From: Brucella thiophenivorans
GTDB taxonomy: Bacteria > Pseudomonadota > Alphaproteobacteria > Rhizobiales > Rhizobiaceae
Direction of reading: 5' to 3'
Assembly: GCF_002252445.1 (NCBI RefSeq)
Contig: NZ_NNRJ01000012.1
Location: 62,001-126,000 of the forward strand
DNA length: 64,000 nucleotides
Positions within the stretch are counted from its first letter, which is position 1, and every line of letters starts with the position of its first letter. Below are positions 1-64,000 of the stretch, in pieces. A program made the position numbers and the translations under genes. The notes under the pieces are model-generated. The model saw only the letters and a program-made list of their open reading frames with translations, did no database searches and was not told where the DNA came from.

Positions 1-56
1 CTGTAAATCGGCTTGAAGGAATCCGAGAACACCATGCGTTCAGCCAAGCTGATCAT
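1..56 (-). CDS. RcdA-like DUF1465 protein, 5' end only
   Basis: Only the first 18 codons of a leftward gene are inside the window (MISLAERMVFSDSFKPIY). This resembles, from memory, the N-terminus of the rhizobial DUF1465 family, which includes RcdA, an adaptor that helps deliver the cell-cycle regulator CtrA to the ClpXP protease. A perfect CtrA box lies about 215 bp upstream, which fits a gene in the CtrA circuit. With so little sequence the family assignment is tentative. Confidence 0.45.
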   Translation of the reverse strand, partial: MISLAERMVFSDSFKPIY

Positions 57-268
57 GTTACCCGGCATTTGTCCCTGTTCGCTAATCACTGCTGCCACCT
101 TACATGACCACACAAAGGGCGGTCATTTTGTTGTTCGCATCCTCGTCAAATGGATACGAATAAAATCATTGAACGCTGTTCGATCATAGGGAGGAACGGG
201 ACGAAACAGCCACATCAGACAAGTCCACGATAAAGTGCACCTTCATGCACCGTCGCGCAAGTTTATGT

Positions 269-283
269 TTAACGTTCGGTTAA
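269..283. promoter_or_regulatory. CtrA box upstream of the rcdA-like gene
   Basis: TTAACGTTCGGTTAA is a perfect match to the full CtrA site TTAA-N7-TTAA. It lies in the AT-rich region upstream of the leftward rcdA-like gene. CtrA is the master cell-cycle response regulator of alphaproteobacteria. The site is seen directly; binding is inferred. Confidence 0.6.
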
Positions 284-354
284 TTTTTCAAGATATTTTT
301 AAACAAAGCGTGAAGAGCAGATAAGGCCAGAGCGCCGATTGCTGAAAAACGCAT

Positions 355-455
355 AAAAAAAAGAGCCGCAAAGGCGGCTCTCAGGAGTTTAACAGGGAGG
401 CGTCAAACAGAGTGGCTAAAACCACTCGGTAAGAATCCAGCCGAACTGGATATAA
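355..455 (-). ncRNA. candidate three-hairpin small RNA
   Basis: Read on the minus strand this stretch gives three consecutive perfect hairpins. The first is ATCCAG/CTGGAT with a UUCGG loop (435-451). The second is GAGTGG/CCACTC (410-427). The third is a Rho-independent terminator, AGAGCCGC/GCGGCTCT with a four-base loop, followed by seven T (355-381). Between hairpins two and three lie unpaired CCTCCC (395-400) and ACTCCT (383-388), both complementary to Shine-Dalgarno sequences. A TATATC -10-like box sits at 449-454 and a perfect CtrA box (476-490) is centred about 40 bp upstream of the expected start. No protein of useful length is encoded. This is the architecture of rhizobial trans-acting sRNAs with anti-SD motifs. 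It is not matched here to a named family. Confidence 0.55.
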
Positions 456-475
456 ACCATTTAACGTTATTAAGA

Positions 476-490
476 TTAATGAAGGGTTAA
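476..490. promoter_or_regulatory. CtrA box at the small-RNA promoter
   Basis: TTAATGAAGGGTTAA is a second perfect TTAA-N7-TTAA site, 207 bp from the first. Further TTAA half-sites at 461 and 470 flank it. Its centre is about 30 bp from the putative -10 of the leftward small RNA, the usual position for a CtrA-activated promoter. Confidence 0.55.
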
Positions 491-517
491 TTTCCGCAAT
501 CCGAGTGCATATTCAAA

Positions 518-541
518 CAAAAAAGCCGCCCGAAGGCGGCT
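518..541 (-). terminator. terminator of the opgC-like gene
   Basis: The hairpin GCCGCC-cgaa-GGCGGC is followed on the minus strand by a run of T, 17 bp after the stop codon of the leftward opgC-like gene. It separates that gene from the downstream small RNA, which would otherwise be reached by read-through. Confidence 0.75.
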
Positions 542-557
542 TTTGAAATCAGTTTTA

Positions 558-1751
558 TCAGGCCTGCTGCAATGCAGGCTTGGCGGTTGAAACGACCAGA
601 GCCTTGGAGCCTTCGGCTGCAACCGGCTTTGCGGCTGGCTTCTTGCCCCAACCAATGGTTGGCAGCCATTCCAGATAATACGCAAGTGCGAACTGCATGA
701 CCACGCCCGTCGCAATCAGCAGCGTATCGTATGGCAGGCCACCCGGATTAACCAGTTTCATAACCTGAGCGACCATCGCCAGAAGTGTACCCGCAATGAA
801 AACAGGCAGTGAATGCTTACCGAGAATCGCCAGTGGATTATCCGCCGAAGTACGCGCAATGCTGTTTAAGGTCGGCACCACGGCAATCAGATAGGCAATT
901 GCCAATATATGCAGAAGACGGGGAGCCGACAGGAATGTTTTGTCGAACCCAGTCAGAACCGCAGGCATACCCATCGAGGCATCAATACCCCAAAGTGGCA
1001 GACGAACCCAAGCGAGCGACAGAACCAAATAACCAACAGCTGCTGCAATCAGTGCAGGATGCGTTGTAAGCTTACCGCCACGGCGCACATGGATCGTACC
1101 AGCAATACCAATGGCAAACAGGAACTGCCACGACAGCGGGTTAAGGAACCACACGCCTTCAGTCGGATAGTTGATTGGTGCCACATGATAAAGCCCCGAC
1201 AACAACCAAACCATGCCCGAAACACCAAGCATAAGCGACAAGCTGATACGAGCAAGCAACAGCATCAGCGGCGTGAGAAGAAGCACGACTGCGTACATTG
1301 ACAGAATGTTATTATAGCCAAGCTGATGACCGAGCGTGACCAGACCAAGCAGCGCCTCGACTGGCTGCTTGATCAGTGGTCCGATATTGATCTGGGTGAG
1401 CAATTCGCGATGTTTAAGGAAAACGGCGGCAGCGGCAAAAATACCAATCGTCGCAAGCGTCGTCATAATGTGCGCTGTATAAAGCACACAGGCGCGACGC
1501 CACATTTTCAGCGTCAGCACAAGCTGATTGCCGGGCGCGAACTTGGAACCATAGGCCAATGCAACCGCCATACCTGAAATCAACACAAACGCTTCTGCAG
1601 AATCAGAAAAGCCAAGGTTTTTATGGGTGAAATGCTCGAAGATTGTTCCGGGCACATGATTGATGAAAATCGTAAGCAGAGCCAAAGCGCGAAACACGTC
1701 GATGCGTGTGTCGCGAACCTTTGGCACTATTTTCGCCGTTTCATTCGTCAT
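558..1751 (-). CDS. OpgC-type membrane acyltransferase, probable cyclic beta-glucan modifier (Cgm-like)
   Basis: The 397-residue protein is almost entirely hydrophobic, with about ten predicted membrane segments. Near the N-terminus it has RIDVFRALALLTIFINHVPG with His32, typical of OpgC/acyltransferase-3 proteins. Family members add succinyl groups to periplasmic glucans, and the Brucella homologue Cgm modifies cyclic beta-1,2-glucan. The start was placed at the ATG at 1751, which has AGG about eight bases upstream; the frame is open further but lacks a better site. The C-terminal 30 residues are polar and probably cytoplasmic. The gene is monocistronic, with its own terminator, and divergent from the ThiE-like gene. 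The family is confident, the substrate inferred. Confidence 0.8.
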   Translation of the reverse strand: MTNETAKIVPKVRDTRIDVFRALALLTIFINHVPGTIFEHFTHKNLGFSDSAEAFVLISGMAVALAYGSKFAPGNQLVLTLKMWRRACVLYTAHIMTTLATIGIFAAAAVFLKHRELLTQINIGPLIKQPVEALLGLVTLGHQLGYNNILSMYAVVLLLTPLMLLLARISLSLMLGVSGMVWLLSGLYHVAPINYPTEGVWFLNPLSWQFLFAIGIAGTIHVRRGGKLTTHPALIAAAVGYLVLSLAWVRLPLWGIDASMGMPAVLTGFDKTFLSAPRLLHILAIAYLIAVVPTLNSIARTSADNPLAILGKHSLPVFIAGTLLAMVAQVMKLVNPGGLPYDTLLIATGVVMQFALAYYLEWLPTIGWGKKPAAKPVAAEGSKALVVSTAKPALQQA

Positions 1752-1994
1752 TTCGCCTGCCTGCTGTTTGTTTTTCCATCTGCGATAGTGCAGCACTCAT
1801 TGCCGCCTTATATAACGGGTAATTCGGTCAGAACCCGGTTGGTTCCAATCAACTTTCGTTCCAGTGGATAACATAATGCCAACAGCCGGCTTCCACGCCC
1901 CCAACAAAGCTGAGCGAATATAAAGAGGGCTGTTCAACGCACTCCTCTTACTTTATGCCCGAATTCCATCAACATTTTTCGCTAGGTTTGGTTT

Positions 1995-2660
1995 ATGAAC
2001 GCGCCAACTGCTAAACAAAAAAATGAACGCTGCCGCCTTTTGCTGGTTGCACCTCCCATTGCCGATGGGGATGCACTGGCAAAACTATTGACCGCAGCAC
2101 TTTCAGGTGGCGACGTGGCAAGTGTGATTCTTGACGGTACGGACCTTGATGAGGCCGCTTTTCAGGCCTCCGCTCAGAAAGCTGTTGCAGTCATTCAGGA
2201 AAAAGGTGCCGCAGCCATCATTTTAAATGATACGCGCATTGCAGGTCGTGTTGGGGCCGATGGCATTCATATCGAAGGCAAAGCCGCCGAGCTTGAAGAA
2301 GCGATTGAAAAGCACACACCAAAGTTCATTGTTGGCACCGGCAATCTGCGTGATCGTCACAGTGCGATGGAAATTGGCGAGTTGCAGCCGGATTATGTGT
2401 TCTTCGGCAAGATCGGCGCAGATAACAAACCGGACGCACATCCGCGCAATCTTTCTCTGGCTGAATGGTGGTCAGATTTGGTTGAAATTCCAAGCATCGC
2501 ACAGGCTGGCAACACAATTGAAAGCATTATTGCGGCCTCAAAAACCGGCGCAGATTTTGTAGCACTTGGACAGGCGGTCTTTGAAGCTGAAGATCCGGCG
2601 AAGGCCGTTGCGGAAGCCAACCGACTTCTTGATGAACACGCTCCCCGTTTCGAAAATTAA
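1995..2660 (+). CDS. ThiE-like thiamine phosphate synthase family protein (degenerate)
   Basis: This 221-residue TIM-barrel protein has the layout of thiamine phosphate synthase, which joins HMP-PP and thiazole phosphate. The family signature is altered. LND is followed by GADGIHIEG (expected G-HxGQ-D). The pyrophosphate/thiazole loop reads YVFFGKIGADNKPDAHP instead of the usual GP-x-T-x-TK form. AQAGN replaces the G-G-I motif. Rhizobia and Brucella carry such divergent copies besides the canonical ThiE, so catalysis is uncertain. The Sel1-repeat gene starts 21 bp downstream and the two probably form an operon. Confidence 0.75.
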   Translation: MNAPTAKQKNERCRLLLVAPPIADGDALAKLLTAALSGGDVASVILDGTDLDEAAFQASAQKAVAVIQEKGAAAIILNDTRIAGRVGADGIHIEGKAAELEEAIEKHTPKFIVGTGNLRDRHSAMEIGELQPDYVFFGKIGADNKPDAHPRNLSLAEWWSDLVEIPSIAQAGNTIESIIAASKTGADFVALGQAVFEAEDPAKAVAEANRLLDEHAPRFEN

Positions 2661-2681
2661 CCCCCAAGGTTTGCACGCCCC

Positions 2682-3722
2682 ATGAAGCGCAGAATTCTTC
2701 TCGCCACGGCTTTGATCTTTGCTGCATCCACTCCAGCCACAATGGCTGCTGGGGCAGTAAACGAGCCGACAGGCGTGCAAAAACATCACGACAGTAAAGG
2801 CGACAAGCCGGCTGAAAAACCCAAAATGCTGCCACAACCAGCAACAACCAATATGTTGCCAAATATCGACCCAAGCCGTTTTGGCGACAAACCGGCCGAT
2901 GAAGCCTTTGGTGCTTATCAGCGCGGACTTTACCTGACGGCATTTAATCTCGCTCTGCCACAAGCCGAAAAAGGTGATCGCGCATCACAAACGCTGGTCG
3001 CTGAAATCTATGCCCGTGGTCTTGGTGTGCCCGCTGATCAGAAGAAAGCTGCGCATTGGTACGCAAAGGCTGCTGAGCAAGGTGTCAACGAAGCTCAGTT
3101 TCGTTATGCAGCTCTGCTCTTGCAAGGCCAGTATGTGCGCAAGGATACAGCCAAGGCCACCAAGCTCATGCAACAAGCCGCTGAAGGCGGCAATGCCATG
3201 GCACAGTTTAATTACGGCCAGCTTGTCATGATGAAGACGCCGGGACAGGCGGGGCTGGATGAAGCCTTTCCGTGGTTTGAGAAGGCCGCTGCTGCAAAAT
3301 TGCCAGACGCCGAATATGCAATCAGTCAGGTCTATGCCAATGGAACTGACAAAATAACGCATGACGACAAGAAAGCCCGCGAATATCTACTGCTTGCCGC
3401 CCGTAAAGGCTATGACACAGCACAATATGATCTGGCCCATTGGCTGATTGAAGGGCGTGGTGGCGATCGCAATTATGAACAGGGTTTTGGCTGGATGCAG
3501 ATTGCGGCGCAACGCGGCATGGTCATGGCACAGGCTTGGCTTGCGCGCCTGTATCGCGATGGCATCGGTACAGATGGCGATCTGGAAAAGGCTGCAGCCT
3601 GGTACATCATCGCACAACGTGCCGGTTATCGCTCACCAGACCTCAATGATATGATGGATGGACTGGCAGACGAACAGCTTAAAGTCGCTGTTCAGACTGC
3701 AAATAATCTGCGCGTGCGATAG
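2682..3722 (+). CDS. Sel1/TPR-repeat protein, exported
   Basis: The 346-residue protein begins with a signal peptide (MKRRILLATALIFAAS, Ala-x-Ala-like end near residue 23). A Pro/Lys-rich linker follows, then from about residue 70 a series of 36-residue Sel1-like repeats (AxxxYAxGLGV-AxxWYxKAA and variants). Such proteins act as scaffolds for envelope complexes or signalling; the partner here is unknown. It follows the ThiE-like gene closely. No enzymatic motif is present. Confidence 0.8.
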   Translation: MKRRILLATALIFAASTPATMAAGAVNEPTGVQKHHDSKGDKPAEKPKMLPQPATTNMLPNIDPSRFGDKPADEAFGAYQRGLYLTAFNLALPQAEKGDRASQTLVAEIYARGLGVPADQKKAAHWYAKAAEQGVNEAQFRYAALLLQGQYVRKDTAKATKLMQQAAEGGNAMAQFNYGQLVMMKTPGQAGLDEAFPWFEKAAAAKLPDAEYAISQVYANGTDKITHDDKKAREYLLLAARKGYDTAQYDLAHWLIEGRGGDRNYEQGFGWMQIAAQRGMVMAQAWLARLYRDGIGTDGDLEKAAAWYIIAQRAGYRSPDLNDMMDGLADEQLKVAVQTANNLRVR

Positions 3723-3924
3723 TTTTTCGGCCAGTTTTTGCTTGTCGAGCGTGCTGATTTACCGCCCAGACTTGCACAAAGCGCCATTTTATGGTCTTGG
3801 AGAGCCCGATTATCGTGGTTCGAGTTAAAGACGGACGCAATCCCCGAAAAGATATGGGAGATTGCCTTTCTGTCGTGATGCGCCGGGCCGCTACAGTTTT
3901 CACATTTATTCCCGGATTAAGCTC

Positions 3925-4485
3925 ATGAAGATCAATGGTAACGAAATCCGCCCCGGCAATGTTATTGAGCATGATGGTGGCCTGTGGGCTGCGGTCAAGA
4001 CCAATGCTGTCAAGCCAGGCAAGGGCGGCGCTTACAATCAGGTTGAACTGAAAAACCTCATCACCGGCACCAAGCTCAATGAGCGTTTCCGCGCAGCAGA
4101 AACTGTTGAGCGCGTTCGTCTGGAACAGAAGGACTTCTCGTTCCTTTACGAACAGGGCGAAGCGCTGGTTTTCATGGATACCGAATCCTACGAACAGCTT
4201 GAACTACTCAAGGATTTCGTTGGCGACCGCGCAGCGTTCCTCCAGGACGGCATGATGGTCACCGTTGAACTTTATGAAGAAAAGCCAATCGGCATTCGTC
4301 TTCCAGAACAGGTAACGCTTGCAATCGTTGAAGCTGATCCGGTCGTCAAAGGCCAGACTGCAGCTTCTTCCTACAAGCCAGCTGTCCTTGAAAACGGTAT
4401 CCGTATCCTCGTTCCACCATTCATCGCTTCTGGTGAACGCGTTATCGTTGATACAAGCGAACTGACCTACATCAGCCGCGCATAA
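3925..4485 (+). CDS. efp: elongation factor P
   Basis: The 186-residue protein starts [12 protein letters not shown] and has the three beta-barrel domains of EF-P. The factor binds between the P and E sites and relieves ribosome stalling at proline runs. The lysine that is modified in many species is Lys33 in the KPGKGG loop. The ATG at 3925 gives exactly the family length. An in-frame upstream extension to 3862 is not homologous. Its neighbour 110 bp downstream is the inositol-phosphatase family gene. Confidence 0.97.
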
Positions 4486-4597
4486 GCTCTTCATCAAAAT
4501 CAGCGGCGCTTGGCCCTCCTCGCGCCGCAGTCCGATTCCCATTCATGGTGATCGCGACAGTTCTTTCTCAGCTAATCAGTATTAAAAGGACGATCAG

Positions 4598-5389
4598 ATG
4601 GCTCGTTCAGCCCTCCTCAATGTTATGGTTCAGACTGCCATGAAAGCCGGCCGCAGCCTTGCGCGCGATTTCGGCGAAGTGCAGAATCTTCAGGTTTCGC
4701 TTAAAGGCCCAGGCGATTATGTCAGCCAGGCTGACCGCCGCGCCGAAAAAATCATCTACACAGAACTGAGCCGCGCCCGCCCGGATTTTGGCTTCCTTAT
4801 GGAAGAGTCAGGTGAGGTTGAATCCAAGGACGGACAGCATCGCTGGCTGGTCGATCCCCTTGATGGCACAACAAACTTCCTTCACGGTATTCCCTACTTT
4901 GCAGTCTCTATCGCTCTTGAGCGTCAGGGACAGATCGTTGCTGGCGTCATTTATAACCCGGCCATGGACGAACTTTACACCGCTGAACGCGGCGGCGGCG
5001 TGTTCCTCAATGATCGTCGTCTGCGCGTTGCAGCCCGCACCAAGCTGGTTGATTGCGTGATCGGCACTGGCATTCCGCATTTGGGACGCGGTCAGCACGG
5101 TCATTATCTCGTTGAGCTGCGCAACGTCATGGCTGAAACAGCCGGCGTTCGTCGCATGGGTGCAGTCGCCCTCGACCTCGCTTATGTTGCGGCAGGTCGT
5201 CTCGATGGTTTCTGGGAAGACGGCATGCATCCATGGGATCTTGGCGCAGGAATGCTGATGATCCGTGAAGCAGGCGGCTTCATTTCAGATAAAAACGGCG
5301 GTCAGGACATTTTTGACACCAAGACCATCGTTGCCGGCAATGAAATCATTCACAAAGCATTGCTCAAGACGATCAAGAAGCCAATCTGA
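4598..5389 (+). CDS. suhB: inositol monophosphatase family protein (SuhB-like)
   Basis: The 263-residue protein carries the metal-binding motifs of the lithium-sensitive phosphatase family: MEESGE (about 68-73), WLVDPLDGTTNF (83-94) and WDLGAGMLM near residue 215. These hydrolyse myo-inositol monophosphate and related sugar phosphates using magnesium. The start has AAAAGGA upstream. A strong terminator follows the gene. In enterobacteria SuhB also binds the rRNA antitermination complex; whether it does so here is unknown. Confidence 0.92.
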   Translation: MARSALLNVMVQTAMKAGRSLARDFGEVQNLQVSLKGPGDYVSQADRRAEKIIYTELSRARPDFGFLMEESGEVESKDGQHRWLVDPLDGTTNFLHGIPYFAVSIALERQGQIVAGVIYNPAMDELYTAERGGGVFLNDRRLRVAARTKLVDCVIGTGIPHLGRGQHGHYLVELRNVMAETAGVRRMGAVALDLAYVAAGRLDGFWEDGMHPWDLGAGMLMIREAGGFISDKNGGQDIFDTKTIVAGNEIIHKALLKTIKKPI

Positions 5390-5414
5390 TCAGATCTGTT
5401 ATATGCATTTTTTA

Positions 5415-5451
5415 TGCGCCTCGGTATTCTAACCGGGGCGCATTATTTTTT
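5415..5451 (+). terminator. intrinsic terminator after suhB
   Basis: The hairpin TGCGCCTCGGT/ACCGGGGCGCA (one mismatch, loop ATTCTA) is followed by TTATTTTTT. It ends the suhB transcript 25 bp after the stop. Confidence 0.85.
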
Positions 5452-5537
5452 CACGCCAGATGATTCCGCTCCAACAAATTATGAAGTAGGCTCCCGGCCA
5501 CAAGATTATCCCTACGGATATCCATGGAGCGAAACGC

Positions 5538-6593
5538 ATGAGCGATTTGAGACTTTCCCGGGAACGACTGGACGATACACGGGACTATGATCCCTACCGC
5601 CTGAGCAGCCCGCGAATCGTCATTCTTTCCATGGTGATTTTTCTCATCATTGTTGCGTTCCTTGCCGCCGTTCTGATGCGGCAAATCCATACATTCTTCG
5701 TCACCAATCCCGGGCTTAACGGGCTGATTTTTGGCGTACTGCTCATCGGCATTCTGCTTGCTTTTGGACAAGTTCTTCGGCTTTTACCGGAAATTCGCTG
5801 GGTCAACTCTTTCCGCGATGGCGAACGCGACGGCACCACGCGTCCACCCGTCTTGCTTGCGCCCATGCGTGCTTTGATTGGTCGTAGACAATCCATGGCG
5901 CTGACGACCACTTCCACGCGCACCATTCTCGATTCGATTGCCTCACGGCTGGATGAAAGTCGCGATATATCGCGCTATCTGATCGGTCTTCTGGTATTTC
6001 TGGGCCTGCTTGGCACATTCTGGGGCTTGCTGGAAACTGTTGGCTCCATCGGTCAGACCATCCAGTCGCTCGATCCAAGTTCGGGCAACACCACGGATGT
6101 GCTCGATTCGCTCAAAGCCGGCTTGCAGGCACCACTATCAGGCATGGGCACCGCATTCTCGTCATCCCTTTTCGGTCTTTCCGGTTCGCTGATTCTCGGC
6201 TTTCTCGATCTTCAATCGGGCCGCGCACAGAACCGATTCTACACAGAGCTTGAAAACTGGCTGGCATCCGTCACCGATCTTGGCTCTGATCTCAGCACCG
6301 ACGAGAATTTAGGCGATATTCGCAATATTGCTGAACGTATGCAGAATCTGCAGGGCGGAGAGGCGTCCAGCCAGCGCACATCAGCAGCCCTTGCCAATCT
6401 TGCCGAAGGCATTCAAGGGCTGGTCAAGAGCATGCGCAGCGAACAACAAATGATGCGCGACTGGGTTGAAAAGCAAGCGGACGAGCAAAAGGCCATTCGC
6501 GAGACGCTTGGCAATCTCAACGAGGCCATTGCGTCCAGAGCCCCTGCCGAGCGTGCTCCAGATCGTCCCACTGACAGCAAACGGCCGGAGTAA
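5538..6593 (+). CDS. ExbB/TolQ/MotA-like proton-channel protein
   Basis: The 351-residue protein has membrane segments at about 31-53, 58-80, 147-170 and 205-225, the MotA/TolQ/ExbB pattern. Glycine- and threonine-containing helices (GLLGTFWGLLETVG; GMGTAFSSSLFGLSGSLILG) line the proton path in this family. A polar, Gln/Glu-rich C-terminus of about 100 residues follows. GGAGCG precedes the ATG. The partner gene begins 5 bp after the stop. No flagellar or Tol genes are adjacent, so this looks like a separate ion-driven envelope machine of unknown task. Confidence 0.85.
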   Translation: MSDLRLSRERLDDTRDYDPYRLSSPRIVILSMVIFLIIVAFLAAVLMRQIHTFFVTNPGLNGLIFGVLLIGILLAFGQVLRLLPEIRWVNSFRDGERDGTTRPPVLLAPMRALIGRRQSMALTTTSTRTILDSIASRLDESRDISRYLIGLLVFLGLLGTFWGLLETVGSIGQTIQSLDPSSGNTTDVLDSLKAGLQAPLSGMGTAFSSSLFGLSGSLILGFLDLQSGRAQNRFYTELENWLASVTDLGSDLSTDENLGDIRNIAERMQNLQGGEASSQRTSAALANLAEGIQGLVKSMRSEQQMMRDWVEKQADEQKAIRETLGNLNEAIASRAPAERAPDRPTDSKRPE

Positions 6594-6598
6594 GCAAC

Positions 6599-7630
6599 AT
6601 GGCTCTTGGCCGTAACCGTCGCCCCCAGCGCCATGTCGACTATTGGCCCGGCTTCGTCGATGCGCTGACCACACTGCTTCTGGCCATCATGTTCCTGCTC
6701 ACGGTCTTCGTACTGGGACAGTTTCTATTGAGTCGTGATGTCGATACCAAGGACAGCGCACTGGCACGTCTTAACAGCCAGATACAGGAACTCACGCAGC
6801 TTCTGTCGCTTGAAAAAAGCAATACGCTGGATATGCAGGATGTGATCGCCAACCTGCAAGCCTCACTGTCCGGTGCTGAAAGTGAGCGTTCGCGCCTGCA
6901 AGCCCTGCTCAACGAGGGCAGCGGCGCCGGTGCTGCCGCTGAAAAACGCGCAGGCGAATTGGGTCAAAGTCTGGAAGCCGAAAAGCAGGTCAGTGCACGC
7001 GCGCTTTCACAGGTGGAACTGCTCAACCAGCAGATTTCGGCGCTTCGCCGCCAGATCGGAGCGCTGGAGGATGCGTTGAATGCCTCCGAATCGCGTGACC
7101 GCGAATCGAACACAAAGATTGCCGATCTCGGTCGCCGTCTGAATGTGGCCCTGGCGCAGCGCGTTCAAGAACTTAACCGCTATCGTTCCGACTTCTTTGG
7201 CCGTCTTCGTGCGATTCTATCCGACAAGGAAAATATCCGCATTGTCGGCGACCGATTCGTGTTTCAATCCGAAGTGCTTTTCCCGACCGGCTCTTCCGAC
7301 CTCAATCCTGCAGGTCTTGATGAGATGAAGAAGCTTGCTGAGGCGGTCGTCACGCTCAATCAGGAAATCCCGGATGACATCAACTGGGTTCTGCGCGTGG
7401 ATGGCCATACCGACAATGTGCCGCTCGCAGGCACTGGCCGCTTCCGCGACAATTGGGAACTGTCATCGGCACGTGCGACAGCAGTGGTCAAATATCTGAT
7501 CTCCAATGGTGTTCCGGCGAACCGGCTTGTTGCGGCGGGTTTTGGCGAATATCAGCCGCTTGATAATTCCGATGCGCCTGATGCACGTGCCAGAAACCGC
7601 CGCATTGAGCTGAAGCTTACAGAACGATAA
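6599..7630 (+). CDS. MotB-like protein with OmpA peptidoglycan-binding domain
   Basis: The 343-residue protein has a short cytoplasmic N-terminus and one membrane helix (about 19-42: FVDALTTLLLAIMFLLTVFV). That helix has an Asp near its start, as in MotB/ExbD/TolR proton sites. A long coiled coil (about 50-195) leads to a C-terminal OmpA-like domain (about 215-343) with the VDGHTDNVP motif and the final RNRRIELKL. The domain should hold the complex to peptidoglycan. It is co-transcribed with the channel subunit upstream. The coiled coil is longer than in flagellar MotB, arguing for a different role. Confidence 0.85.
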   Translation: MALGRNRRPQRHVDYWPGFVDALTTLLLAIMFLLTVFVLGQFLLSRDVDTKDSALARLNSQIQELTQLLSLEKSNTLDMQDVIANLQASLSGAESERSRLQALLNEGSGAGAAAEKRAGELGQSLEAEKQVSARALSQVELLNQQISALRRQIGALEDALNASESRDRESNTKIADLGRRLNVALAQRVQELNRYRSDFFGRLRAILSDKENIRIVGDRFVFQSEVLFPTGSSDLNPAGLDEMKKLAEAVVTLNQEIPDDINWVLRVDGHTDNVPLAGTGRFRDNWELSSARATAVVKYLISNGVPANRLVAAGFGEYQPLDNSDAPDARARNRRIELKLTER

Positions 7631-7692
7631 GAGAGCGCATCTCGAAAAGAGTAAAGCGCTTTGCGGATAAGATGCCGCAAAGCAAAAACTAA
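7631..7692. repeat. dispersed palindromic repeat, copy 1
   Basis: It begins GAGAGCGCAT directly after the TAA of the OmpA-like gene and ends in GCAAAAAC. It contains the degenerate core AAAGAGTAAAGCGCTTTGCG typical of the small intergenic element found in several copies in this window. The family resembles the RIME/Bru-RS elements of rhizobia and Brucella. Confidence 0.5.
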
Positions 7693-7693
7693 A

Positions 7694-7713
7694 GGGGCTT
7701 CACGCCCCCTAAT
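7694..7713. terminator. bidirectional terminator
   Basis: GGGGC-ttcac-GCCCC followed by TAATTTTATTT lies between the converging OmpA-like gene and ABC exporter gene and can serve both. Confidence 0.65.
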
Positions 7714-7714
7714 T

Positions 7715-9538
7715 TTATTTGCCGAAGACCCCTGCACCTGCTTCAAACTGAAGTTTGGCAAGGCGAGCATAAATGCCGCCCTTTGCCACGAGTGTCTGAT
7801 GCGTGCCCTCTTCGACAATCCGCCCCTTGTCGAGCACCAGAATGCGGTCAGCTTTTAGAACGGTCGCTAGACGATGCGCCACGACAAGCGTCGTGCGATT
7901 ATCCATCAGACTATCAAGCGCCTTCTGCACCAGCATTTCGCTTTCTGCATCAAGCGCAGAAGTGGCTTCATCAAGCAGCAAAACAGGTGCGGCACGTAGA
8001 ATTGCGCGCGCAATGGCAATGCGCTGCCGTTGGCCACCCGAAAGCGTCACACCGCGCTCACCCACTTCTGTTTCATAGCCCTTGTCCAGCGCCATAATAA
8101 AATCATGCGCGAGAGCAGCTTTTGCTGCAGACTCGATATCCGCATCGCTCGCCCCCGGCTTACCAAAACCGATATTCTCGCGAATGCTGGTTGCAAAGAT
8201 CGCGACATCCTGCGGAACCACAGCAATGCGTTCACGAACACGGGCCGGGTCTGCATCAGGCAAAGCCACGCCATCCATCAGCACAGAACCCGTCTGTGGG
8301 TCGTAATAGCGCATCACCAGCGAGAAGATCGTGCTTTTGCCGGCACCAGATGGTCCAACAATCGCAACCGTCTCACCGGGCTTTACAGTGAAGCTCACGC
8401 CATTGAGCGACGGCGCATGCGGGCGTGTCGGATACGAGAAATAAACATCATCAAAGCTGATTTCGCCGCGTGGCGGTTGAGGCAATGCAACAGGATTCGT
8501 CGGAGGAGCAATACCAGGATTTTCATCCAGAATTTCTGCAAGACGTTCTGTGGCACCCGCGGCCTGCGCAAGCTCGCCACCTACTTCCGAAAGTGCGCCA
8601 AATGCGCTGGCTGCAAATACCGCGTAAAGAACGAACTGGCCCAATGTACCAGCGGACATGGTTCCCGACAGCACATCGCGCGAACCAAACCACAGCACCG
8701 CGACAACACTGGAAAAAATCAGGAAAATCGCAAAGCCAGTGAGAATAGCACGCGCTTTGATCGAAGAACGCGCAGCCTGATAGGCTTTTTCAACGGCACC
8801 CGCAAAACGCCCCACCACCATATTTTCATTGGTAAAGGCCTGCAAAGTGCGCATGGCACCAATCTGCTCACTGGCATAGGCATTGGCATGTGCGAGCATA
8901 TCCTGCGTCAAGCGTGAGCGCCGCCGCACTGAGCGACCAAAGGCGATCAGCGGTATAACGATCAGTGGAATGGCCGCGATCACCAACATTGAAAGCTTGG
9001 GACTTGTGACCACCATCATGATGAGGGCGCCAAAACCAAGAATGACGTTGCGAAGCGCAACCGAAGCTGTAGCCCCAACGACCGACTTGATCTGCGTAGT
9101 ATCGACGGACAGGCGCGAGACGATTTCGCCCGATTGTGAGCGGTCGAAAAATTCCGGCGACAAGCTTGTTACATGCGCGAAAACGGCATTGCGCAGATCG
9201 GCCACCACACGTTCGCCGAGTGATATGACGAAGAAATAACGAAGACCGGACGCCAAAGCCAAAACGAGCGCAAGTGCAACCAGCATGACAAAGTAGTTAT
9301 TGACGAAGATCGCATCAGAACCCGTAAAGCCGTGATCTATCATACGGCGCACAGCGACAGGAACCGCGAGCGTCGTCCCCGCCGCAAGCACCAGCGAAAA
9401 AAGCGCCCCGATCACCAGAATCTTATAGCGCGAAAGAAACGGTAGCATCCGCTTCAATGGCTTGAGCGAACGGCGTTTACGCCCTTCTTCTGCCTCTAAA
9501 TCGGGATTCATGCGAATTTGACTGTCACTGCTGGCCAT
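7715..9538 (-). CDS. ABC exporter, fused permease and ATPase
   Basis: The 607-residue half-transporter has a six-helix type-1 exporter domain (about 30-325), then an ATPase with Walker [10 protein letters not shown], signature [14 protein letters not shown] and Walker [12 protein letters not shown]. It should work as a homodimer in the MsbA/multidrug class, and the substrate cannot be told from sequence. The start chosen is the ATG at 9538. The frame continues to another ATG at 9640, which would add 34 polar residues, and neither start has a clear ribosome site. It converges on the OmpA-like gene. Confidence 0.88.
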
Positions 9539-9709
9539 TCTTGAGATTGCGCCCTTGTTATTGCCGTGCGCCTGATGTATAGGCTCGCCAACCCTTTTGG
9601 AAGCCGTTGCCTGCAAGTAACGGGTCTTCATATCTGCCATTGGGCGAAAGTGCCGCAGTTTTAAACACTAGAGCTGGGCTTTTCTTCCCAGACTTTCAGG
9701 ATTGAGAAG

Positions 9710-9931
9710 ATGAAAGCTGATATCCATCCCGACTACCACACCATCAAGGTCGTGATGACCGATGGCACTGAATATTCAACCCGTTCCACATGGGGCAAAG
9801 AAGGCGATACGATGAATCTCGATATCGATCCTTCCACGCATCCAGCATGGACCGGTGGTTCGCAGACCCTGCTTGACCGCGGTGGCCGCGTTACCAAGTT
9901 CAAAAACCGTTTCGGCAATCTCGGTATCTAA
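9710..9931 (+). CDS. rpmE: 50S ribosomal protein L31
   Basis: The 73-residue protein ([22 protein letters not shown]...) matches L31 over its full length. It contains no cysteine, so it is the zinc-independent form usual in this order. It has a good terminator 25 bp downstream and is divergent from the ABC exporter. Confidence 0.95.
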
Positions 9932-9956
9932 TTCCGAAATTGATGAACTTCCGAAA

Positions 9957-9980
9957 AACCTCGCTCCGGCGAGGTTTTTT
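9957..9980 (+). terminator. rpmE terminator
   Basis: CCTCGC-tccg-GCGAGG with flanking A and T runs (AAAA before, TTTTTT after) ends the rpmE transcript. Confidence 0.85.
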
Positions 9981-10012
9981 GTTGTTCGGATTTCAGGCAT
10001 AAGCCCTATAAA

Positions 10013-10038
10013 AAAACGCCCGGACAAGCCGGGAGTTT
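10013..10038 (-). terminator. yebC terminator
   Basis: CCCGG-acaag-CCGGG has an A run on its left (T run on the minus strand), just after the end of the leftward yebC gene. Confidence 0.75.
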
Positions 10039-10063
10039 TTAAATCAAAAACAAATAACCGAAA

Positions 10064-10810
10064 TCAGGCGCTCAGCTTTTCCATCACTTCATCACTGACT
10101 TCGAAGTTAGAATAGACGTTCTGAACGTCATCATCATCTTCGAGAACATTGAGAAGCTTCAGCACGGAGCGCGCCTTTTCCTCGTCAAGTTCGGTGTTGG
10201 TCTGCGGCTTCCAGATCGTCTTGATCGATTCAGCCTCACCCAACGAGGCTTCAAGAGCCTTCGACACTTCGCCAATGCTTTCAAAGGCGCAGAGAATCAC
10301 ATGCTCTTCTTCGCCCGATTGAACGTCATCGGCACCAGCTTCAATCGCTGCTTCCATAAGCGTGTCAGCGTCGCCAACAGCAAGCTTGTAAACGATTTCG
10401 CCAACGCGATCGAACATGAAGGATGCAGAACCGCTTTCACCCAGCGCTCCACCCGACTTGGTGAAAGCTGCGCGAACATTAGATGCGGTGCGGTTGCGGT
10501 TGTCGGTCAGCGCTTCAACGATAACCATCACACCGCCCGGACCACGGCCTTCATAACGCACTTCATCATAGTTTTCGCCGTCATTGCCGGCGGCCTTCTT
10601 GATGGCACGTTCGATGTTATCCTTCGGCATCGACTGCGCCTTGGCGTTCTGGATGGCCAGACGCAAGCGAGGGTTCATCAGTGGGTCAGGCAGACCCTGC
10701 TTGGCGGCAACGGTTATTTCGCGTCCGAGCTTGGAAAACATTTTCGACCGCACGGCATCCTGACGGCCTTTGCGGTGCATGATATTTTTAAACTGTGAAT
10801 GGCCAGCCAT
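10064..10810 (-). CDS. YebC/PmpR family regulator or translation factor
   Basis: The 248-residue protein begins [18 protein letters not shown], the family N-terminus (usually GHSKW), and keeps the GPGGV motif. YebC-type proteins were described as DNA-binding regulators and more recently as ribosome-associated factors that help translate proline-rich stretches. The ATG at 10810 was chosen because the open frame upstream to 10855 is not part of the family. Confidence 0.92.
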
Positions 10811-11011
10811 GGCACCCCTGTTCTGTTCATATGATGCGCACGGAGAAAGCGTCACATAGAATGGGTCGGGCCACAGCTTGGGCCACCGTGCTTTCCGTGC
10901 AGAATGGGCGCGTTATAAGGAATTGAGGCCCATTCGTCCAGTAAAAGCGGCCAAGTGTGAATTCCTATGTCATCAAAACACTTATTGGTCGACGCAAGCC
11001 ACCAAACAATA

Positions 11012-11021
11012 TTATCTATAA
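11012..11021. promoter_or_regulatory. BioR operator of bioR
   Basis: TTATCTATAA fits the BioR consensus TTATMKATAA exactly. It ends only four bases before the bioR ATG, so a bound repressor would cover the translation start region or a very short leader. This supports autoregulation, which has been reported for Brucella BioR. Confidence 0.8.
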
Positions 11022-11025
11022 ATCC

Positions 11026-11706
11026 ATGAATCAGCGCACAAACGACACTTCAAGCGAAACCATTGCAAGCCGTATCAGCCGCATTCTTGCGGACCGTATT
11101 ATTGCGGGCGAAATCGAGCCGGGTGTAAAACTACGTCAGGACTATATAGCGGAGGAGTTTGCCACAAGCCATGTGCCGGTGCGTGAAGCTTTCAGGCGAC
11201 TAGAAGCACAGGGCTTAGCCGTTTCAGAACCGCGCCGGGGCGTGCGCGTTGCCTCTTTCAGCATCAGCGAAATCCGCGAAGTCGCAGAAATGCGTGCAGC
11301 GCTTGAAGTGTTAGCTCTGCACCACGCAGCCCCGCACATCACACGCGCCACGCTGGATGCTGCTGAACAGGCCACCGTCGAGGGTGACAAGTCGCGCGAT
11401 GTGAAAAGCTGGGAAGCTGCCAATCGCCGCTTCCATCGCTTGATTCTCGAACCCTGCAACATGCCACGCTTGCTTGCAGCAATTGATGATCTTCACGCCG
11501 CCAGCGCACGATTTCTGTTCGCCACATGGCGTTCGGAATGGGAAACCCGCACAGATCATGATCACCGGGCTATTCTCGACGCCCTGCGCAAGAACGATGT
11601 CGACACAGCTGCAAGCATCCTTGCCCGCCATGTTCAGTGGATCGGTCACCGCCCTGTAAAGACCGCTTCGGGCAAGACACGTGATTCCTTTGCGATTGTC
11701 GGCTGA
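11026..11706 (+). CDS. bioR: biotin regulator BioR (GntR family, FadR-type)
   Basis: The 226-residue protein has a winged-helix GntR domain (about 10-75: ASRISRILADRIIAGEIEPG ... VPVREAFRRLEAQGL) and an all-helical FCD ligand domain (about 90-215). BioR represses biotin synthesis and uptake genes in alphaproteobacteria. The identity rests on the neighbouring bioY and on perfect BioR boxes before both genes. An upstream GTG (10957) would extend the frame across the operator and is unlikely to be the start. Confidence 0.85.
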   Translation: MNQRTNDTSSETIASRISRILADRIIAGEIEPGVKLRQDYIAEEFATSHVPVREAFRRLEAQGLAVSEPRRGVRVASFSISEIREVAEMRAALEVLALHHAAPHITRATLDAAEQATVEGDKSRDVKSWEAANRRFHRLILEPCNMPRLLAAIDDLHAASARFLFATWRSEWETRTDHDHRAILDALRKNDVDTAASILARHVQWIGHRPVKTASGKTRDSFAIVG

Positions 11707-11796
11707 ACACCCGCATTCTTTTTTACATTTTCTGCCTTTTCGCACGACACGCTTTGGTACCAAACTTGGGGTCGCCAAGCGCAGAAAAGCAGCATT

Positions 11797-11857
11797 TTAT
11801 CTATTTAAAAAATTTCCTGCTTGCCAAAAGCATCATTTATCTGAAATTTAAATAGAT
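11797..11857. promoter_or_regulatory. imperfect BioR half-sites and inverted repeat
   Basis: Upstream of the main bioY operator lie TTATCTATTT (11797-11806) and TTATCTGAAA (11837-11846). An 11-bp exact inverted repeat ATCTATTTAAA/TTTAAATAGAT sits at 11799-11809 and 11847-11857. They share the TTATCT half of the BioR box and could be auxiliary binding sites. Confidence 0.4.
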
Positions 11858-11869
11858 CGAATCTTGATT

Positions 11870-11879
11870 TTATCTATAA
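11870..11879. promoter_or_regulatory. BioR operator of bioY
   Basis: A perfect TTATCTATAA box ends 12 bp before the bioY ATG, where bound BioR would block transcription or translation initiation. Confidence 0.85.
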
Positions 11880-11891
11880 TTTGAGGACGCC

Positions 11892-12452
11892 ATGACTAGC
11901 ATCGCCCAAACCCGCACTTCCTTCAGCCCGCTTAACCTTGAATCCCGCTCGCCTGCGCTGCGCATTGCGGCTGTGGCTTTCGGCACTCTGGTTCTTGCAG
12001 TCTCATCGCAGATCGAAGTGCCGATGATTCCGGTTCCGATCACCTTGCAGACATTGATCGTGCCGCTGATTGGTGCGCTTTATGGCTGGCGTCTTGGCAT
12101 GGCAACGGTTCTTGCATGGCTTGGTCAAGCCATGATTGGCCTTCCTGTTCTCGCAGGTGGCGCTGGTGGCTTTGCACATTTTGCAGGTCCAACAGCAGGT
12201 TATCTTGCTGCCTTCCCTATCATTGCAGCACTTACTGGGTATCTGGCTGAACGCGGCTGGAACGGCAAAAATATCATACTGGCTTTCGTATCGTTCCTAG
12301 CTGCCAATGCAATCTGCCTCGCATTGGGTGCGGTGTGGCTTTCAGGCGTGATCGGCATCGAGAAGGCCGTCGCTTTTGGCGTGACACCGTTCATCATCGG
12401 CGCACTGATCAAGTCGGCACTGGGCGCAGCCATCCTTAAAGCGGCACGCTAA
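11892..12452 (+). CDS. bioY: biotin transporter substrate-binding subunit BioY
   Basis: The 186-residue membrane protein has five to six hydrophobic helices and the family features PITLQTLIVPLIGALYG and GGAGGFAHFAGPTAGYL. BioY is the S component that captures biotin, alone or with an ECF module. No bioM or bioN is next to it. Control by the adjacent BioR is indicated by the operator. Confidence 0.93.
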   Translation: MTSIAQTRTSFSPLNLESRSPALRIAAVAFGTLVLAVSSQIEVPMIPVPITLQTLIVPLIGALYGWRLGMATVLAWLGQAMIGLPVLAGGAGGFAHFAGPTAGYLAAFPIIAALTGYLAERGWNGKNIILAFVSFLAANAICLALGAVWLSGVIGIEKAVAFGVTPFIIGALIKSALGAAILKAAR

Positions 12453-12457
12453 ACACT

Positions 12458-12540
12458 AGAGCGGTTCCTGTTTAAACAGAGACTTGGGAACCGCTCTATC
12501 CTTTTGTTTTCAATTATTTTTCCTGGAAATACTCTAACAA
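12458..12540. repeat. dispersed palindromic repeat, copy 2
   Basis: AGAGCGGTTCC (12458-12468) and GGAACCGCTCT (12487-12497) are perfect inverted arms. A T-rich tail and TGGAAATACTCTAA follow. It belongs to the AGAGCGGTTCC subtype, also seen at 28.6 kb. Confidence 0.6.
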
Positions 12541-12575
12541 AAAAAGCCGCCCTCTTCATCAGAGAGCGGCTTTTC
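12541..12575. terminator. bidirectional terminator between bioY and terC
   Basis: The stem AAGCCGC/GCGGCTT with an inner CTCT/AGAG stem is flanked by A and T runs. It serves the converging bioY and terC-like genes. Confidence 0.75.
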
Positions 12576-12590
12576 ATTGCTTTATAAACT

Positions 12591-13331
12591 CTACTGTTTA
12601 CGCCTGCGCCGCGCCATCATGTTGAGCGCCTCGACCAGTGCAGAGAAGCCCATGGCCGCATAAATATAGCCTTTTGGCACATGGAAGCCGAAACCATCGG
12701 CAATCAGCGTCATACCAATCATCAGCAGGAAGCCAAGCGCCAGCATAACGATGGTCGGGTTGTTGGCGATGAACCGCGACAGCGGGTCTGCAGCAAGCAG
12801 CATTACAGCAACTGCGGTAACAACTGCAATCACCATGATTGCGATCTCATCGGTCATGCCGACCGCGGTAATGATCGAATCAACCGAGAACACCAGATCG
12901 AGGATCAATATCTGCACAATGGCAGCACTCATCGTAAGCTGAACCACTTTGCCGCCGATATTCTCCTTGCCGTCATGCGGATCGACCGTGTGATGGATTT
13001 CCTTGGTCGCCTTCCAAACAAGGAACAGACCACCAGCTATCAGGATAATATCGCGCCATGAGAAGCCATGATCGAAAGCAAAGAACACAGGCTCTTTAAG
13101 CTGCACGATGATAGAAATCGTGAACAGCAGTCCCAGTCGCAGAATAAGCGCAGCACCAATGCCAATACGCCGCGCTTTCGATTGCAAGTGCGCGGGGAGC
13201 TTGTTGGTGAGAATCGATATGAAAATGAGATTATCAATGCCAAGGACGACTTCCATCGTCACCAGCGTGATTAGCGCGGCCCATCCCGCCGGACTTGAAA
13301 GAAAGGCCAGATGCTCGGCAAAAAAATCCAT
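12591..13331 (-). CDS. TerC-family integral membrane protein
   Basis: The 246-residue protein has about seven membrane helices and the TerC motifs [15 protein letters not shown] (about 27-41) and [15 protein letters not shown] (about 144-158). Their acidic residues are thought to bind metal ions. TerC proteins are linked to tellurite resistance and to metal loading of exported enzymes. The tail is strongly basic (RRRRKQ). Family is certain, function is not. Confidence 0.88.
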
Positions 13332-13466
13332 TGAGTGTCGTCCCCTACGAATTGCTTATCGCAGGCAAATAGGAACTCCATGAACGCATTCAACGGGCGA
13401 TGATCACCTAACTGCAATCAGCCGCCCAATTGACGATAACTTCGTAAAACATATCAAAATGTAGCG

Positions 13467-14291
13467 TTATTTCCAGAAAGCAGGAATGGTCTCTTCGAGT
13501 CGCGCACCGATGCGCAAAGGCGCCACTTTTTCGGCAAGCCCTGTGCGATCTGAAATCTCGATTCCCACGCCGCAGACTGTTGCAGGACCACTCGCTGCTT
13601 CAAAACGACCTTTGGGAACTTTCGATAAAAAGCGATTGAGCGGCTCTTCTTTTTCCATACCAAGCGAAGAATCATAATCGCCGCACATGCCTGCATCTGA
13701 CATATAGGCAGTACCATTGCGCAAAATCTGGCAGTCGGCCGTTGGCACATGCGTGTGCGTGCCGATGACTGCACTGGCGCGACCATCGACAAAATGGCCA
13801 AAACACTGCTTTTCGCTGGTTGCTTCCGCATGAAAATCGAAGAAGACGGCATCAGCCTGTTCGCCAAGCGGACAAGCTCCAAGAATTTTTTCAGCTGCCA
13901 GAAATGGATCATCAAGGTCGGGATGCATAAACACACGGCCCATAATATTGGATACGAGCACGCGTGCGCCATTCTTGGCGATGTAAAGCCCCTCGCCTTT
14001 GCCGGCTGTTCCTTTCGGAAAATTCGCAGGCCGCAGAAAACGATCTTCACGCTTGGAGAAATCAAGTGCCTCGCGCTGATCCCAAACGTGATTTCCGGTC
14101 GTCACCACATCAGCGCCCGCGCGGATTGTATCGTGAAAAATGTCTTCGGTAATACCGAAGCCGCCAGCGGCGTTCTCACCGTTGACGATCACGAAATCCA
14201 GCTTCAGATCAGAAATCAGCCCCGGCAGTTTGTCATAGACTGCCATGCGCCCCGACCGGCCCACCATATCACCAAGAAAAAGTAATCTCAT
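13467..14291 (-). CDS. YmdB-type metallophosphoesterase
   Basis: The 274-residue protein matches the YmdB/TIGR00282 family: LFLGDMVGRSGR at the start, VNGENAAGGFGIT, TGNHVWDQ and IGTHTHVPTAD, which hold the two-metal site. Family members hydrolyse 2',3'-cyclic nucleotides and affect RNA turnover. Thirteen bases separate it from the upstream cyclo-ligase gene, so both are probably one transcript. Confidence 0.9.
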   Translation of the reverse strand: MRLLFLGDMVGRSGRMAVYDKLPGLISDLKLDFVIVNGENAAGGFGITEDIFHDTIRAGADVVTTGNHVWDQREALDFSKREDRFLRPANFPKGTAGKGEGLYIAKNGARVLVSNIMGRVFMHPDLDDPFLAAEKILGACPLGEQADAVFFDFHAEATSEKQCFGHFVDGRASAVIGTHTHVPTADCQILRNGTAYMSDAGMCGDYDSSLGMEKEEPLNRFLSKVPKGRFEAASGPATVCGVGIEISDRTGLAEKVAPLRIGARLEETIPAFWK

Positions 14292-14304
14292 AAATTCGTC
14301 TTTA

Positions 14305-14901
14305 TCAGCCCAGATCGAAGGAACGCAAGCCGGTCTCTGTCAGTATATGATGAAGAGCAATATCATGCGGCTCATTGGGCACATATGGCACTTCCTGGCA
14401 ATCAAAAGCCATGCCAACCAGCAGCGGCTCCAATCCCTGCGCTCTGAACCGTGCCAGTGCCCGGTCATAATGCCCGGCACCATAGCCAAGCCTGTGCCCG
14501 CGCTTATCAAAACCGGCAAGTGGCATCAGCAGGATCGCCGGCTCAACCAACGGCGCGTTTTTATCCGGCCCCATGGTGCCAAAGCCCGTTTGCACCAGCT
14601 GAGCATCCGGCAGAAACTCTCGAAAAGCGATGGTCTCCTTGTCCAGAACCACCGGCAGACAAAGCCGCACGCCTTTTTCGCGCATGAAAGACAACAGCGG
14701 ACGCGGATCAATCTCCGAGCGGATTGGCCAATAACCGGCAATCATCATGCCCTTCAGCGCGACAATTTTTGTTTCTGCTTGTTTAGCCGCCGCCAGCGAA
14801 GCCTCATAGCGAAACCGTGGGTCAAGCGCGTCACGGCGCGAAAGAACCGCACGCCTCAATGTCTGCTTGTCGTCGCCTCGCGGTTGCCCATCATCATTCA
14901 T
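14305..14901 (-). CDS. 5-formyltetrahydrofolate cyclo-ligase
   Basis: The 198-residue protein carries the family signature near the C-terminus (DKRGHRLGYGAGHYDRAL). It converts 5-formyl-THF to 5,10-methenyl-THF with ATP. The order zapA, small RNA gene, cyclo-ligase reproduces the classical proteobacterial 6S RNA locus (zapA-ssrS-ygfA). Confidence 0.93.
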   Translation of the reverse strand: MNDDGQPRGDDKQTLRRAVLSRRDALDPRFRYEASLAAAKQAETKIVALKGMMIAGYWPIRSEIDPRPLLSFMREKGVRLCLPVVLDKETIAFREFLPDAQLVQTGFGTMGPDKNAPLVEPAILLMPLAGFDKRGHRLGYGAGHYDRALARFRAQGLEPLLVGMAFDCQEVPYVPNEPHDIALHHILTETGLRSFDLG

Positions 14902-15044
14902 GGCTGCGCCCTCCCGATCATTAACGCTGCACCATATTTATATGGGTGCACCCATCTCGATGCAAAAGACTACGCGCTGGAGCCCTTGAAAACCATGGCT
15001 GATTGTTTGGATAAGTTTCAAAACAAAGGAAAAGTGGCGACCAC

Positions 15045-15205
15045 GACAACCGATGGTAGTGTTTGATCCCGGATACCTACAACGTAGGTGGGTGCCATAT
15101 GCGAAAGCCCACGGGCCTTCACAGGGACAGCTCCCTTAGAGATCAGTAAGGCCCCGGGGATGCTGTTACACCTGTCGGGAAGCGCAGTACGCCGACAACC
15201 TATAT
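15045..15205 (-). ncRNA. ssrS: probable 6S RNA
   Basis: The 360-bp gap between the cyclo-ligase and zapA genes is where 6S RNA lies across proteobacteria. It holds a GC-rich, highly structured block: GGGCCTT/AAGGCCC around AGGGA/TCCCT, TGTCGG/CCGACA, GTGGG/CCCAC and ACCTAC/GTAGGT. 6S RNA mimics an open promoter and binds the housekeeping RNA polymerase. The minus strand is favoured by gene order, a TATATA box just before the block (15202-15207 region) and GTGG/CCAC plus a T-rich run after it. Strand and ends are approximate. Confidence 0.6.
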
Positions 15206-15263
15206 AGGCTTAGTCTGGCTCAAGCGCCAGAGGCGCGAAGACAGATACAGAAATCTTTTGAAA

Positions 15264-15635
15264 TCAGACAGAACCCGGACGCGGCGCAATGCGCGATGCC
15301 ACCTGCTCAAGACGCGCAGCAACATCTGAGAGCATTCCGGTTATAGCAGCATCGCTTTTATCAGCACTTGTCAGCGCCTCATCATGTGAGCGGCGAAGGT
15401 TTTCGACCTCGTTCTCAAGAACTTTAATTCGCTTTTGCGTTTCTGCCAGCTCATCCATGACCATAATGCCAGCCATAACGGTCAGGCGCAGATCACCAAT
15501 TTCGCCAAAAGATGACTTGAGATGAGTAACATATTGGTCAAAACGATCAGCCAGACCGGAGAGATGCTCTTCCTGACCCTCATCGCACGCCATGCGATAC
15601 GCTTTGCCATCGATGGTAACAGTTACAGTCGCCAT
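15264..15635 (-). CDS. zapA: cell division protein ZapA
   Basis: The 123-residue protein starts MATVTVTIDGKAYRMACDEG and has the compact ZapA head (about 1-65) followed by a helical coiled-coil tail. ZapA crosslinks FtsZ filaments in the division ring. It starts 11 bp after the coiled-coil gene upstream and should be co-transcribed with it and perhaps the RNA gene downstream. Confidence 0.92.
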   Translation of the reverse strand: MATVTVTIDGKAYRMACDEGQEEHLSGLADRFDQYVTHLKSSFGEIGDLRLTVMAGIMVMDELAETQKRIKVLENEVENLRRSHDEALTSADKSDAAITGMLSDVAARLEQVASRIAPRPGSV

Positions 15636-15646
15636 GCTTGTATCCT

Positions 15647-15919
15647 CTATCGATCCAGAACGGCGCGGATGGTTTCCATAGCTGTCACAAGACGACGCGA
15701 TACTTCGCGGTTCGCGGCTTCAAGCCGCTCTGCGCGTGCCTCGGACTGGTCAAGCTCTTGCGCAAGACGGCTACGGTCAGCGTTCATACGCTGCACCTCT
15801 TCCTCAGCTTCGGCGAAATCGCCTTCCTTGTCCAGCCGCAAGTCCACTGCTTGTTCAAGCGTGTTAATTGCCTTGCCCAGCCGTTCGACGACTTGCCTGA
15901 GGGTCGTATCGGGTGCCAT
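15647..15919 (-). CDS. DUF4164 coiled-coil protein, candidate ZapA partner
   Basis: The 90-residue protein is one continuous alpha-helical coiled coil rich in Glu, Arg and Ala. The ATG at 15919 has AAGGA at proper distance, and a TTG 15 bases upstream lies inside that ribosome site. It precedes zapA in the same operon. In Caulobacter a coiled-coil protein encoded with zapA (ZauP) works with ZapA at the Z ring, so an equivalent role is a reasonable guess here. No homology to ZauP could be tested. Confidence 0.75.
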   Translation of the reverse strand: MAPDTTLRQVVERLGKAINTLEQAVDLRLDKEGDFAEAEEEVQRMNADRSRLAQELDQSEARAERLEAANREVSRRLVTAMETIRAVLDR

Positions 15920-16163
15920 CCATATCCTTTCCAATGCCAGATCACAGACGCAGATTACAGCCTTCGAATCGCGCCTGCCGGACGGGCATCTTTAAAAAGA
16001 CTGTAATAATCGTGAGCCCGATAAGCAACAAATGAGGGGGCTTTGACCCCGTTCATGCACCGTTATCAGCGCAAAAAAGGCTTTTCAGTGTTAGCCGCCC
16101 CAGCAATTGCCCGCATTTCGCACTTAATCGCGGAGTGTTTATTGTCGAAAAGCTATCGTTTTG

Positions 16164-16191
16164 TTGACTCCTCAGTCGCAGGTGCTATGTG
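16164..16191 (+). promoter_or_regulatory. putative tkt promoter
   Basis: TTGACT, 16 bp, TATGTG. The rest of the 415-bp gap upstream of tkt (15920-16334) shows no gene. It contains only a GGGG/CCCC mini-hairpin near 16033-16050 and the operator-like sites listed separately. Confidence 0.45.
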
Positions 16192-16225
16192 TCCCAAAGC
16201 CTTTTGCGGCGCGAGCATCTAACGT

Positions 16226-16259
16226 ATTTAATCGGTTTAAATTGATTAAATCGTTTAGT
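16226..16259. promoter_or_regulatory. two operator-like sites (TTTAATCGATTAAA type) before tkt
   Basis: TTTAATCGGTTTAA (16227-16240) matches the palindrome TTTAATCGATTAAA at 12 of 14 positions, and TTAAATCGTTTAGT (16246-16259) is a weaker copy. Together they form the dyad ATTTAATC/GATTAAAT. They lie downstream of the putative -10, as expected for a repressor site. From memory this palindrome resembles the operator of PckR, a LacI-family regulator of central carbon genes in Sinorhizobium. Confidence 0.5.
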
Positions 16260-16334
16260 ATAAGAAACTCGTGCTTCAGTTCCGAGGCATCGCCGCAACC
16301 CCGTTCAAACCACTCTGGAAAGACGGCTGAGACC

Positions 16335-18326
16335 ATGACGAATTCCGATAAACAAAATCAGTTGGCCAACGCAATCCGCTTCCTCTCGATTGATGCGGTC
16401 GAAAAAGCCAATTCCGGCCATCCCGGACTCCCGATGGGTGCAGCCGATATTGCGACCGCGCTTTATACGCGTTTCCTGTCGCATGACCCGCAGAACCCAC
16501 ATTGGCCAGATCGCGATCGCTTCGTGCTCTCCGCAGGTCACGGCTCGATGCTACTTTATTCGCTGCTCTTCCTTTCGGGCTACGAAGACATATCGATTGA
16601 GGAAATCAAGAATTTCCGTCAGCTCGGCGCACGTACTGCTGGACACCCGGAGTATGGTCATGCCGCAGGCATCGAAACCACAACAGGCCCACTCGGTCAG
16701 GGCATTGCCAATGCCGTTGGCATGGCGCTTTCCGAACGCGTTCTGAATGCACAGTTCGGCGACAGCCTCGTTGACCACTACACCTATGCGGTTGTTGGCG
16801 ACGGCTGCCTCATGGAAGGCATCAGCCAGGAAGCCCTTTCGCTTGCCGGTCACCTGAAGCTAAACAAGCTTATCGTCTTGTGGGATGACAACAACATCTC
16901 CATCGACGGCCCGATCTCGCTGTCCGACAACACCGATCAGCCTGCACGTTTCGCCGCTTCCGGCTGGAACACCATTGCTGTTGATGGTCACGATCAGGAC
17001 GCCATTGCCAAGGCAATTGAACTGGCAAAGGTTTCGGAAAAGCCAACCTTCATCGCGTGCAAGACCACTATCGGTTTTGGTTCGCCAAACCGCGCTGGCA
17101 CCAACAAAGTTCACGGTTCGCCACTCGGTGCAGAAGAAATCGCTGCAACACGCAAGGCACTTGGCTGGTCGGCTGAACCTTTCGTTGTTCCTGCTGAAGT
17201 TCTCGACGCATGGCGCGTTGCTGGTCTGAACGCTGCGAAGAAGCGTCTGGAATGGGAGAAGCGTCTGGCGAATGTCGATGCAGAAACCCGCGCTGAATTC
17301 GAACGTCGTATGCGTGGCGACCTGCCTGCAAACTTCGATGACGCGATCAACGAATACAAGAAGAAGCTTTCCGCTGAAAAGCCAAAGGTTGCGACCCGCA
17401 AGTCGTCCGAAATGGCTCTGGAAGTGATCAACGGCGTTGTGCCTGAAACTCTTGGCGGCTCTGCCGACTTGACCGGTTCCAACAACACCAAGACCAGCCA
17501 GACCAAGGCTGTTACGCCGGAAAACTACGGTGGTCGTTACATCCACTACGGTATCCGCGAACACGGAATGGCTGCTGCGATGAACGGTATCACACTGCAT
17601 GGCGGTCTGATTCCTTACTCCGGCACCTTCATGTGCTTCTCGGATTATTGCCGTCCGGCCATGCGTCTGTCGTCGCTGATGGGCATCCGCGTTGTTTACG
17701 TTATGACCCATGATTCGATTGGTCTTGGTGAAGACGGTCCGACCCACCAGCCGGTTGAGCATCTGGCAGCTTTGCGCGCCATTCCAAATCACAATGTCTT
17801 CCGTCCGGCAGACGCTGTAGAAGTTGCAGAATGCTGGCAGATTGCACTGCATTCGAAGGGCACTCCTTCGACGCTCGCTCTGACCCGTCAGAACCTGCCT
17901 GTCGTTCGTACCGATCACCGCGAAGAAAACCTCTCCGCATTCGGTGCCTATGAGCTGGCAGCTGCAAAGGGTGACGCAAAGGTTTCGATCTTCGCAACTG
18001 GTTCGGAAGTTGAAATCGCGCTCAAGGCTCGCGACCTTCTCGAAGCCAAGGGCATTGCAACACGCGTTGTTTCGGTTCCATGCTTCGAGCTGTTTGAAGA
18101 ACAGAGCGATGCTTACAAGCAGGCAACGCTTGGCGATGCTTCCGTTAAGGTCGCAATCGAAGCTGGTCTTTCGATGGGCTGGGAACGCTTCATCGGCGAA
18201 AACGGCGTGTTCATCGGCATGAAGGGCTTCGGCGCTTCGGGCGAGATCAACGATCTCTACAAGCACTTCGGCATCACAGCAGAACATGCTGCTGAAGCTG
18301 CGGAAAAGAAGCTCAACGCCGCATAA
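16335..18326 (+). CDS. tkt: transketolase
   Basis: The 663-residue enzyme has the thiamine-diphosphate motif [13 protein letters not shown]...NN about residues 155-185, the transketolase pyrimidine domain (from about 355, with [14 protein letters not shown]) and a C-terminal domain. It moves two-carbon units between pentose and glycolytic phosphates. The ATG at 16335 gives the family N-terminus. It heads a tkt-gap-pgk series, each with its own terminator hairpin. Confidence 0.96.
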
Positions 18327-18331
18327 TGTTC

Positions 18332-18360
18332 AAACGCCGGCGCTAAACACGCCGGCGTTT
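18332..18360 (+). terminator. tkt terminator
   Basis: A perfect 11-bp stem AAACGCCGGCG/CGCCGGCGTTT with a 7-base loop follows the tkt stop. The T run is short, so some read-through into gap is possible. Confidence 0.65.
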
Positions 18361-18442
18361 AAGTTTCCAGTTAGGGCTTAAGGCCTTAGCTGTTTTATCA
18401 AGTCACTGCATATGCAGAACCCTTTCGGGAGAATTAGAGAAA

Positions 18443-19450
18443 ATGACAGTTCGCGTCGCAATCAACGGTTTTGGCCGCATCGGCCGTAATGTCCTTCGCG
18501 CTATCGTCGAATCGGGCCGCACCGACATTCAGGTCGTTGCAATCAACGATCTTGGTCCGGTCGAAACAAATGCGCATCTGCTGCGCTATGACAGCGTTCA
18601 TGGTCGTTTTCCAAAGGAAGTAAAAGTCGTTGGTGACACCATCGACGTTGGCTATGGCCCGATCAAGGTTCACGCTGTTCGCAACCCGGCTGAACTGCCA
18701 TGGAAAGAAGAAAACGTCGATATCGCTCTCGAATGCACCGGCATTTTCACATCGCGCGACAAAGCAGCCCTTCATCTTGAAGCTGGCGCAAAGCGCGTTA
18801 TCGTTTCGGCACCTGCCGATGGCGCCGACCTGACTGTCGTTTACGGCGTCAACCACGACAAGCTGACGAAAGACCACCTGGTCATTTCCAATGCTTCTTG
18901 CACCACCAACTGCCTTGCGCCAGTGGCACAGGTTCTCAACGATGTAATCGGCATCGAAAAGGGCTTCATGACCACGATCCATTCTTATACAGGCGACCAG
19001 CCAACGCTGGACACCATGCATAAGGATCTCTACCGCGCACGCGCAGCAGCTCTTTCGATGATCCCGACTTCTACGGGAGCTGCAAAGGCTGTTGGTCTGG
19101 TTTTGCCAGAACTCAAGGGCAAGCTCGACGGCGTTGCGATCCGCGTTCCAACCCCGAATGTTTCGGTTGTTGACCTGACTTTCATTGCAAAGCGCACGAC
19201 CACTGTTGAAGAAATCAACAATGCGATCCGCGAAGCCGCCAATGGCCGCCTCAAGGGCATCCTCGGTTACACCGATGAGCCACTGGTATCGCACGACTTC
19301 AACCACGATCCGCATTCGTCGATCTTCCACACCGACCAGACCAAGGTTATGGACGGCACGATGGTCCGTATCCTGTCGTGGTATGACAATGAATGGGGTT
19401 TCTCCAGCCGCATGAGCGACACCGCCGTCGCTATGGGCAAGCTGATCTAA
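18443..19450 (+). CDS. gap: glyceraldehyde-3-phosphate dehydrogenase
   Basis: The 335-residue protein has the NAD-binding [14 protein letters not shown] at its N-terminus and the active-site [17 protein letters not shown] (catalytic Cys near 154). It oxidises glyceraldehyde-3-phosphate to 1,3-bisphosphoglycerate. It sits between tkt and pgk. Confidence 0.97.
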
Positions 19451-19458
19451 TAACTGAC

Positions 19459-19488
19459 AACGCCCCTTCAATCACGAAGGGGCGTTTT
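19459..19488 (+). terminator. gap terminator
   Basis: AACGCCCCTTC/GAAGGGGCGTT is followed by TTCTC. It is a strong stem just after the gap stop. Confidence 0.75.
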
Positions 19489-19498
19489 CTCTTCAAAA

Positions 19499-19557
19499 AG
19501 CATTTCCAGCAAAAGTGCTTAGCGGTTTTGCGTAGGATAATGCGACAAAGCAAAAAC
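19499..19557. repeat. dispersed palindromic repeat, copy 3
   Basis: AGCATTTCCAGCAAAAGTGC followed by TTAGCGGTTTTGCG and ending GCAAAAAC. It is the GCATTTCC subtype of the dispersed element, placed between gap and pgk. Confidence 0.55.
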
Positions 19558-19571
19558 CTGAGAGAAGAAAA

Positions 19572-20762
19572 ATGGCTTTCCGCACCCTTGATGATGTCGA
19601 CGTCAAATCAAAACGCGTTCTGGTTCGCGTAGACCTCAACGTGCCAATGGCAAACGGCGAGGTAACTGACCTCACCCGTATCGAACGTATTGTTCCAACC
19701 ATTGCGGAACTCTCGAAGAAGGGTGCGAAGGTCATCCTGCTCGCCCATTTCGGTCGCCCGAAGGGTGTGGCATCGGATGAAAACTCACTGAAGCATGTCG
19801 TCAAGCCGCTCGCAAAAGTTTTCGGTCATGGTGTTCACTTTGCAGAGGACAGCATTGGTGACAAGGCGAAGGCGGCAGTCGATGCGCTGAAAGACGGCGA
19901 TGTTCTGCTTCTCGAAAACACCCGCTTCCACAAGGGCGAAGAAAAAAACGATCCGGAATTTGTTGCAGCACTCGCTGCCAACGGCGACATTTTCGTCAAC
20001 GATGCTTTCTCGGCAGCCCACCGCGCACATGCATCGACCGAAGGTCTGGCCCATGTGCTACCGGCCTATGCAGGCCGTGGTATGCAGGCAGAACTCGAAG
20101 CGCTTGAAAAAGGCCTCGGTCAGCCAGCGCGTCCGGTTGTGGCAATTGTTGGCGGCGCCAAAGTTTCCACCAAGCTCGACCTGCTTTCCAACCTGATTGA
20201 AAAGGTTGATGCGCTGGTCATCGGCGGCGGCATGGCCAATACTTTCCTCGCAGCCCAAGGCCATGATGTTGGCAAATCTCTTTGCGAACATGACCTTGCG
20301 CATACCGCGCGTGAAATCATGGCCAAGGCTGAGAAAACCAAATGTGCGATCATTCTGCCGGTTGATGCAGTTGTGGGCTGGCATTTTGCTGCCGACACAC
20401 CAAACCAGACCTATGGCGTTGATGGCGTACCTAGCGACGGCATGATTCTTGATGCTGGTGCGCTTTCCACTGACCTGATTGCTTCGGCAATTGATGATGC
20501 CGCAACGCTGATCTGGAACGGTCCGCTCGGCGCGTTTGAACTGCGTCCTTTCGATGCCGCAACCGTGAAGACCGCTCAGCATGTTGCAGAACGCACCAAA
20601 GCCGGCAAGCTGGTTTCAGTTGGCGGCGGCGGCGACACCGTTGCCGCGCTCAACCATGCAGGTGTTGCCGATGATTTCACCTATATCTCGACCGCTGGCG
20701 GCGCTTTCCTTGAATGGATGGAAGGCAAGCCCCTCCCCGGCGTTGATGTATTGAAGAAGTAA
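19572..20762 (+). CDS. pgk: phosphoglycerate kinase
   Basis: The 396-residue enzyme shows the substrate loop [13 protein letters not shown] (about 18-30), the HFGRP motif and the C-terminal nucleotide site with GGGDTVAAL. It makes ATP from 1,3-bisphosphoglycerate. AGAGAAGAAAA precedes the ATG. Confidence 0.97.
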
Positions 20763-20768
20763 AAAGAA

Positions 20769-20794
20769 AGGCCCCGGAAATCCGGGGCTTTTTT
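20769..20794. terminator. bidirectional terminator after pgk
   Basis: GCCCCGG-aaat-CCGGGGC with A and T runs on either side lies between converging pgk and the sugar dehydrogenase gene. Confidence 0.85.
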
Positions 20795-21942
20795 CATGAC
20801 TTCGGCGTCAGTTTCAGCAAACGACCCGGACTGCTATCCTCAATCAGCCAGATTGCGCCATCGGGGCCGACGGCCACATCGCGAATACGGTTTTCCATCG
20901 CAAAACGTTCAGCTTCATCAGGCTGACCATCACTGTTGATCGTCACGCGGATCAGTGCCTGCGATGAAAGCCCAGCAATCAGCGCAGAACCGTTCCAGTC
21001 CGAGAATTGCTTACCCTTGTAAAAAGCCAGCCCACCCGGCGAAATAACCGGAGTCCAGAACAACATCGGCGCTTCAAACTCCGGTCGGGTGCTGTGCCGT
21101 GGAATAGGCCTTCCGCTGTAATTGTCGCCATTGGAAACAACCGGCCAGCCGTAATTCAAACCCGGCTTGATGAGATTGAACTCATCGCCACCGCGCGGTC
21201 CCATCTCATGTTCCCAAAGTTTGCCATCGGGCGCGAAAGCAAGCCCATAGGGATTGCGATGCCCCATGCTCCATGTCAGCGCCTTCACACCTTCTTCTGA
21301 CGCTTTGGGATTGTCCTTCGGCACGGAACCATCAAGGTTCATGCGCAGGATCTTGCCCATCGGCGCATTCTCATCCTGAGCCGTTGCCGGTGTCATACGA
21401 TCACCAACCGACAGGAAGAGGTGCTTTTTATCTGGTGCAAATGCGATCTTGCCCCCGGGCTGCCCACCTTTGGCAACAGCCGCCTGCTTCCAGATCGTCT
21501 CAATGTCTTTGAGTTCCGCTTTGCCTTTGCTCTCCGCTAACACGGCGCGATCAAGAACAAGGCTTCCGCCCCCATTGGCTGGTGCAACATAAGTAAAATA
21601 AATCGCCTTGCTCTTGGCGAAATCAGGCGCGGGCGCCACGTCCAGAAGACCGTTCTGACCACCGGCATGCGCTTCCGGCACACCGGTTACTTCGGTCTTC
21701 TCACCTTTTTGGGTTACGACAAACATCTTCCCGCCCTTCTCGGTGAGGATCAATTTGCCGCCCGGAAGAAATGCAATCGCCCAAGGGGTGTCGAATTCTG
21801 CCACCGCTACGACATTAAAGGGTAATTCGCTGGTCGCTTCCCGGCTTCCTGCATTGATGCTTTCCGCAAATGCGGTTTGCATCGGAACGGCGATCATCGA
21901 TGCAGCCAGAATGAATGGCAGGCTTAAAAGGGCACGTCGCAT
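20794..21942 (-). CDS. exported PQQ-dependent sugar dehydrogenase (YliI/Asd-like)
   Basis: The 382-residue protein has a signal peptide ending near QTAFA (about 26) and the six-bladed propeller of the glucose/sorbosone dehydrogenase family. Typical elements are LDTPWAIAFLPGG, FLSVGDR, HRNPYGLAF and EMGPRGGDEFNLI. It should oxidise aldoses in the periplasm with pyrroloquinoline quinone, but whether this host makes PQQ is not visible here. Confidence 0.88.
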   Translation of the reverse strand: MRRALLSLPFILAASMIAVPMQTAFAESINAGSREATSELPFNVVAVAEFDTPWAIAFLPGGKLILTEKGGKMFVVTQKGEKTEVTGVPEAHAGGQNGLLDVAPAPDFAKSKAIYFTYVAPANGGGSLVLDRAVLAESKGKAELKDIETIWKQAAVAKGGQPGGKIAFAPDKKHLFLSVGDRMTPATAQDENAPMGKILRMNLDGSVPKDNPKASEEGVKALTWSMGHRNPYGLAFAPDGKLWEHEMGPRGGDEFNLIKPGLNYGWPVVSNGDNYSGRPIPRHSTRPEFEAPMLFWTPVISPGGLAFYKGKQFSDWNGSALIAGLSSQALIRVTINSDGQPDEAERFAMENRIRDVAVGPDGAIWLIEDSSPGRLLKLTPKS

Positions 21943-22055
21943 CTCTCCTCCTATATTTTCATACTATTTAGATGGGATTCTCCCAGACAATGTCAAAAGC
22001 AAATCACGGATTAAAGGCGGACTCATGGATAAAAATGCTGTTTTAAAGCAGCATT

Positions 22056-22220
22056 TTAGCTTTCAGCAAAGTGAAAGCCGACCACCAGCGCCATAGTAAA
22101 TATTGCAAATGCCGCGATCTTCCAGAAATCGCCGCGCCGTTTCAGACCTGGCAAACCAAGCGGTTTGATGATGTGCAAAGCCATGAGGGCTATAAGCAGC
22201 ACAGGCAGGATTTTGGTCAC
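22056..22220 (-). CDS. small two-helix membrane protein
   Basis: The 54-residue protein begins with GTG at 22220, seven bases after AGAGG. Two hydrophobic helices (about 5-17 and 32-50) flank a short basic loop (GLKRRG). I do not recognise a named family. An upstream in-frame extension to 22268 is polar and lacks a ribosome site. Confidence 0.65.
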   Translation of the reverse strand: MTKILPVLLIALMALHIIKPLGLPGLKRRGDFWKIAAFAIFTMALVVGFHFAES

Positions 22221-22485
22221 AAAGCACCTCTCATGCTCCCTTGTGAACGAGCGATTCGTATCCTGCAAGTCTGATCAATCTGTGATGAGATTGTGATACA
22301 CTTATTCATCTTTAGTTTCATGGACGAGGAGTTGATCGGCAGAATACACTGGCCATCGGAGGAGATGAAAGGTGCATGGAGGAGACGAGGCCAACGAGCC
22401 AAATCATGCGCTTTCATCCAGTAGTTATTGCGATGCTTGAGTGAGCCCACGTGCCTGCTGAGCGCGTGCGTCTGGGAGGAACAGC

Positions 22486-24396
22486 ATGACATCGAAATAC
22501 GCCGAAACCTATGCCGCCTGGCAAAACAATTCCGAAAGGTTCTGGGCCGATGCCGCCAAGGCTATTGACTGGTTCAAGCCATGGGATCAGGTTTTTGCAG
22601 CCGATGAAGGTGTCTATGGACGCTGGTTCAAAGGTGCCGAATGCAACACCTGTTACAATGCACTTGACCGCCATGTCGCCAACGGGCGCGGCGAACAGGT
22701 GGCTTTGATTTATGAAAGCCCGGTTACAAATTCAGCGCGAAAGTTCACCTATCGCGAATTGCTCGAAGAGGTAGAAGCGCTGGCCGCTGTCATGCTCGAC
22801 AATGGCGTAAACAAAGGTGACCGCGTGCTTATCTATATGCCGATGGTGCCTGAAGCAGCCTTCGCGATGCTTGCCAGCGCCCGTATTGGCGCGGTCCATT
22901 CCGTTGTCTTTGGTGGGTTTGCCGCAAACGAGCTTGCAACCCGTATCGATGATGCAAAGCCAATGATGATTATTGCCGGTTCATGCGGGATTGAGCCCAC
23001 GCGCGTCGTGCCTTATCAGGCGATGCTCGACAAGGCGATTGCAACCGCACGCCACAAGGTCGAGCAATGCATCATTCTCCAGCGCGAACAGCATCCACAT
23101 AATCCCGTTGCAGGCCGCGACATTGATTACCGCACATCCGTCGATGCTGCCCGTGGTCGTCACGTTCCCTGTACACCGGTTGCGGCCACTGATCCGCTTT
23201 ATGTGCTTTACACATCGGGTACTACGGGTGAACCTAAAGGTATCGTGCGCGACAATGGCGGGCATATGGTTGCGCTTGCGTGGTCGATGAAAAATGTCTT
23301 CGGTGTCGAGCCGGGACAAGTGTTTTGGGCAGCGTCTGATGTCGGCTGGGTCGTCGGCCATTCCTATATCGTCTACGCGCCACTCATTGCCGGTGCCACC
23401 AGTATCCTGTTTGAAGGCAAGCCCGTTGGCACGCCCGACGCAGGCACTTACTGGCGTATTATCGCTGAACACAATGTGGAAGTCATGTTCACCGCGCCAA
23501 CGGCTTTGCGCGCCATCAAGAAAGACGATGCGGACGGCAATTTCGTGCGCAATTATGATCTTTCCAAATTCCGTGCGCTCTATCTAGCCGGCGAGCGTGC
23601 TGATCCCGACACGATCCACTGGGCGGAAAACCTGCTTGGCTGTCCGGTGATTGATCATTGGTGGCAAACAGAAAGCGGCTGGCCGATGGTCGCAAATCCG
23701 CTTGGTCTTGGCTTACTTGAAACCAAATATGGCTCGCCCGCGGTTTGCCTGCCCGGCTATGATATTCAGGTGCTCGATGATGCGGGCCATGAAGTCGAAC
23801 GCGGACAACTCGGCAATATCCTGATCAAACTGCCATTGCCGCCCGGTTGCCTGCCGACCTTATGGAATGCCGATGAGCGCTTCCGCAAAGCCTATCTCAA
23901 CGAGTTTCCCGGCTATTATAAGACTGCCGATGCGGGCTATATGGATGAAGACGGCTATCTCTACATCATGAGCCGCACCGACGATATCATCAATGTCGCA
24001 GGACATCGTCTCTCAACGGGCGCCATGGAGGAAGTGCTTTCCAGCCACCCTGATGTTGCGGAATGCGCGGTGCTTGGCATTTCCGATTCTGTCAAAGGTC
24101 AGGTTCCCTGTGGCTTTCTCGTACTGAAATCCAATATCGACCGCGACACGCACGACGTCGAAAAAGAATGCATAAGCATGATTCGCGACTCCATCGGACC
24201 GGTAGCGGCTTTCCGGCTCGCCCTGACCGTGAAACGTCTGCCAAAAACCCGTTCTGGAAAGATACTGCGCTCAACGATCCAAAAAATCGCTGATGGTGTG
24301 GAATGGAAAATGCCAGCCACCATTGATGACCCCGCGATTCTTGATGAAATCAGCACGGTTCTTCGCGAACGCCATATCGGGTTGGCTTTCGTTTAA
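22486..24396 (+). CDS. prpE: propionyl-CoA synthetase
   Basis: The 636-residue acyl-CoA synthetase has the AMP-binding loop TSGTTGEPKGIVRDNGGH (about 246-263), DHWWQTESGWP (about 391) and the C-terminal lysine in KTRSGKILR. The residue pattern (for example WWQTE and ASDVGWVVGHSY) matches PrpE rather than Acs. It activates propionate for further use. GGGAGGA precedes the ATG. No methylcitrate genes are beside it. Confidence 0.9.
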   Translation: MTSKYAETYAAWQNNSERFWADAAKAIDWFKPWDQVFAADEGVYGRWFKGAECNTCYNALDRHVANGRGEQVALIYESPVTNSARKFTYRELLEEVEALAAVMLDNGVNKGDRVLIYMPMVPEAAFAMLASARIGAVHSVVFGGFAANELATRIDDAKPMMIIAGSCGIEPTRVVPYQAMLDKAIATARHKVEQCIILQREQHPHNPVAGRDIDYRTSVDAARGRHVPCTPVAATDPLYVLYTSGTTGEPKGIVRDNGGHMVALAWSMKNVFGVEPGQVFWAASDVGWVVGHSYIVYAPLIAGATSILFEGKPVGTPDAGTYWRIIAEHNVEVMFTAPTALRAIKKDDADGNFVRNYDLSKFRALYLAGERADPDTIHWAENLLGCPVIDHWWQTESGWPMVANPLGLGLLETKYGSPAVCLPGYDIQVLDDAGHEVERGQLGNILIKLPLPPGCLPTLWNADERFRKAYLNEFPGYYKTADAGYMDEDGYLYIMSRTDDIINVAGHRLSTGAMEEVLSSHPDVAECAVLGISDSVKGQVPCGFLVLKSNIDRDTHDVEKECISMIRDSIGPVAAFRLALTVKRLPKTRSGKILRSTIQKIADGVEWKMPATIDDPAILDEISTVLRERHIGLAFV

Positions 24397-24464
24397 TTTG
24401 TTTTTCGTGCATTGACCGGCGAAAGTCGCCGGTCCACTCTCCGGCAAAATTCGGAGATTAATGA

Positions 24465-25256
24465 ATGCAATTAGAAGGCAAGGTCGCAATCATTACCGGG
24501 GCTGCGCGGGGCATTGGTTATGCTATCGCCAAACGCTTCCTTATGGATGGTGCAAGCGTTGTTTTATCAGACATTGACGGAACAGCTGCCACCAAAGCCG
24601 TCAAAGATCTGGAGCAATATGGCAAGGTACTTTCCATCGCCTGCGATGTCGGCGACAAGCTCGATATTCACAACCTGCTGACCTATGCCACCACCAATCT
24701 TGGCGAGATCGATATTTTCGTCAACAATGCCGGTATTGTGCATCAAGCCGATTTTCTCGACCTTAAGGAAGAGGACTTCGACCGTGTCATGCGCGTCAAT
24801 CTTAAAGGTGCATTTCTCTGCGGGCAATCTGTTGCAAAACGCATGGTCGCACGCGTAGAGGCCGGTGGCGATGCTGGCAAAATCATCAATATGTCGTCGA
24901 TCAATGCCATTTATGGCCTGCCGGAACAGCTCGCCTATTCCGTCTCCAAGGGCGGCATGAATCAGCTGACACGCACAATGGCAGTGGCACTTGCAAAATG
25001 GGGCATCCGCGTCAATGCAATAGGACCCGGCACCATTGAAACCGACATGCTGTCAGCCGTTAACAATGACGCGGATGCCCGCAAAAAGATTTTGGAACGA
25101 ACACCCTTGGGCCGAATCGGGCAAGCCTCAGAAATTGCTGCTATTGCTTCATTTCTGGCATCCTCCGATTCAAGCTATGTGACCGGACAAACCATTTATG
25201 CGGATGGCGGTCGCTTGCCTCTGAGCTCAAAGGCAGCACCGCGCTTTAAACCTTGA
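24465..25256 (+). CDS. short-chain dehydrogenase/reductase
   Basis: The 263-residue Rossmann protein has the cofactor motif TGAARGIGYAIA (about 11-22), NNAG (about 89-92) and the active-site S...YSVSKGG. Asp at the end of strand 2 (SDIDG) suggests NAD preference. The substrate is unknown. CGGAGA upstream supports the ATG at 24465. It lies 69 bp after prpE. Confidence 0.88.
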   Translation: MQLEGKVAIITGAARGIGYAIAKRFLMDGASVVLSDIDGTAATKAVKDLEQYGKVLSIACDVGDKLDIHNLLTYATTNLGEIDIFVNNAGIVHQADFLDLKEEDFDRVMRVNLKGAFLCGQSVAKRMVARVEAGGDAGKIINMSSINAIYGLPEQLAYSVSKGGMNQLTRTMAVALAKWGIRVNAIGPGTIETDMLSAVNNDADARKKILERTPLGRIGQASEIAAIASFLASSDSSYVTGQTIYADGGRLPLSSKAAPRFKP

Positions 25257-25341
25257 GCGAAAGCACACAAACAGGATTACTCCTGACAGAGAGTTGTCAG
25301 GAGGACTGTGTCATAGTGGACTTATAGAGAGAGGGTAAACT

Positions 25342-25527
25342 ATGGCATTCGCAATCGCACCACTGCTCACAATTCTCAAAGAATATAAGCGCAGGCAGGA
25401 TAAACGTCGCCGTTTTGTCTTTACTCAGCGCGCACTTGACCACCTCCCCGATGATCTGCGCAAGGATATGGGCTGGCCAGATCGCTATCTGGAACAGCGC
25501 GATGCAAAACATTGTAACGGAGAATAA
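25342..25527 (+). CDS. DUF1127-like small basic protein
   Basis: The 61-residue protein has a charged YKRRQDKRRRFVFTQ helix followed by LDHLPDDLRKDMGWPDRY, the DUF1127-like pattern (LxxLxDxLLxDIGL). Rhizobial members of the group influence RNA turnover and phosphate or carbon metabolism. GAGAGAGGG precedes the ATG. It is 6 bp from the WYL regulator gene and probably co-transcribed. Confidence 0.75.
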   Translation: MAFAIAPLLTILKEYKRRQDKRRRFVFTQRALDHLPDDLRKDMGWPDRYLEQRDAKHCNGE

Positions 25528-25533
25528 TCTGGA

Positions 25534-26235
25534 ATGCGCCGTGCAGACCGCCTTTTCCAGATTGTTCAGCACCTGCGTGGTGGCAGGCTTGTCACCGCGC
25601 GGCAGCTTGCCGAACGGCTAGAGGTTTCCGAACGCACCATCTATCGCGACATAGCCGATCTGCAATCGACGGGCGTTCCTATCGATGGCGAGGCCGGCGT
25701 CGGCTATATTCTGCGTCAGGGTTTTGAACTGCCGCCGCTGATGTTTACGCGTGATGAGATTGTTGCCCTTGTCGCAGGCGCACGCCTGATCAGGGCATGG
25801 GGCGGCGTTTCTATGGCGCGTGGTGCCGAAGAAGCACTGGTAAAAATCGAAGCGGTTCTTCCAAAAGACGAACGTGCCCGTATCACCAGCACACAAATCC
25901 ATGCACCTTCAGCTGCAATCAGCGTCGATGAGCGCCGGGTTATCGATGCCGTTGAACGTGCTGTTGACGAAGGCACCGTGCTCAATATCCGCTATCGCGA
26001 CCTTGAGGCGCGGGAAAGCGAACGTGATATTCGTCCGCTTGGCCTTTGGTTCTGGGGAAAAGTCTGGACGGTGATTGGCTGGTGCGAATTACGCAATGCT
26101 TTCCGTACATTCCGGACAGATCGCATTATCGCGGCTGACAAAGCAGGCCGCACGTTTCGTTCCGAGCGGGGCAAGACACTGGCCGATTTTTACAGGCTCA
26201 TGGAGATGAGCGAGTACAATGCTTTTAAAGATTAG
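25534..26235 (+). CDS. YafY-type transcriptional regulator (HTH plus WYL domain)
   Basis: The 233-residue protein has an N-terminal DeoR-like winged helix (about 1-60: QLAERLEVSERTIYRDIADLQ) and a C-terminal WYL domain (about 135-215: LNIRYRD...RPLGLWFWGKVWTVIGWCELR). WYL domains bind ligands or nucleic acid and control stress or DNA-damage genes. Its stop TAG is the first part of a dispersed repeat. Confidence 0.88.
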   Translation: MRRADRLFQIVQHLRGGRLVTARQLAERLEVSERTIYRDIADLQSTGVPIDGEAGVGYILRQGFELPPLMFTRDEIVALVAGARLIRAWGGVSMARGAEEALVKIEAVLPKDERARITSTQIHAPSAAISVDERRVIDAVERAVDEGTVLNIRYRDLEARESERDIRPLGLWFWGKVWTVIGWCELRNAFRTFRTDRIIAADKAGRTFRSERGKTLADFYRLMEMSEYNAFKD

Positions 26236-26336
26236 AGCGCACGCCGATAAGTGTGAAACGGTTTTCGGACGAGATGTACGGCAAAACAAATGGTTAGAGA
26301 GCCGATCTGATTTAATCAGATGGAGGCGCGCTCTAA
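26232..26336. repeat. dispersed palindromic repeat, copy 4
   Basis: TTAGAGCGCACGCCGATAAG ... GCGCGCTCTAA gives a long palindrome with an inner perfect hairpin GATCTGATT/AATCAGATgg. Its TAG is the stop codon of the WYL-regulator gene, so the insertion set that protein's C-terminus. Confidence 0.6.
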
Positions 26337-26342
26337 AGAGCA

Positions 26343-26370
26343 AAAACCCGCCGATTGGCGGGTTTTTTCA
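26343..26370. terminator. bidirectional terminator
   Basis: AACCCGCC-gatt-GGCGGGTT followed by TTTT sits between the converging WYL regulator and trcR genes. Confidence 0.85.
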
Positions 26371-26388
26371 CATTCCATTGAAGAAAGC

Positions 26389-27072
26389 TTATTCTTCGTC
26401 TTCGTCGGTATTTGTGCTTTTGAGCGAAGAGAGTTTTGCGAAAACCTTATCCGCATCCAGCTCTTGTTCTTCAGGCTGCTCATCACGATAATCGAAGTTT
26501 TCGGTCGCAGATGCTGGCAGAAGCGTGCTGTCGGATTCCTGAACCGGACGATTGCGCGCTGCGCGATCAACTTCAAGATCAAGATCGATCTGCGAGCAGA
26601 GGCCGAGCGTAACCGGGTCCATTGCCGTCAAGTTAGCCGAATTCCAATGGCTGCGATTGCGAATTTGCTCGATTGTCGACTTGGTCGTGCCGACCAGACG
26701 CGAAACCTGCGCATCCTTCAATTCAGGATGATTGCGAACCAGCCACAGAATCGCATTTGGACGATCCTGACGCTTGGAAAGCGGGGTATAACGTGGTCCC
26801 TTGCGCTTGGCTTCCGGTACGCGCACCTTTGGCTCGGAAAGCTTCAGGCGATGATACGGGTCCTTCTCGCCCTTCGCGATTTCTTCGCGTGAAAGCTGCC
26901 CGGTGATGACCGGGTCTAGTCCCTTGATACCCTGCGAGGCCTCACCGTCCGCAATAGCCTTCACTTCAAGCGGGTGCAGCTTGCAGAGGCCTGCGATCTG
27001 GTCAAAAGACAAAGCCGTATTATCAACGAGCCAGACTGCCGTTGCCTTCGGCATAAGAAGCTGGGTGGCCAT
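26389..27072 (-). CDS. trcR: cell-cycle transcriptional regulator TrcR (DUF1013)
   Basis: The 227-residue protein starts MATQLLMPKATAVWLVDNTA, the DUF1013 signature. It contains two helix-turn-helix-like segments (LSFDQIAGLCKLHPLEVKAI and DAQVSRLVGTTKSTIEQIRN) and an acidic C-terminal tail. TrcR associates with RNA polymerase and influences cell-cycle transcription in alphaproteobacteria. Confidence 0.9.
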   Translation of the reverse strand: MATQLLMPKATAVWLVDNTALSFDQIAGLCKLHPLEVKAIADGEASQGIKGLDPVITGQLSREEIAKGEKDPYHRLKLSEPKVRVPEAKRKGPRYTPLSKRQDRPNAILWLVRNHPELKDAQVSRLVGTTKSTIEQIRNRSHWNSANLTAMDPVTLGLCSQIDLDLEVDRAARNRPVQESDSTLLPASATENFDYRDEQPEEQELDADKVFAKLSSLKSTNTDEDEE

Positions 27073-27224
27073 TAGATATAATCCTCTTGTTCGTCCGCTC
27101 CGGTAGGGCGGGCCGTGGGAAAAACCACAAATTCCGGGAAATCACGGTCTGTATATATTTTTTTTGAGCACAGAGCAAGAAACTGCTGCCATTCCATCGC
27201 ATGTTCTCTTCATATGTTTTGAAA

Positions 27225-28229
27225 TCACGCAACATCAAGCACGATTTTTCCGATGTGCTCACCACCTTCCATGCGCTCATGTGCGGCCCATGCATCATGC
27301 AATGGAAAGACCTTATCCATGACGGGTGCCACACGACGCTCAATCAGCAACGGCCAGACTTTCGCTTCCAGTTCACGCGCAATACCAGCCTTGAATTCAA
27401 CCGAACGCGCACGCAACGTCGAGCCTGTATGGGTCAGGCGCTTCATCATCACGAGTGCGAAATTTGCTGTTGCTTTGGCACCATTCAGAAAAGCGATTTG
27501 TACAATGCGTCCATCTTCCGCAGCGGCTTTGTAGTTGCGATCCACATAATCGCCGCCAACCATATCGAGAATGACATCAGCGCCCTTACCGCCGGTCACC
27601 TCTTTGACCACAGCAACAAAATCTTCGTCACGATAATTCACCGCGCGATCAGCACCAAGCTTCTCACAGGCTTCACACTTGTCAGTGGAACCTGCTGTGA
27701 CAATAACCTTTGCACCAAAAGCTTTTGCAAGCTGAATGGCCGTCGTGCCAATGCCAGATGACCCGCCATGGATCAGCAAGGTCTCGCCTTCCTTCAATCC
27801 GCCACGCTCAAACACGTTGTGCCAGACCGTAAAAAAGGTCTCAGGGATTGCCGCAGCCTCTTTATATCCATAGCCCGATGGCAAAGGCAGCGCATTGCTT
27901 TCATGCACCGTGGCATAGTCGGCATAGCCGCCGCCTGCCAGCAGCGCCACCACCTGATCACCGACCTTATAACGCCCGACGTCGTCACCAAGCCCAACTA
28001 TATCCCCTGCAACTTCCAGCCCCGGAATGTCAGATGCACCGTGCGGCGGCGCATAACTGCCCTGACGTTGCAGCACATCGGGCCTGTTTACGCCCGCAGC
28101 GCGTATGCGCACCAACACCTCACCCGTTTTTGGAACAGGCAACGCTCGTTGCACAGGGCGCAAGACATTTGCCTCACCCGGCGCAGAGATTTCAATTGCT
28201 GTCATTTGCGAAGGCAATTTGTCCATCAT
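27225..28229 (-). CDS. NAD(P)H:quinone oxidoreductase, zinc-free MDR family
   Basis: The 334-residue protein has the medium-chain fold. It has RAAGVNRPDVLQRQG in place of zinc ligands and the NADPH motif GGSSGIGTTAIQLAKAFGAKV. It resembles the PIG3-type quinone reductases. The ATG at 28229 has AGGAG seven bases before it. The longer frame to 28325 is rejected. It is divergent from the DUF1192 gene. Confidence 0.9.
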   Translation of the reverse strand: MMDKLPSQMTAIEISAPGEANVLRPVQRALPVPKTGEVLVRIRAAGVNRPDVLQRQGSYAPPHGASDIPGLEVAGDIVGLGDDVGRYKVGDQVVALLAGGGYADYATVHESNALPLPSGYGYKEAAAIPETFFTVWHNVFERGGLKEGETLLIHGGSSGIGTTAIQLAKAFGAKVIVTAGSTDKCEACEKLGADRAVNYRDEDFVAVVKEVTGGKGADVILDMVGGDYVDRNYKAAAEDGRIVQIAFLNGAKATANFALVMMKRLTHTGSTLRARSVEFKAGIARELEAKVWPLLIERRVAPVMDKVFPLHDAWAAHERMEGGEHIGKIVLDVA

Positions 28230-28395
28230 GATCAAGCTCCTGTTCAAACGTCTCATTGCAGAAATACCGCACATGAAAGCGGGCTTCGTAATTCGAGATA
28301 ATTCATCATCGATTTCTGAAAACATATATGCGAAGATTCAAGGTGTTAAATCTTTTCTGTCTTTATAAACGCGTCATTGACTCCGGAGGAAGGAC

Positions 28396-28587
28396 ATGAG
28401 CGAACTTGATGAAGATGCAGGAAAACCACGCAGCAGTGTGGTTTTAAGTGAAGACGAGCTGTCTTTGCTGTCGGTGATTGAAATCGACCAGCACATCGCT
28501 TTGCTACAATCCGAAATCGAACGCCTGAAAGCCGAAAGGCTCAAAAAGGGAGACAGCCGTGCCGCAGCCGAGGCGCTTTTCCGCTGA
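28396..28587 (+). CDS. DUF1192 family small protein
   Basis: The 63-residue protein has the family pattern ELSLLSVIEIDQHIALLQSEIERLKAE and the conserved end AAAEALFR. It is an acidic N-terminus followed by a short coiled coil. The function is unknown. GGAGGAAGGAC gives a very strong ribosome site. Confidence 0.85.
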   Translation: MSELDEDAGKPRSSVVLSEDELSLLSVIEIDQHIALLQSEIERLKAERLKKGDSRAAAEALFR

Positions 28588-28598
28588 TCTGCGGGAAC

Positions 28599-28702
28599 GA
28601 GAGCGGTTCCGGTTTCATTGAAATAGTCAGAATCGCTCTATCTCTCTTTTTGTGCATTCTCCCACGTAAAGCCGATTCTAACTTTTGCTGGAAATGCTTT
28701 AA
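28599..28702. repeat. dispersed palindromic repeat, copy 5
   Basis: GAGAGCGGTTCCGG ... GAATCGCTCTATC and then TTTGCTGGAAATGCTTTAA. It shares the AGAGCGGTTCC arm with copy 2. A weak hairpin AAGCAGCT/AGCTGCTT follows at 28711-28733. Confidence 0.55.
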
Positions 28703-28749
28703 CGACCAAACAAAGCAGCTTTAGAGCTGCTTCATAAAATACCGGGAAC

Positions 28750-29994
28750 GTGATCTTGCGAATTTACATTCAGGTTCTGGCGCTGCTGTGCGGCACAGCC
28801 TTTCTTTTAATGGCTTCCGGTCTTCACGGTCTGCTGCTGCCATTGCGCGGCGGAATTGAAGGCTTTTCCGTCACTTCACTCGGTCTTCTCGGCACCACAT
28901 GGGCTGGTGGCTTTGTTGCAGGCTGTCTGTTTGCACCACGCCTTGTGCGCCGTGTTGGCCATGTTCGGGCCTTCGGTTGCTTTGCTGCTTCTGCGGCAAT
29001 TATCGCGCTTTTATCCGGCATTTATATCGACGCGATGATGTGGATCATCCTGCGCACCTTTACCGGCTTTTCCATGGCAGGTGCCTTTATGGTCATCGAA
29101 AGCTGGCTCAACGAACGCGCTACAAATGAATCTCGCGGCAAGATTTTCGGCCTCTACATGATGGTCAATTATGGTGCGACCATGAGCGGCCAGATGATGG
29201 TGGCAAACGGTGACATTCGTTCTGATCACCTTTTTATGATCACCGGCATATTGTTCTGTCTAGCGCTGATCCCGACTGCCATGTCGACCGCTGTCAGTCC
29301 TAAACCTCTGACTGAAGTCAAACTGGATCTCAAAGCACTTTATCGCAATTCACCAGCGGCCTTTGTCGGCTGCATTCTGATCGGCATCGCCAATGGCGCA
29401 TGGGGAACACTGGGCGCGGTTTTTGGTGCAAAATCAGGCATCACAACGACCGAAATCGCATTCATGGTCAGCGTGACCATAGCGGCAGGTGCCTTGATGC
29501 AAATCCCTGTCGGACGTATTTCCGATCTCATTGACCGGCGTTATGTGCTTGCAGGTGTAGCCTCGCTTGCAGCTTTGGTCGGTCTGATGGCCTTCATCAT
29601 TGGTCCAACTGATGGCAAGACCATCATCATCATGACCGGCTGTTATGGTGCGCTTGCCTATGCGCTTTATCCGGTTGCCGTAGCCCACGCCAACGATCAC
29701 GCGACCTCGGAAAGCTTTGTGAAAGTCTCAAGCGGACTGCTGCTGCTTTATGGGTTTGGCACCATGCTAGGCCCTCTTTTAGCAGCGGCAGCAATGGATA
29801 TTTTCTGGCCTGCCGGGCTCTTCGCGGTGACCGCACTCGCTCATATTTCGATCACAGGCCACGCACTGTTTCGCTCACGCAAGCGCGCATCCATTCCGAA
29901 AGCTGAAAAGGAACAGTTCAAGAGCATGCCTTCCGAAAAAAGCGCCACACCGGAAGCGATGCTGCTCGACCCGCGCGCAGAGACAGAAAACTAG
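28750..29994 (+). CDS. MFS transporter (YcaD-like)
   Basis: The 414-residue protein has twelve predicted membrane helices and YcaD/UMF-type features (GLLGTTWAGGFVAGCLFAPRLVRRVGH; RTFTGFSMAGAFMVIESWLNERA). The substrate is unknown. The start appears to be GTG at 28750, with a TTG two codons on as the alternative. The last 30 residues are hydrophilic, and the stop codon lies in a dispersed repeat. Confidence 0.85.
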   Translation: MILRIYIQVLALLCGTAFLLMASGLHGLLLPLRGGIEGFSVTSLGLLGTTWAGGFVAGCLFAPRLVRRVGHVRAFGCFAASAAIIALLSGIYIDAMMWIILRTFTGFSMAGAFMVIESWLNERATNESRGKIFGLYMMVNYGATMSGQMMVANGDIRSDHLFMITGILFCLALIPTAMSTAVSPKPLTEVKLDLKALYRNSPAAFVGCILIGIANGAWGTLGAVFGAKSGITTTEIAFMVSVTIAAGALMQIPVGRISDLIDRRYVLAGVASLAALVGLMAFIIGPTDGKTIIIMTGCYGALAYALYPVAVAHANDHATSESFVKVSSGLLLLYGFGTMLGPLLAAAAMDIFWPAGLFAVTALAHISITGHALFRSRKRASIPKAEKEQFKSMPSEKSATPEAMLLDPRAETEN

Positions 29995-30090
29995 CGCATG
30001 TCTGCCAAAAGTGGGAACCGGTTTTGGGATAAGATGTTCGCAAAAACAAATATTGAGAGCGCTTCTTATGGTTCAATCAAAACATAAAAT
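29994..30090. repeat. dispersed palindromic repeat, copy 6
   Basis: It carries the full consensus: GCGCATGTCTGCCAAAAG, then TGGGAACCGGTTTTGGGATA and GCAAAAACAAA. The first base completes the TAG stop of the MFS gene. It is nearly identical, in opposite orientation, to the copy at 47.6 kb. Confidence 0.7.
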
Positions 30091-30103
30091 TTTCTAACCA
30101 ACA

Positions 30104-30213
30104 AAAAAGCAGCGAAAATTCGCTGCTTTTTACGATGCCTTCAAATAAGATTCTGTTTTATCAAAAAGATCTTTTATCAAAAAACAATGCGCGGCGGCTG
30201 ACACGCAGCCGCC
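30104..30213. terminator. two hairpins between converging genes
   Basis: AAAAAGCAGCG/CGCTGCTTTTT (30104-30131) is a good terminator for the rightward MFS gene. GGCGGCTG/CAGCCGCC (30193-30213), with a T run a few bases beyond on the minus strand, can end the leftward DUF465 transcript. Confidence 0.7.
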
Positions 30214-30281
30214 AACATCTTTAGCAATATAACCCTATTGATCCTCATCAATTGCGATAGATATTGCTCTCAATTAGACCC

Positions 30282-30464
30282 TTAATGGCGGGTTACCTGA
30301 GTCTTCAGCTTTTCTATCTGCTCTTTGAGCACGAGTTTCTTACGCTTGAGATTTACAACATGAAGATTGTCCGTTGCCGGTGACGCCAAGGCATCAGAAA
30401 TTTCCTGCTCCAGAGCGCCGTGCTTCTTTTCGAGCGTGGCAAGATGGGACTCAATAGCCATCAT
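30282..30464 (-). CDS. DUF465 (YdcH-like) small protein
   Basis: The 60-residue helical protein contains HLATLEKKHGALEQEISDAL and the basic LKRKKLVLKEQIEKL motif of DUF465. AAGGAG precedes the ATG-ATG pair. The function is unknown. A second DUF465 gene is divergently placed 328 bp away. Confidence 0.85.
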   Translation of the reverse strand: MMAIESHLATLEKKHGALEQEISDALASPATDNLHVVNLKRKKLVLKEQIEKLKTQVTRH

Positions 30465-30792
30465 CAGTTCTCCTTTGATTGATTTCCCAAAGGACGAAAC
30501 GTTGCGTGAAGTACCTGCCAACCGCAAAGCTTCATCCGTTCACACTGCACAAATACCCGAACCACTCCTGTTTTTTCGGGCCATTTACACAGTCCCGACC
30601 ACCATGAACCGCAGCCCGCTGGCAGCCGTCCATGACAGAACCGTGACACTGTGGCATGAGTTTGATCTAAAGTCGAATTTGTCGTGGTAGCATTTTCCAA
30701 TCACGAAAAATGTGATAAAGGCTTCGCCAGAAACGGGTCTGCACCACTCCGGTGCGCCCGTCATATTATTTTGCAGAAACGGGGCAAACCGC
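30465..30792. other. intergenic region between divergent DUF465 genes
   Basis: This 328-bp stretch must hold two divergent promoters. I see no credible gene, only AT-rich sequence near 30680-30720 before the rightward gene and no clear repeat. Confidence 0.4.
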
Positions 30793-30996
30793 ATGTCCGA
30801 TCAGGAACAGGCCGAAGTTAGATTGGTCGTGGCACGTCTGAAACAGGAACACGCGGATTTCGATGCAGCCATCAATGCCATGATGCAGGTCGGCTGTGAT
30901 CAGTTGCGTATCCAGCGCATGAAAAAGAAAAAACTGTCCATCAAGGACAAGCTGCAGGAACTGGAAGATCAGGTCATCCCCGACATCATTGCCTGA
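30793..30996 (+). CDS. DUF465 (YdcH-like) small protein, second copy
   Basis: The 67-residue protein (MSDQEQAEVRLVVARLKQEH...) has the same helix and RMKKKKLSIKDKLQELEDQ motif as the leftward neighbour but differs in the N-terminal half. It has its own terminator and stands directly before purEK. Confidence 0.85.
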   Translation: MSDQEQAEVRLVVARLKQEHADFDAAINAMMQVGCDQLRIQRMKKKKLSIKDKLQELEDQVIPDIIA

Positions 30997-31019
30997 GTAT
31001 TCGATAGCAGAGAGTTTAT

Positions 31020-31047
31020 AGCCGGGTTCCGCCCGGCTTTGTTTTTA
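31020..31047 (+). terminator. terminator between DUF465 and purE
   Basis: AGCCGGG-ttccg-CCCGGCT followed by TTGTTTTT. Confidence 0.8.
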
Positions 31048-31081
31048 CCACACCAACAAAAAAGCTAAACAGGACGGATCA

Positions 31082-31576
31082 ATGAGCGTGAGTGCAGACG
31101 TTGCCATCATTATGGGAAGCCAATCTGATTGGGAAACCATGCGTCATGCAGCCATAACACTGGATACGCTGGGCATTTCCTTTGACGCCCGCATCGTTTC
31201 CGCCCACCGCACCCCTGATCGCCTCGTTGCTTTTGCCAAAGGAGCGAAGGCCGAAGGCTTTAAGGTGGTAATTGCTGGCGCAGGCGGTGCCGCCCACCTT
31301 CCCGGCATGGCGGCAGCCATGACCCCTCTTCCGGTCTTTGGCGTACCGGTGCAATCCAAAGCACTTTCGGGACAGGATTCACTTCTTTCGATCGTGCAGA
31401 TGCCCGCTGGCATTCCGGTCGGAACTTTGGCTATTGGCCGTGCCGGTGCAGTGAATGCAGCACTTCTCGCAGCAGCCGTTCTCGCACTTTATGACGATGC
31501 ACTCGCTGCCCGTCTCGACGATTGGCGCACGGCGCAAACCGAAAGCGTTGCAGAACGCCCATCCGACGAGGTCTGA
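31082..31576 (+). CDS. purE: N5-carboxyaminoimidazole ribonucleotide mutase
   Basis: The 164-residue protein has the PurE signature GSQSDWETM (about 11-19), SAHRTPDR and [13 protein letters not shown]. It converts N5-CAIR to CAIR in purine synthesis. The stop is separated by one base from the purK ATG, so the two are translationally linked. Confidence 0.96.
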
Positions 31577-31577
31577 T

Positions 31578-32666
31578 ATGGCACATTCAGCATTAAAAGC
31601 GGGATCGACTATCGGCATTATCGGCGGAGGCCAGCTTGGCCGCATGCTCGCCATGGCTGCCGCTCGCCTCGGCTATGAAACGATCATTCTGGAACCACAG
31701 GCCGATTGCCCGGCGGCTCAGGTTGCAAATCGCCAGATCGTTGCAGCCTATGATGATCCAAAGGGGCTCGCAGAACTCGCAGCAGCTTCTGACGTCATTA
31801 CCTATGAATTCGAGAACGTACCTGTATCAGCTGCTGACAAGCTGGTAGAATCGGCTCTTGTTTTCCCGCCACCCGCAGCACTCGAAATCTCGCAGGACCG
31901 TTTCACTGAAAAACAGTTCCTCAATGAAACCGGCATCGAAACAGCGCCGTGGCGTCTGGTCGATGATGAAGAAACACTCATTGCAGCGCTTGGCGCGCTT
32001 GGGCAGCGCGGAATCCTAAAAACCCGCCGCTTTGGCTATGACGGCAAGGGCCAGGTCCGCCTGACTTCACTAGATGAAAACGAAGTCCGTTCAGCACTTG
32101 AGGCCATCAAGCACGCACCAGCGATTCTCGAAGGTTTTGTTGCTTTCGAACGTGAAGTCTCGGTGATTGCAGCGCGTGACAGCAGTGGTTATGTCGCAAT
32201 CTTCGATATCGCTGAAAACGTTCACAAGGACGGCATACTGGCAACCTCAAGCGTTCCGGCAGTAATCTCTGATCAGACAGCGCAAACAGCGCATCAAGCC
32301 GCAGAGAAGCTTCTCCATGCGCTCGACTATGTCGGCGTGTTGGGCCTCGAATTCTTCGTACTGGCTGACGGCACCCTGCTTGCCAATGAGTTTGCCCCGC
32401 GCGTGCATAATTCCGGCCACTGGACGGAAGCCGCCTGCGCGATCTCGCAGTTCGAACAGCATATCCGTGCGGTAGCCGGTCTTCCGCTGGGTGACACCGT
32501 GCGGCATTCCGACTGTGTGATGGAGAATCTGATAGGTGACGATATTGATGATGTTCCGGCGATTCTAAGAGAATCGAATGCCGTGCTGCATCTTTACGGC
32601 AAGAAGGAAGCGCGCCCGGGCCGCAAAATGGGTCATGTGACCCGCATAAAGCCCCGCGCAAGTTGA
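31578..32666 (+). CDS. purK: N5-carboxyaminoimidazole ribonucleotide synthase
   Basis: The 362-residue ATP-grasp enzyme begins with GIIGGGQLGRMLAMAAARLG and contains KTRRFGYDGKGQ, EGFVAFEREVSVIAAR and NEFAPRVHNSGHWT. It makes N5-CAIR from AIR, ATP and bicarbonate, the substrate of PurE. The ATG at 31578 follows purE directly. Confidence 0.96.
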   Translation: MAHSALKAGSTIGIIGGGQLGRMLAMAAARLGYETIILEPQADCPAAQVANRQIVAAYDDPKGLAELAAASDVITYEFENVPVSAADKLVESALVFPPPAALEISQDRFTEKQFLNETGIETAPWRLVDDEETLIAALGALGQRGILKTRRFGYDGKGQVRLTSLDENEVRSALEAIKHAPAILEGFVAFEREVSVIAARDSSGYVAIFDIAENVHKDGILATSSVPAVISDQTAQTAHQAAEKLLHALDYVGVLGLEFFVLADGTLLANEFAPRVHNSGHWTEAACAISQFEQHIRAVAGLPLGDTVRHSDCVMENLIGDDIDDVPAILRESNAVLHLYGKKEARPGRKMGHVTRIKPRAS

Positions 32667-32669
32667 TCG

Positions 32670-32702
32670 TTAGCAGAGGAATCTGCCTGATTCCTCTGCT
32701 AA
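32670..32702. terminator. 13-bp perfect inverted repeat after purK
   Basis: TTAGCAGAGGAAT/ATTCCTCTGCTAA with a 7-base loop. There is no T run, so it may act as an RNA-stabilising 3' hairpin or a Rho-assisted end. Confidence 0.55.
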
Positions 32703-32758
32703 CAGGCCGCCAGCCTAAGTTTTTCCGAGGCAGGCCTCGTGAATCTGCCGCGCAGCAG

Positions 32759-32849
32759 TTGACATTTGGCTGAAATATTGTGTATTTCGGCCAACCCTTC
32801 GGGCAGGAATACTGCCTGTAACCAATTGGCGCCTTGGGCGCCTGTTTTT
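32759..32849 (+). promoter_or_regulatory. rpmJ promoter and terminator-like leader hairpin
   Basis: TTGACA, 18 bp, TATTTC (32759-32788) is a good promoter. About 35 bases after the expected start the leader contains GGCGCC-ttg-GGCGCC followed by TGTTTTT (32828-32849), an intrinsic-terminator shape 53 bp before rpmJ. Confidence 0.5.
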
Positions 32850-32902
32850 ATGCAGCCCGACGGCATGTCCTGTCGATGGGCCAACCAAGACCGGTGATTG
32901 AC

Positions 32903-33028
32903 ATGAAGATCAAGAATTCGCTCAAGGCGCTCAAGGCCCGTCATCGTGACTGCCAGCTCGTTCGCCGTAAGGGCCGCGTTTACATCATCAATAAGACTGC
33001 TCCGCGCTTCAAGGCTCGTCAGGGCTAA
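32903..33028 (+). CDS. rpmJ: 50S ribosomal protein L36
   Basis: The 41-residue protein ([20 protein letters not shown]...) is the L36 form with a single cysteine, lacking the zinc ribbon (YkgO-like). ATG at 32903 is the only start giving the right length. Confidence 0.95.
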
Positions 33029-33042
33029 TCTTATTTCTGATT

Positions 33043-33070
33043 TTGCATTTGACGTTTCGCTGCGTATAAT
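33043..33070 (+). promoter_or_regulatory. promoter of the TPR protein gene
   Basis: TTGCAT, 16 bp, TATAAT lies just before the ATG at 33078. The -10 is perfect but only seven bases upstream of the ATG, so the transcript would be leaderless or nearly so. Confidence 0.45.
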
Positions 33071-33077
33071 AAACATT

Positions 33078-33743
33078 ATGCGCATGCGGAACGTTTTTGC
33101 ACATCTGAACCACATCACGCTTTTATCGGCCTTCAGTGCAGCTTTGCTTGTATCAAGCCCTGCTCTCGCCGATACAAAGCCGCCGCTGACTGCCCCCCTA
33201 TCGCCCGTGCAGGCAGGTGCAGTCAGCGAGCAAAAGCCTGCTCCGACTGCTGAACAAACGCCAGAAGAGCGCCTCGAAAAGCTTTTCACCGATCTCAAGC
33301 GCACCTCCGATGAAACCAAAGCACGTCGCATTACTGTGCAGATCAATCAGATCTGGTCACAGTCAGGCAGCGCTACAGTCGATCTTCTAGTGCAATGGGC
33401 AAGCAGCGCCATGCTCGAAAAGCGCTACCCGGCAGCAATCGATTTTCTTAATGAAGCCATCGCCATCGACCCGGACTACGCGGAAGCATGGAACCGTCGT
33501 GCGACAGTTTATTACCTCAGCAATGATTATGCGCATGCAATGTATGACATCAATCGCACGCTGGAGCTCGAGCCGCGCCATTATGGAGCGCTCACCGGAA
33601 TGGCAGAGATTCTGCGCGCTCGAGGCCTTAAAGAACAAGCCTTGAAGGCATACGAACAGGCTCTTGACGTTAATCCAATGATGCGTGACGCGCAAAAAGG
33701 CTTGCTGGATCTCACAGACGAACTCAGCGACATCCGCACCTGA
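33078..33743 (+). CDS. exported TPR-repeat protein
   Basis: The 221-residue protein starts with a signal peptide (MRMRNVFAHLNHITLLSAF ... SPALA, cleavage near 31). A Pro/Ala-rich linker follows, then tetratricopeptide repeats from about residue 105 (AIDFLNEAIAIDPDYAEAWNRRATVYY and two more). TPRs mediate protein contacts; the partner is unknown. The gene is probably independent of rpmJ. Confidence 0.85.
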   Translation: MRMRNVFAHLNHITLLSAFSAALLVSSPALADTKPPLTAPLSPVQAGAVSEQKPAPTAEQTPEERLEKLFTDLKRTSDETKARRITVQINQIWSQSGSATVDLLVQWASSAMLEKRYPAAIDFLNEAIAIDPDYAEAWNRRATVYYLSNDYAHAMYDINRTLELEPRHYGALTGMAEILRARGLKEQALKAYEQALDVNPMMRDAQKGLLDLTDELSDIRT

Positions 33744-33767
33744 TTCTCTCTAACTACCCCAAACAAA

Positions 33768-33796
33768 AACGCGCCCCGAAAGGAGCGCGTTTTTTC
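33768..33796 (+). terminator. terminator after the TPR gene
   Basis: ACGCGC/GCGCGT followed by TTTTTC. Confidence 0.8.
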
Positions 33797-33900
33797 TTAT
33801 CCGTGAAGCCTGCCCAAACTGAATGGGATTCGGGATTATGGTAAGCTGAAAATGGTGGAGTTTGAGAACCGGCGCGTGGCGTATTAAGAGCATAATCCGA

Positions 33901-33984
33901 CCGGAGTGAAACGAGGATCGATAAGATTATGCTTCAAGCAAAAGAGTTTAAAACGCTGATCTGATAAAATCAGATCAGCGTTTT
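33901..33984. repeat. degenerate dispersed repeat and 16-bp hairpin downstream of pyk
   Basis: GTGAAACGAGGATCGATAAG and GCAAAAGAGTTTAAA resemble the dispersed element. They are followed by a perfect 16-bp inverted repeat (33950-33965 and 33969-33984, loop of three A) that probably ends the leftward pyk transcript. The remainder of the gap 33797-33900 shows nothing recognisable. Confidence 0.45.
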
Positions 33985-34053
33985 AAAATATGTGAGCACC
34001 GGAAGCGCAAAACTACGCCATTTGCAAGCCAACAAAAACCGAATACCGCCAGT

Positions 34054-35490
34054 TTAGTCGGTGGACTGACCGTCGGCGCCAATATAGGCGATACGCAGAA
34101 GGTTGGTCGCACCCGGCGTCCCAAACGGCACACCTGCGGTAACAATCAAGCGGTCACCAGCTTTGCCAAACTCTTCCTTGAACGCAACCTGACAGGCGTG
34201 ATCAACCATGTCTTCGAGATCATGCGCGTCTTCTGTCACAACGCAATGCAGACCCCACACAACCGAAAGGCGGCGCGCTGTGTCGACAACAGGCGAAAGC
34301 GCGATGATTGGTGTACGGGGACGTTCACGCGCCGCACGAAGACCGGTTGTGCCGGAGGCGGTGTAGGTAACAATTGCCGACAGGTTCAGCGTTTCCGCAA
34401 TCTGACGAGCAGCGAGCGAAATCGCATCGGCGCCGGTTGGTTCGGGGATTGCGCGCTGTGCATCGAGAATGCCAGGATAGGTTGGCTCACGTTCAACTTT
34501 TTCGGCAATGCGGTTCATGGTGGCAACAGCTTCGACCGGATACTGGCCGGAAGCCGATTCAGCCGAAAGCATAACAGCATCCGCGCCTTCAAACACAGCC
34601 GTTGCAACGTCCGACACTTCCGCGCGGGTTGGAACAGGTGCTGTGATCATCGATTCGAGCATCTGCGTTGCAACCACAACCGGCTTACCAGCGCGACGAG
34701 CCTTGCGGATCATCTGCTTCTGAATGCCTGGAACACTTTCCAACGGCATTTCCACACCGAGATCGCCACGCGCAACCATGATTGCATCGGAAAGTTCGAT
34801 GATTTCATCAAGACGCGTTACAGCCTGCGGCTTTTCGATCTTCGACATCAAGCCGACCTTGCCGCCTGAAATCTTGCGCGCTTCGATCAGATCTTCCGGG
34901 CGCTGAATGAACGACAGCGCAACCCAGTCGATTTCTTCCTTGAGAACCGCATCAAAATCCTTGTAGTCTTTTTCAGTCAGTGCGCCGACGCCGAGTGTAG
35001 TATCCGGCAGGCTCACGCCCTTTCGGTCGGAAATGCTGGTGCCTGCAACAACCGTACACCGAATCGACTTGCCATCACTGGCTTCTGCGATCAGTTCCAG
35101 CTTGCCATCATCAATGAGAAGACGGTGGCCTGGCTCAACAGCTTCAAGAATTTCAGGGTGTGGAAGATAGACGCGTGTTTCATCACCCGGCTCTTGGTTG
35201 TTGTCGAGCGTGAAAGTCTGACCAGCAGCGAGCGTCACCTTGGTATTCTTGAACTTGCCAACGCGCAGCTTTGGTCCCTGAAGATCGGCAAGAATGCCGA
35301 TCGGACGACCCACAGCCTTTTCGACATTGCGAATACGCTGAACAAGCGTGCGCATCATGTCATGATCGGCATGGCTCATATTGATACGGAAGACGTCTGC
35401 TCCGGCTTCAAAAAGCTGACGGATGACGGATTCTTCGCCGGACGCCGGGCCGAGTGTGGCGAGAATCTTGACCTTGCGGTTGCGCTTCAT
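34054..35490 (-). CDS. pyk: pyruvate kinase
   Basis: The 478-residue enzyme has ATLGPAS near the N-terminus, the active-site MSKIEKPQAV (about 215-224), MVARGDLGVEMP and AVMLSAESASGQYP. It makes pyruvate and ATP from phosphoenolpyruvate. Its ATG overlaps the TGA of the DUF1036 gene, so both are made from one transcript. Operator-like sites shared with tkt lie upstream of that pair. Confidence 0.97.
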   Translation of the reverse strand: MKRNRKVKILATLGPASGEESVIRQLFEAGADVFRINMSHADHDMMRTLVQRIRNVEKAVGRPIGILADLQGPKLRVGKFKNTKVTLAAGQTFTLDNNQEPGDETRVYLPHPEILEAVEPGHRLLIDDGKLELIAEASDGKSIRCTVVAGTSISDRKGVSLPDTTLGVGALTEKDYKDFDAVLKEEIDWVALSFIQRPEDLIEARKISGGKVGLMSKIEKPQAVTRLDEIIELSDAIMVARGDLGVEMPLESVPGIQKQMIRKARRAGKPVVVATQMLESMITAPVPTRAEVSDVATAVFEGADAVMLSAESASGQYPVEAVATMNRIAEKVEREPTYPGILDAQRAIPEPTGADAISLAARQIAETLNLSAIVTYTASGTTGLRAARERPRTPIIALSPVVDTARRLSVVWGLHCVVTEDAHDLEDMVDHACQVAFKEEFGKAGDRLIVTAGVPFGTPGATNLLRIAYIGADGQSTD

Positions 35491-35948
35491 TGATTATTCG
35501 TTCCTGTAACTGTGGAGTTTTCTAACGGCGTTTCGTCTGTAAGCTGTACCATCCAGCTTGATTGTTCCCCGGTATCGTATTCCTGGAAGCCATTGCGCTG
35601 AAAGCCGCGCGCAAAGCAGTCCTGAACACCTGTGATGCGGAATTCCTTTTCAGCCACACACATGTTCACTTTGCCTTCCCAGCGGCCACCGCTCTGGGAA
35701 TCTTCGGCATAAAGATAATAATAGCGTGAGGTTAGCGGCCCCTCGATCAGCGTTTTGCAGGTCGAGCCGTCAATATGCCACCAGCCCTCTGTCACCCAGC
35801 CAGCCTTGGCACGATAACCAATGGCGACCCCAACCAGGTTCTGGGTCGAATTACAGACTCGAAAATCGGCTCGCGCTTCCAGCGATGTCATGCCCAGAGC
35901 ACCGACAAGCACACTGGAAAACATACCTAAAAAAAGTGGAAGTCGCAT
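35487..35948 (-). CDS. DUF1036 exported protein
   Basis: The 153-residue protein has a signal peptide (MRLPLFLGMFSSVLVGALG, end near ARA) and the DUF1036 pattern: FRVCNSTQNLVGVAIGYRA, GWWHIDGSTCKTLIEGPL, YYYLYAED. Cysteines probably pair in the periplasm. AAGGAG precedes the ATG at 35948. The gene overlaps pyk by four bases, an unusual link of an envelope protein to glycolysis. Confidence 0.85.
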   Translation of the reverse strand: MRLPLFLGMFSSVLVGALGMTSLEARADFRVCNSTQNLVGVAIGYRAKAGWVTEGWWHIDGSTCKTLIEGPLTSRYYYLYAEDSQSGGRWEGKVNMCVAEKEFRITGVQDCFARGFQRNGFQEYDTGEQSSWMVQLTDETPLENSTVTGTNNQ

Positions 35949-36120
35949 TCGCCGAACTCCTTCAACCCGCAATCACTTTTGTCTCACTGAAGGAGACTAT
36001 TTTTGGTTGCTCTCTTTTCGGCAGTTTCGCCTTTGATGTCAACGCAATCCCGGAGAGAACGAACCAGTTACAGCATTTCAAGTAAACGTGCATAGAGGCA
36101 TAAGGCCAAAAAATGCGATA

Positions 36121-36164
36121 TTTAAACGATTAGATTGTTTGATTTTGTTTAAATATCGATTCAA
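36121..36164. promoter_or_regulatory. operator-like sites upstream of DUF1036-pyk
   Basis: TTTAAACGATTAGA (36121-36134) matches TTTAATCGATTAAA at 12 of 14 positions. AAATATCGATTCAA (36151-36164) shares the ATCGATT core. The sites resemble those before tkt. They lie between the leftward DUF1036-pyk pair and the rightward amidohydrolase gene, so either could be the target. Confidence 0.45.
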
Positions 36165-36237
36165 CAAAGCGCCCGACCTGGAATGATCGTTGCAATCAAG
36201 ACTTTCTCATGACAGAGCTGAAATCTACGTGTTATTT

Positions 36238-37071
36238 ATGACAAGAATCCTACCCAAGAAGCCGTTTTCCATGTCATGTGATCCGTTCTTTTCTCCAGTC
36301 CATCAGATCGATGGCAATTTCGGCCTCGGCCTGTTTCTGACAGCCGACCATGCCCGCCGCGATTTGCCCGAAGAATATGGTGATCTGGGGCTGCAAAAAA
36401 GCCAGTTCGACCGCCACATCGCTTATGATATTGGTGTTGAGGAACTCACCCGGCAACTGGCAGCAAGGCTTAATGCACCAGCCATCATGGGTGGCTTTTC
36501 CCGCCTGCTGATAGATCCCAATCGCGGCGAAGACGACCCGACACTCATCATGCAATTATCGGATGGCGCAGTCATTCCCGGCAATTATCCTCTCACGCCG
36601 CAAGAACGCGAAAAACGCCTCGACCATTTCTATCGGCCCTATCATGATGCTGTCGCGTCAATCAGCACACAGGTTGCGACAGCTCACGGCAAAGCTCCTC
36701 TGGTCATCGCCATCCATTCTTTCACGCCCAACTGGCGCGGCAAGGATCGCCCATGGCATATAGGGCTTTTGTGGGATTCCGATCCGCGCGCAGTAACGCC
36801 GCTTTTGTCCATGCTGCGCGATGAACCGGGACTGATCGTCGGCGATAATGAGCCATATGATGGCTCTTTGAAAAATGATGCGATGTATCGCCATGCAACA
36901 AGCCGTGGCTATGCGCATGTGCTCATTGAAGTCAGGCAGGATTTGATTGCGCAAAAATCTGGTGCAATTGAATGGGCCGAGCGGCTCGCACCAATGCTCA
37001 GGACCGTCAACAACATGCCTAAAATCCATGAAATTCGGCATTTCGGCTCGCGATCAGGCCCGATTGATTGA
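36238..37071 (+). CDS. N-formylglutamate amidohydrolase family protein
   Basis: The 277-residue protein has LTADHARRDLPEEYGDLGL, GGFSRLLIDPNR and AIHSFTPNWRG, typical of the family that cleaves N-formylglutamate or related amides. It lacks a histidine-degradation operon context, so the substrate is uncertain. Two starts are possible (ATG 36238 or 36271), neither with a strong ribosome site. Confidence 0.85.
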   Translation: MTRILPKKPFSMSCDPFFSPVHQIDGNFGLGLFLTADHARRDLPEEYGDLGLQKSQFDRHIAYDIGVEELTRQLAARLNAPAIMGGFSRLLIDPNRGEDDPTLIMQLSDGAVIPGNYPLTPQEREKRLDHFYRPYHDAVASISTQVATAHGKAPLVIAIHSFTPNWRGKDRPWHIGLLWDSDPRAVTPLLSMLRDEPGLIVGDNEPYDGSLKNDAMYRHATSRGYAHVLIEVRQDLIAQKSGAIEWAERLAPMLRTVNNMPKIHEIRHFGSRSGPID

Positions 37072-37247
37072 TGCTTTGCCCGTTATCCACAGCCTGACCG
37101 CAATAAAACACGGGTTTTTAGGCCAACTAGCTCTTAATTTTGCCCGCGACTCACAGGAAAACCATGACCAACTTTCGGCATGTGTTTTGTTCCTGTAACG
37201 AGAGACCTTTGCCCCTCATTCATAATCAAGTTGAATTGGAGAAACCT

Positions 37248-37508
37248 GTGAGCGACGATATTACCAGCGAAGCCCAGACCATTGCCGTTGGCCAGTTGCG
37301 TGCTTTCATCGAGCGCATCGAGCGTCTTGAAGAAGAAAAAAAGACCATTGGCGATGACATTAAGGAAGTTTACGCGGAATTGAAGGGTTCAGGGTTTGAC
37401 AGCAAGGTCGTAAGGACCATTATTCGTCTGCGTAAAAAAGAAGACCATGAACGTCAGGAAGAAGAAGCGATGCTCCAGCTTTATATGGACGCGCTTGGCA
37501 TGGGTTGA
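37248..37508 (+). CDS. gapR: nucleoid-associated protein GapR (DUF2312)
   Basis: The 86-residue protein has the GapR sequence: [20 protein letters not shown] and a basic, mostly helical second half ending MDALGMG. GapR binds overtwisted DNA ahead of replication and transcription. The start is GTG at 37248, seven bases after TTGGAG. Upstream in-frame sequence to 37140 is not part of the family. Confidence 0.92.
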
Positions 37509-37591
37509 CTTTAACTACCCGTCTCTCTTCCTGGTTATCATAACGCTGCACGCCTGCGAGGGTTTGTATGCACAGGAAGGGGATAGGGTCC

Positions 37592-38539
37592 ATGGAGTTC
37601 AGAAAACTCGGACATACTGACTTCGAGGTTTCGCCGCTTTGTTTTGGCGGCAACGTATTTGGATGGACGGTCGATGAGGGAACATCGTTTTCGCTTCTCG
37701 ACCGTTTTGTCGATACAGGATTTAATTTCATCGACACGGCGGATGTCTATTCCGCATGGGCGCCGGGCAATATTGGCGGCGAATCCGAAACGATTATCGG
37801 CAACTGGCTGAAATCCCGCGGCCTGCGCCATAAAGTGGTCATTGCCACCAAGGTTGGCTCGGAAATGGGGCCAGATGAAAAAGGTCTTTCGCCAGCCTAT
37901 ATCCGCAAAGCCGTCGATGCCTCCCTCAAACGGCTGCAAACCGACTATATCGATCTTTATCAATCCCACTGGGATGATCCTGAAACGCCGTTCGAAGACG
38001 TGCTAGGCACCTATCAGGATCTGATTAAGGCGGGCAAAGTCCGTGCTATCGGCGCATCGAACCTCACGCCGGGTCGCCTTACAGAAGCGCTGGAAATATC
38101 CAGAAAACACGATCTGCCGCGCTATGAAACGCTGCAACCGCTCTATAATCTCTATGATCGTTCGGGGTTTGAGGACGAGCTGGAGGCTATCTGCCGCGAT
38201 AACCAGTTAGGGGTGATCAACTATTACGCGCTGGCATCCGGCTTTCTGACCGGCAAATACCGCTCAAAGGATGATCTTGGCCAGAGTGCACGCGGCGAGA
38301 GCGTTGAAAAATATCTGACTGATCGTGGATCGCGGATCATTGCGGCACTCGATCAGGTGGCGCGCGCAAATGATGCAACGCCCGCACAGATCGCAATTGC
38401 CTGGCTGATTGCTCAACCAACTGTCACCGCACCCATCGCCAGTGCAACACGCCTAACCCAGCTTAACGAACTGATTGATGCAGCGCAGATTAAACTGGAT
38501 TCCGAAGCTATCGCTTTGCTCGACAAAGCAAGCGCTTAA
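37592..38539 (+). CDS. aldo/keto reductase
   Basis: The 315-residue (beta/alpha)8 protein shows FIDTADVYSAW, VIATKVG, DYIDLYQSHW and the C-terminal cofactor region IASATRLTQLNEL. It reduces aldehydes or ketones with NADPH. The ATG at 37592 gives the usual MEFRKLG start; the frame to 37568 is less likely. Confidence 0.9.
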   Translation: MEFRKLGHTDFEVSPLCFGGNVFGWTVDEGTSFSLLDRFVDTGFNFIDTADVYSAWAPGNIGGESETIIGNWLKSRGLRHKVVIATKVGSEMGPDEKGLSPAYIRKAVDASLKRLQTDYIDLYQSHWDDPETPFEDVLGTYQDLIKAGKVRAIGASNLTPGRLTEALEISRKHDLPRYETLQPLYNLYDRSGFEDELEAICRDNQLGVINYYALASGFLTGKYRSKDDLGQSARGESVEKYLTDRGSRIIAALDQVARANDATPAQIAIAWLIAQPTVTAPIASATRLTQLNELIDAAQIKLDSEAIALLDKASA

Positions 38540-38560
38540 GAATTTTCGAGGGATAATAAA

Positions 38561-40375
38561 TTATCCCTCGATTTCTTCCCGCAACATCTCCAGTTCCAGC
38601 CATTCTTCTTCCATCGTGGAATGCTCTGTGCGCTTCTTTTCAAGAAGATCAGCGGTCTTGGCAAAGAGTGTCGGGTCTTTGGCATAAAGCTGCGGATCGG
38701 CAAGCTTGCCTTCCAGAACGCTCATTTCTTTTGTCAGCGCTTCCATTTTGCCGGGCAGAGATTCGAGAGCAAATTTCTGCTTATAGGAAAGCTTGCGCTT
38801 TTCCTCCCGCTTGGGCTGAACATTATTCTCGCTTTTTTCGCCAGAGCGCGCGGCAGCCGCATTCACATTACGGCGCGCGAGCGCCTGCTCTTTGCGCTGC
38901 GCCATCATATCCGCATAGCCACCGGCATATTCGAGCCAGTTGCCATCGCTTTCCGGCGCGATTACCGAAGTGACTGTACGATCAAGAAAATCACGATCGT
39001 GGCTGACAAGAATGACCGTGCCGGGAAAGCCTGCAACCAGTTCCTGCAAGAGATCAAGCGTTTCCATATCAAGATCGTTGGTCGGCTCATCAAGGATCAG
39101 CAGATTGGCAGGCCGTGCCAGAACACGCGCCAGCATGAGGCGCGCTCTTTCACCACCCGAAAGCTCGCGGATCGGCGTACGAATCTGTTCGGGCTGGAAA
39201 AGAAAGTCTTTCATATAGGAAACGACATGACGCTGTTCCCCATTGACGATGAGGCTCTCACCACGTCCGTCAGTCAGGTAATGCGCAAGCGTATCGTCCA
39301 GATTGAGGCTTTCACGCTTCTGATCAAGCTCAGCCATTTCCAGATTGACACCAAGCCGCAGAGTTCCAGAATCCGGTGCAAGTTTTCCGGTGAGGATGGA
39401 TAAAAGCGTGGTCTTGCCTGCGCCATTGGGACCAACAAGACCGATCCGGTCGCCACGCTGCACGCGGGTCGAAAAATCGCGAACCAGTACGCGCTCATCA
39501 TAGGCCTTATTGAGCTTTTTCGCTTCAATGACCAACTTGCCCGATTCCTTGGAATCGCTTGCAGCCAGTACAGCATTCCCCTGCGCCTTGCGATGATTGC
39601 GAAATTCTGAGCGCATCGAATGCAATTCGCCAAGACGGCGCACATTACGCTTGCGACGCGCGGTTACGCCATAGCGAAGCCAGTGTTCTTCACGCGCAAT
39701 CTGACGACCAAGCTTGTGGAGGTCACGCTCTTCTTCTTCGAGAACTTTATCGCGCCATTCCTCAAAATGTCCAAAGCCCTGATCGATGCGGCGCGTGATA
39801 CCACGATCAAGCCAGACAGTCGAACGGCTGACATTTTCAAGAAAACGGCGGTCATGCGAGATCAGCACGATGGCCGAACGGATCTGACGCAGTTCGTCTT
39901 CCAGCCATTCAATGGTATTGAGATCGAGATGGTTTGTCGGCTCATCAAGCAATAGAACATCAGGCTGCGGCGCGATCACGCGTGCAAGGGCTGCACGGCG
40001 CGCCTCACCACCAGACAGATGATCGGGTTTTTCTTCGCCAGTAAGGCCCAGATGCTCAAGAAGATAGGTTACGCGATGCGGATCATCTGCCGGTCCAAGC
40101 CCGGCTTCGACATATGCGCGTACATTGGGAAAACCATCAAGGTCCGGCACCTGCGGCAGATAGCGAACCGTAGCACCCGGATGCTTGAACACTTCGCCCG
40201 ATGTCGGTTCGACCATAGCAGCCGCGATTTTCAGCAATGTTGATTTGCCCGAACCATTGCGGCCGACCAGCGCAATGCGGTCGCCCTCACTCACAGAAAG
40301 GGCAGCTTCTTCCAGAAGCGGTGTGCCGCCAAAGGTGAGCTTGATCTGGTCGAGGCGAAGAAGCGGAGGAGCCAT
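38561..40375 (-). CDS. ABC-F family ATPase (Uup-like)
   Basis: The 604-residue protein contains two ABC domains without membrane segments (Walker A GRNGSGKST and GPNGAGKTT; LSGGEARRA and LSGGERARL). A linker joins them, and a C-terminal coiled coil (about 525-600) of the Uup type follows. ABC-F proteins act on the ribosome or, for Uup, on DNA precision and ribosome assembly. It converges on the aldo/keto reductase gene. Confidence 0.9.
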   Translation of the reverse strand: MAPPLLRLDQIKLTFGGTPLLEEAALSVSEGDRIALVGRNGSGKSTLLKIAAAMVEPTSGEVFKHPGATVRYLPQVPDLDGFPNVRAYVEAGLGPADDPHRVTYLLEHLGLTGEEKPDHLSGGEARRAALARVIAPQPDVLLLDEPTNHLDLNTIEWLEDELRQIRSAIVLISHDRRFLENVSRSTVWLDRGITRRIDQGFGHFEEWRDKVLEEEERDLHKLGRQIAREEHWLRYGVTARRKRNVRRLGELHSMRSEFRNHRKAQGNAVLAASDSKESGKLVIEAKKLNKAYDERVLVRDFSTRVQRGDRIGLVGPNGAGKTTLLSILTGKLAPDSGTLRLGVNLEMAELDQKRESLNLDDTLAHYLTDGRGESLIVNGEQRHVVSYMKDFLFQPEQIRTPIRELSGGERARLMLARVLARPANLLILDEPTNDLDMETLDLLQELVAGFPGTVILVSHDRDFLDRTVTSVIAPESDGNWLEYAGGYADMMAQRKEQALARRNVNAAAARSGEKSENNVQPKREEKRKLSYKQKFALESLPGKMEALTKEMSVLEGKLADPQLYAKDPTLFAKTADLLEKKRTEHSTMEEEWLELEMLREEIEG

Positions 40376-40458
40376 GGTTCTCTTTGAAATATGCCGTTGA
40401 AAATTCCGCCCTGCTTGTCGGGGACAAAAGTCGTTCTGTCAAATGGAACCGTCAAAAA

Positions 40459-40490
40459 ACAAACAGGCCGGGTTTCCCCGGCCTGTTTTT
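40459..40490 (-). terminator. terminator of the glycine-zipper gene
   Basis: CAGGCCGGG/CCCGGCCTG with A and T runs on both sides, 17 bp after the stop of the leftward lipoprotein gene. Confidence 0.8.
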
Positions 40491-40506
40491 GAAGAGTAGC
40501 AACCTG

Positions 40507-40791
40507 TTATTGGCAAGGTGCTTCGTAAACGCGACCGTAATTGTCACGGTAACGGCAATACTGAACATTGTTGCGTGTTGTCGCTGCACCCAGCAAAGTA
40601 CCACCCACAGCACCAATTGCAGCGCCGGTCAAAGCACCGCGACCGCTGCCACCAATAGCGCCACCAGCGAGCGCACCAAGTGCTGCGCCGCCAACGCCGT
40701 AACCGGCTGTACGCTGTTCACCCGTCGTGCATGCTGCTGTTGAGAACGCAAGCGCACCAACGATTGCGATCATGGAAAGACGTGACTTCAT
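40507..40791 (-). CDS. glycine-zipper lipoprotein
   Basis: The 94-residue protein has a lipoprotein signal ending FSTAAC (Cys near 21) and a glycine-zipper segment (GYGVGGAALGALAGGAIGG and GRGALTGAAIGAVGGTLLG). Such proteins sit in the outer membrane, like the 17-kDa antigen/SlyB family. The C-terminus holds two cysteines (YCRYRDNYGRVYEAPC). ATG 40791 is preceded by a GGAG sequence. Confidence 0.85.
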   Translation of the reverse strand: MKSRLSMIAIVGALAFSTAACTTGEQRTAGYGVGGAALGALAGGAIGGSGRGALTGAAIGAVGGTLLGAATTRNNVQYCRYRDNYGRVYEAPCQ

Positions 40792-40937
40792 GAAACAATC
40801 TCCTACTAGAGTTACACCAACACCGACTTTGCGTCCCCAATTTCGGCGCAAGGCGGATAATTCCCGCTGAGGCTATTTACAATACGTTTCGCTCGTCAGC
40901 GTCAAGCAGTTTCAGTTGATAAGGTTAGCAGCCACTC

Positions 40938-41582
40938 TTAAAGAAGAACTCCCTCATTCAAGTTGGCTACAAGTATCGCAAGACCTGAACGCACGGAAAC
41001 GCAAAGAGTTCCACGCACAATATTGGAAACAGTCCATGAAGATCCAAAAGGCAGGGTCACGTTGTCTAACGGCCACTCTGCATTTGTGATTGAAAGTCCT
41101 TCAACTTTGCTAAAATTCACAATGCTGAATGACGTGCCATCGGGAAAATCATAAACATATTCTCCCCCAACCACGGGCCAGGCCTCCTCGGCACCACTCG
41201 AAAGCAGAATGTCTCGACCAAGTGCGGCCTGAGCTGTCGCCATCGTAAGATGCAGCAATGTATGATCTGTGCGCGGACCACCAAATGCGCCGCATAAAAT
41301 GACCTTCTTAGCGCCGCGCTCAAAAGCTTCCTCGAGCGCCAACTCTCCATCAGTCATATCTTTGGCGGCAGGAAATGTCCTCTGCGGAACGTGCGCATAT
41401 TGCAGCAGCAGGTCTTGAGAAGTTGAATCAAAATCACCCAGCCACAGCTCCGGCTCGACGCCGAGCGCTATTGCATGGCGAATGCCACCATCAGCGGCCA
41501 GAACCCGCGCACCGGATATCTGCCGTTTCAAACGTTCGGTGACGACGAGATCGCCGCCGAGAAGAATGACAAATGTACTCAT
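40938..41582 (-). CDS. thiN: thiamine diphosphokinase
   Basis: The 214-residue protein has the thiamine pyrophosphokinase pattern: VLAADGGIRHAIALGVEPELWLGDFDS, TDGELALEEAFERGA and GGPRTDHTLLHL. It converts thiamine to the cofactor TPP. It stands back to back with the riboswitch-controlled thiamine uptake operon. ATG 41582 gives the family start. Confidence 0.92.
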   Translation of the reverse strand: MSTFVILLGGDLVVTERLKRQISGARVLAADGGIRHAIALGVEPELWLGDFDSTSQDLLLQYAHVPQRTFPAAKDMTDGELALEEAFERGAKKVILCGAFGGPRTDHTLLHLTMATAQAALGRDILLSSGAEEAWPVVGGEYVYDFPDGTSFSIVNFSKVEGLSITNAEWPLDNVTLPFGSSWTVSNIVRGTLCVSVRSGLAILVANLNEGVLL

Positions 41583-41682
41583 AAATCGCTCATAACACGC
41601 AGGAATCCTTCCCGGAAGCCTGCTTGTTGAAGATGCACTCCCTTGCCCTTCTTCGAGCAAAGCACTATTGTTGATCTTGCTC

Positions 41683-41777
41683 TAACGGGGTGCCATTCGA
41701 TCTTTGAATGGCTGAGAGGCCGCACTCCGGCTAACCCGCTGAACCTGATCCGGTTTGTACCGGCGGAGGGATTAGAT
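41683..41777 (+). promoter_or_regulatory. TPP riboswitch
   Basis: The sequence contains the conserved THI-box blocks in order: GGGGTGCC, GGCTGAGAGGC, ACCCGCTGAACCTGATCCGG and ACCGGCGGAGGGATTA. It lies about 60 bp before thiB. TPP binding should reduce expression of thiBPQ, probably by hiding the AAGGA ribosome site. Confidence 0.95.
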
Positions 41778-41837
41778 GCTGCCCTTTATCCATAACGGCG
41801 CTCAATCCTTTTCAATATGAAGAAAGGACATGCCGTT

Positions 41838-42836
41838 ATGCGGCTTTTATCTCTGCTTACAATATCTCTGACCGCGGCTTTTGCTTTTTCAGCGCAGGCC
41901 AAGGACAAGCTGACCATTTATACCTATGACAGTTTCGTTTCCGAATGGGGTCCGGGGCCGAAGGTCAAAGAAAACTTCGAGAAAGAATGCGATTGCGAGC
42001 TGGAATTTGTTGCATCGGCTGATGGCGTGGCCCTACTCAACCGCCTCAAGCTTGAAGGCGGCAACACCAAAGCCGACATCGTTCTGGGTCTTGATACAAA
42101 TCTTACCACGGAGGCCCGCGCCACCGGCTATTTCGCGCCAAGCAATGTTGATCTTGCCAATATCAATGTGCCGGGTGGCTTCAAGGACGATATTTTCGTG
42201 CCGTATGACTACGGCTATTTCGCCATTGTTTATGATTCAGAAAAGCTGCCCAATCCGCCGCAATCCCTGAAAGAACTGGTTGAAGGCGATCCATCGCAGA
42301 AAATCGTCATTCAGGACCCGCGCACATCGACACCGGGCCTTGGTATTCTGCTCTGGATCAAATCGGTCTATGGCGATCACGCAGGCGAAGCCTGGCAGAA
42401 GCTGCAAAAGCGTATTCTGACGGTCACGCCCGGCTGGTCGGAGGCCTACGGCTTGTTCACCAAAGGTGAAGCGCCGATGGTGCTTTCCTACACGACCTCG
42501 CCTGCCTATCACATGATTGCCGAAAACACCGAACGCTATAAGGCTTTGGCCTTTCCTGAAGGCAATTACCTTCAGATCGAGCTTGCAGCCCAGACCACGA
42601 CGGGTGCCAAAAATCCACTTGCGCAAAAATTTCTCGCTTTCATGACCGGCCCCGGTTTTCAAGATGTAATTCCAGAAACCAACTGGATGTACCCGGCAGG
42701 CAAGACTTCCGTGCCGCTTGCGTCAGCCTTCGACAAACTACCAAAGCCTGAAAAGACATTGCTGATCCCGGCCGATGACGTTGCGAAAAACCGCAAATCG
42801 TGGGTCGACGAATGGCTTGAAGCTTCGAGCAAATGA
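41838..42836 (+). CDS. thiB: thiamine ABC transporter, substrate-binding protein
   Basis: The 332-residue periplasmic protein has a signal peptide ending SAQA (about 23). It has the thiamine/tbpA features [29 protein letters not shown] and [17 protein letters not shown] 41838 has AAGGA nine bases upstream; an ATG at 41817 has none. Its TGA overlaps the thiP start. Confidence 0.93.
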
Positions 42837-44449
42837 GAAAAACGCCGACCATCAGCCGTCAAAAACCTGCGATGAAATCACTCGCAGGCGTGCTGGCACT
42901 TACCTTTTTGGCGGTTCTGGTCGGCGGTTCGCTACTCGCGCTGGCTCTCGAAGCCAGCGGCTTTGATACGGATGTCTATTTCGACAGCTATCTGCTGCGC
43001 GTTGCGCGTTTCACGGTTTGGCAAGCAGCCCTATCGGCTCTTTTGTCGGTGTTGTTCGCCATTCCCGTGGCGCGCGCCCTTTATGCAGAATCAAATTTTC
43101 CGGGTCGCGGACTTATTCTGCGCCTTTTCGCACTTCCACTGGCGCTACCAGCACTTGTGACGGTGCTTGGCATCACCAGCATTTACGGACGCAACGGATT
43201 TATTGCGCAGCTTTCGCAATCGACGTTCTATCCGGTCTCGCCCGATATTTACGGCCTGACCGGCATTCTGATTGCGCATGTGTTCTTCAATATGCCGCTG
43301 GCAGTAAGGCTTATTCTGGCTGCTTACGAATCGATTCCAGCCGATTACTGGAAGCTTTCGGCACAGCTTGGCATGGGAAACAGATCGCGCTTTCGGCTTA
43401 TCGAATGGCCGGTCATTCGCCGCAATCTGCCGGGCATGGTCGGTCTGATCTTCATGCTTTGCGTCACAAGTTTCACCACGGTTCTGACACTCGGCGGCGG
43501 ACCGCGTGCAACAACATTGGAAGTTGCAATTTACCAAAGCCTGCATTTCGATTTCGATCCCGCCCGCGCTGTCGCTCTTACGCTTGCCCAGCTTGCACTG
43601 ACGCTTTTCATTTTGCTGGCCCTGCGCCTCACCGGACGCCCTTCGGAAGAAGGTTTTACGCTGGCCCGTAGCGCGAGACGCTATGCAAAGCCTTCAGCAA
43701 AAGAACGCCTTTTCAACATCGCGGCCATTGCAACTGGCTTTCTCTATGTCGCCTTACCAGTCATCGGTATCATCATATCAGGCCTTGCTGCCGATCTTAT
43801 CCGTCTGTTAAGCGAACACATTGTGTGGCGTGCGATCAGCACTAGCTTAGTGCTTGGTTTTTCCGCAGCGCTCCTCTCGGTCATTCTCTCGCTTTCGCTC
43901 GTTATCGCACGTGAAGCGACAAAAAGCCTGCAGCTTGCCAATCTGTTTGACACGGGCGCAAGCCTCATTCTGGTCATGCCGCCCATCGTTCTGGGTGCGG
44001 GATGGTTCATCCTGCTGCGCCATTTCACCGATCCCTTCATGATGGCCCCCTTCATGGTGGTGACAGTCAATGCGGCTATGGCCATGCCCTTTGCCGTACG
44101 CCTGTTACGGCCCGCTTGGGACACATCCGCTGCACGCCACAACCGGCTGTGCGCCCAGCTTGGCATCAAAGGTCTCAACCGTTTGCGACTGATCGACTGG
44201 CCATCCATCCGAAAGCCTTTCGGAATGGCCTTTGCCTTTGCGATGGCGCTTTCGCTTGGTGATCTCGGCACCATAGCCCTGTTTGGCAGCGATGCATTGC
44301 TGACCCTGCCCTATCTGCTGTTTCAGCGCATGGGCAGCTATCGCACATTCGACGCAGCAGGCCTTGCATTGATCCTCGGAATCTTATGTCTTGGCCTGAT
44401 GATGATTGCAGATCGTGCTGCGGAACGAAAGGAATACAAGCGTTCATGA
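42833..44449 (+). CDS. thiP: thiamine ABC transporter, permease
   Basis: The 538-residue protein has about twelve membrane helices and two copies of the permease signature region ([20 protein letters not shown] and [20 protein letters not shown]), the fused ThiP form. It starts by ATGA overlap with thiB and ends by ATGA overlap with thiQ. Confidence 0.93.
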
Positions 44450-45177
44450 ATGCATCAGCAGAAATCAAGCTTCGCGATGTGCGTTTCAGCTATGGCGAAA
44501 CCACCATGCATTTCGACGTCACCGTTCCGGGCGGCATGATTGCGGCAATCGTCGGCCCCAGCGGTTCAGGCAAGTCCACATTTCTGAATCTCGTTGCAGG
44601 ATTTGAAATACCGCAATCCGGACAGATTCTAATCGGCAACACCGATGTCACCGATTTTCCCCCTGCATCGCGACCCGTTTCGATGGTGTTTCAGGAGAAT
44701 AATCTTTTCGCGCATCTCAGCGTCGAACAGAATGTCGGACTTGGCCGTTCTCCCAATCTGAAACTGAATGCACAAGACCGCAAAGCCATTGCCAATGCGC
44801 TCGCCCGCGTGGGGCTTGATGGTAAAGAGCAACGCAAACCTGAAGCGCTTTCTGGCGGTGAGCGCCAGCGTGTTGCTATCGCACGCGCTTTGGTGCGCGA
44901 ACAGCCGGTGTTACTGCTCGATGAGGCTTTTGCATCGCTTGGACCGGCACTACGCCACCAGATGCTCGATCTTGTGCGCGCATTGCATGAAGAAAATAAA
45001 ATGACCGTGCTGATGGTCACGCATACGCCCGAAGACGCGCTCTATCTCGACGCTTTGTTGCTGTTTTTGGACAACGGCCAAATTTCTGCGCAGGGCCCTT
45101 CACTTGAATTGCTGTCATCATCTGGACCGGAAGCTTTGCGGCGCTATATCGGTGAACGGGTGCCAAAGCTCAATTAG
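44446..45177 (+). CDS. thiQ: thiamine ABC transporter, ATPase
   Basis: The 243-residue ABC ATPase has Walker [10 protein letters not shown], signature [16 protein letters not shown] and Walker B VLLLDEAF. It is shorter than average for the family, as ThiQ is. It powers thiamine import with ThiB and ThiP. Confidence 0.93.
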
Positions 45178-45441
45178 AGTTACGGTGGCGGACATATTTT
45201 GTTCGTAATCAGCTTGAAGAACACTTTGAACGCTGAGCTGCTTCTTGTAGGCAGGTAAGTGAATAGCTAGATTTACGTCACAAGATCGATACCGAATAAT
45301 TGCGAGGGTAAAATACTGATCCGTCAACAGACCCGTACTCGGGCCTCCCTGTGCCTTCCAGTCCTGCTGACAGCACCCCTGTCAGCCCTCTCGTCAAAGT
45401 GGACACAGCGCAATTGGCGGAAACCAGCCACTGGTCTTGGC

Positions 45442-46872
45442 TTGCTGGCTGTTGCCTTGATTTCCGGCTGCCAGTCGATCAATTCGAGCAAGGATCTCGG
45501 CCTCCAACCATCGTCTAATCCGGTAACGGTCGAAAACGTCACACGCAATGATCGTCTGGCACAAATCGGTGCACAGCAGCATCCGCGCATTCTTGCCACC
45601 TATGGCGGCGAATACAAGGATCAGAAGCTAGAGCGCATGGTTGCCAAAATCGTTGGCAACCTGACGACTGTTTCCGACAAGCCGGACCAGACCTATCGTA
45701 TTACAATTCTCGACAGCCCCAATATCAATGCTTTCGCATTGCCCGGCGGCTTTCTCTATGTGACGCGCGGTCTTCTGGCGCTCGCCAATGATTCATCGGA
45801 AGTCGCAGCCGTTATCGCCCACGAAATGGGTCATGTGGTCGCCAATCACGGTATTCTTCGTCAAGAAAAGGAAGCCGAAACGGCCATTGCCGGACGAGTT
45901 GCGACCGAAGTGCTGCATAATGAAAACGCAAGCCGTGAAGCCACGATTCGCGGCAAACTGCGCCTTGCGCAGTTCTCGCGCAATCAGGAACTGCAAGCTG
46001 ATGCCATCGGCATCAAGATGATCGGTGAAGCGGGTTATGATCCGTTTGCTTCCGCGCGCTTCCTGCAATCGATGGAAGCCTATTCGGATTTCCGCTCGGT
46101 CTCTGGCGCAACCGATGCAAGCCTCGACTTTCTTGCAAGCCATCCTGCAACTCCGCAGCGTATTCAGCTTGCACTCGGACATGCGCGGCGCATCGGCGCG
46201 CCGGGCGTTGGCACTATGGACCGTGATTCCTTTCTCAACGGCATCGACGGCCTGCTTTATGGCGACTCACCCAATGAAGGCTATGTGCGTGAGCAGACAT
46301 TCCTTCATCCCAAGCTTGGCGTAACCTTCACGGCACCCGAGGGTTTCGCAATTGACAATTCGGCAACTGCCGTCATGGCCAGCGGACCGGGCGAGGTTGC
46401 CATCCGCTTTGATGGTGCATCGCTACCTTCGGGTTCCAGCCTTACCGATTATATCAAATCAGGCTGGGTCACAGGCCTTGATGAAAGCTCGATCCGATCC
46501 ATCACGATCAACGGCCTGCCTGCGGCAACCGCACGCGCAAGCGCTGATCGTTGGGAATTCGACATTGTGGTCATCGGTGCCAATAACAAGGTCTATCGCT
46601 TCCTCACAGCAGCACCCAAGGGCAGCAATGCGCTCATGCCTGCCTCGCAAAGCGTAACGCAATCCTTCCGCCTGCTTTCACCCACTGAGCAACAGTCCAT
46701 CAAGCCTCTGCGTATTCGCGTGGTGACCGTGAAGCCAGGAGACACGATGGCGAGCCTTTCGGCGCGTATGCAGGGAACAACCCGCAAGCTTGAACTGTTC
46801 CGCCTGCTTAATGCCATGTCTGCGGGCGCAACCGTATCAGTTGGTGATCGGGTCAAGCTGATCAGCGAATAA
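45442..46872 (+). CDS. M48 metalloprotease lipoprotein with C-terminal LysM-like domain
   Basis: From the TTG at 45442 the protein has 476 residues. It carries a lipobox LISGC at 7-11, zinc motif HEMGH (about 127-131) with NHG, a downstream Glu in QELQADAIGIKM, and a LysM-like end (VTVKPGDTMASLSARM ... VGDRVKLIS). It resembles BepA/YfgC-like envelope proteases. The TTG leaves no basic region before the lipobox. The frame is open from 45271 and would add KWTQRNWRKPATGLG, an ideal signal start, but has no ATG, GTG or TTG there. A CTG at 45316 follows GAGGG by seven bases. Confidence 0.85.
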   Translation: MLAVALISGCQSINSSKDLGLQPSSNPVTVENVTRNDRLAQIGAQQHPRILATYGGEYKDQKLERMVAKIVGNLTTVSDKPDQTYRITILDSPNINAFALPGGFLYVTRGLLALANDSSEVAAVIAHEMGHVVANHGILRQEKEAETAIAGRVATEVLHNENASREATIRGKLRLAQFSRNQELQADAIGIKMIGEAGYDPFASARFLQSMEAYSDFRSVSGATDASLDFLASHPATPQRIQLALGHARRIGAPGVGTMDRDSFLNGIDGLLYGDSPNEGYVREQTFLHPKLGVTFTAPEGFAIDNSATAVMASGPGEVAIRFDGASLPSGSSLTDYIKSGWVTGLDESSIRSITINGLPAATARASADRWEFDIVVIGANNKVYRFLTAAPKGSNALMPASQSVTQSFRLLSPTEQQSIKPLRIRVVTVKPGDTMASLSARMQGTTRKLELFRLLNAMSAGATVSVGDRVKLISE

Positions 46873-46887
46873 GGGGAGCGCTTGGAA

Positions 46888-47571
46888 ATGGACATTCGAA
46901 TCAATTCACTGCTGGCCGGAAAGATCGCACCATTGGGCGCACGGCAGGCACCGAGTGCCATTGATAAGAAGGCAGTTTCCGGCCCTGTCCGGCTTTTGCG
47001 CGATGGTCTTGAATGCGACGAGCAAGGCGACAGAAAAGTCCATGGTGGTCCTGAAAAGGCTGTTCATCATTACCCACATGATCACTATGCGCTCTGGCGC
47101 GAGGATGTCGGTGACCATCCCCATCTTGATGCAACTGGCGCTTTTGGTGAAAATATCTCAACCACCGGACTGACCGAGCACAATGTGGCTATCGGCGATC
47201 GCTTTCGCCTGGGCACAGCGGTGGTCGAGGTGTCGCAAGGCAGACAACCATGCTGGAAACTCAATGCACGCTTCGATATACCTGATATGGCAATGCGTGT
47301 GCAGAAAACCGGACGCACCGGCTGGTATTATCGGGTATTGGAAGAGGGTGTGGTCAGCGACAACTATACAATGCAGCTTGTCGAACGTTTATCGCCCGAA
47401 TGGACCCTGCACCGAGTATGGCATCTGCTATACGTCGATATGCTCAACTATGACGAGCTCGCACTGATGGCCGAGGTTCCCCACCTTGCCGACGGCTGGA
47501 AGCGTTATGCCGTCCGCCGTCTTGAAAACCGCAAGGTCGAAGACTGGTCATCGCGCCTTGAAGGCAAATAG
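46888..47571 (+). CDS. MOSC-domain protein (YiiM-like)
   Basis: The 227-residue protein has the MOSC core with conserved cysteine (VSQGRQPCWKLNARF) and the N-terminal DGDRKVHGG-like DRKVHGGPEKAVHHYP. MOSC proteins handle molybdenum-cofactor sulfur chemistry; YiiM reduces N-hydroxylated compounds. ATG 46888 follows GGGGAG. It begins 15 bp after the protease gene. Confidence 0.88.
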   Translation: MDIRINSLLAGKIAPLGARQAPSAIDKKAVSGPVRLLRDGLECDEQGDRKVHGGPEKAVHHYPHDHYALWREDVGDHPHLDATGAFGENISTTGLTEHNVAIGDRFRLGTAVVEVSQGRQPCWKLNARFDIPDMAMRVQKTGRTGWYYRVLEEGVVSDNYTMQLVERLSPEWTLHRVWHLLYVDMLNYDELALMAEVPHLADGWKRYAVRRLENRKVEDWSSRLEGK

Positions 47572-47674
47572 AGCGTGTGGCGCTTAATCGTATCCACCTC
47601 GCTCGCTCTATCCATTTGTTTTTAAGCATGTCTTTATCCCAAAATCGGTTCCCACTTTTGGGAGACATGCGCTA
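47570..47674. repeat. dispersed palindromic repeat, copy 7
   Basis: AGAGCGTGTGG at the left, and at the right the full consensus in reverse (TTTGTTTTTAAGCATGTC, CCCAAAATCGGTTCCCACTT, GGGAGACATGCGCTAG). It overlaps the TAG stop of the MOSC gene. Confidence 0.7.
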
Positions 47675-47683
47675 GGACTAACT

Positions 47684-48619
47684 TTAAGCCTGATAGGCTG
47701 CCATTTCATGCTGATCGAGCAACGCGAGCTTGAGCTTTTCCATAGCCCGGCTTTCGATTTGCCGGACGCGCTCTTTCGAAATTCCAAGCTTTTCGCCCAG
47801 CGCTTCCAGCGTCACGCCATCATCATCAAGCCTACGCTCCCGGATGATATGCAGTTCCCGCTCATTTAATGCATGAAGGGCAGTGCGCAGCCAGCTTGAA
47901 CGCCTCTCCGTATCAATGGTGCCTTCAACAACCTCATCCTGCAACGGATGATCATCAACAAGAAAATCCATCCGCGTCGATGTACCGGATTCATCATTAC
48001 TCATAGAGGCAGAAAGCGAACTATCGGAACCTGACAGCCTGCTATCCATAACCTCTACATCACTTGCCGACACACCAAGCTGTGTGGAAATCTGGCGATA
48101 AATTTCCGCCTTGCTCATTGTTTCGTCTTCCTGTGCGAGCTTCGAGCGCAGACGACGCAGATTGAAAAACAGTGATTTTTGAGCAGAACTTGTTCCGCCA
48201 CGCACAATCGACCAGTTGCGCAGGATATAATCCTGCATCGACGCTCTTATCCACCACGACGCATAGGTAGAAAAGCGCACTTCACGTTCAGGATCAAAAC
48301 GTGCAGCCGCTTCAAGCAGGCCCACATAGCCTTCCTGGATAAGGTCACTCATAGGAAGCTTGAACTTGCGAAAACGTCCGGCCATCGAAATCACCAGCCG
48401 CATATGCGAAGCTGTAATGCGATGCAGTGCCTCCTGATCCTTATGATCCTTCCAGCGGATGGCGAGGTCGCGTTCTTCGTCTCGTTCGAGGTAGGGCGCT
48501 GACATCGCATTGCGGATCATCGACTGGGGGGAGGAAGAAGCCGAGGGGAGATTGCGCATTGCCATCGGCATGCGCACCGCTGGAACTGGGGAAGAACTGC
48601 TCATGGATGACTGCTTCAT
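47684..48619 (-). CDS. rpoH2: heat-shock family sigma factor RpoH2
   Basis: The 311-residue sigma-70 group protein has an atypical Ser/Met/Pro-rich N-terminus (about 1-40) and region 2 (SDLIQEGYVGLLEAAARFDPEREVRFSTYASWWIRASMQDYIL). The RpoH-box-like QKSLFFNLRRLRSKL follows, then region 4 with LEALGEKLGISKERVRQIE. The second RpoH of rhizobia and Brucella serves stress or virulence genes. AGGAGA precedes the ATG. Confidence 0.9.
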   Translation of the reverse strand: MKQSSMSSSSPVPAVRMPMAMRNLPSASSSPQSMIRNAMSAPYLERDEERDLAIRWKDHKDQEALHRITASHMRLVISMAGRFRKFKLPMSDLIQEGYVGLLEAAARFDPEREVRFSTYASWWIRASMQDYILRNWSIVRGGTSSAQKSLFFNLRRLRSKLAQEDETMSKAEIYRQISTQLGVSASDVEVMDSRLSGSDSSLSASMSNDESGTSTRMDFLVDDHPLQDEVVEGTIDTERRSSWLRTALHALNERELHIIRERRLDDDGVTLEALGEKLGISKERVRQIESRAMEKLKLALLDQHEMAAYQA

Positions 48620-48757
48620 CTGGCTCTCCTGTTCTTGCTGCGATACTTCAGGGAAATCTAAAGCACCGAACTGAAACTATTCCAGCTCTGCAAAGAACGA
48701 TTGAACAGACGTATATTAATGTTCAAAGTTTCTTTTACAAATCTGCTCTGAGGCCAG
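48620..48757. other. rpoH2 upstream region
   Basis: This AT-rich stretch before the leftward rpoH2 gene must contain its promoter. I could not fit a convincing -35/-10 or general-stress (GGAAC/GTT) pair. Confidence 0.35.
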
Positions 48758-48759
48758 AT

Positions 48760-48832
48760 TAAAGCGTTTCATGCTTTAACTTTGCATGTCTTGATCCAAA
48801 AGCCGGTTCCAGTTTTCGGAGACATTCTCTCA
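48760..48832. repeat. dispersed palindromic repeat, copy 8
   Basis: AAAGCGTTTCATGCTTTAA, then TTTGCATGTCTTGATCCAAA and AGCCGGTTCCAGTTTTCGGA: the reverse-oriented consensus, partly degenerate. Confidence 0.6.
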
Positions 48833-48887
48833 TACGCCACAAAACAAACCCGCTATGAGCTGGTGTTGCTTCAATAACGCAAGAAGA

Positions 48888-49012
48888 GCACTCCGGTTCC
48901 ATCCAGAGTGCTATAAATATTTGACTTTACAAGAAAATAGAGAGGCAAGTCGTTTGGACAAGTATTCGACCACTCACCCAGACAAATAAAAAGCCCAGCT
49001 TAGCCGGGCTTT
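48888..49012 (-). terminator. carD terminator and second hairpin
   Basis: AGCCCAGC-tta-GCCGGGCT with T runs (48992-49014) ends the leftward carD transcript. A further stem AGCACTC/GAGTGCT (about 48888-48913) lies beyond it. Nothing else is recognisable between 48840 and 49035. Confidence 0.75.
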
Positions 49013-49035
49013 TTAGATAAGAATGCAAGCGTTTA

Positions 49036-49614
49036 TTACGCTGCTTCAACCTCATCACCTTCAACATCACCTTCGGCATCAGCCTTGGTACGTTTAGGGC
49101 TTTTCGCAAGATTTGTTTCGATAAGGCGAACAGCTTCCGTGTCGGAAAGCTTGTTTACAGCAGCGATTTCGCGCGCCATACGATCAAGGGCTGCTTCATA
49201 GAGCTGGCGCTCGGAATAGGATTGCTCTGGCTGATTATCAGCACGATGCAGATCGCGAACAACTTCAGAAATCATAATAAGATCGCCGGAATTGATCTTC
49301 GCATCATATTCCTGCGCACGACGCGACCACATAGTGCGCTTGACGCGTGCACGACCCTGTACAACTTTCAGAGCACGTTCGACATAATCGGTTTCCGACA
49401 GCTTGCGCATACCGATGCTGACAGCCTTGGCGACTGGCACCTTAAGACGCATCTTGTCTTTTTCAAAATCGATAACGAAAAGCTCAAGCTTATGGCCTGC
49501 CACTTCCTGGTCTTCGATCGCTACGATCGCACCAACGCCATGAGCTGGGTAAACGATAGACTCGCCGATCTTGAAACCCTGGCGAGCCGGAATTTTCTTC
49601 TGCTGGGATGACAT
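49036..49614 (-). CDS. carD: CarD family RNA polymerase-binding regulator
   Basis: The 192-residue protein has the CarD/TRCF N-terminal domain (FKIGESIVYPAHGVGAIVAIE, about 14-70). A helical C-terminal domain and an acidic tail (EGDVEGDEVEAA) follow. CarD stabilises open promoter complexes, for rRNA among others. It lies downstream of fdxA on the same strand. Confidence 0.92.
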   Translation of the reverse strand: MSSQQKKIPARQGFKIGESIVYPAHGVGAIVAIEDQEVAGHKLELFVIDFEKDKMRLKVPVAKAVSIGMRKLSETDYVERALKVVQGRARVKRTMWSRRAQEYDAKINSGDLIMISEVVRDLHRADNQPEQSYSERQLYEAALDRMAREIAAVNKLSDTEAVRLIETNLAKSPKRTKADAEGDVEGDEVEAA

Positions 49615-50015
49615 ACGCTCTCATACTCCCTGTTGTGCCCGGCGAAACTCACCGGCTTACACATGATTTCGACCGCGCCTCCTGGGAGAGGCACGGAAGT
49701 TATTACGGTCTTGAGCTGAAAGCGTCTCTCAGGCGCAAAATAATTAACCTGGAAAGCTTGGTGAGGAACGGATGCTGAAATCGCGATAATCCATTCCGGC
49801 GCCATACAGCCCAGTAAAAAATATAGCCCTTTCAGAGATTAACGCGTTTGCGCCACGTGTTGACGTCCAGTCACCGAAATTATCTGTGCAAGTTAACACA
49901 ATCTTGCGCAAGAATCAACAAATCGCCAAATAGAGTCATTTTGGCAACTTTTTAAGCCCAACAAACTGGCTTTAAGATCTTATTGCAGCAGGATAATTCA
50001 CCCGCAGCACGATTA
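49615..50015. other. carD upstream region
   Basis: A 401-bp gap between fdxA and carD, both leftward. It holds a stem AAGCC/GGCTT (49955-49974) and an AT-rich part near 49815-49930 with TATATTTTT-like sequence that may be the carD promoter. No gene is visible. Confidence 0.35.
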
Positions 50016-50354
50016 CTAATCGCCGGAACCGGGTTCTGCCGAGAAGAACTGTTCAAGCTTGCCTGAAACGCCATCCATTTCCTTGGCTTCCGGAAGCTCA
50101 TCCTTCTTTGCAGTCAGATTTGGCCACTTCGTTGAATATTCAGCATTCAGCTCAAGCCACTTGTCGAGGCCAGGCTCAGTATCGGGGCTGATGGCTTCTG
50201 CAGGGCATTCCGGTTCACAAACGCCACAATCGATGCATTCGTCTGGATTGATGACGAGCATGTTCTCGCCCTCATAGAAGCAATCGACCGGACAAACCTC
50301 GACGCAGTCCGTATATTTGCAACGAATGCAATTATCGGTCACGACATAAGTCAT
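50016..50354 (-). CDS. fdxA: seven-iron ferredoxin FdxA
   Basis: The 112-residue protein has the FdxA cysteine pattern: [21 protein letters not shown] (3Fe-4S plus 4Fe-4S) and [18 protein letters not shown]-terminal extension common in rhizobial FdxA follows. It carries low-potential electrons for unidentified partners. CAGGAG precedes the ATG. A perfect BioR box lies 41 bp upstream. Confidence 0.95.
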
Positions 50355-50395
50355 TGTCCAGCTCCTGTTGCCACTCTCTCATTTCAAGAGGCAGC

Positions 50396-50405
50396 TTATC
50401 TATAA
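50396..50405. promoter_or_regulatory. BioR box upstream of fdxA
   Basis: TTATCTATAA, identical to the bioR and bioY operators, lies 41 bp before the fdxA ATG and overlaps a possible -10 (TATAGA on the minus strand). The rest of the 358-bp gap (50355-50712) shows no gene. Confidence 0.55.
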
Positions 50406-50712
50406 TGAACTGGCTTCTAGCCAATCAGATCGAACATCTGAATGGCTTCGCTCCGCTCACGACATATGTGTCACGCATATGGTGTTACGGCGTGTGGCTT
50501 GCTTGCCAGCTCATGCCCTTGCAATCGCCAACGGTGAGGTAACGACTTTATCGCCCCATGACAAGGGTCGAAACGACGCAATATCAACATGTCACGAACA
50601 TCTGAAACGACATTCCATTTATAACGAGAAAGACGAAAATAGCTTTCAATTTAAGGCTTTAATACGCAATTTATGTCGCGCCGAATGGCTGTCCTGCGGC
50701 ATCGCGTCCGCA

Positions 50713-51099
50713 TCATTGACCGCGCAAACGGTCCGTTTCGCGACGTTCTTTCTTTGTCGGTCGCCCTGCACCGCTTTCGCGCTGTGGCTTCACCGCTTCT
50801 ATATCGTTGGATTGTTGCGTTGGTTTGGGCGTCATATCTTCATAAAGAAGCTGCGCTTCGGGGGCTGGGCCACGCCGTTCTCCAGGGGCCAAAACCTTGT
50901 AGACCAAAATATGCCGATCAAGCGTAATAGTCAGAACATCGCCAATCTTCAACTGATAAGCAGCCTGATCGATCTTTCCGCTGTTAACCCGGACTTTACC
51001 GCCAGCGGCGAGTTTCGCCGCCAGCGATCTTGATTTAACCACGCGTGCAAAGAACAGCCACTTATCAATGCGCTGTCTTGCAATCGCTTCAGTCACCAT
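50713..51099 (-). CDS. S4-domain RNA-binding protein (HslR-like)
   Basis: The 128-residue protein has an S4 fold at its N-terminus (RIDKWLFFARVVKSRSLAAKLAAGGKVRVNSGKI, about 9-42) and a basic tail (GRPTKKERRETDRLRGQ). HslR-type proteins rescue stalled 50S subunits carrying peptidyl-tRNA. Its ATG is one base after the helicase stop, so the two are co-translated. Confidence 0.9.
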   Translation of the reverse strand: MVTEAIARQRIDKWLFFARVVKSRSLAAKLAAGGKVRVNSGKIDQAAYQLKIGDVLTITLDRHILVYKVLAPGERRGPAPEAQLLYEDMTPKPTQQSNDIEAVKPQRESGAGRPTKKERRETDRLRGQ

Positions 51100-51100
51100 C

Positions 51101-54100
51101 TTACTTCTTCATCTGCTCCTTAAGAGCAAGAAGCTTGGCAAAGGGCGAATCGGGGTCAACGCGAACCGGACGCTCCTGCTCGACGCGCTTGTTGCCCTGT
51201 GGAGCAGCGTGGTCGCGCTTTGGCGGGCGATTGCGATCACCATCACGCGGCTTACCCTTAAAGCCTTCACGCTTGTTGTTCTGACCGCGATCCTGGCCTT
51301 CACCATCACGGCTGCGACGCGGTTTGTCGAACCTTTTACCGCCACCACGGTTTTCACGTGCGCCCTGTTCTTCGCCAGTGTCCGACTTGCGAGCTTCGCC
51401 GGAAACATTCGGACCCGCTCCTTCTTGCGCTTGACCACCCTGTTGCGGGCGATTGTTGCGCTGACGGTTCTGATCCTGATTGCGATTGCGCCCTTCAAAG
51501 CGACCCTGACGCCACAGCAGAACTGGTTTCGGCTCTTCCACCGGTGCTGCTGCTGTTTCGGCAACGGCTTCAACGGCTGACGAAACTGGTGCAGGAACAG
51601 GCTCTGCTGCGGGAATCGCAGGCTTAGCTTCGCTAACTGATACAGTAGCCGAGACGGCTGGCTTGAAGACAGTATCTTCAACAACTGTCTCAGCTTGCGC
51701 AGCAGAAGCTGCCGCAAATGCATCAAGTTCGGCAAGCTTTGCAGTGACCGCCGCCGCATCCATGGGGTCCTGACGATAGCCAAGGCTCTTCAGGATCTCT
51801 TCCATATCTTCGGTGGTTGCACCAAGAATGGACATCATAGCCGGCGTTACGATGAAACGTCCGCCATCATATGCGCCTTCCGGACGCATGCCCGACCCCG
51901 GACGCCACGCCAGTGCCGGACGAATAAGATCGGCAAGCCGTTCCAGAATATCGATACGCACAGCACGACGACCCAGCACGCGATAGCCTGCAAGAACATA
52001 GAACTGTTGATTGAACGACGGATCGACGACAACAGATGTACGACCAGCAGCCAGCACATTGACCACATCGCCATAGCCTACGGCTTCACGACCATCGTTT
52101 TTCAATGCCCATAGCAACGTAATAAGTCCAGCCGGAGCGGGCTTGAGCAACATCGGCATGAAAACGTGATAAGCGCCAAAGCGTACACCCAGACGACGAA
52201 GCGCTGCACGTGAATCCTGATCAAGACCACGCACTTCTTCAGCCACATCGCGGCGCTGAAGAATACCAAGGCTTTCGACAATACGGAACGCCAGACCGCG
52301 CGTCATGCCGGTCAGGGCATCCGCAGCACTCAGATCGGTCAAAGGCTTCAATACGGTTTCGATGTGATGCGCAACAAAACGCTCGATTCGGGCCGCAACC
52401 TTGTCACGCGCTGGGCCAGTCAACTGCTCATCCGCTAAGATGATCGCACGTGGCTTGAGCACATGATCGGCGGCAACCAGCGTTGCAACCGTTGCGCCAA
52501 CCCAGCGCAATACGCCATCTGACCCAAGCGCAAAATCGCCATTGGGTGCCGCAGAAAACCGCTCTGCACGACGTTCAAACTCGGCGGCAAGCGCCTTTTG
52601 TGCTGCCGTTTTCACGGCTTTTGCATCCGGGCCTTCTGCCTGAACATCGGCAGTGAACCGGAAACCTTCCAGTTGCCCAACATTGTGGCCCTCGACAATA
52701 ACGTCACCGGCCGGGCTGATATCTGCTTCTAGCATGGCATTCTCTCTTAGGCGCCTCATAAGCACGCTTGTCCTGCGGTCTACAAAGCGTTTCGTCAATC
52801 TTTCATGCAGCGCATCGGACAATCTGTCCTCAATTTCGCGCGTCTTTTCCTGCCAGTGTGTCGGATCGGCAAGCCATCCCGGCCTATGCGACACAAAAGT
52901 CCAGGTGCGGATTTGCGCCACGCGGTGAGACAGAGTGTCGATTTCCCCCTCTGTACTGTCGGCGCGGCGCACTTGTTCGCTCATATAATCTTCATCAACG
53001 CTCCCTCGGCGGATCAGATCCTGATAAATGGTTGCTATGATATCGGCATGTTGTGCCGGCGCAATCTTACGATAATCGGGGAGCGCACAGGTATCCCACA
53101 ATAGTTCGATACGCGCAGGCGTTGTAGCAAGCCGCACAATGTCTTCGTCTTTCGACAAATTTTCAAGCGCCTGTTGATCAACAGCAGGCAAAGCTTTGGT
53201 CAGGCCGACAATCGGCGTCGGCGTTTCCAGAGAATAACGCAAATTATTGAGCGTTGAGAAGTCAAAACGGCCAGTTCGCCATTGCAAAACTTTTACCGGG
53301 TCAAAATCATGGGCTTCCACCCGTTCTACCAACTCATCATCGAGTGGCTGAACCTGTCCAGTCACGCCAAAAGTGCCATCGCGCAGATGACGACCAGCGC
53401 GACCAGCAATCTGTCCCACCTCGGCGGGCGTCAGATCGCGGTACTGATAACCGTCAAATTTACGTTTCTGCGCAAAAGCAACATGATCGACATCCAGATT
53501 AAGCCCCATACCAATGGCATCGGTCGCAACCAGAAAATCGACATCCCCCGACTGATACAGTTCGACCTGCGCATTGCGCGTACGTGGGCTCAATGCACCC
53601 ATGACAACCGCCGCGCCACCGCGCTGACGGCGGATCAACTCTGCAATTGCATAAACTTCATCAGCCGAGAAAGCGACAATGGCCGAACGGTTAGGCAGGC
53701 GGATAATCTTCTTTGAACCCGCATAGCTGAGGTGCGACAGGCGCGGACGCGTCACAACAGTAATGCCACGCAAGAGCTTTTCCAGAATGCCGCGCATGGT
53801 GCCAGCACCCAGCAGCAGCGTTTCCTGTTTCCCGCGCAGATGCAAAATACGGTCTGTAAAAATATGTCCGCGTTCGAGATCACCCGCGAGCTGCACTTCG
53901 TCGATCGCCACAAACGGCATATCTGTGCGGCGCGGCATGGCCTCAACGGTGCAAACAGAATAACGCGAGGTAGGCGGCGTGATTTTTTCTTCGCCGGTGA
54001 TCAGCGATACGTTGGCAGCCCCGACCTTTTCAACCACACGATTATAGACTTCACGTGCAAGCAGGCGCAGCGGAAGACCAATCATGCCGCTGCCATGCGA

Positions 54101-54214
54101 TAGCATACGCTCAATGGCGAGATGCGTCTTGCCGGTATTTGTCGGTCCCAGCACCGCTGTAACACCGCGGCCGCTCAAGGTCAGCGGCAGATCATGGGCA
54201 GGGAGTTGATTCAT
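51101..54214 (-). CDS. SUV3-like DExH helicase
   Basis: The 1037-residue protein begins with a SUV3-type helicase core: GPTNTGKTH (Walker A, about 25-33), AIDEVQLAGD (motif II) and QIAGRAGRH (motif VI). A long helical middle follows. The last 120 residues are low complexity, rich in Arg, Asn, Gln and Gly (RGQ and RNRQ patterns), likely RNA-binding and disordered. SUV3 works with RNA-degrading complexes in mitochondria, so an RNA turnover role is plausible. The ATG at 54214 is preferred over an upstream start at 54268. Confidence 0.88.
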   Translation of the reverse strand: MNQLPAHDLPLTLSGRGVTAVLGPTNTGKTHLAIERMLSHGSGMIGLPLRLLAREVYNRVVEKVGAANVSLITGEEKITPPTSRYSVCTVEAMPRRTDMPFVAIDEVQLAGDLERGHIFTDRILHLRGKQETLLLGAGTMRGILEKLLRGITVVTRPRLSHLSYAGSKKIIRLPNRSAIVAFSADEVYAIAELIRRQRGGAAVVMGALSPRTRNAQVELYQSGDVDFLVATDAIGMGLNLDVDHVAFAQKRKFDGYQYRDLTPAEVGQIAGRAGRHLRDGTFGVTGQVQPLDDELVERVEAHDFDPVKVLQWRTGRFDFSTLNNLRYSLETPTPIVGLTKALPAVDQQALENLSKDEDIVRLATTPARIELLWDTCALPDYRKIAPAQHADIIATIYQDLIRRGSVDEDYMSEQVRRADSTEGEIDTLSHRVAQIRTWTFVSHRPGWLADPTHWQEKTREIEDRLSDALHERLTKRFVDRRTSVLMRRLRENAMLEADISPAGDVIVEGHNVGQLEGFRFTADVQAEGPDAKAVKTAAQKALAAEFERRAERFSAAPNGDFALGSDGVLRWVGATVATLVAADHVLKPRAIILADEQLTGPARDKVAARIERFVAHHIETVLKPLTDLSAADALTGMTRGLAFRIVESLGILQRRDVAEEVRGLDQDSRAALRRLGVRFGAYHVFMPMLLKPAPAGLITLLWALKNDGREAVGYGDVVNVLAAGRTSVVVDPSFNQQFYVLAGYRVLGRRAVRIDILERLADLIRPALAWRPGSGMRPEGAYDGGRFIVTPAMMSILGATTEDMEEILKSLGYRQDPMDAAAVTAKLAELDAFAAASAAQAETVVEDTVFKPAVSATVSVSEAKPAIPAAEPVPAPVSSAVEAVAETAAAPVEEPKPVLLWRQGRFEGRNRNQDQNRQRNNRPQQGGQAQEGAGPNVSGEARKSDTGEEQGARENRGGGKRFDKPRRSRDGEGQDRGQNNKREGFKGKPRDGDRNRPPKRDHAAPQGNKRVEQERPVRVDPDSPFAKLLALKEQMKK

Positions 54215-54457
54215 GCCAATAATAGAATTCCCGGAACACAAGCCATAGTTAGGACAATGCGATAGCACTATATGACTTGAGCCGAAAGCGCTCCTGTTAA
54301 GTTTCGATCTGTGTTTTTAGACCGTAAAAGCAGTTTCTTTGATCGGCATCTGAAAAAGAACAAAACGGCTTTCAAATGACGGATAATCTCGAAACCCCAG
54401 ATTCGATATAAGTTATGGCCGTCTCTGCACGTTAACAAACACTTGTTTTAATAAATG

Positions 54458-54472
54458 GAACGACTCTGGAAC
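54458..54472. promoter_or_regulatory. LexA (SOS) box
   Basis: GAACGACTCTGGAAC is a perfect GAAC-N7-GAAC direct repeat, which reads GTTC-N7-GTTC on the minus strand, the alphaproteobacterial LexA site. It lies 244 bp upstream of the helicase start, in the reading direction of that gene. Confidence 0.5.
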
Positions 54473-54489
54473 GAATCGGCGACGAATCG
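54469..54489. repeat. 21-bp direct repeat, copy A, with GANTC sites
   Basis: The core ACGAATCGGCGACGAATCG occurs here and again 281 bp away. With GACTC at 54462, the GANTC sites start at 54462, 54473 and 54484, exactly 11 bp apart. GANTC is the CcrM methylation target. Confidence 0.7.
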
Positions 54490-54749
54490 ATGATAAGGTA
54501 GTTTTCACTTTTTGTTCACGGCAACATTTAGTGGTTGAGCCTCGCAATTCAACCATATGATGAATCATCTGTGTTAAGTTTTAGGCTAGCAGAAGCGCAA
54601 ATTGCCGGCTTCGTTAACCTTTGCTTTTCGGACCCGCAAATAACGAACATACGAACGGCGTGCATTCATAAATTATCAATTGTTCCTTATAGTTAGTTAA
54701 AATTTCAGAGCCTAAAATCTCATTTTCATTAATCTTCAGGTCAAAGGCA

Positions 54750-54770
54750 GAACGAATCGGCGACGAATCG
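54750..54770. repeat. 21-bp direct repeat, copy B, with GANTC sites
   Basis: Identical to copy A over 21 bp, with GANTC at 54754, 54765 and 54773. The following 60 bp resemble those after copy A (TTTGTTC, then CACAT/ACAT and TAGTTT), pointing to an old duplication of about 85 bp. Confidence 0.7.
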
Positions 54771-54833
54771 TTGATTCAATTTCTTTCTCGCTTTGTTCTC
54801 ACCACATATGGTAGTTTTTGCGCGTCTGTGACC

Positions 54834-54861
54834 ATAGAGCGGCACTCATTTGCCGCTCTAT
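54834..54861. terminator. 11-bp perfect hairpin
   Basis: ATAGAGCGGCA/TGCCGCTCTAT with a 6-base loop. It may end the leftward phbA transcript, whose stop is 40 bp away. The T-rich side (ATTTC) lies on the plus strand, so it could equally end a rightward transcript from the repeat region. Confidence 0.5.
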
Positions 54862-54899
54862 TTCAAATTCACGCGAAATAAGCGTTAACTTTTGAGTGT

Positions 54900-56261
<1,362 letters not shown>

Positions 56262-56284
56262 TTATGCAAACAGAGGAGATCGAC

Positions 56285-56716
56285 ATGCCATCACTAACAC
56301 TTGACAAGGTCAATTCCATTATTGCCGCAGCTTTTTCCAAAGCAGCTGAGCTACGACTCAAACCAATCGCTGTCTCTGTTTTAGATGCGGGTGGACACCT
56401 TAAAGCCTTCCAGCGGCAGGATGGGACGTCGATTCTTCGTTTCGAAATCGCATCCGGCAAGGCCTTTGGCGCGCTGTCCGTGGGCGCCGGATCACGTTGG
56501 CTACACAATCAGGCAAAAGAACGTCCGCATTTTCTCGAAGGTCTGTCCAATGTTTCAGGAGGAAGAATCGTTCCCGTTCCCGGCGGCGTGCTCATCAAAA
56601 ATGCCGAAAATGAAATTATAGGGGCTGTCGGCATTTCCGGCGACACATCGGATAATGATGAACTTACCGCTATCGCTGGCATTCAAGCTGCAGGTTTCGA
56701 AGCAGACGCTGGCTAA
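56285..56716 (+). CDS. GlcG/HbpS family protein
   Basis: The 143-residue protein has the DUF336 pattern: AVSVLDAGGHLKAFQRQDG, SGKAFGAL and VPVPGGVLIKN..IIGAVGISGD. Members bind heme or cobalamin-like ligands, or serve glycolate use; the role here is unknown. GAGGAG before ATG 56285 makes it the likely start over 56264. Confidence 0.88.
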   Translation: MPSLTLDKVNSIIAAAFSKAAELRLKPIAVSVLDAGGHLKAFQRQDGTSILRFEIASGKAFGALSVGAGSRWLHNQAKERPHFLEGLSNVSGGRIVPVPGGVLIKNAENEIIGAVGISGDTSDNDELTAIAGIQAAGFEADAG

Positions 56717-56786
56717 TATCCTCTGCGTGGAACCAAAAGACTGTCTGTAATCTCAGGTCTTCACATTCCAAGAATATCAACAAAAG

Positions 56787-56822
56787 AAAACGCCGCTTCC
56801 GGTTACCGGAAACGGCGTTTTT
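56787..56822. terminator. bidirectional terminator
   Basis: AAAACGCCGCTTCCGG/CCGGAAACGGCGTTTTT (one mismatch) lies between the converging GlcG-like gene and rpmF. Confidence 0.85.
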
Positions 56823-56857
56823 GAAAAATCATCCTTCAGCTGCAAAGCAGCTTAAGA

Positions 56858-57037
56858 CTATTCCTTAGCTTCGAGGACCTGACGGCCACGATACATACCG
56901 CTCTTAAGGTCGATATGATGTGGACGGCGAAGTTCGCCCGAGTTCTTGTCCTCGACGTAAGTCGGGGCCTTGAGTGCGTCTGCCGAACGGCGCATGCCGC
57001 GCTTCGACGGAGACGTTTTGCGTTTAGGTACTGCCAT
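56858..57037 (-). CDS. rpmF: 50S ribosomal protein L32
   Basis: Translation of the minus strand gives 59 residues beginning [19 protein letters not shown] and ending VLEAKE, a full-length L32. It has no cysteine. It is easy to miss because a longer frame overlaps it. The mtgA gene lies upstream on the same strand. Confidence 0.95.
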
Positions 57038-57176
57038 GGATTCAGCTCCACTGATCGATCAATAAACGTCCGGTACGGCCCCGAGGAGCCTGTCACATCG
57101 GACAAAATTCCGGAAAGTCACGTGCCTATACACGCTCTCGCAGCATTTGACCAGCGGAGTCTTATCTTTTTTCCAG

Positions 57177-57911
57177 CTATTGCACGCAAGTCACATAAGG
57201 ACCAGCGCGTGAAGCACGTCCGGCAACAATACGTGAAATGCGCTGCATGTTGCGCGTAGCTTTGGCTGGATTGCGAAGCGTTGGATTGGGAAGTGTTACA
57301 GCAAGCAACGCGGATTGCTGCGCATTCAGCCGCGATGCAGGCCGTTTGAAGTAATGCTGAGCAGCCGCCTCAATACCGTAGATACCCGGCCCCCACTCAG
57401 CAATATTGAGATAGATCTCCATAATGCGTCGCTTTGACAATACGGCGTCGGCAGCCAGCGCCAAAGGAAACTCCAGCCCCTTGCGCACATAGGAGCGCCC
57501 ATTCCAGAGGAAAAGGTTCTTCACTGTCTGCATGGTGATGGTCGATGCTCCACGGCTCGGACCACCATCGCCAGAGCTGTCAAGCACAAGACTGAGCTGG
57601 TGCCAGTCCACGCCACCATGACTACAGAACTGTCCATCCTCGGCCATCATAACAGAATTCACCAGCACCGGCGCAACATCCTCAATACTGACCCATTGAC
57701 GGTCAACATCCTGAAACAGGACATAATCCTTAACCATCAAAGTTGATATGGGGCGCACGAAAGGCACCGAATAGAGCAGAATTAGAAAAAGTGGCAGAAC
57801 CGCGAGACCGAACAAAATCTTGAGCATAAGAGCAATTCTGCCACCCCAAACGGGATCAGCCAAGTAATTGCGACCATCTTTGCTCCTGAGAATGATTTTT
57901 GCCACATCCAC
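57177..57911 (-). CDS. mtgA: monofunctional peptidoglycan transglycosylase
   Basis: The 244-residue protein has one membrane helix (about 28-50) and a GT51 domain. The catalytic Glu is in MMAEDGQFCSHGG (about 91), followed by RGASTITMQTVKNLFLW and KRRIMEIYLNIAEWG. It polymerises lipid II without a transpeptidase domain. The start appears to be GTG at 57911. It stands between rpmF and the divergent ispA-like gene. Confidence 0.92.
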   Translation of the reverse strand: MDVAKIILRSKDGRNYLADPVWGGRIALMLKILFGLAVLPLFLILLYSVPFVRPISTLMVKDYVLFQDVDRQWVSIEDVAPVLVNSVMMAEDGQFCSHGGVDWHQLSLVLDSSGDGGPSRGASTITMQTVKNLFLWNGRSYVRKGLEFPLALAADAVLSKRRIMEIYLNIAEWGPGIYGIEAAAQHYFKRPASRLNAQQSALLAVTLPNPTLRNPAKATRNMQRISRIVAGRASRAGPYVTCVQ

Positions 57912-58081
57912 CGCCTGTTATTCCATATCAAGCGACATAAACTATTCCTTAACAATAATGAACCCGATTCCATAATGCATCTGACAAGAAACAAACTGTT
58001 TGATGACCGCTTGATGAAAAAGCCTGTGCTGATCGTTGCGCCCAGTTGACCAAATCCACAACTTCGTCCATCCCCTTGGAT

Positions 58082-58996
58082 ATGGAAAACGTGTCTATCG
58101 ATTTTGCTCAATCCCTGAACCTGCGCGCGCTCGAAGTCGAGACGATGTTGGTCGGGCTTCTGGATCTTCGTTTGCGCACCGGAGAAGTTGCGCGCCCTGA
58201 ACGGCTGCTTGCAGCCATGCGCCATGGCGTACTCAACGGGGGCAAACGCCTGCGCCCTTTCCTCGTTATCGAAAGTGCAGCACTCTTCGGCAAACACGGC
58301 GATGCGGTGCTGCGCGTGGCATCCGCACTCGAATGCATTCACTGCTATTCGCTCGTCCATGACGATCTGCCTGCGATGGACAATGATGACATACGGCGCG
58401 GCCAGCCGACTGTGCACAAGGCTTTCGATGAAGCCGCAGCCATCCTCGCAGGCGATAGCCTTCTCACCTATGCTTTTGACATTGTCGCATCAGACGATAC
58501 CGATCTGCCCGCAAGCATCCGCATCCAGCTCGTATCAGCCCTTGCGCGTGCATCCGGTGTTGGTGGTATGGCGGGTGGTCAGGCGCTTGACCTGATGGCG
58601 GAAGATAATAAGCCTGATGAAGCGGGAATTATTACCCTTCAAGCTATGAAAACAGGGGCGCTGATCCGCTTTGCCTGTGAAGCCGGTGCGATCATTGCAG
58701 GAGCATCACGCGAAGATCGCGAACGCATGGCCGAGTTCGGCTCAGCCATTGGTCTTGCGTTCCAGCTTGCCGACGATCTTCTGGACGTGACTGCGGATGC
58801 GGCCATGATGGGCAAGGCAACCGGCAAGGATGCGGCCGCAGGAAAAGCCACGCTCGTGTCACTTCATGGCATAGACTGGACCCGCAAGCAGCTCACAGGC
58901 CTTGTTGAACAGGCAGAGAGCCTTCTTGAGCCATTTGGTGAAGATGCAACGATTCTCAAGCAAGCCGCTCGCTTTATCGCAGAACGGCAAAACTAA
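58082..58996 (+). CDS. ispA: polyprenyl synthetase, probable farnesyl diphosphate synthase
   Basis: The 304-residue protein has both aspartate-rich motifs, DDLPAMDNDDIRRG (about 92-105) and LADDLLD (about 227-233), and GGKRLRP. It should make farnesyl diphosphate from DMAPP/GPP and IPP. Starts at TTG 58046 or ATG 58082 are possible; ATG gives the usual length. It converges, three bases apart, on ispG of the same pathway. Confidence 0.9.
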   Translation: MENVSIDFAQSLNLRALEVETMLVGLLDLRLRTGEVARPERLLAAMRHGVLNGGKRLRPFLVIESAALFGKHGDAVLRVASALECIHCYSLVHDDLPAMDNDDIRRGQPTVHKAFDEAAAILAGDSLLTYAFDIVASDDTDLPASIRIQLVSALARASGVGGMAGGQALDLMAEDNKPDEAGIITLQAMKTGALIRFACEAGAIIAGASREDRERMAEFGSAIGLAFQLADDLLDVTADAAMMGKATGKDAAAGKATLVSLHGIDWTRKQLTGLVEQAESLLEPFGEDATILKQAARFIAERQN

Positions 58997-58999
58997 AAT

Positions 59000-60346
<1,347 letters not shown>

Positions 60347-60468
60347 TCAGGTGGCGTAGGTAGGCGCAATTGTCAACGCCTGCCCGCATCGTTTTGTTGT
60401 TATATAATCACTTGCCGACGCCTTGTCGCCTCCTCATTATGGGATGATTCCAGAGGAGGAGATAAAAA

Positions 60469-61260
60469 ATGCCAAATGCGAATGCCCGCAAAACCGCGAT
60501 TATCACCGGTTCCAATTCAGGCATCGGGCTTGGCATTGCCCACGCGCTTGCGGGCTCCGGGCACAATGTTGTGATCAACTCCTTCACAGATCGCAGCGAA
60601 GACCACGATTTGGCTAAATCAATTGCCAAAGAACATGGCGTGAGCGTGATCTATATTGGTGCCGATATGTCGAAGGCAGACGATTGCCGCGCATTGATTA
60701 CAAAAAGCGTCGATGCCTTTGGCAGCGCAGACATTATCGTCAATAATGCTGGCATCCAGCATGTGGCACCAGTCGAAGAGTTTCCCACCGATCAATGGGA
60801 CCGGATTATCGCGATCAACCTGACATCGGCTTTTCACACCTCAGCAGCAGCGATCCCACATATGAAAAAAGCTGGCTGGGGTCGTATCATCAACATCGCG
60901 TCGGCACATGGACTGGTCGCGTCACCATTCAAGTCGGCCTATGTGGCGGCAAAGCATGGCATTGTCGGCTTCACTAAGACGCTGGCACTTGAACTTGCAA
61001 CAGCCAAAATCACAGCAAATGCCATCTGCCCCGGTTATGTGCTGACCCCGCTTGTCGAAGCGCAAATCCCCGATCAGATGAAAGCCCATAACATGGACCG
61101 GGAAACAGTAATCCGCGACGTCATGCTCGATAAACAGCCGACGAAGGAATTCGTGACCACTGCCCAAATCGGCGCACTTGCGGCCTTCCTTGCAATGGAT
61201 GCCGCGGCACAAATCAACGGTGCCGCCCTGCCGGTAGATGGTGGCTGGACGGCTGAATAA
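60469..61260 (+). CDS. bdhA: 3-hydroxybutyrate dehydrogenase
   Basis: The 263-residue SDR has TGSNSGIGLGIA (about 13-24), NNAGIQHVAPVEEFP and the active site IASAHGLVASPFKSAYVAAKHG. Together with LVEAQIPDQ these are typical of D-3-hydroxybutyrate dehydrogenase. It interconverts 3-hydroxybutyrate and acetoacetate. GAGGAGG precedes the ATG. Confidence 0.92.
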   Translation: MPNANARKTAIITGSNSGIGLGIAHALAGSGHNVVINSFTDRSEDHDLAKSIAKEHGVSVIYIGADMSKADDCRALITKSVDAFGSADIIVNNAGIQHVAPVEEFPTDQWDRIIAINLTSAFHTSAAAIPHMKKAGWGRIINIASAHGLVASPFKSAYVAAKHGIVGFTKTLALELATAKITANAICPGYVLTPLVEAQIPDQMKAHNMDRETVIRDVMLDKQPTKEFVTTAQIGALAAFLAMDAAAQINGAALPVDGGWTAE

Positions 61261-61262
61261 TG

Positions 61263-62453
61263 TTAGTGAGACTGGTCCGCATATTTCGCCAGTCCTGAGA
61301 AGGCGAGCACAACCAACAAAAGGACGGGCAGGGACAGAAACACCACGCTGAAACCGCTATGCTTGGCGACAAAGCCAATCAAAGAAGGCGCAACCAGCAT
61401 GCCCGAATAGCCCATGGTGGTGGCAATCGACAGGCCAACACTAGGATTGATGCCCGGCAAATTACCGCCGATTGAGAAGGCTATCGGCACCATATTGGAA
61501 ATGCCGATGCCGCAAATCGCAAAGCCAAAAATCACCGCATAGGGATGGCTCGATAGGCCGACAATCACCATGCCCACAATCGCAATTGAGGTACAGATAC
61601 GCAGCGTATTGATTGCTCCAAAGCGATCCCGCACGATGTCGCCCGCAAAGCGCATGATCGCCATGGTCAACGAAAAGGCCGCAAAGCCAAAACCGGCAAC
61701 TGTCACCGACGCGCCCAGTTCATCGCGTAGGAAGTAAGCGCCCCAATCGAGAATTGCACCTTCCGGGATCATTGAAAACAAAGCGATGATACCAACAAGC
61801 CATGGCAGCGCGTTGCGTGGCAGCACCAGCTTCTGCTTCTCGCCGCTTGGATGGTGAAATTTATCAGCGACAATCTTAGGCCAGGCGAAGAGAACCAATC
61901 CTGCGGCAACAATAGTTGCAATCAGCGCATGAACGGTCGAGCCAACTTGCGAAATGAGAAAGCCGCCCGTTGCCGCGCCAATCAGACCGCCCAGACTCCA
62001 GAAGGCATGGCAGGATGACATAATTGCGCGGCGCATTTTCTTTTCAACGGCAACCGCATTGGCATTCATCGCAACATCCATCGCACCGATCATGCCGCCA
62101 AAATAGAACATAACAATCACGGCTGTGACGATATTCGGCACAAGCGCGATAATCAGCAAGGCGGGGATAAGACCAATCGCAAAAAGCTTAACCACGAGAC
62201 CTGAGCCGCGATGTGCCGACAAGGCTCCCGCAACGGGCATCATCGAAAGCGAACCGATACCAAAAACGAGGATCATTAATCCCATGCCACTGGTGTCAAG
62301 ACCAAGACGCCCGGCAAATTCTGGAATTTTTGGCGCCCAGCCGCCAAAAATATAACCATTCATGAGAAACAGCAGTGCTACCGCAATGCGCTCTCTGGTC
62401 ACGATCGGCGCTCGATCATTCAGCGCATCGTTTTGTCCGACAGTCTGTTCCAT
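61263..62453 (-). CDS. MFS transporter
   Basis: The 396-residue protein has twelve membrane helices and begins after a short polar N-terminus (LFLMNGYIFGGWAPKIPEF). It resembles the YbjJ/fucose-permease-like group; its substrate is unknown. GAGG five bases before ATG 62453 favours that start over GTG 62468. The upstream DeoR gene almost overlaps it, so the pair is one operon. Confidence 0.85.
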   Translation of the reverse strand: MEQTVGQNDALNDRAPIVTRERIAVALLFLMNGYIFGGWAPKIPEFAGRLGLDTSGMGLMILVFGIGSLSMMPVAGALSAHRGSGLVVKLFAIGLIPALLIIALVPNIVTAVIVMFYFGGMIGAMDVAMNANAVAVEKKMRRAIMSSCHAFWSLGGLIGAATGGFLISQVGSTVHALIATIVAAGLVLFAWPKIVADKFHHPSGEKQKLVLPRNALPWLVGIIALFSMIPEGAILDWGAYFLRDELGASVTVAGFGFAAFSLTMAIMRFAGDIVRDRFGAINTLRICTSIAIVGMVIVGLSSHPYAVIFGFAICGIGISNMVPIAFSIGGNLPGINPSVGLSIATTMGYSGMLVAPSLIGFVAKHSGFSVVFLSLPVLLLVVLAFSGLAKYADQSH

Positions 62454-62460
62454 CATTTCC

Positions 62461-63243
62461 TCAGCCACGCCCTTCTACGGCGTGTATAATCGTGATGCCC
62501 GATGCCCGATAGGGCGTAAGCACATCTTCATTTGCATCCTGTTCGACAGCCATAACATTGACCGCCTCAATGGGTATGACATCGTGTGCCGCAACAGTGC
62601 CGAGCTTGTCACTGGTAATTGCCAGAACCACCTTGCGACTGCGCCCGGCAATAACCCGCTTGAATTCCGCATCTTCCAGATGAAGTGCCGTAATACCTGT
62701 CTCGGCAGAAAAGCCGCAAACGCCAAGCATACAAAGATCAGGCCGCACCAATTCAGCATCGCGCAAAGCCCGCGCACCGACCGCCGCACTGACACGGCGA
62801 TCAATCGGACCGCCAATCATCACAACGTCAATCTTGTCTGATTGCAGAGCGATAGCAGCAATAGACGGCGTGTTGGTCACAATGCTCAGCACATCACCCC
62901 GATCAACCAGCAGCCGCGCCAGCGCTAGATTGGTCGAGGACGAATCCAGAAACACCGTCATATTCGGTTCGATCAAACCAGCCAGCGTTTCGGCAAGTAC
63001 TGTTTTTGCTTCCGGTCTTTCCGTGTCGCGTTCAACAAGCGGCGCATAAGACGGTGCAGCCTTCAGCGCACCGCCATAAACACGCTTGCAAAGGCCCGCT
63101 GCGGCCATCTCGCGAAGATCGCGACGGATCGTATCTTCTGACACCCCAAAAGATTCGGCGAGCTCATTGGCCAGCACGCGCCCGGATTGCTCAAGCAGCT
63201 CCTGAATGCGTACTTGTCTTTCGTGCAATAAAAGCTCTGTCAT
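62461..63243 (-). CDS. DeoR/GlpR family regulator
   Basis: The 260-residue protein has a DeoR winged helix (RVLANELAESFGVSEDTIRRDLREMAAAGLCKRVYGGA, about 20-57). A phosphosugar-sensing C-terminal domain with FLDSSSTNLALARLL follows. It probably controls the MFS transporter encoded after it, in response to a sugar phosphate. Confidence 0.9.
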   Translation of the reverse strand: MTELLLHERQVRIQELLEQSGRVLANELAESFGVSEDTIRRDLREMAAAGLCKRVYGGALKAAPSYAPLVERDTERPEAKTVLAETLAGLIEPNMTVFLDSSSTNLALARLLVDRGDVLSIVTNTPSIAAIALQSDKIDVVMIGGPIDRRVSAAVGARALRDAELVRPDLCMLGVCGFSAETGITALHLEDAEFKRVIAGRSRKVVLAITSDKLGTVAAHDVIPIEAVNVMAVEQDANEDVLTPYRASGITIIHAVEGRG

Positions 63244-63328
63244 AGACGTTTCCTTTCATCATGCACAAACACGCATAAGTCGGTACAATCGTGCATATCA
63301 GATTTTCGCCGAGGAGCAAGCAAAAGAA

Positions 63329-63362
63329 AACGCCGCACCCATTTTCTGGGCGCGGCGTTTCC
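63329..63362 (-). terminator. pyc terminator
   Basis: AACGCCGC/GCGGCGTT with an inner CCC/GGG, flanked by A and T runs, just downstream of the leftward pyc stop. Confidence 0.8.
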
Positions 63363-63381
63363 AAGATTTGTAGAAAAGGAA

Positions 63382-64000
63382 TTACTCGCCAAAGACGATC
63401 AAAAGATCCTTCGCGTCAATCTGCTCGCCGGGGCGCACAAGCACTTCGGCAATCGAACCATCGCGTTCGGCACGCAGAGCCGTTTCCATCTTCATCGCTT
63501 CAATGGACAGCAGTACATCGCCAGCTTTCACAGTCTGGCCTTGCGAGACCGCGACAGTGGACACGACACCCGGCATCGGCGCGCCGACCTGGCGGTCATT
63601 GCCAAGTTCTGCCTTGCGCTTAACACCACCCGACGCACCCTTGGCACGGTTTGGCACCTTGACGCGGCGCGGCTGACCGTTGAGTTCGAAGAACACCGTG
63701 ACCATGCCCTTCTCGTCAGTCTCAGACATTGCCTGATTGACGATCACAAGCGTCTTGCCGCGTTCGAGATCAACGAAGACTTCTTCTTCCGGCTTCAGAC
63801 CATAGAAATAAACTGGCGTTGGCAGAACACTGGTCGGGCCATAATTTTCCTGCGCTGCCGCATAATCGGTGAAGACTTTCGGATACATCAGGTATGAAGC
63901 AAACTCCTGATCCGTGATTTCGCGGCCAAGTGTTTCTTCAGTGGATTTACGCTCTGCAGCGAGATCAGCGGCAGGCAGCAGTGAACCCGGACGATCCGTG
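63382..64000 (-). CDS. pyc: pyruvate carboxylase, C-terminal part
   Basis: The gene runs off the right edge. The visible 206 codons include the allosteric/PT region (LAAERK...EFASYLMYPKVFTDY) and the biotinyl domain (GAPMPGVVSTVAV... IEAMKMETALRA), in which the lysine of AMKM carries biotin. The enzyme makes oxaloacetate from pyruvate. As a biotin enzyme it is a client of the BioY uptake system in this window. Confidence 0.93.
   Translation of the reverse strand, partial: TDRPGSLLPAADLAAERKSTEETLGREITDQEFASYLMYPKVFTDYAAAQENYGPTSVLPTPVYFYGLKPEEEVFVDLERGKTLVIVNQAMSETDEKGMVTVFFELNGQPRRVKVPNRAKGASGGVKRKAELGNDRQVGAPMPGVVSTVAVSQGQTVKAGDVLLSIEAMKMETALRAERDGSIAEVLVRPGEQIDAKDLLIVFGE

What the first reader, a model, noticed from the sequence alone, without database searches (positions are those of the whole stretch)
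355..490. Candidate CtrA-controlled small RNA with anti-Shine-Dalgarno stretches
The minus strand shows three perfect hairpins in 100 bases. The last is a classical intrinsic terminator, and unpaired CCTCCC and ACTCCT lie between stems. Upstream is a -10-like TATATC, with a perfect TTAA-N7-TTAA centred about 30 bp before it. This combination suggests a cell-cycle-timed trans-acting RNA that blocks ribosome sites, next to a gene that looks like rcdA, itself part of the CtrA circuit.
Basis: partly seen in the sequence, partly recalled or inferred. Interest (0 to 1): 0.75.

Follow-up and report, generated by a model that had tools for sequence, protein, structure and literature searches.

The report
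CtrA-boxed small RNA beside rcdA
The stretch encodes a known but functionally uncharacterised bacterial small RNA, and comparison with relatives shows that its promoter carries a deeply conserved binding-site motif of the cell-cycle master regulator CtrA, which suggests an RNA arm of the cell-cycle circuit that can be tested in harmless laboratory species.

Summary
The hairpins at 355-490 (minus strand) are real. They belong to Rfam family RF02356 (BjrC1505): 75.3 bits, threshold 50. The S. meliloti counterpart is very probably Sm84/SmelC671, with no function assigned in the passages I saw. My reading: a ~97-nt RNA at 451-355 with four stem-loops, CCUCCC in loop 3 and an intrinsic terminator. 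The first ~48 positions of the Rfam match are promoter, not RNA.

The CtrA idea gains strong comparative support. Among 79 loci selected by RcdA protein and then by a model that leaves the box out, 61 have an exact TTAA-N7-TTAA upstream and 78 have it with at most one mismatch; in 77 of these 78 it starts 34-36 nt before the model. This fits the -39 position of the activating CtrA site of Caulobacter ctrA P2. The box is also exact in all five loci examined that lack rcdA in the fetched flanks.

The target side is unproven. The CCUCCC loop is nearly invariant, but duplexes with the ctrA, gcrA and rcdA leaders were no clear improvement on shuffles, and no target set stood out. Transcription and CtrA binding are not shown in this organism, a Brucella/Ochrobactrum relative.

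The parts
355..451 (-). small RNA, about 97 nt (predicted +1 near 451, end in the T run at 355)
   Evidence: fold z -6.32; covers the conserved part of the Rfam match 499-356; the S. meliloti counterpart measures 100 nt between the same landmarks, the length listed for SmelC671. The 5' end is inferred.
476..490 (-). box A, CtrA-type TTAACCCTTCATTAA, first base at -39 of the predicted start
   Evidence: conserved in 78 of 79 RcdA-selected loci with at most one mismatch
459..464 (-). likely -10 element TTAAAT
   Evidence: falls on the weakly conserved T/A-rich columns (TATTACT-like) 26-32 nt after the box start
435..451 (-). stem-loop 1 (AUCCAG..CUGGAU)
410..427 (-). stem-loop 2 (GAGUGG..CCACUC)
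387..408 (-). stem-loop 3, which presents CCUCCC; GACGCCUCCCUGUU is the most conserved stretch of the RNA
   Evidence: for the fold, for conservation; the long stem of this hairpin is not in the consensus fold of relatives
355..382 (-). intrinsic terminator
269..283 (-). box B, second CtrA-type site, just upstream of a CTTGCG -35-like element and of rcdA
   Evidence: at most one mismatch in 24 of 28 same-family loci and 5 of 30 other loci of the order
1..56 (-). start of rcdA (cut by the window edge)
521..544 (-). terminator of the upstream opgC gene, which separates it from the small RNA
   Evidence: OpgC_C 355.3 bits for 558-1757(-)

Best explanation
A roughly 97-nt trans-acting small RNA of family RF02356, transcribed from its own CtrA-dependent promoter. 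Phosphorylated CtrA would bind TTAA-N7-TTAA at -39 to -25 and recruit RNA polymerase to a promoter without a standard -35, so that the RNA accumulates when CtrA is high (late, predivisional cells in the Caulobacter scheme). The RNA would present CCUCCC in a loop flanked by nearly invariant GACG and UGUU and pair with G-rich ribosome-binding sites, which lowers translation of target mRNAs. It would thus give CtrA, mainly known as a transcription factor, a post-transcriptional repressive arm. Shown by sequence comparison: RNA family, stems, terminator, the box and its fixed place, the link to rcdA. Inferred: start site, CtrA binding, timing, pairing mode, targets.
For: Family and single copy. 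Wide occurrence: 166 of 199 genomes of the order, 139 over the cut-off, 0 of 14 control genomes. Stems: 13 of 16 pairs with two-sided changes. Box with a promoter-free model on RcdA-selected loci: exact 61 of 79, at most one mismatch 78 of 79; other spacings 0-5 exact; control window 0 of 79. Box among Rfam-selected loci: 60 of 60, 74 of 79 and 10 of 10 with at most one mismatch (there the Rfam model itself covers the box, so these are partly circular). Box exact in five loci without rcdA in the fetched flank; two of those genomes have rcdA about 41 kb away and one has no RcdA match. CtrA is encoded in this genome, 418.7 bits, cut-off 350. Position -39 is that of the activating full site at Caulobacter ctrA P2 (PMC4287350, passages). 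CtrA ChIP-seq in S. meliloti binds the rcdA promoter region while rcdA expression does not change on CtrA depletion (PMC4433202, passages), as expected if part of that binding serves the RNA.
Against: No expression or binding data for this organism. The S. meliloti peak could be box B rather than box A. Valverde et al. predicted a sigma-70 promoter for sm84 (PMC2573895, passages). Their listed sizes, about 110 and about 80 nt, do not agree exactly with 97-100. Five of 79 lower-scoring order loci and one of 79 RcdA-selected loci have more than one mismatch in the box. Target tests failed: own-genome search for the extended complement found the gene itself and one other site; AACA before GGGAGG was 19 of 139, not above CCAA 22 or AAAC 18; duplexes with ctrA, gcrA and rcdA leaders were matched by 165, 30 and 256 of 300 shuffles.
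Confidence: 0.68

Rival explanations
1. The box belongs to rcdA; the RNA has an ordinary constitutive promoter and merely lies between.
For: rcdA is a CtrA-linked gene; rcdA follows in 58 of 60 loci; CtrA motifs are reported for rcdA (PMC3616915, PMC4287350, passages); a sigma-70 promoter was predicted for sm84.
Against: The box keeps 34-36 nt to the RNA in 77 of 78 loci, while rcdA begins 144-358 nt after the Rfam match end. It stays where rcdA is not adjacent. A terminator lies between. rcdA often has its own box B.
Confidence: 0.1
2. A cis element: leader or attenuator of rcdA, or the 3' end of the upstream gene, rather than a trans-acting RNA.
For: Same strand as opgC and rcdA, with about 300 nt to the rcdA start.
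Against: opgC has its own terminator at 544-521; the RNA has its own terminator and promoter box; it exists away from rcdA. In S. meliloti it is listed as a separate 100-nt transcript.
Confidence: 0.08
3. The same motif is read by another regulator, or CtrA represses here instead of activating.
For: Only sequence evidence; TTAA half-sites can also repress in Caulobacter (PMC4287350, passages).
Against: Full N7 site at -39 is the activating layout of ctrA P2; no standard -35/-10 pair was found.
Confidence: 0.14
4. The conserved GACGCCUCCCUGUU binds a protein or another RNA (sponge), not ribosome-binding sites.
For: Near-invariance over 14 nt is more than an anti-SD of six bases needs; no target set found.
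Against: CU-rich loops of several rhizobial RNAs are reported to act at ribosome-binding sites (PMC7143759, passages).
Confidence: 0.15

Closest known systems
BjrC1505 (Rfam RF02356) / SmelC671 = Sm84 in S. meliloti / ReC71 in R. etli
   Same: Same RNA: 75.3 bits here; conserved CUCCCUGU and 3' terminator reported for the SmelC671 family (PMC3927594, sections 2.2.4 and 2.3 and passages)
   Different: Nothing structural. The Rfam model runs about 48 nt into the promoter; the S. meliloti copy scores only 27.8 bits. That BjrC1505 and SmelC671 are one family is my inference from locus, motif and length. CtrA control was not mentioned in the passages I saw.
CcnA of Caulobacter (PMC8959179, abstract and passages)
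   Same: Non-coding RNA reported as presumably CtrA-activated, with a C-rich loop that meets G-rich leaders
   Different: Lies at the replication origin; acts on ctrA and gcrA. Here no pairing with those leaders beyond shuffles. The authors did not clearly detect a CcnA-like homologue in S. meliloti.
EcpR1 and GspR of S. meliloti (PMC4414408, PMC5928217, abstracts and passages)
   Same: Small RNAs acting on cell-cycle genes
   Different: Other loci (divK-pleD/rpmG; SMc03844-SMc03845) and other loop motifs; stress or stationary-phase control
AbcR, NfeR1, MmgR anti-SD RNAs (PMC7143759, passages)
   Same: CU-rich anti-SD motif in loops, terminator hairpin; 27.2 bits to the mmgR (suhB) model
   Different: Below that model's threshold of 41; one CCUCCC loop, not CCUCCUCCC in every loop; CtrA-type promoter

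Membership tests
Rfam RF02356 BjrC1505 | covariance score over the gathering threshold (50 bits) | tested here: met
   75.3 bits, full length
Rfam RF02356 BjrC1505 | all 140 model positions are RNA | tested here: inconclusive
   Positions 1 to about 48 hold the box and -10 region; no transcript data here
CtrA regulon | TTAA-N7-TTAA with 7-nt spacing, conserved | tested here: met
   61 of 79 exact, 78 of 79 with at most one mismatch, other spacings 0-5 exact. With one mismatch allowed, N3 and N12 also reach 60 and 63 of 79, because of TTAA-like neighbours
CtrA regulon | box over the -35 region of the start | tested here: met
   first base at -39 of the inferred start; the start itself is not measured
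CtrA regulon | ctrA gene present in the genome | tested here: met
   G000:C77:1072-1743, 418.7 bits, cut-off 350
CtrA regulon | CtrA binding and CtrA-dependent transcription | not testable with these tools
   S. meliloti ChIP-seq binds the rcdA promoter region but does not separate box A from box B in the passages seen
anti-Shine-Dalgarno trans-acting RNA | exposed CU-rich loop | tested here: met
   CCUCCC in the loop of stem-loop 3, nearly invariant
anti-Shine-Dalgarno trans-acting RNA | complementary ribosome-binding sites selected for | tested here: not met
   no enrichment of the extended complement; no pairing beyond shuffles for three leaders
MmgR/suhB (RF00519) | score over 41 bits | tested here: not met
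   27.2 bits
EcpR1 | loop motif UCCGCCGCAUCU; locus downstream of divK-pleD | tested here: not met
   motif absent from 451-355; neighbours are opgC and rcdA
CcnA | locus at the replication origin; pairing with ctrA and gcrA leaders | tested here: not met
   neighbours opgC and rcdA; duplexes matched by 165 and 30 of 300 shuffles. The origin itself was not located

The most novel reading that the evidence does not exclude
An ancient CtrA-driven RNA, older than the order, closes a loop on the CtrA circuit itself: CtrA makes the RNA, and the RNA tunes translation of factors that limit CtrA or drive the next phase (for example rcdA or gcrA), so that the linkage with rcdA is functional. My pairing tests do not support this but cannot exclude it, because weak or protein-assisted pairing would be missed.
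Probability: 0.15. Interest if true: 0.85.

Novelty: new member of a known kind. Interest (0 to 1): 0.6.

Why it matters
CtrA is one of the best studied bacterial cell-cycle regulators. A small RNA that carries a CtrA site across an order and beyond would be a general post-transcriptional output of CtrA; the CtrA-linked RNA known to me from these papers, CcnA, was described in Caulobacter. It also offers a concrete account of an unexplained result: CtrA binds upstream of S. meliloti rcdA, yet rcdA expression does not respond to CtrA depletion (PMC4433202). In the S. meliloti start-site map, starts within 300 nt of a start codon in the same orientation could be classed as putative mRNA starts, and CtrA motifs were searched only upstream of protein genes (PMC3616915, passages), so an RNA in this place could have been booked to rcdA. 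That last step is inference.

Tried and rejected
EcpR1 was my first guess from memory; its loop and locus differ, so it was dropped. GspR and GsrN were considered and dropped on locus.

Feedback on rcdA by base pairing: the window's rcdA leader holds AACAGGGA, complementary to 8 nt of the RNA, but among the 58 loci with rcdA an 8-nt-or-longer match is rare and of varying sequence and place, and the duplex was matched by 256 of 300 shuffles.

Targets: 23 own-genome sites CAGGGAGG-N3-10-ATG against 1 for the reversed pattern; the reversed pattern is a poor control because it is not a ribosome site. Pfam on some of the encoded proteins gave several transporter binding proteins. AACAGGGAGG before ATG occurs in 64 of 81 family genomes, some of which have no RF02356 match (for example G203). 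The prefix control removed the signal. The RNase J gene has AACAGGGAGGCAT-N-ATG in 5 congeners fetched, but the own-genome hit of that pattern is another small frame.

Weak points of my own controls: the 86-locus profile and alignment A2 were chosen from 134 loci already required to have the box with at most one mismatch, so the half-site information there is partly by construction; model R1 comes from A2. R1 starts after the box, and at least two of the 79 test loci (L111, L123) have the contig lengths of training rows L055 and L047.

Full report
What is there. The minus strand at 355-490 carries a small-RNA gene. Rfam finds RF02356 (BjrC1505) at 499-356 with 75.3 bits, threshold 50, and one copy in the own genome. 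The RNA as I delimit it, 451-355, folds into four stem-loops at -39.3 kcal/mol, z -6.32. The last is an intrinsic terminator; another terminator at 544-521 ends the upstream opgC gene. Downstream on the same strand is rcdA (DUF1465, 190.7 bits). The closest named relative by RcdA is Brucella pseudogrignonensis at 96%, so the window comes from a Brucella/Ochrobactrum relative; the tool warns that nearer records may be left out.

How widespread. In a sample of the order, 166 of 199 genomes match and 139 pass the cut-off, with 0 of 14 controls. In the family 120 of 151 match and 85 pass. In a class sample 25 of 240 match and 12 pass, the own genome and one other of the order among them. Rfam undercounts: the S. 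meliloti copy scores 27.8 bits. With a model built only from the RNA part, 79 of 80 named loci found by RcdA protein have the RNA upstream of rcdA on the same strand; the exception is L102. Of 30 RcdA loci of the class (the best 30 of 66 genomes with RcdA, out of 190 searched) 11 have a match at E up to 0.1, one of them cut off at the locus end. Among the 60 best-scoring loci, 58 have rcdA 144-358 nt downstream.

Structure. In 60 aligned relatives, 13 of 16 predicted pairs show at least one two-sided change that keeps the pair. The nearly invariant part is not a stem but GACGCCUCCCUGUU; a few rows (for example L227, L228, L230, L231) are shifted variants ending in UUCUCCCUG. The long stem around CCUCCC in the window is not in the consensus fold.

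Where it starts. In S. meliloti 4H41 (L144) the distance from the first hairpin to the end of the T run is 100 nt, the length listed for SmelC671, 2986421-2986520 (PMC2873474, one passage). Sm84 lies between two genes of the same direction, SMc03988 and SMc03989, with listed sizes about 110 and about 80 nt (PMC2573895, passages; column headings not seen, and I take the second as observed). That SMc03989 is rcdA, and that L144 holds SmelC671, is inferred from order, direction, length and the CUCCCUGU motif reported for that family (PMC3927594). On this basis the first ~48 positions of the Rfam match are promoter.

The CtrA box. Box A, TTAACCCTTCATTAA at 490-476, starts at -39 of the inferred start. 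In Rfam-selected loci the N7 site is exact in 42 of 60, 31 of 79 and 4 of 10, and has at most one mismatch in 60 of 60, 74 of 79 and 10 of 10. The 79 are 60 further hits (the next 20 and 40 of the lowest listed) and 20 low ones, one duplicate (L181) dropped; the 10 lie outside the order. Since Rfam's model covers the box, I repeated the test on RcdA-selected loci with the promoter-free model: exact 61 of 79, at most one mismatch 78 of 79, at 34-36 nt before the model in 77 of 78; the miss is L145 with two mismatches. Other spacings gave 0-5 exact sites, and a window 100-150 nt upstream gave none. With one mismatch allowed, N3 and N12 score 60 and 63, because TTAA-like words stand next to the box; the exact counts separate the spacings. 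Nine further RcdA-selected loci from the class sample, two of them of the order, all have a site with at most one mismatch, one exact, but at 27-48 nt, so the support is looser there.

Box A goes with the RNA, not with rcdA. In five loci without rcdA in the fetched flank (L042, L046, L063, L064, L066) the box is exact. In the genomes of L063 and L064 rcdA lies about 41 kb away, and in that of L066 no RcdA match was found. A second box, B, near rcdA (window 283-269) has at most one mismatch in 24 of 28 same-family loci but only 5 of 30 other loci of the order, where box A has 30 of 30.

Reading. CtrA is encoded in this genome. In Caulobacter a full TTAA-N7-TTAA at -39 is the likely activating site of ctrA P2, and six non-coding RNAs are among the cell-cycle starts with CtrA motifs (PMC4287350, passages). 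CtrA binds the rcdA promoter region of S. meliloti in ChIP-seq, but rcdA expression does not respond to CtrA depletion (PMC4433202, passages). The RNA promoter offers an explanation; box B is the alternative. I therefore hold that this is a CtrA-activated RNA; binding, timing and start are inferred.

What it does. The loop looks like an anti-Shine-Dalgarno module, as in AbcR, NfeR1 and MmgR (PMC7143759, passages). My target tests were negative or unspecific: one extra extended site, no prefix enrichment (AACA 19 of 139, CCAA 22, AAAC 18), and no convincing pairing with ctrA, gcrA or rcdA leaders (165, 30 and 256 of 300 mononucleotide shuffles as good). The 8-nt match to the window's rcdA leader is not conserved. 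The mechanism at the target is therefore the weakest part.

Known or new. The RNA is known as a family. A link to CtrA was not mentioned in the passages I saw, and searches for BjrC1505/EcpR1, SmelC671/ReC71, sm84, SMc03989, CtrA with rcdA and ChIP-seq, CtrA with small RNA, Brucella and rcdA, and CtrA-regulated with sRNA and Rhizobiales listed no paper that makes it; supplements could not be read and the original BjrC description (recalled) is not held. Of the papers cited I saw abstracts, named sections or passages, none in full.

Noticed in passing
window 269-283: Second TTAA-N7-TTAA (box B) followed by CTTGCG, upstream of rcdA; frequent in the family, rare elsewhere in the order.
   Followed up: yes
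window 15035-15193 (-): 6S RNA, 69.3 bits.
   Followed up: no
window 41676-41788 (+): TPP riboswitch, 74.5 bits.
   Followed up: no
window 47520-47682 (-): Match to Brucella sRNA CI27 (RF02600), 62.6 bits, just over its threshold of 59.8.
   Followed up: no
window 348-423 (-): Sub-threshold similarity to the mmgR/suhB family (27.2 bits, threshold 41), also in S. meliloti (21.8): possibly a shared ancestry of CCUCCCU-plus-terminator RNAs, or just similar terminators.
   Followed up: no
L144, L148, L149, L151: Sinorhizobium, Shinella and Rhizobium-type copies have a changed core (UUUUCUCCCUGUUUUACCUUGAGAGCC) although the box stays; their partner RNAs may have changed with it.
   Followed up: partly
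L317-L321: Five congeners have AACAGGGAGGCAT-N-ATG before a gene that looks like RNase J (by eye), an 11-nt complement of the RNA; the same pattern in the own genome precedes another small frame.
   Followed up: partly
(G017, G024, G049, G097, G345, G552): A few genomes list two RF02356 matches.
   Followed up: no
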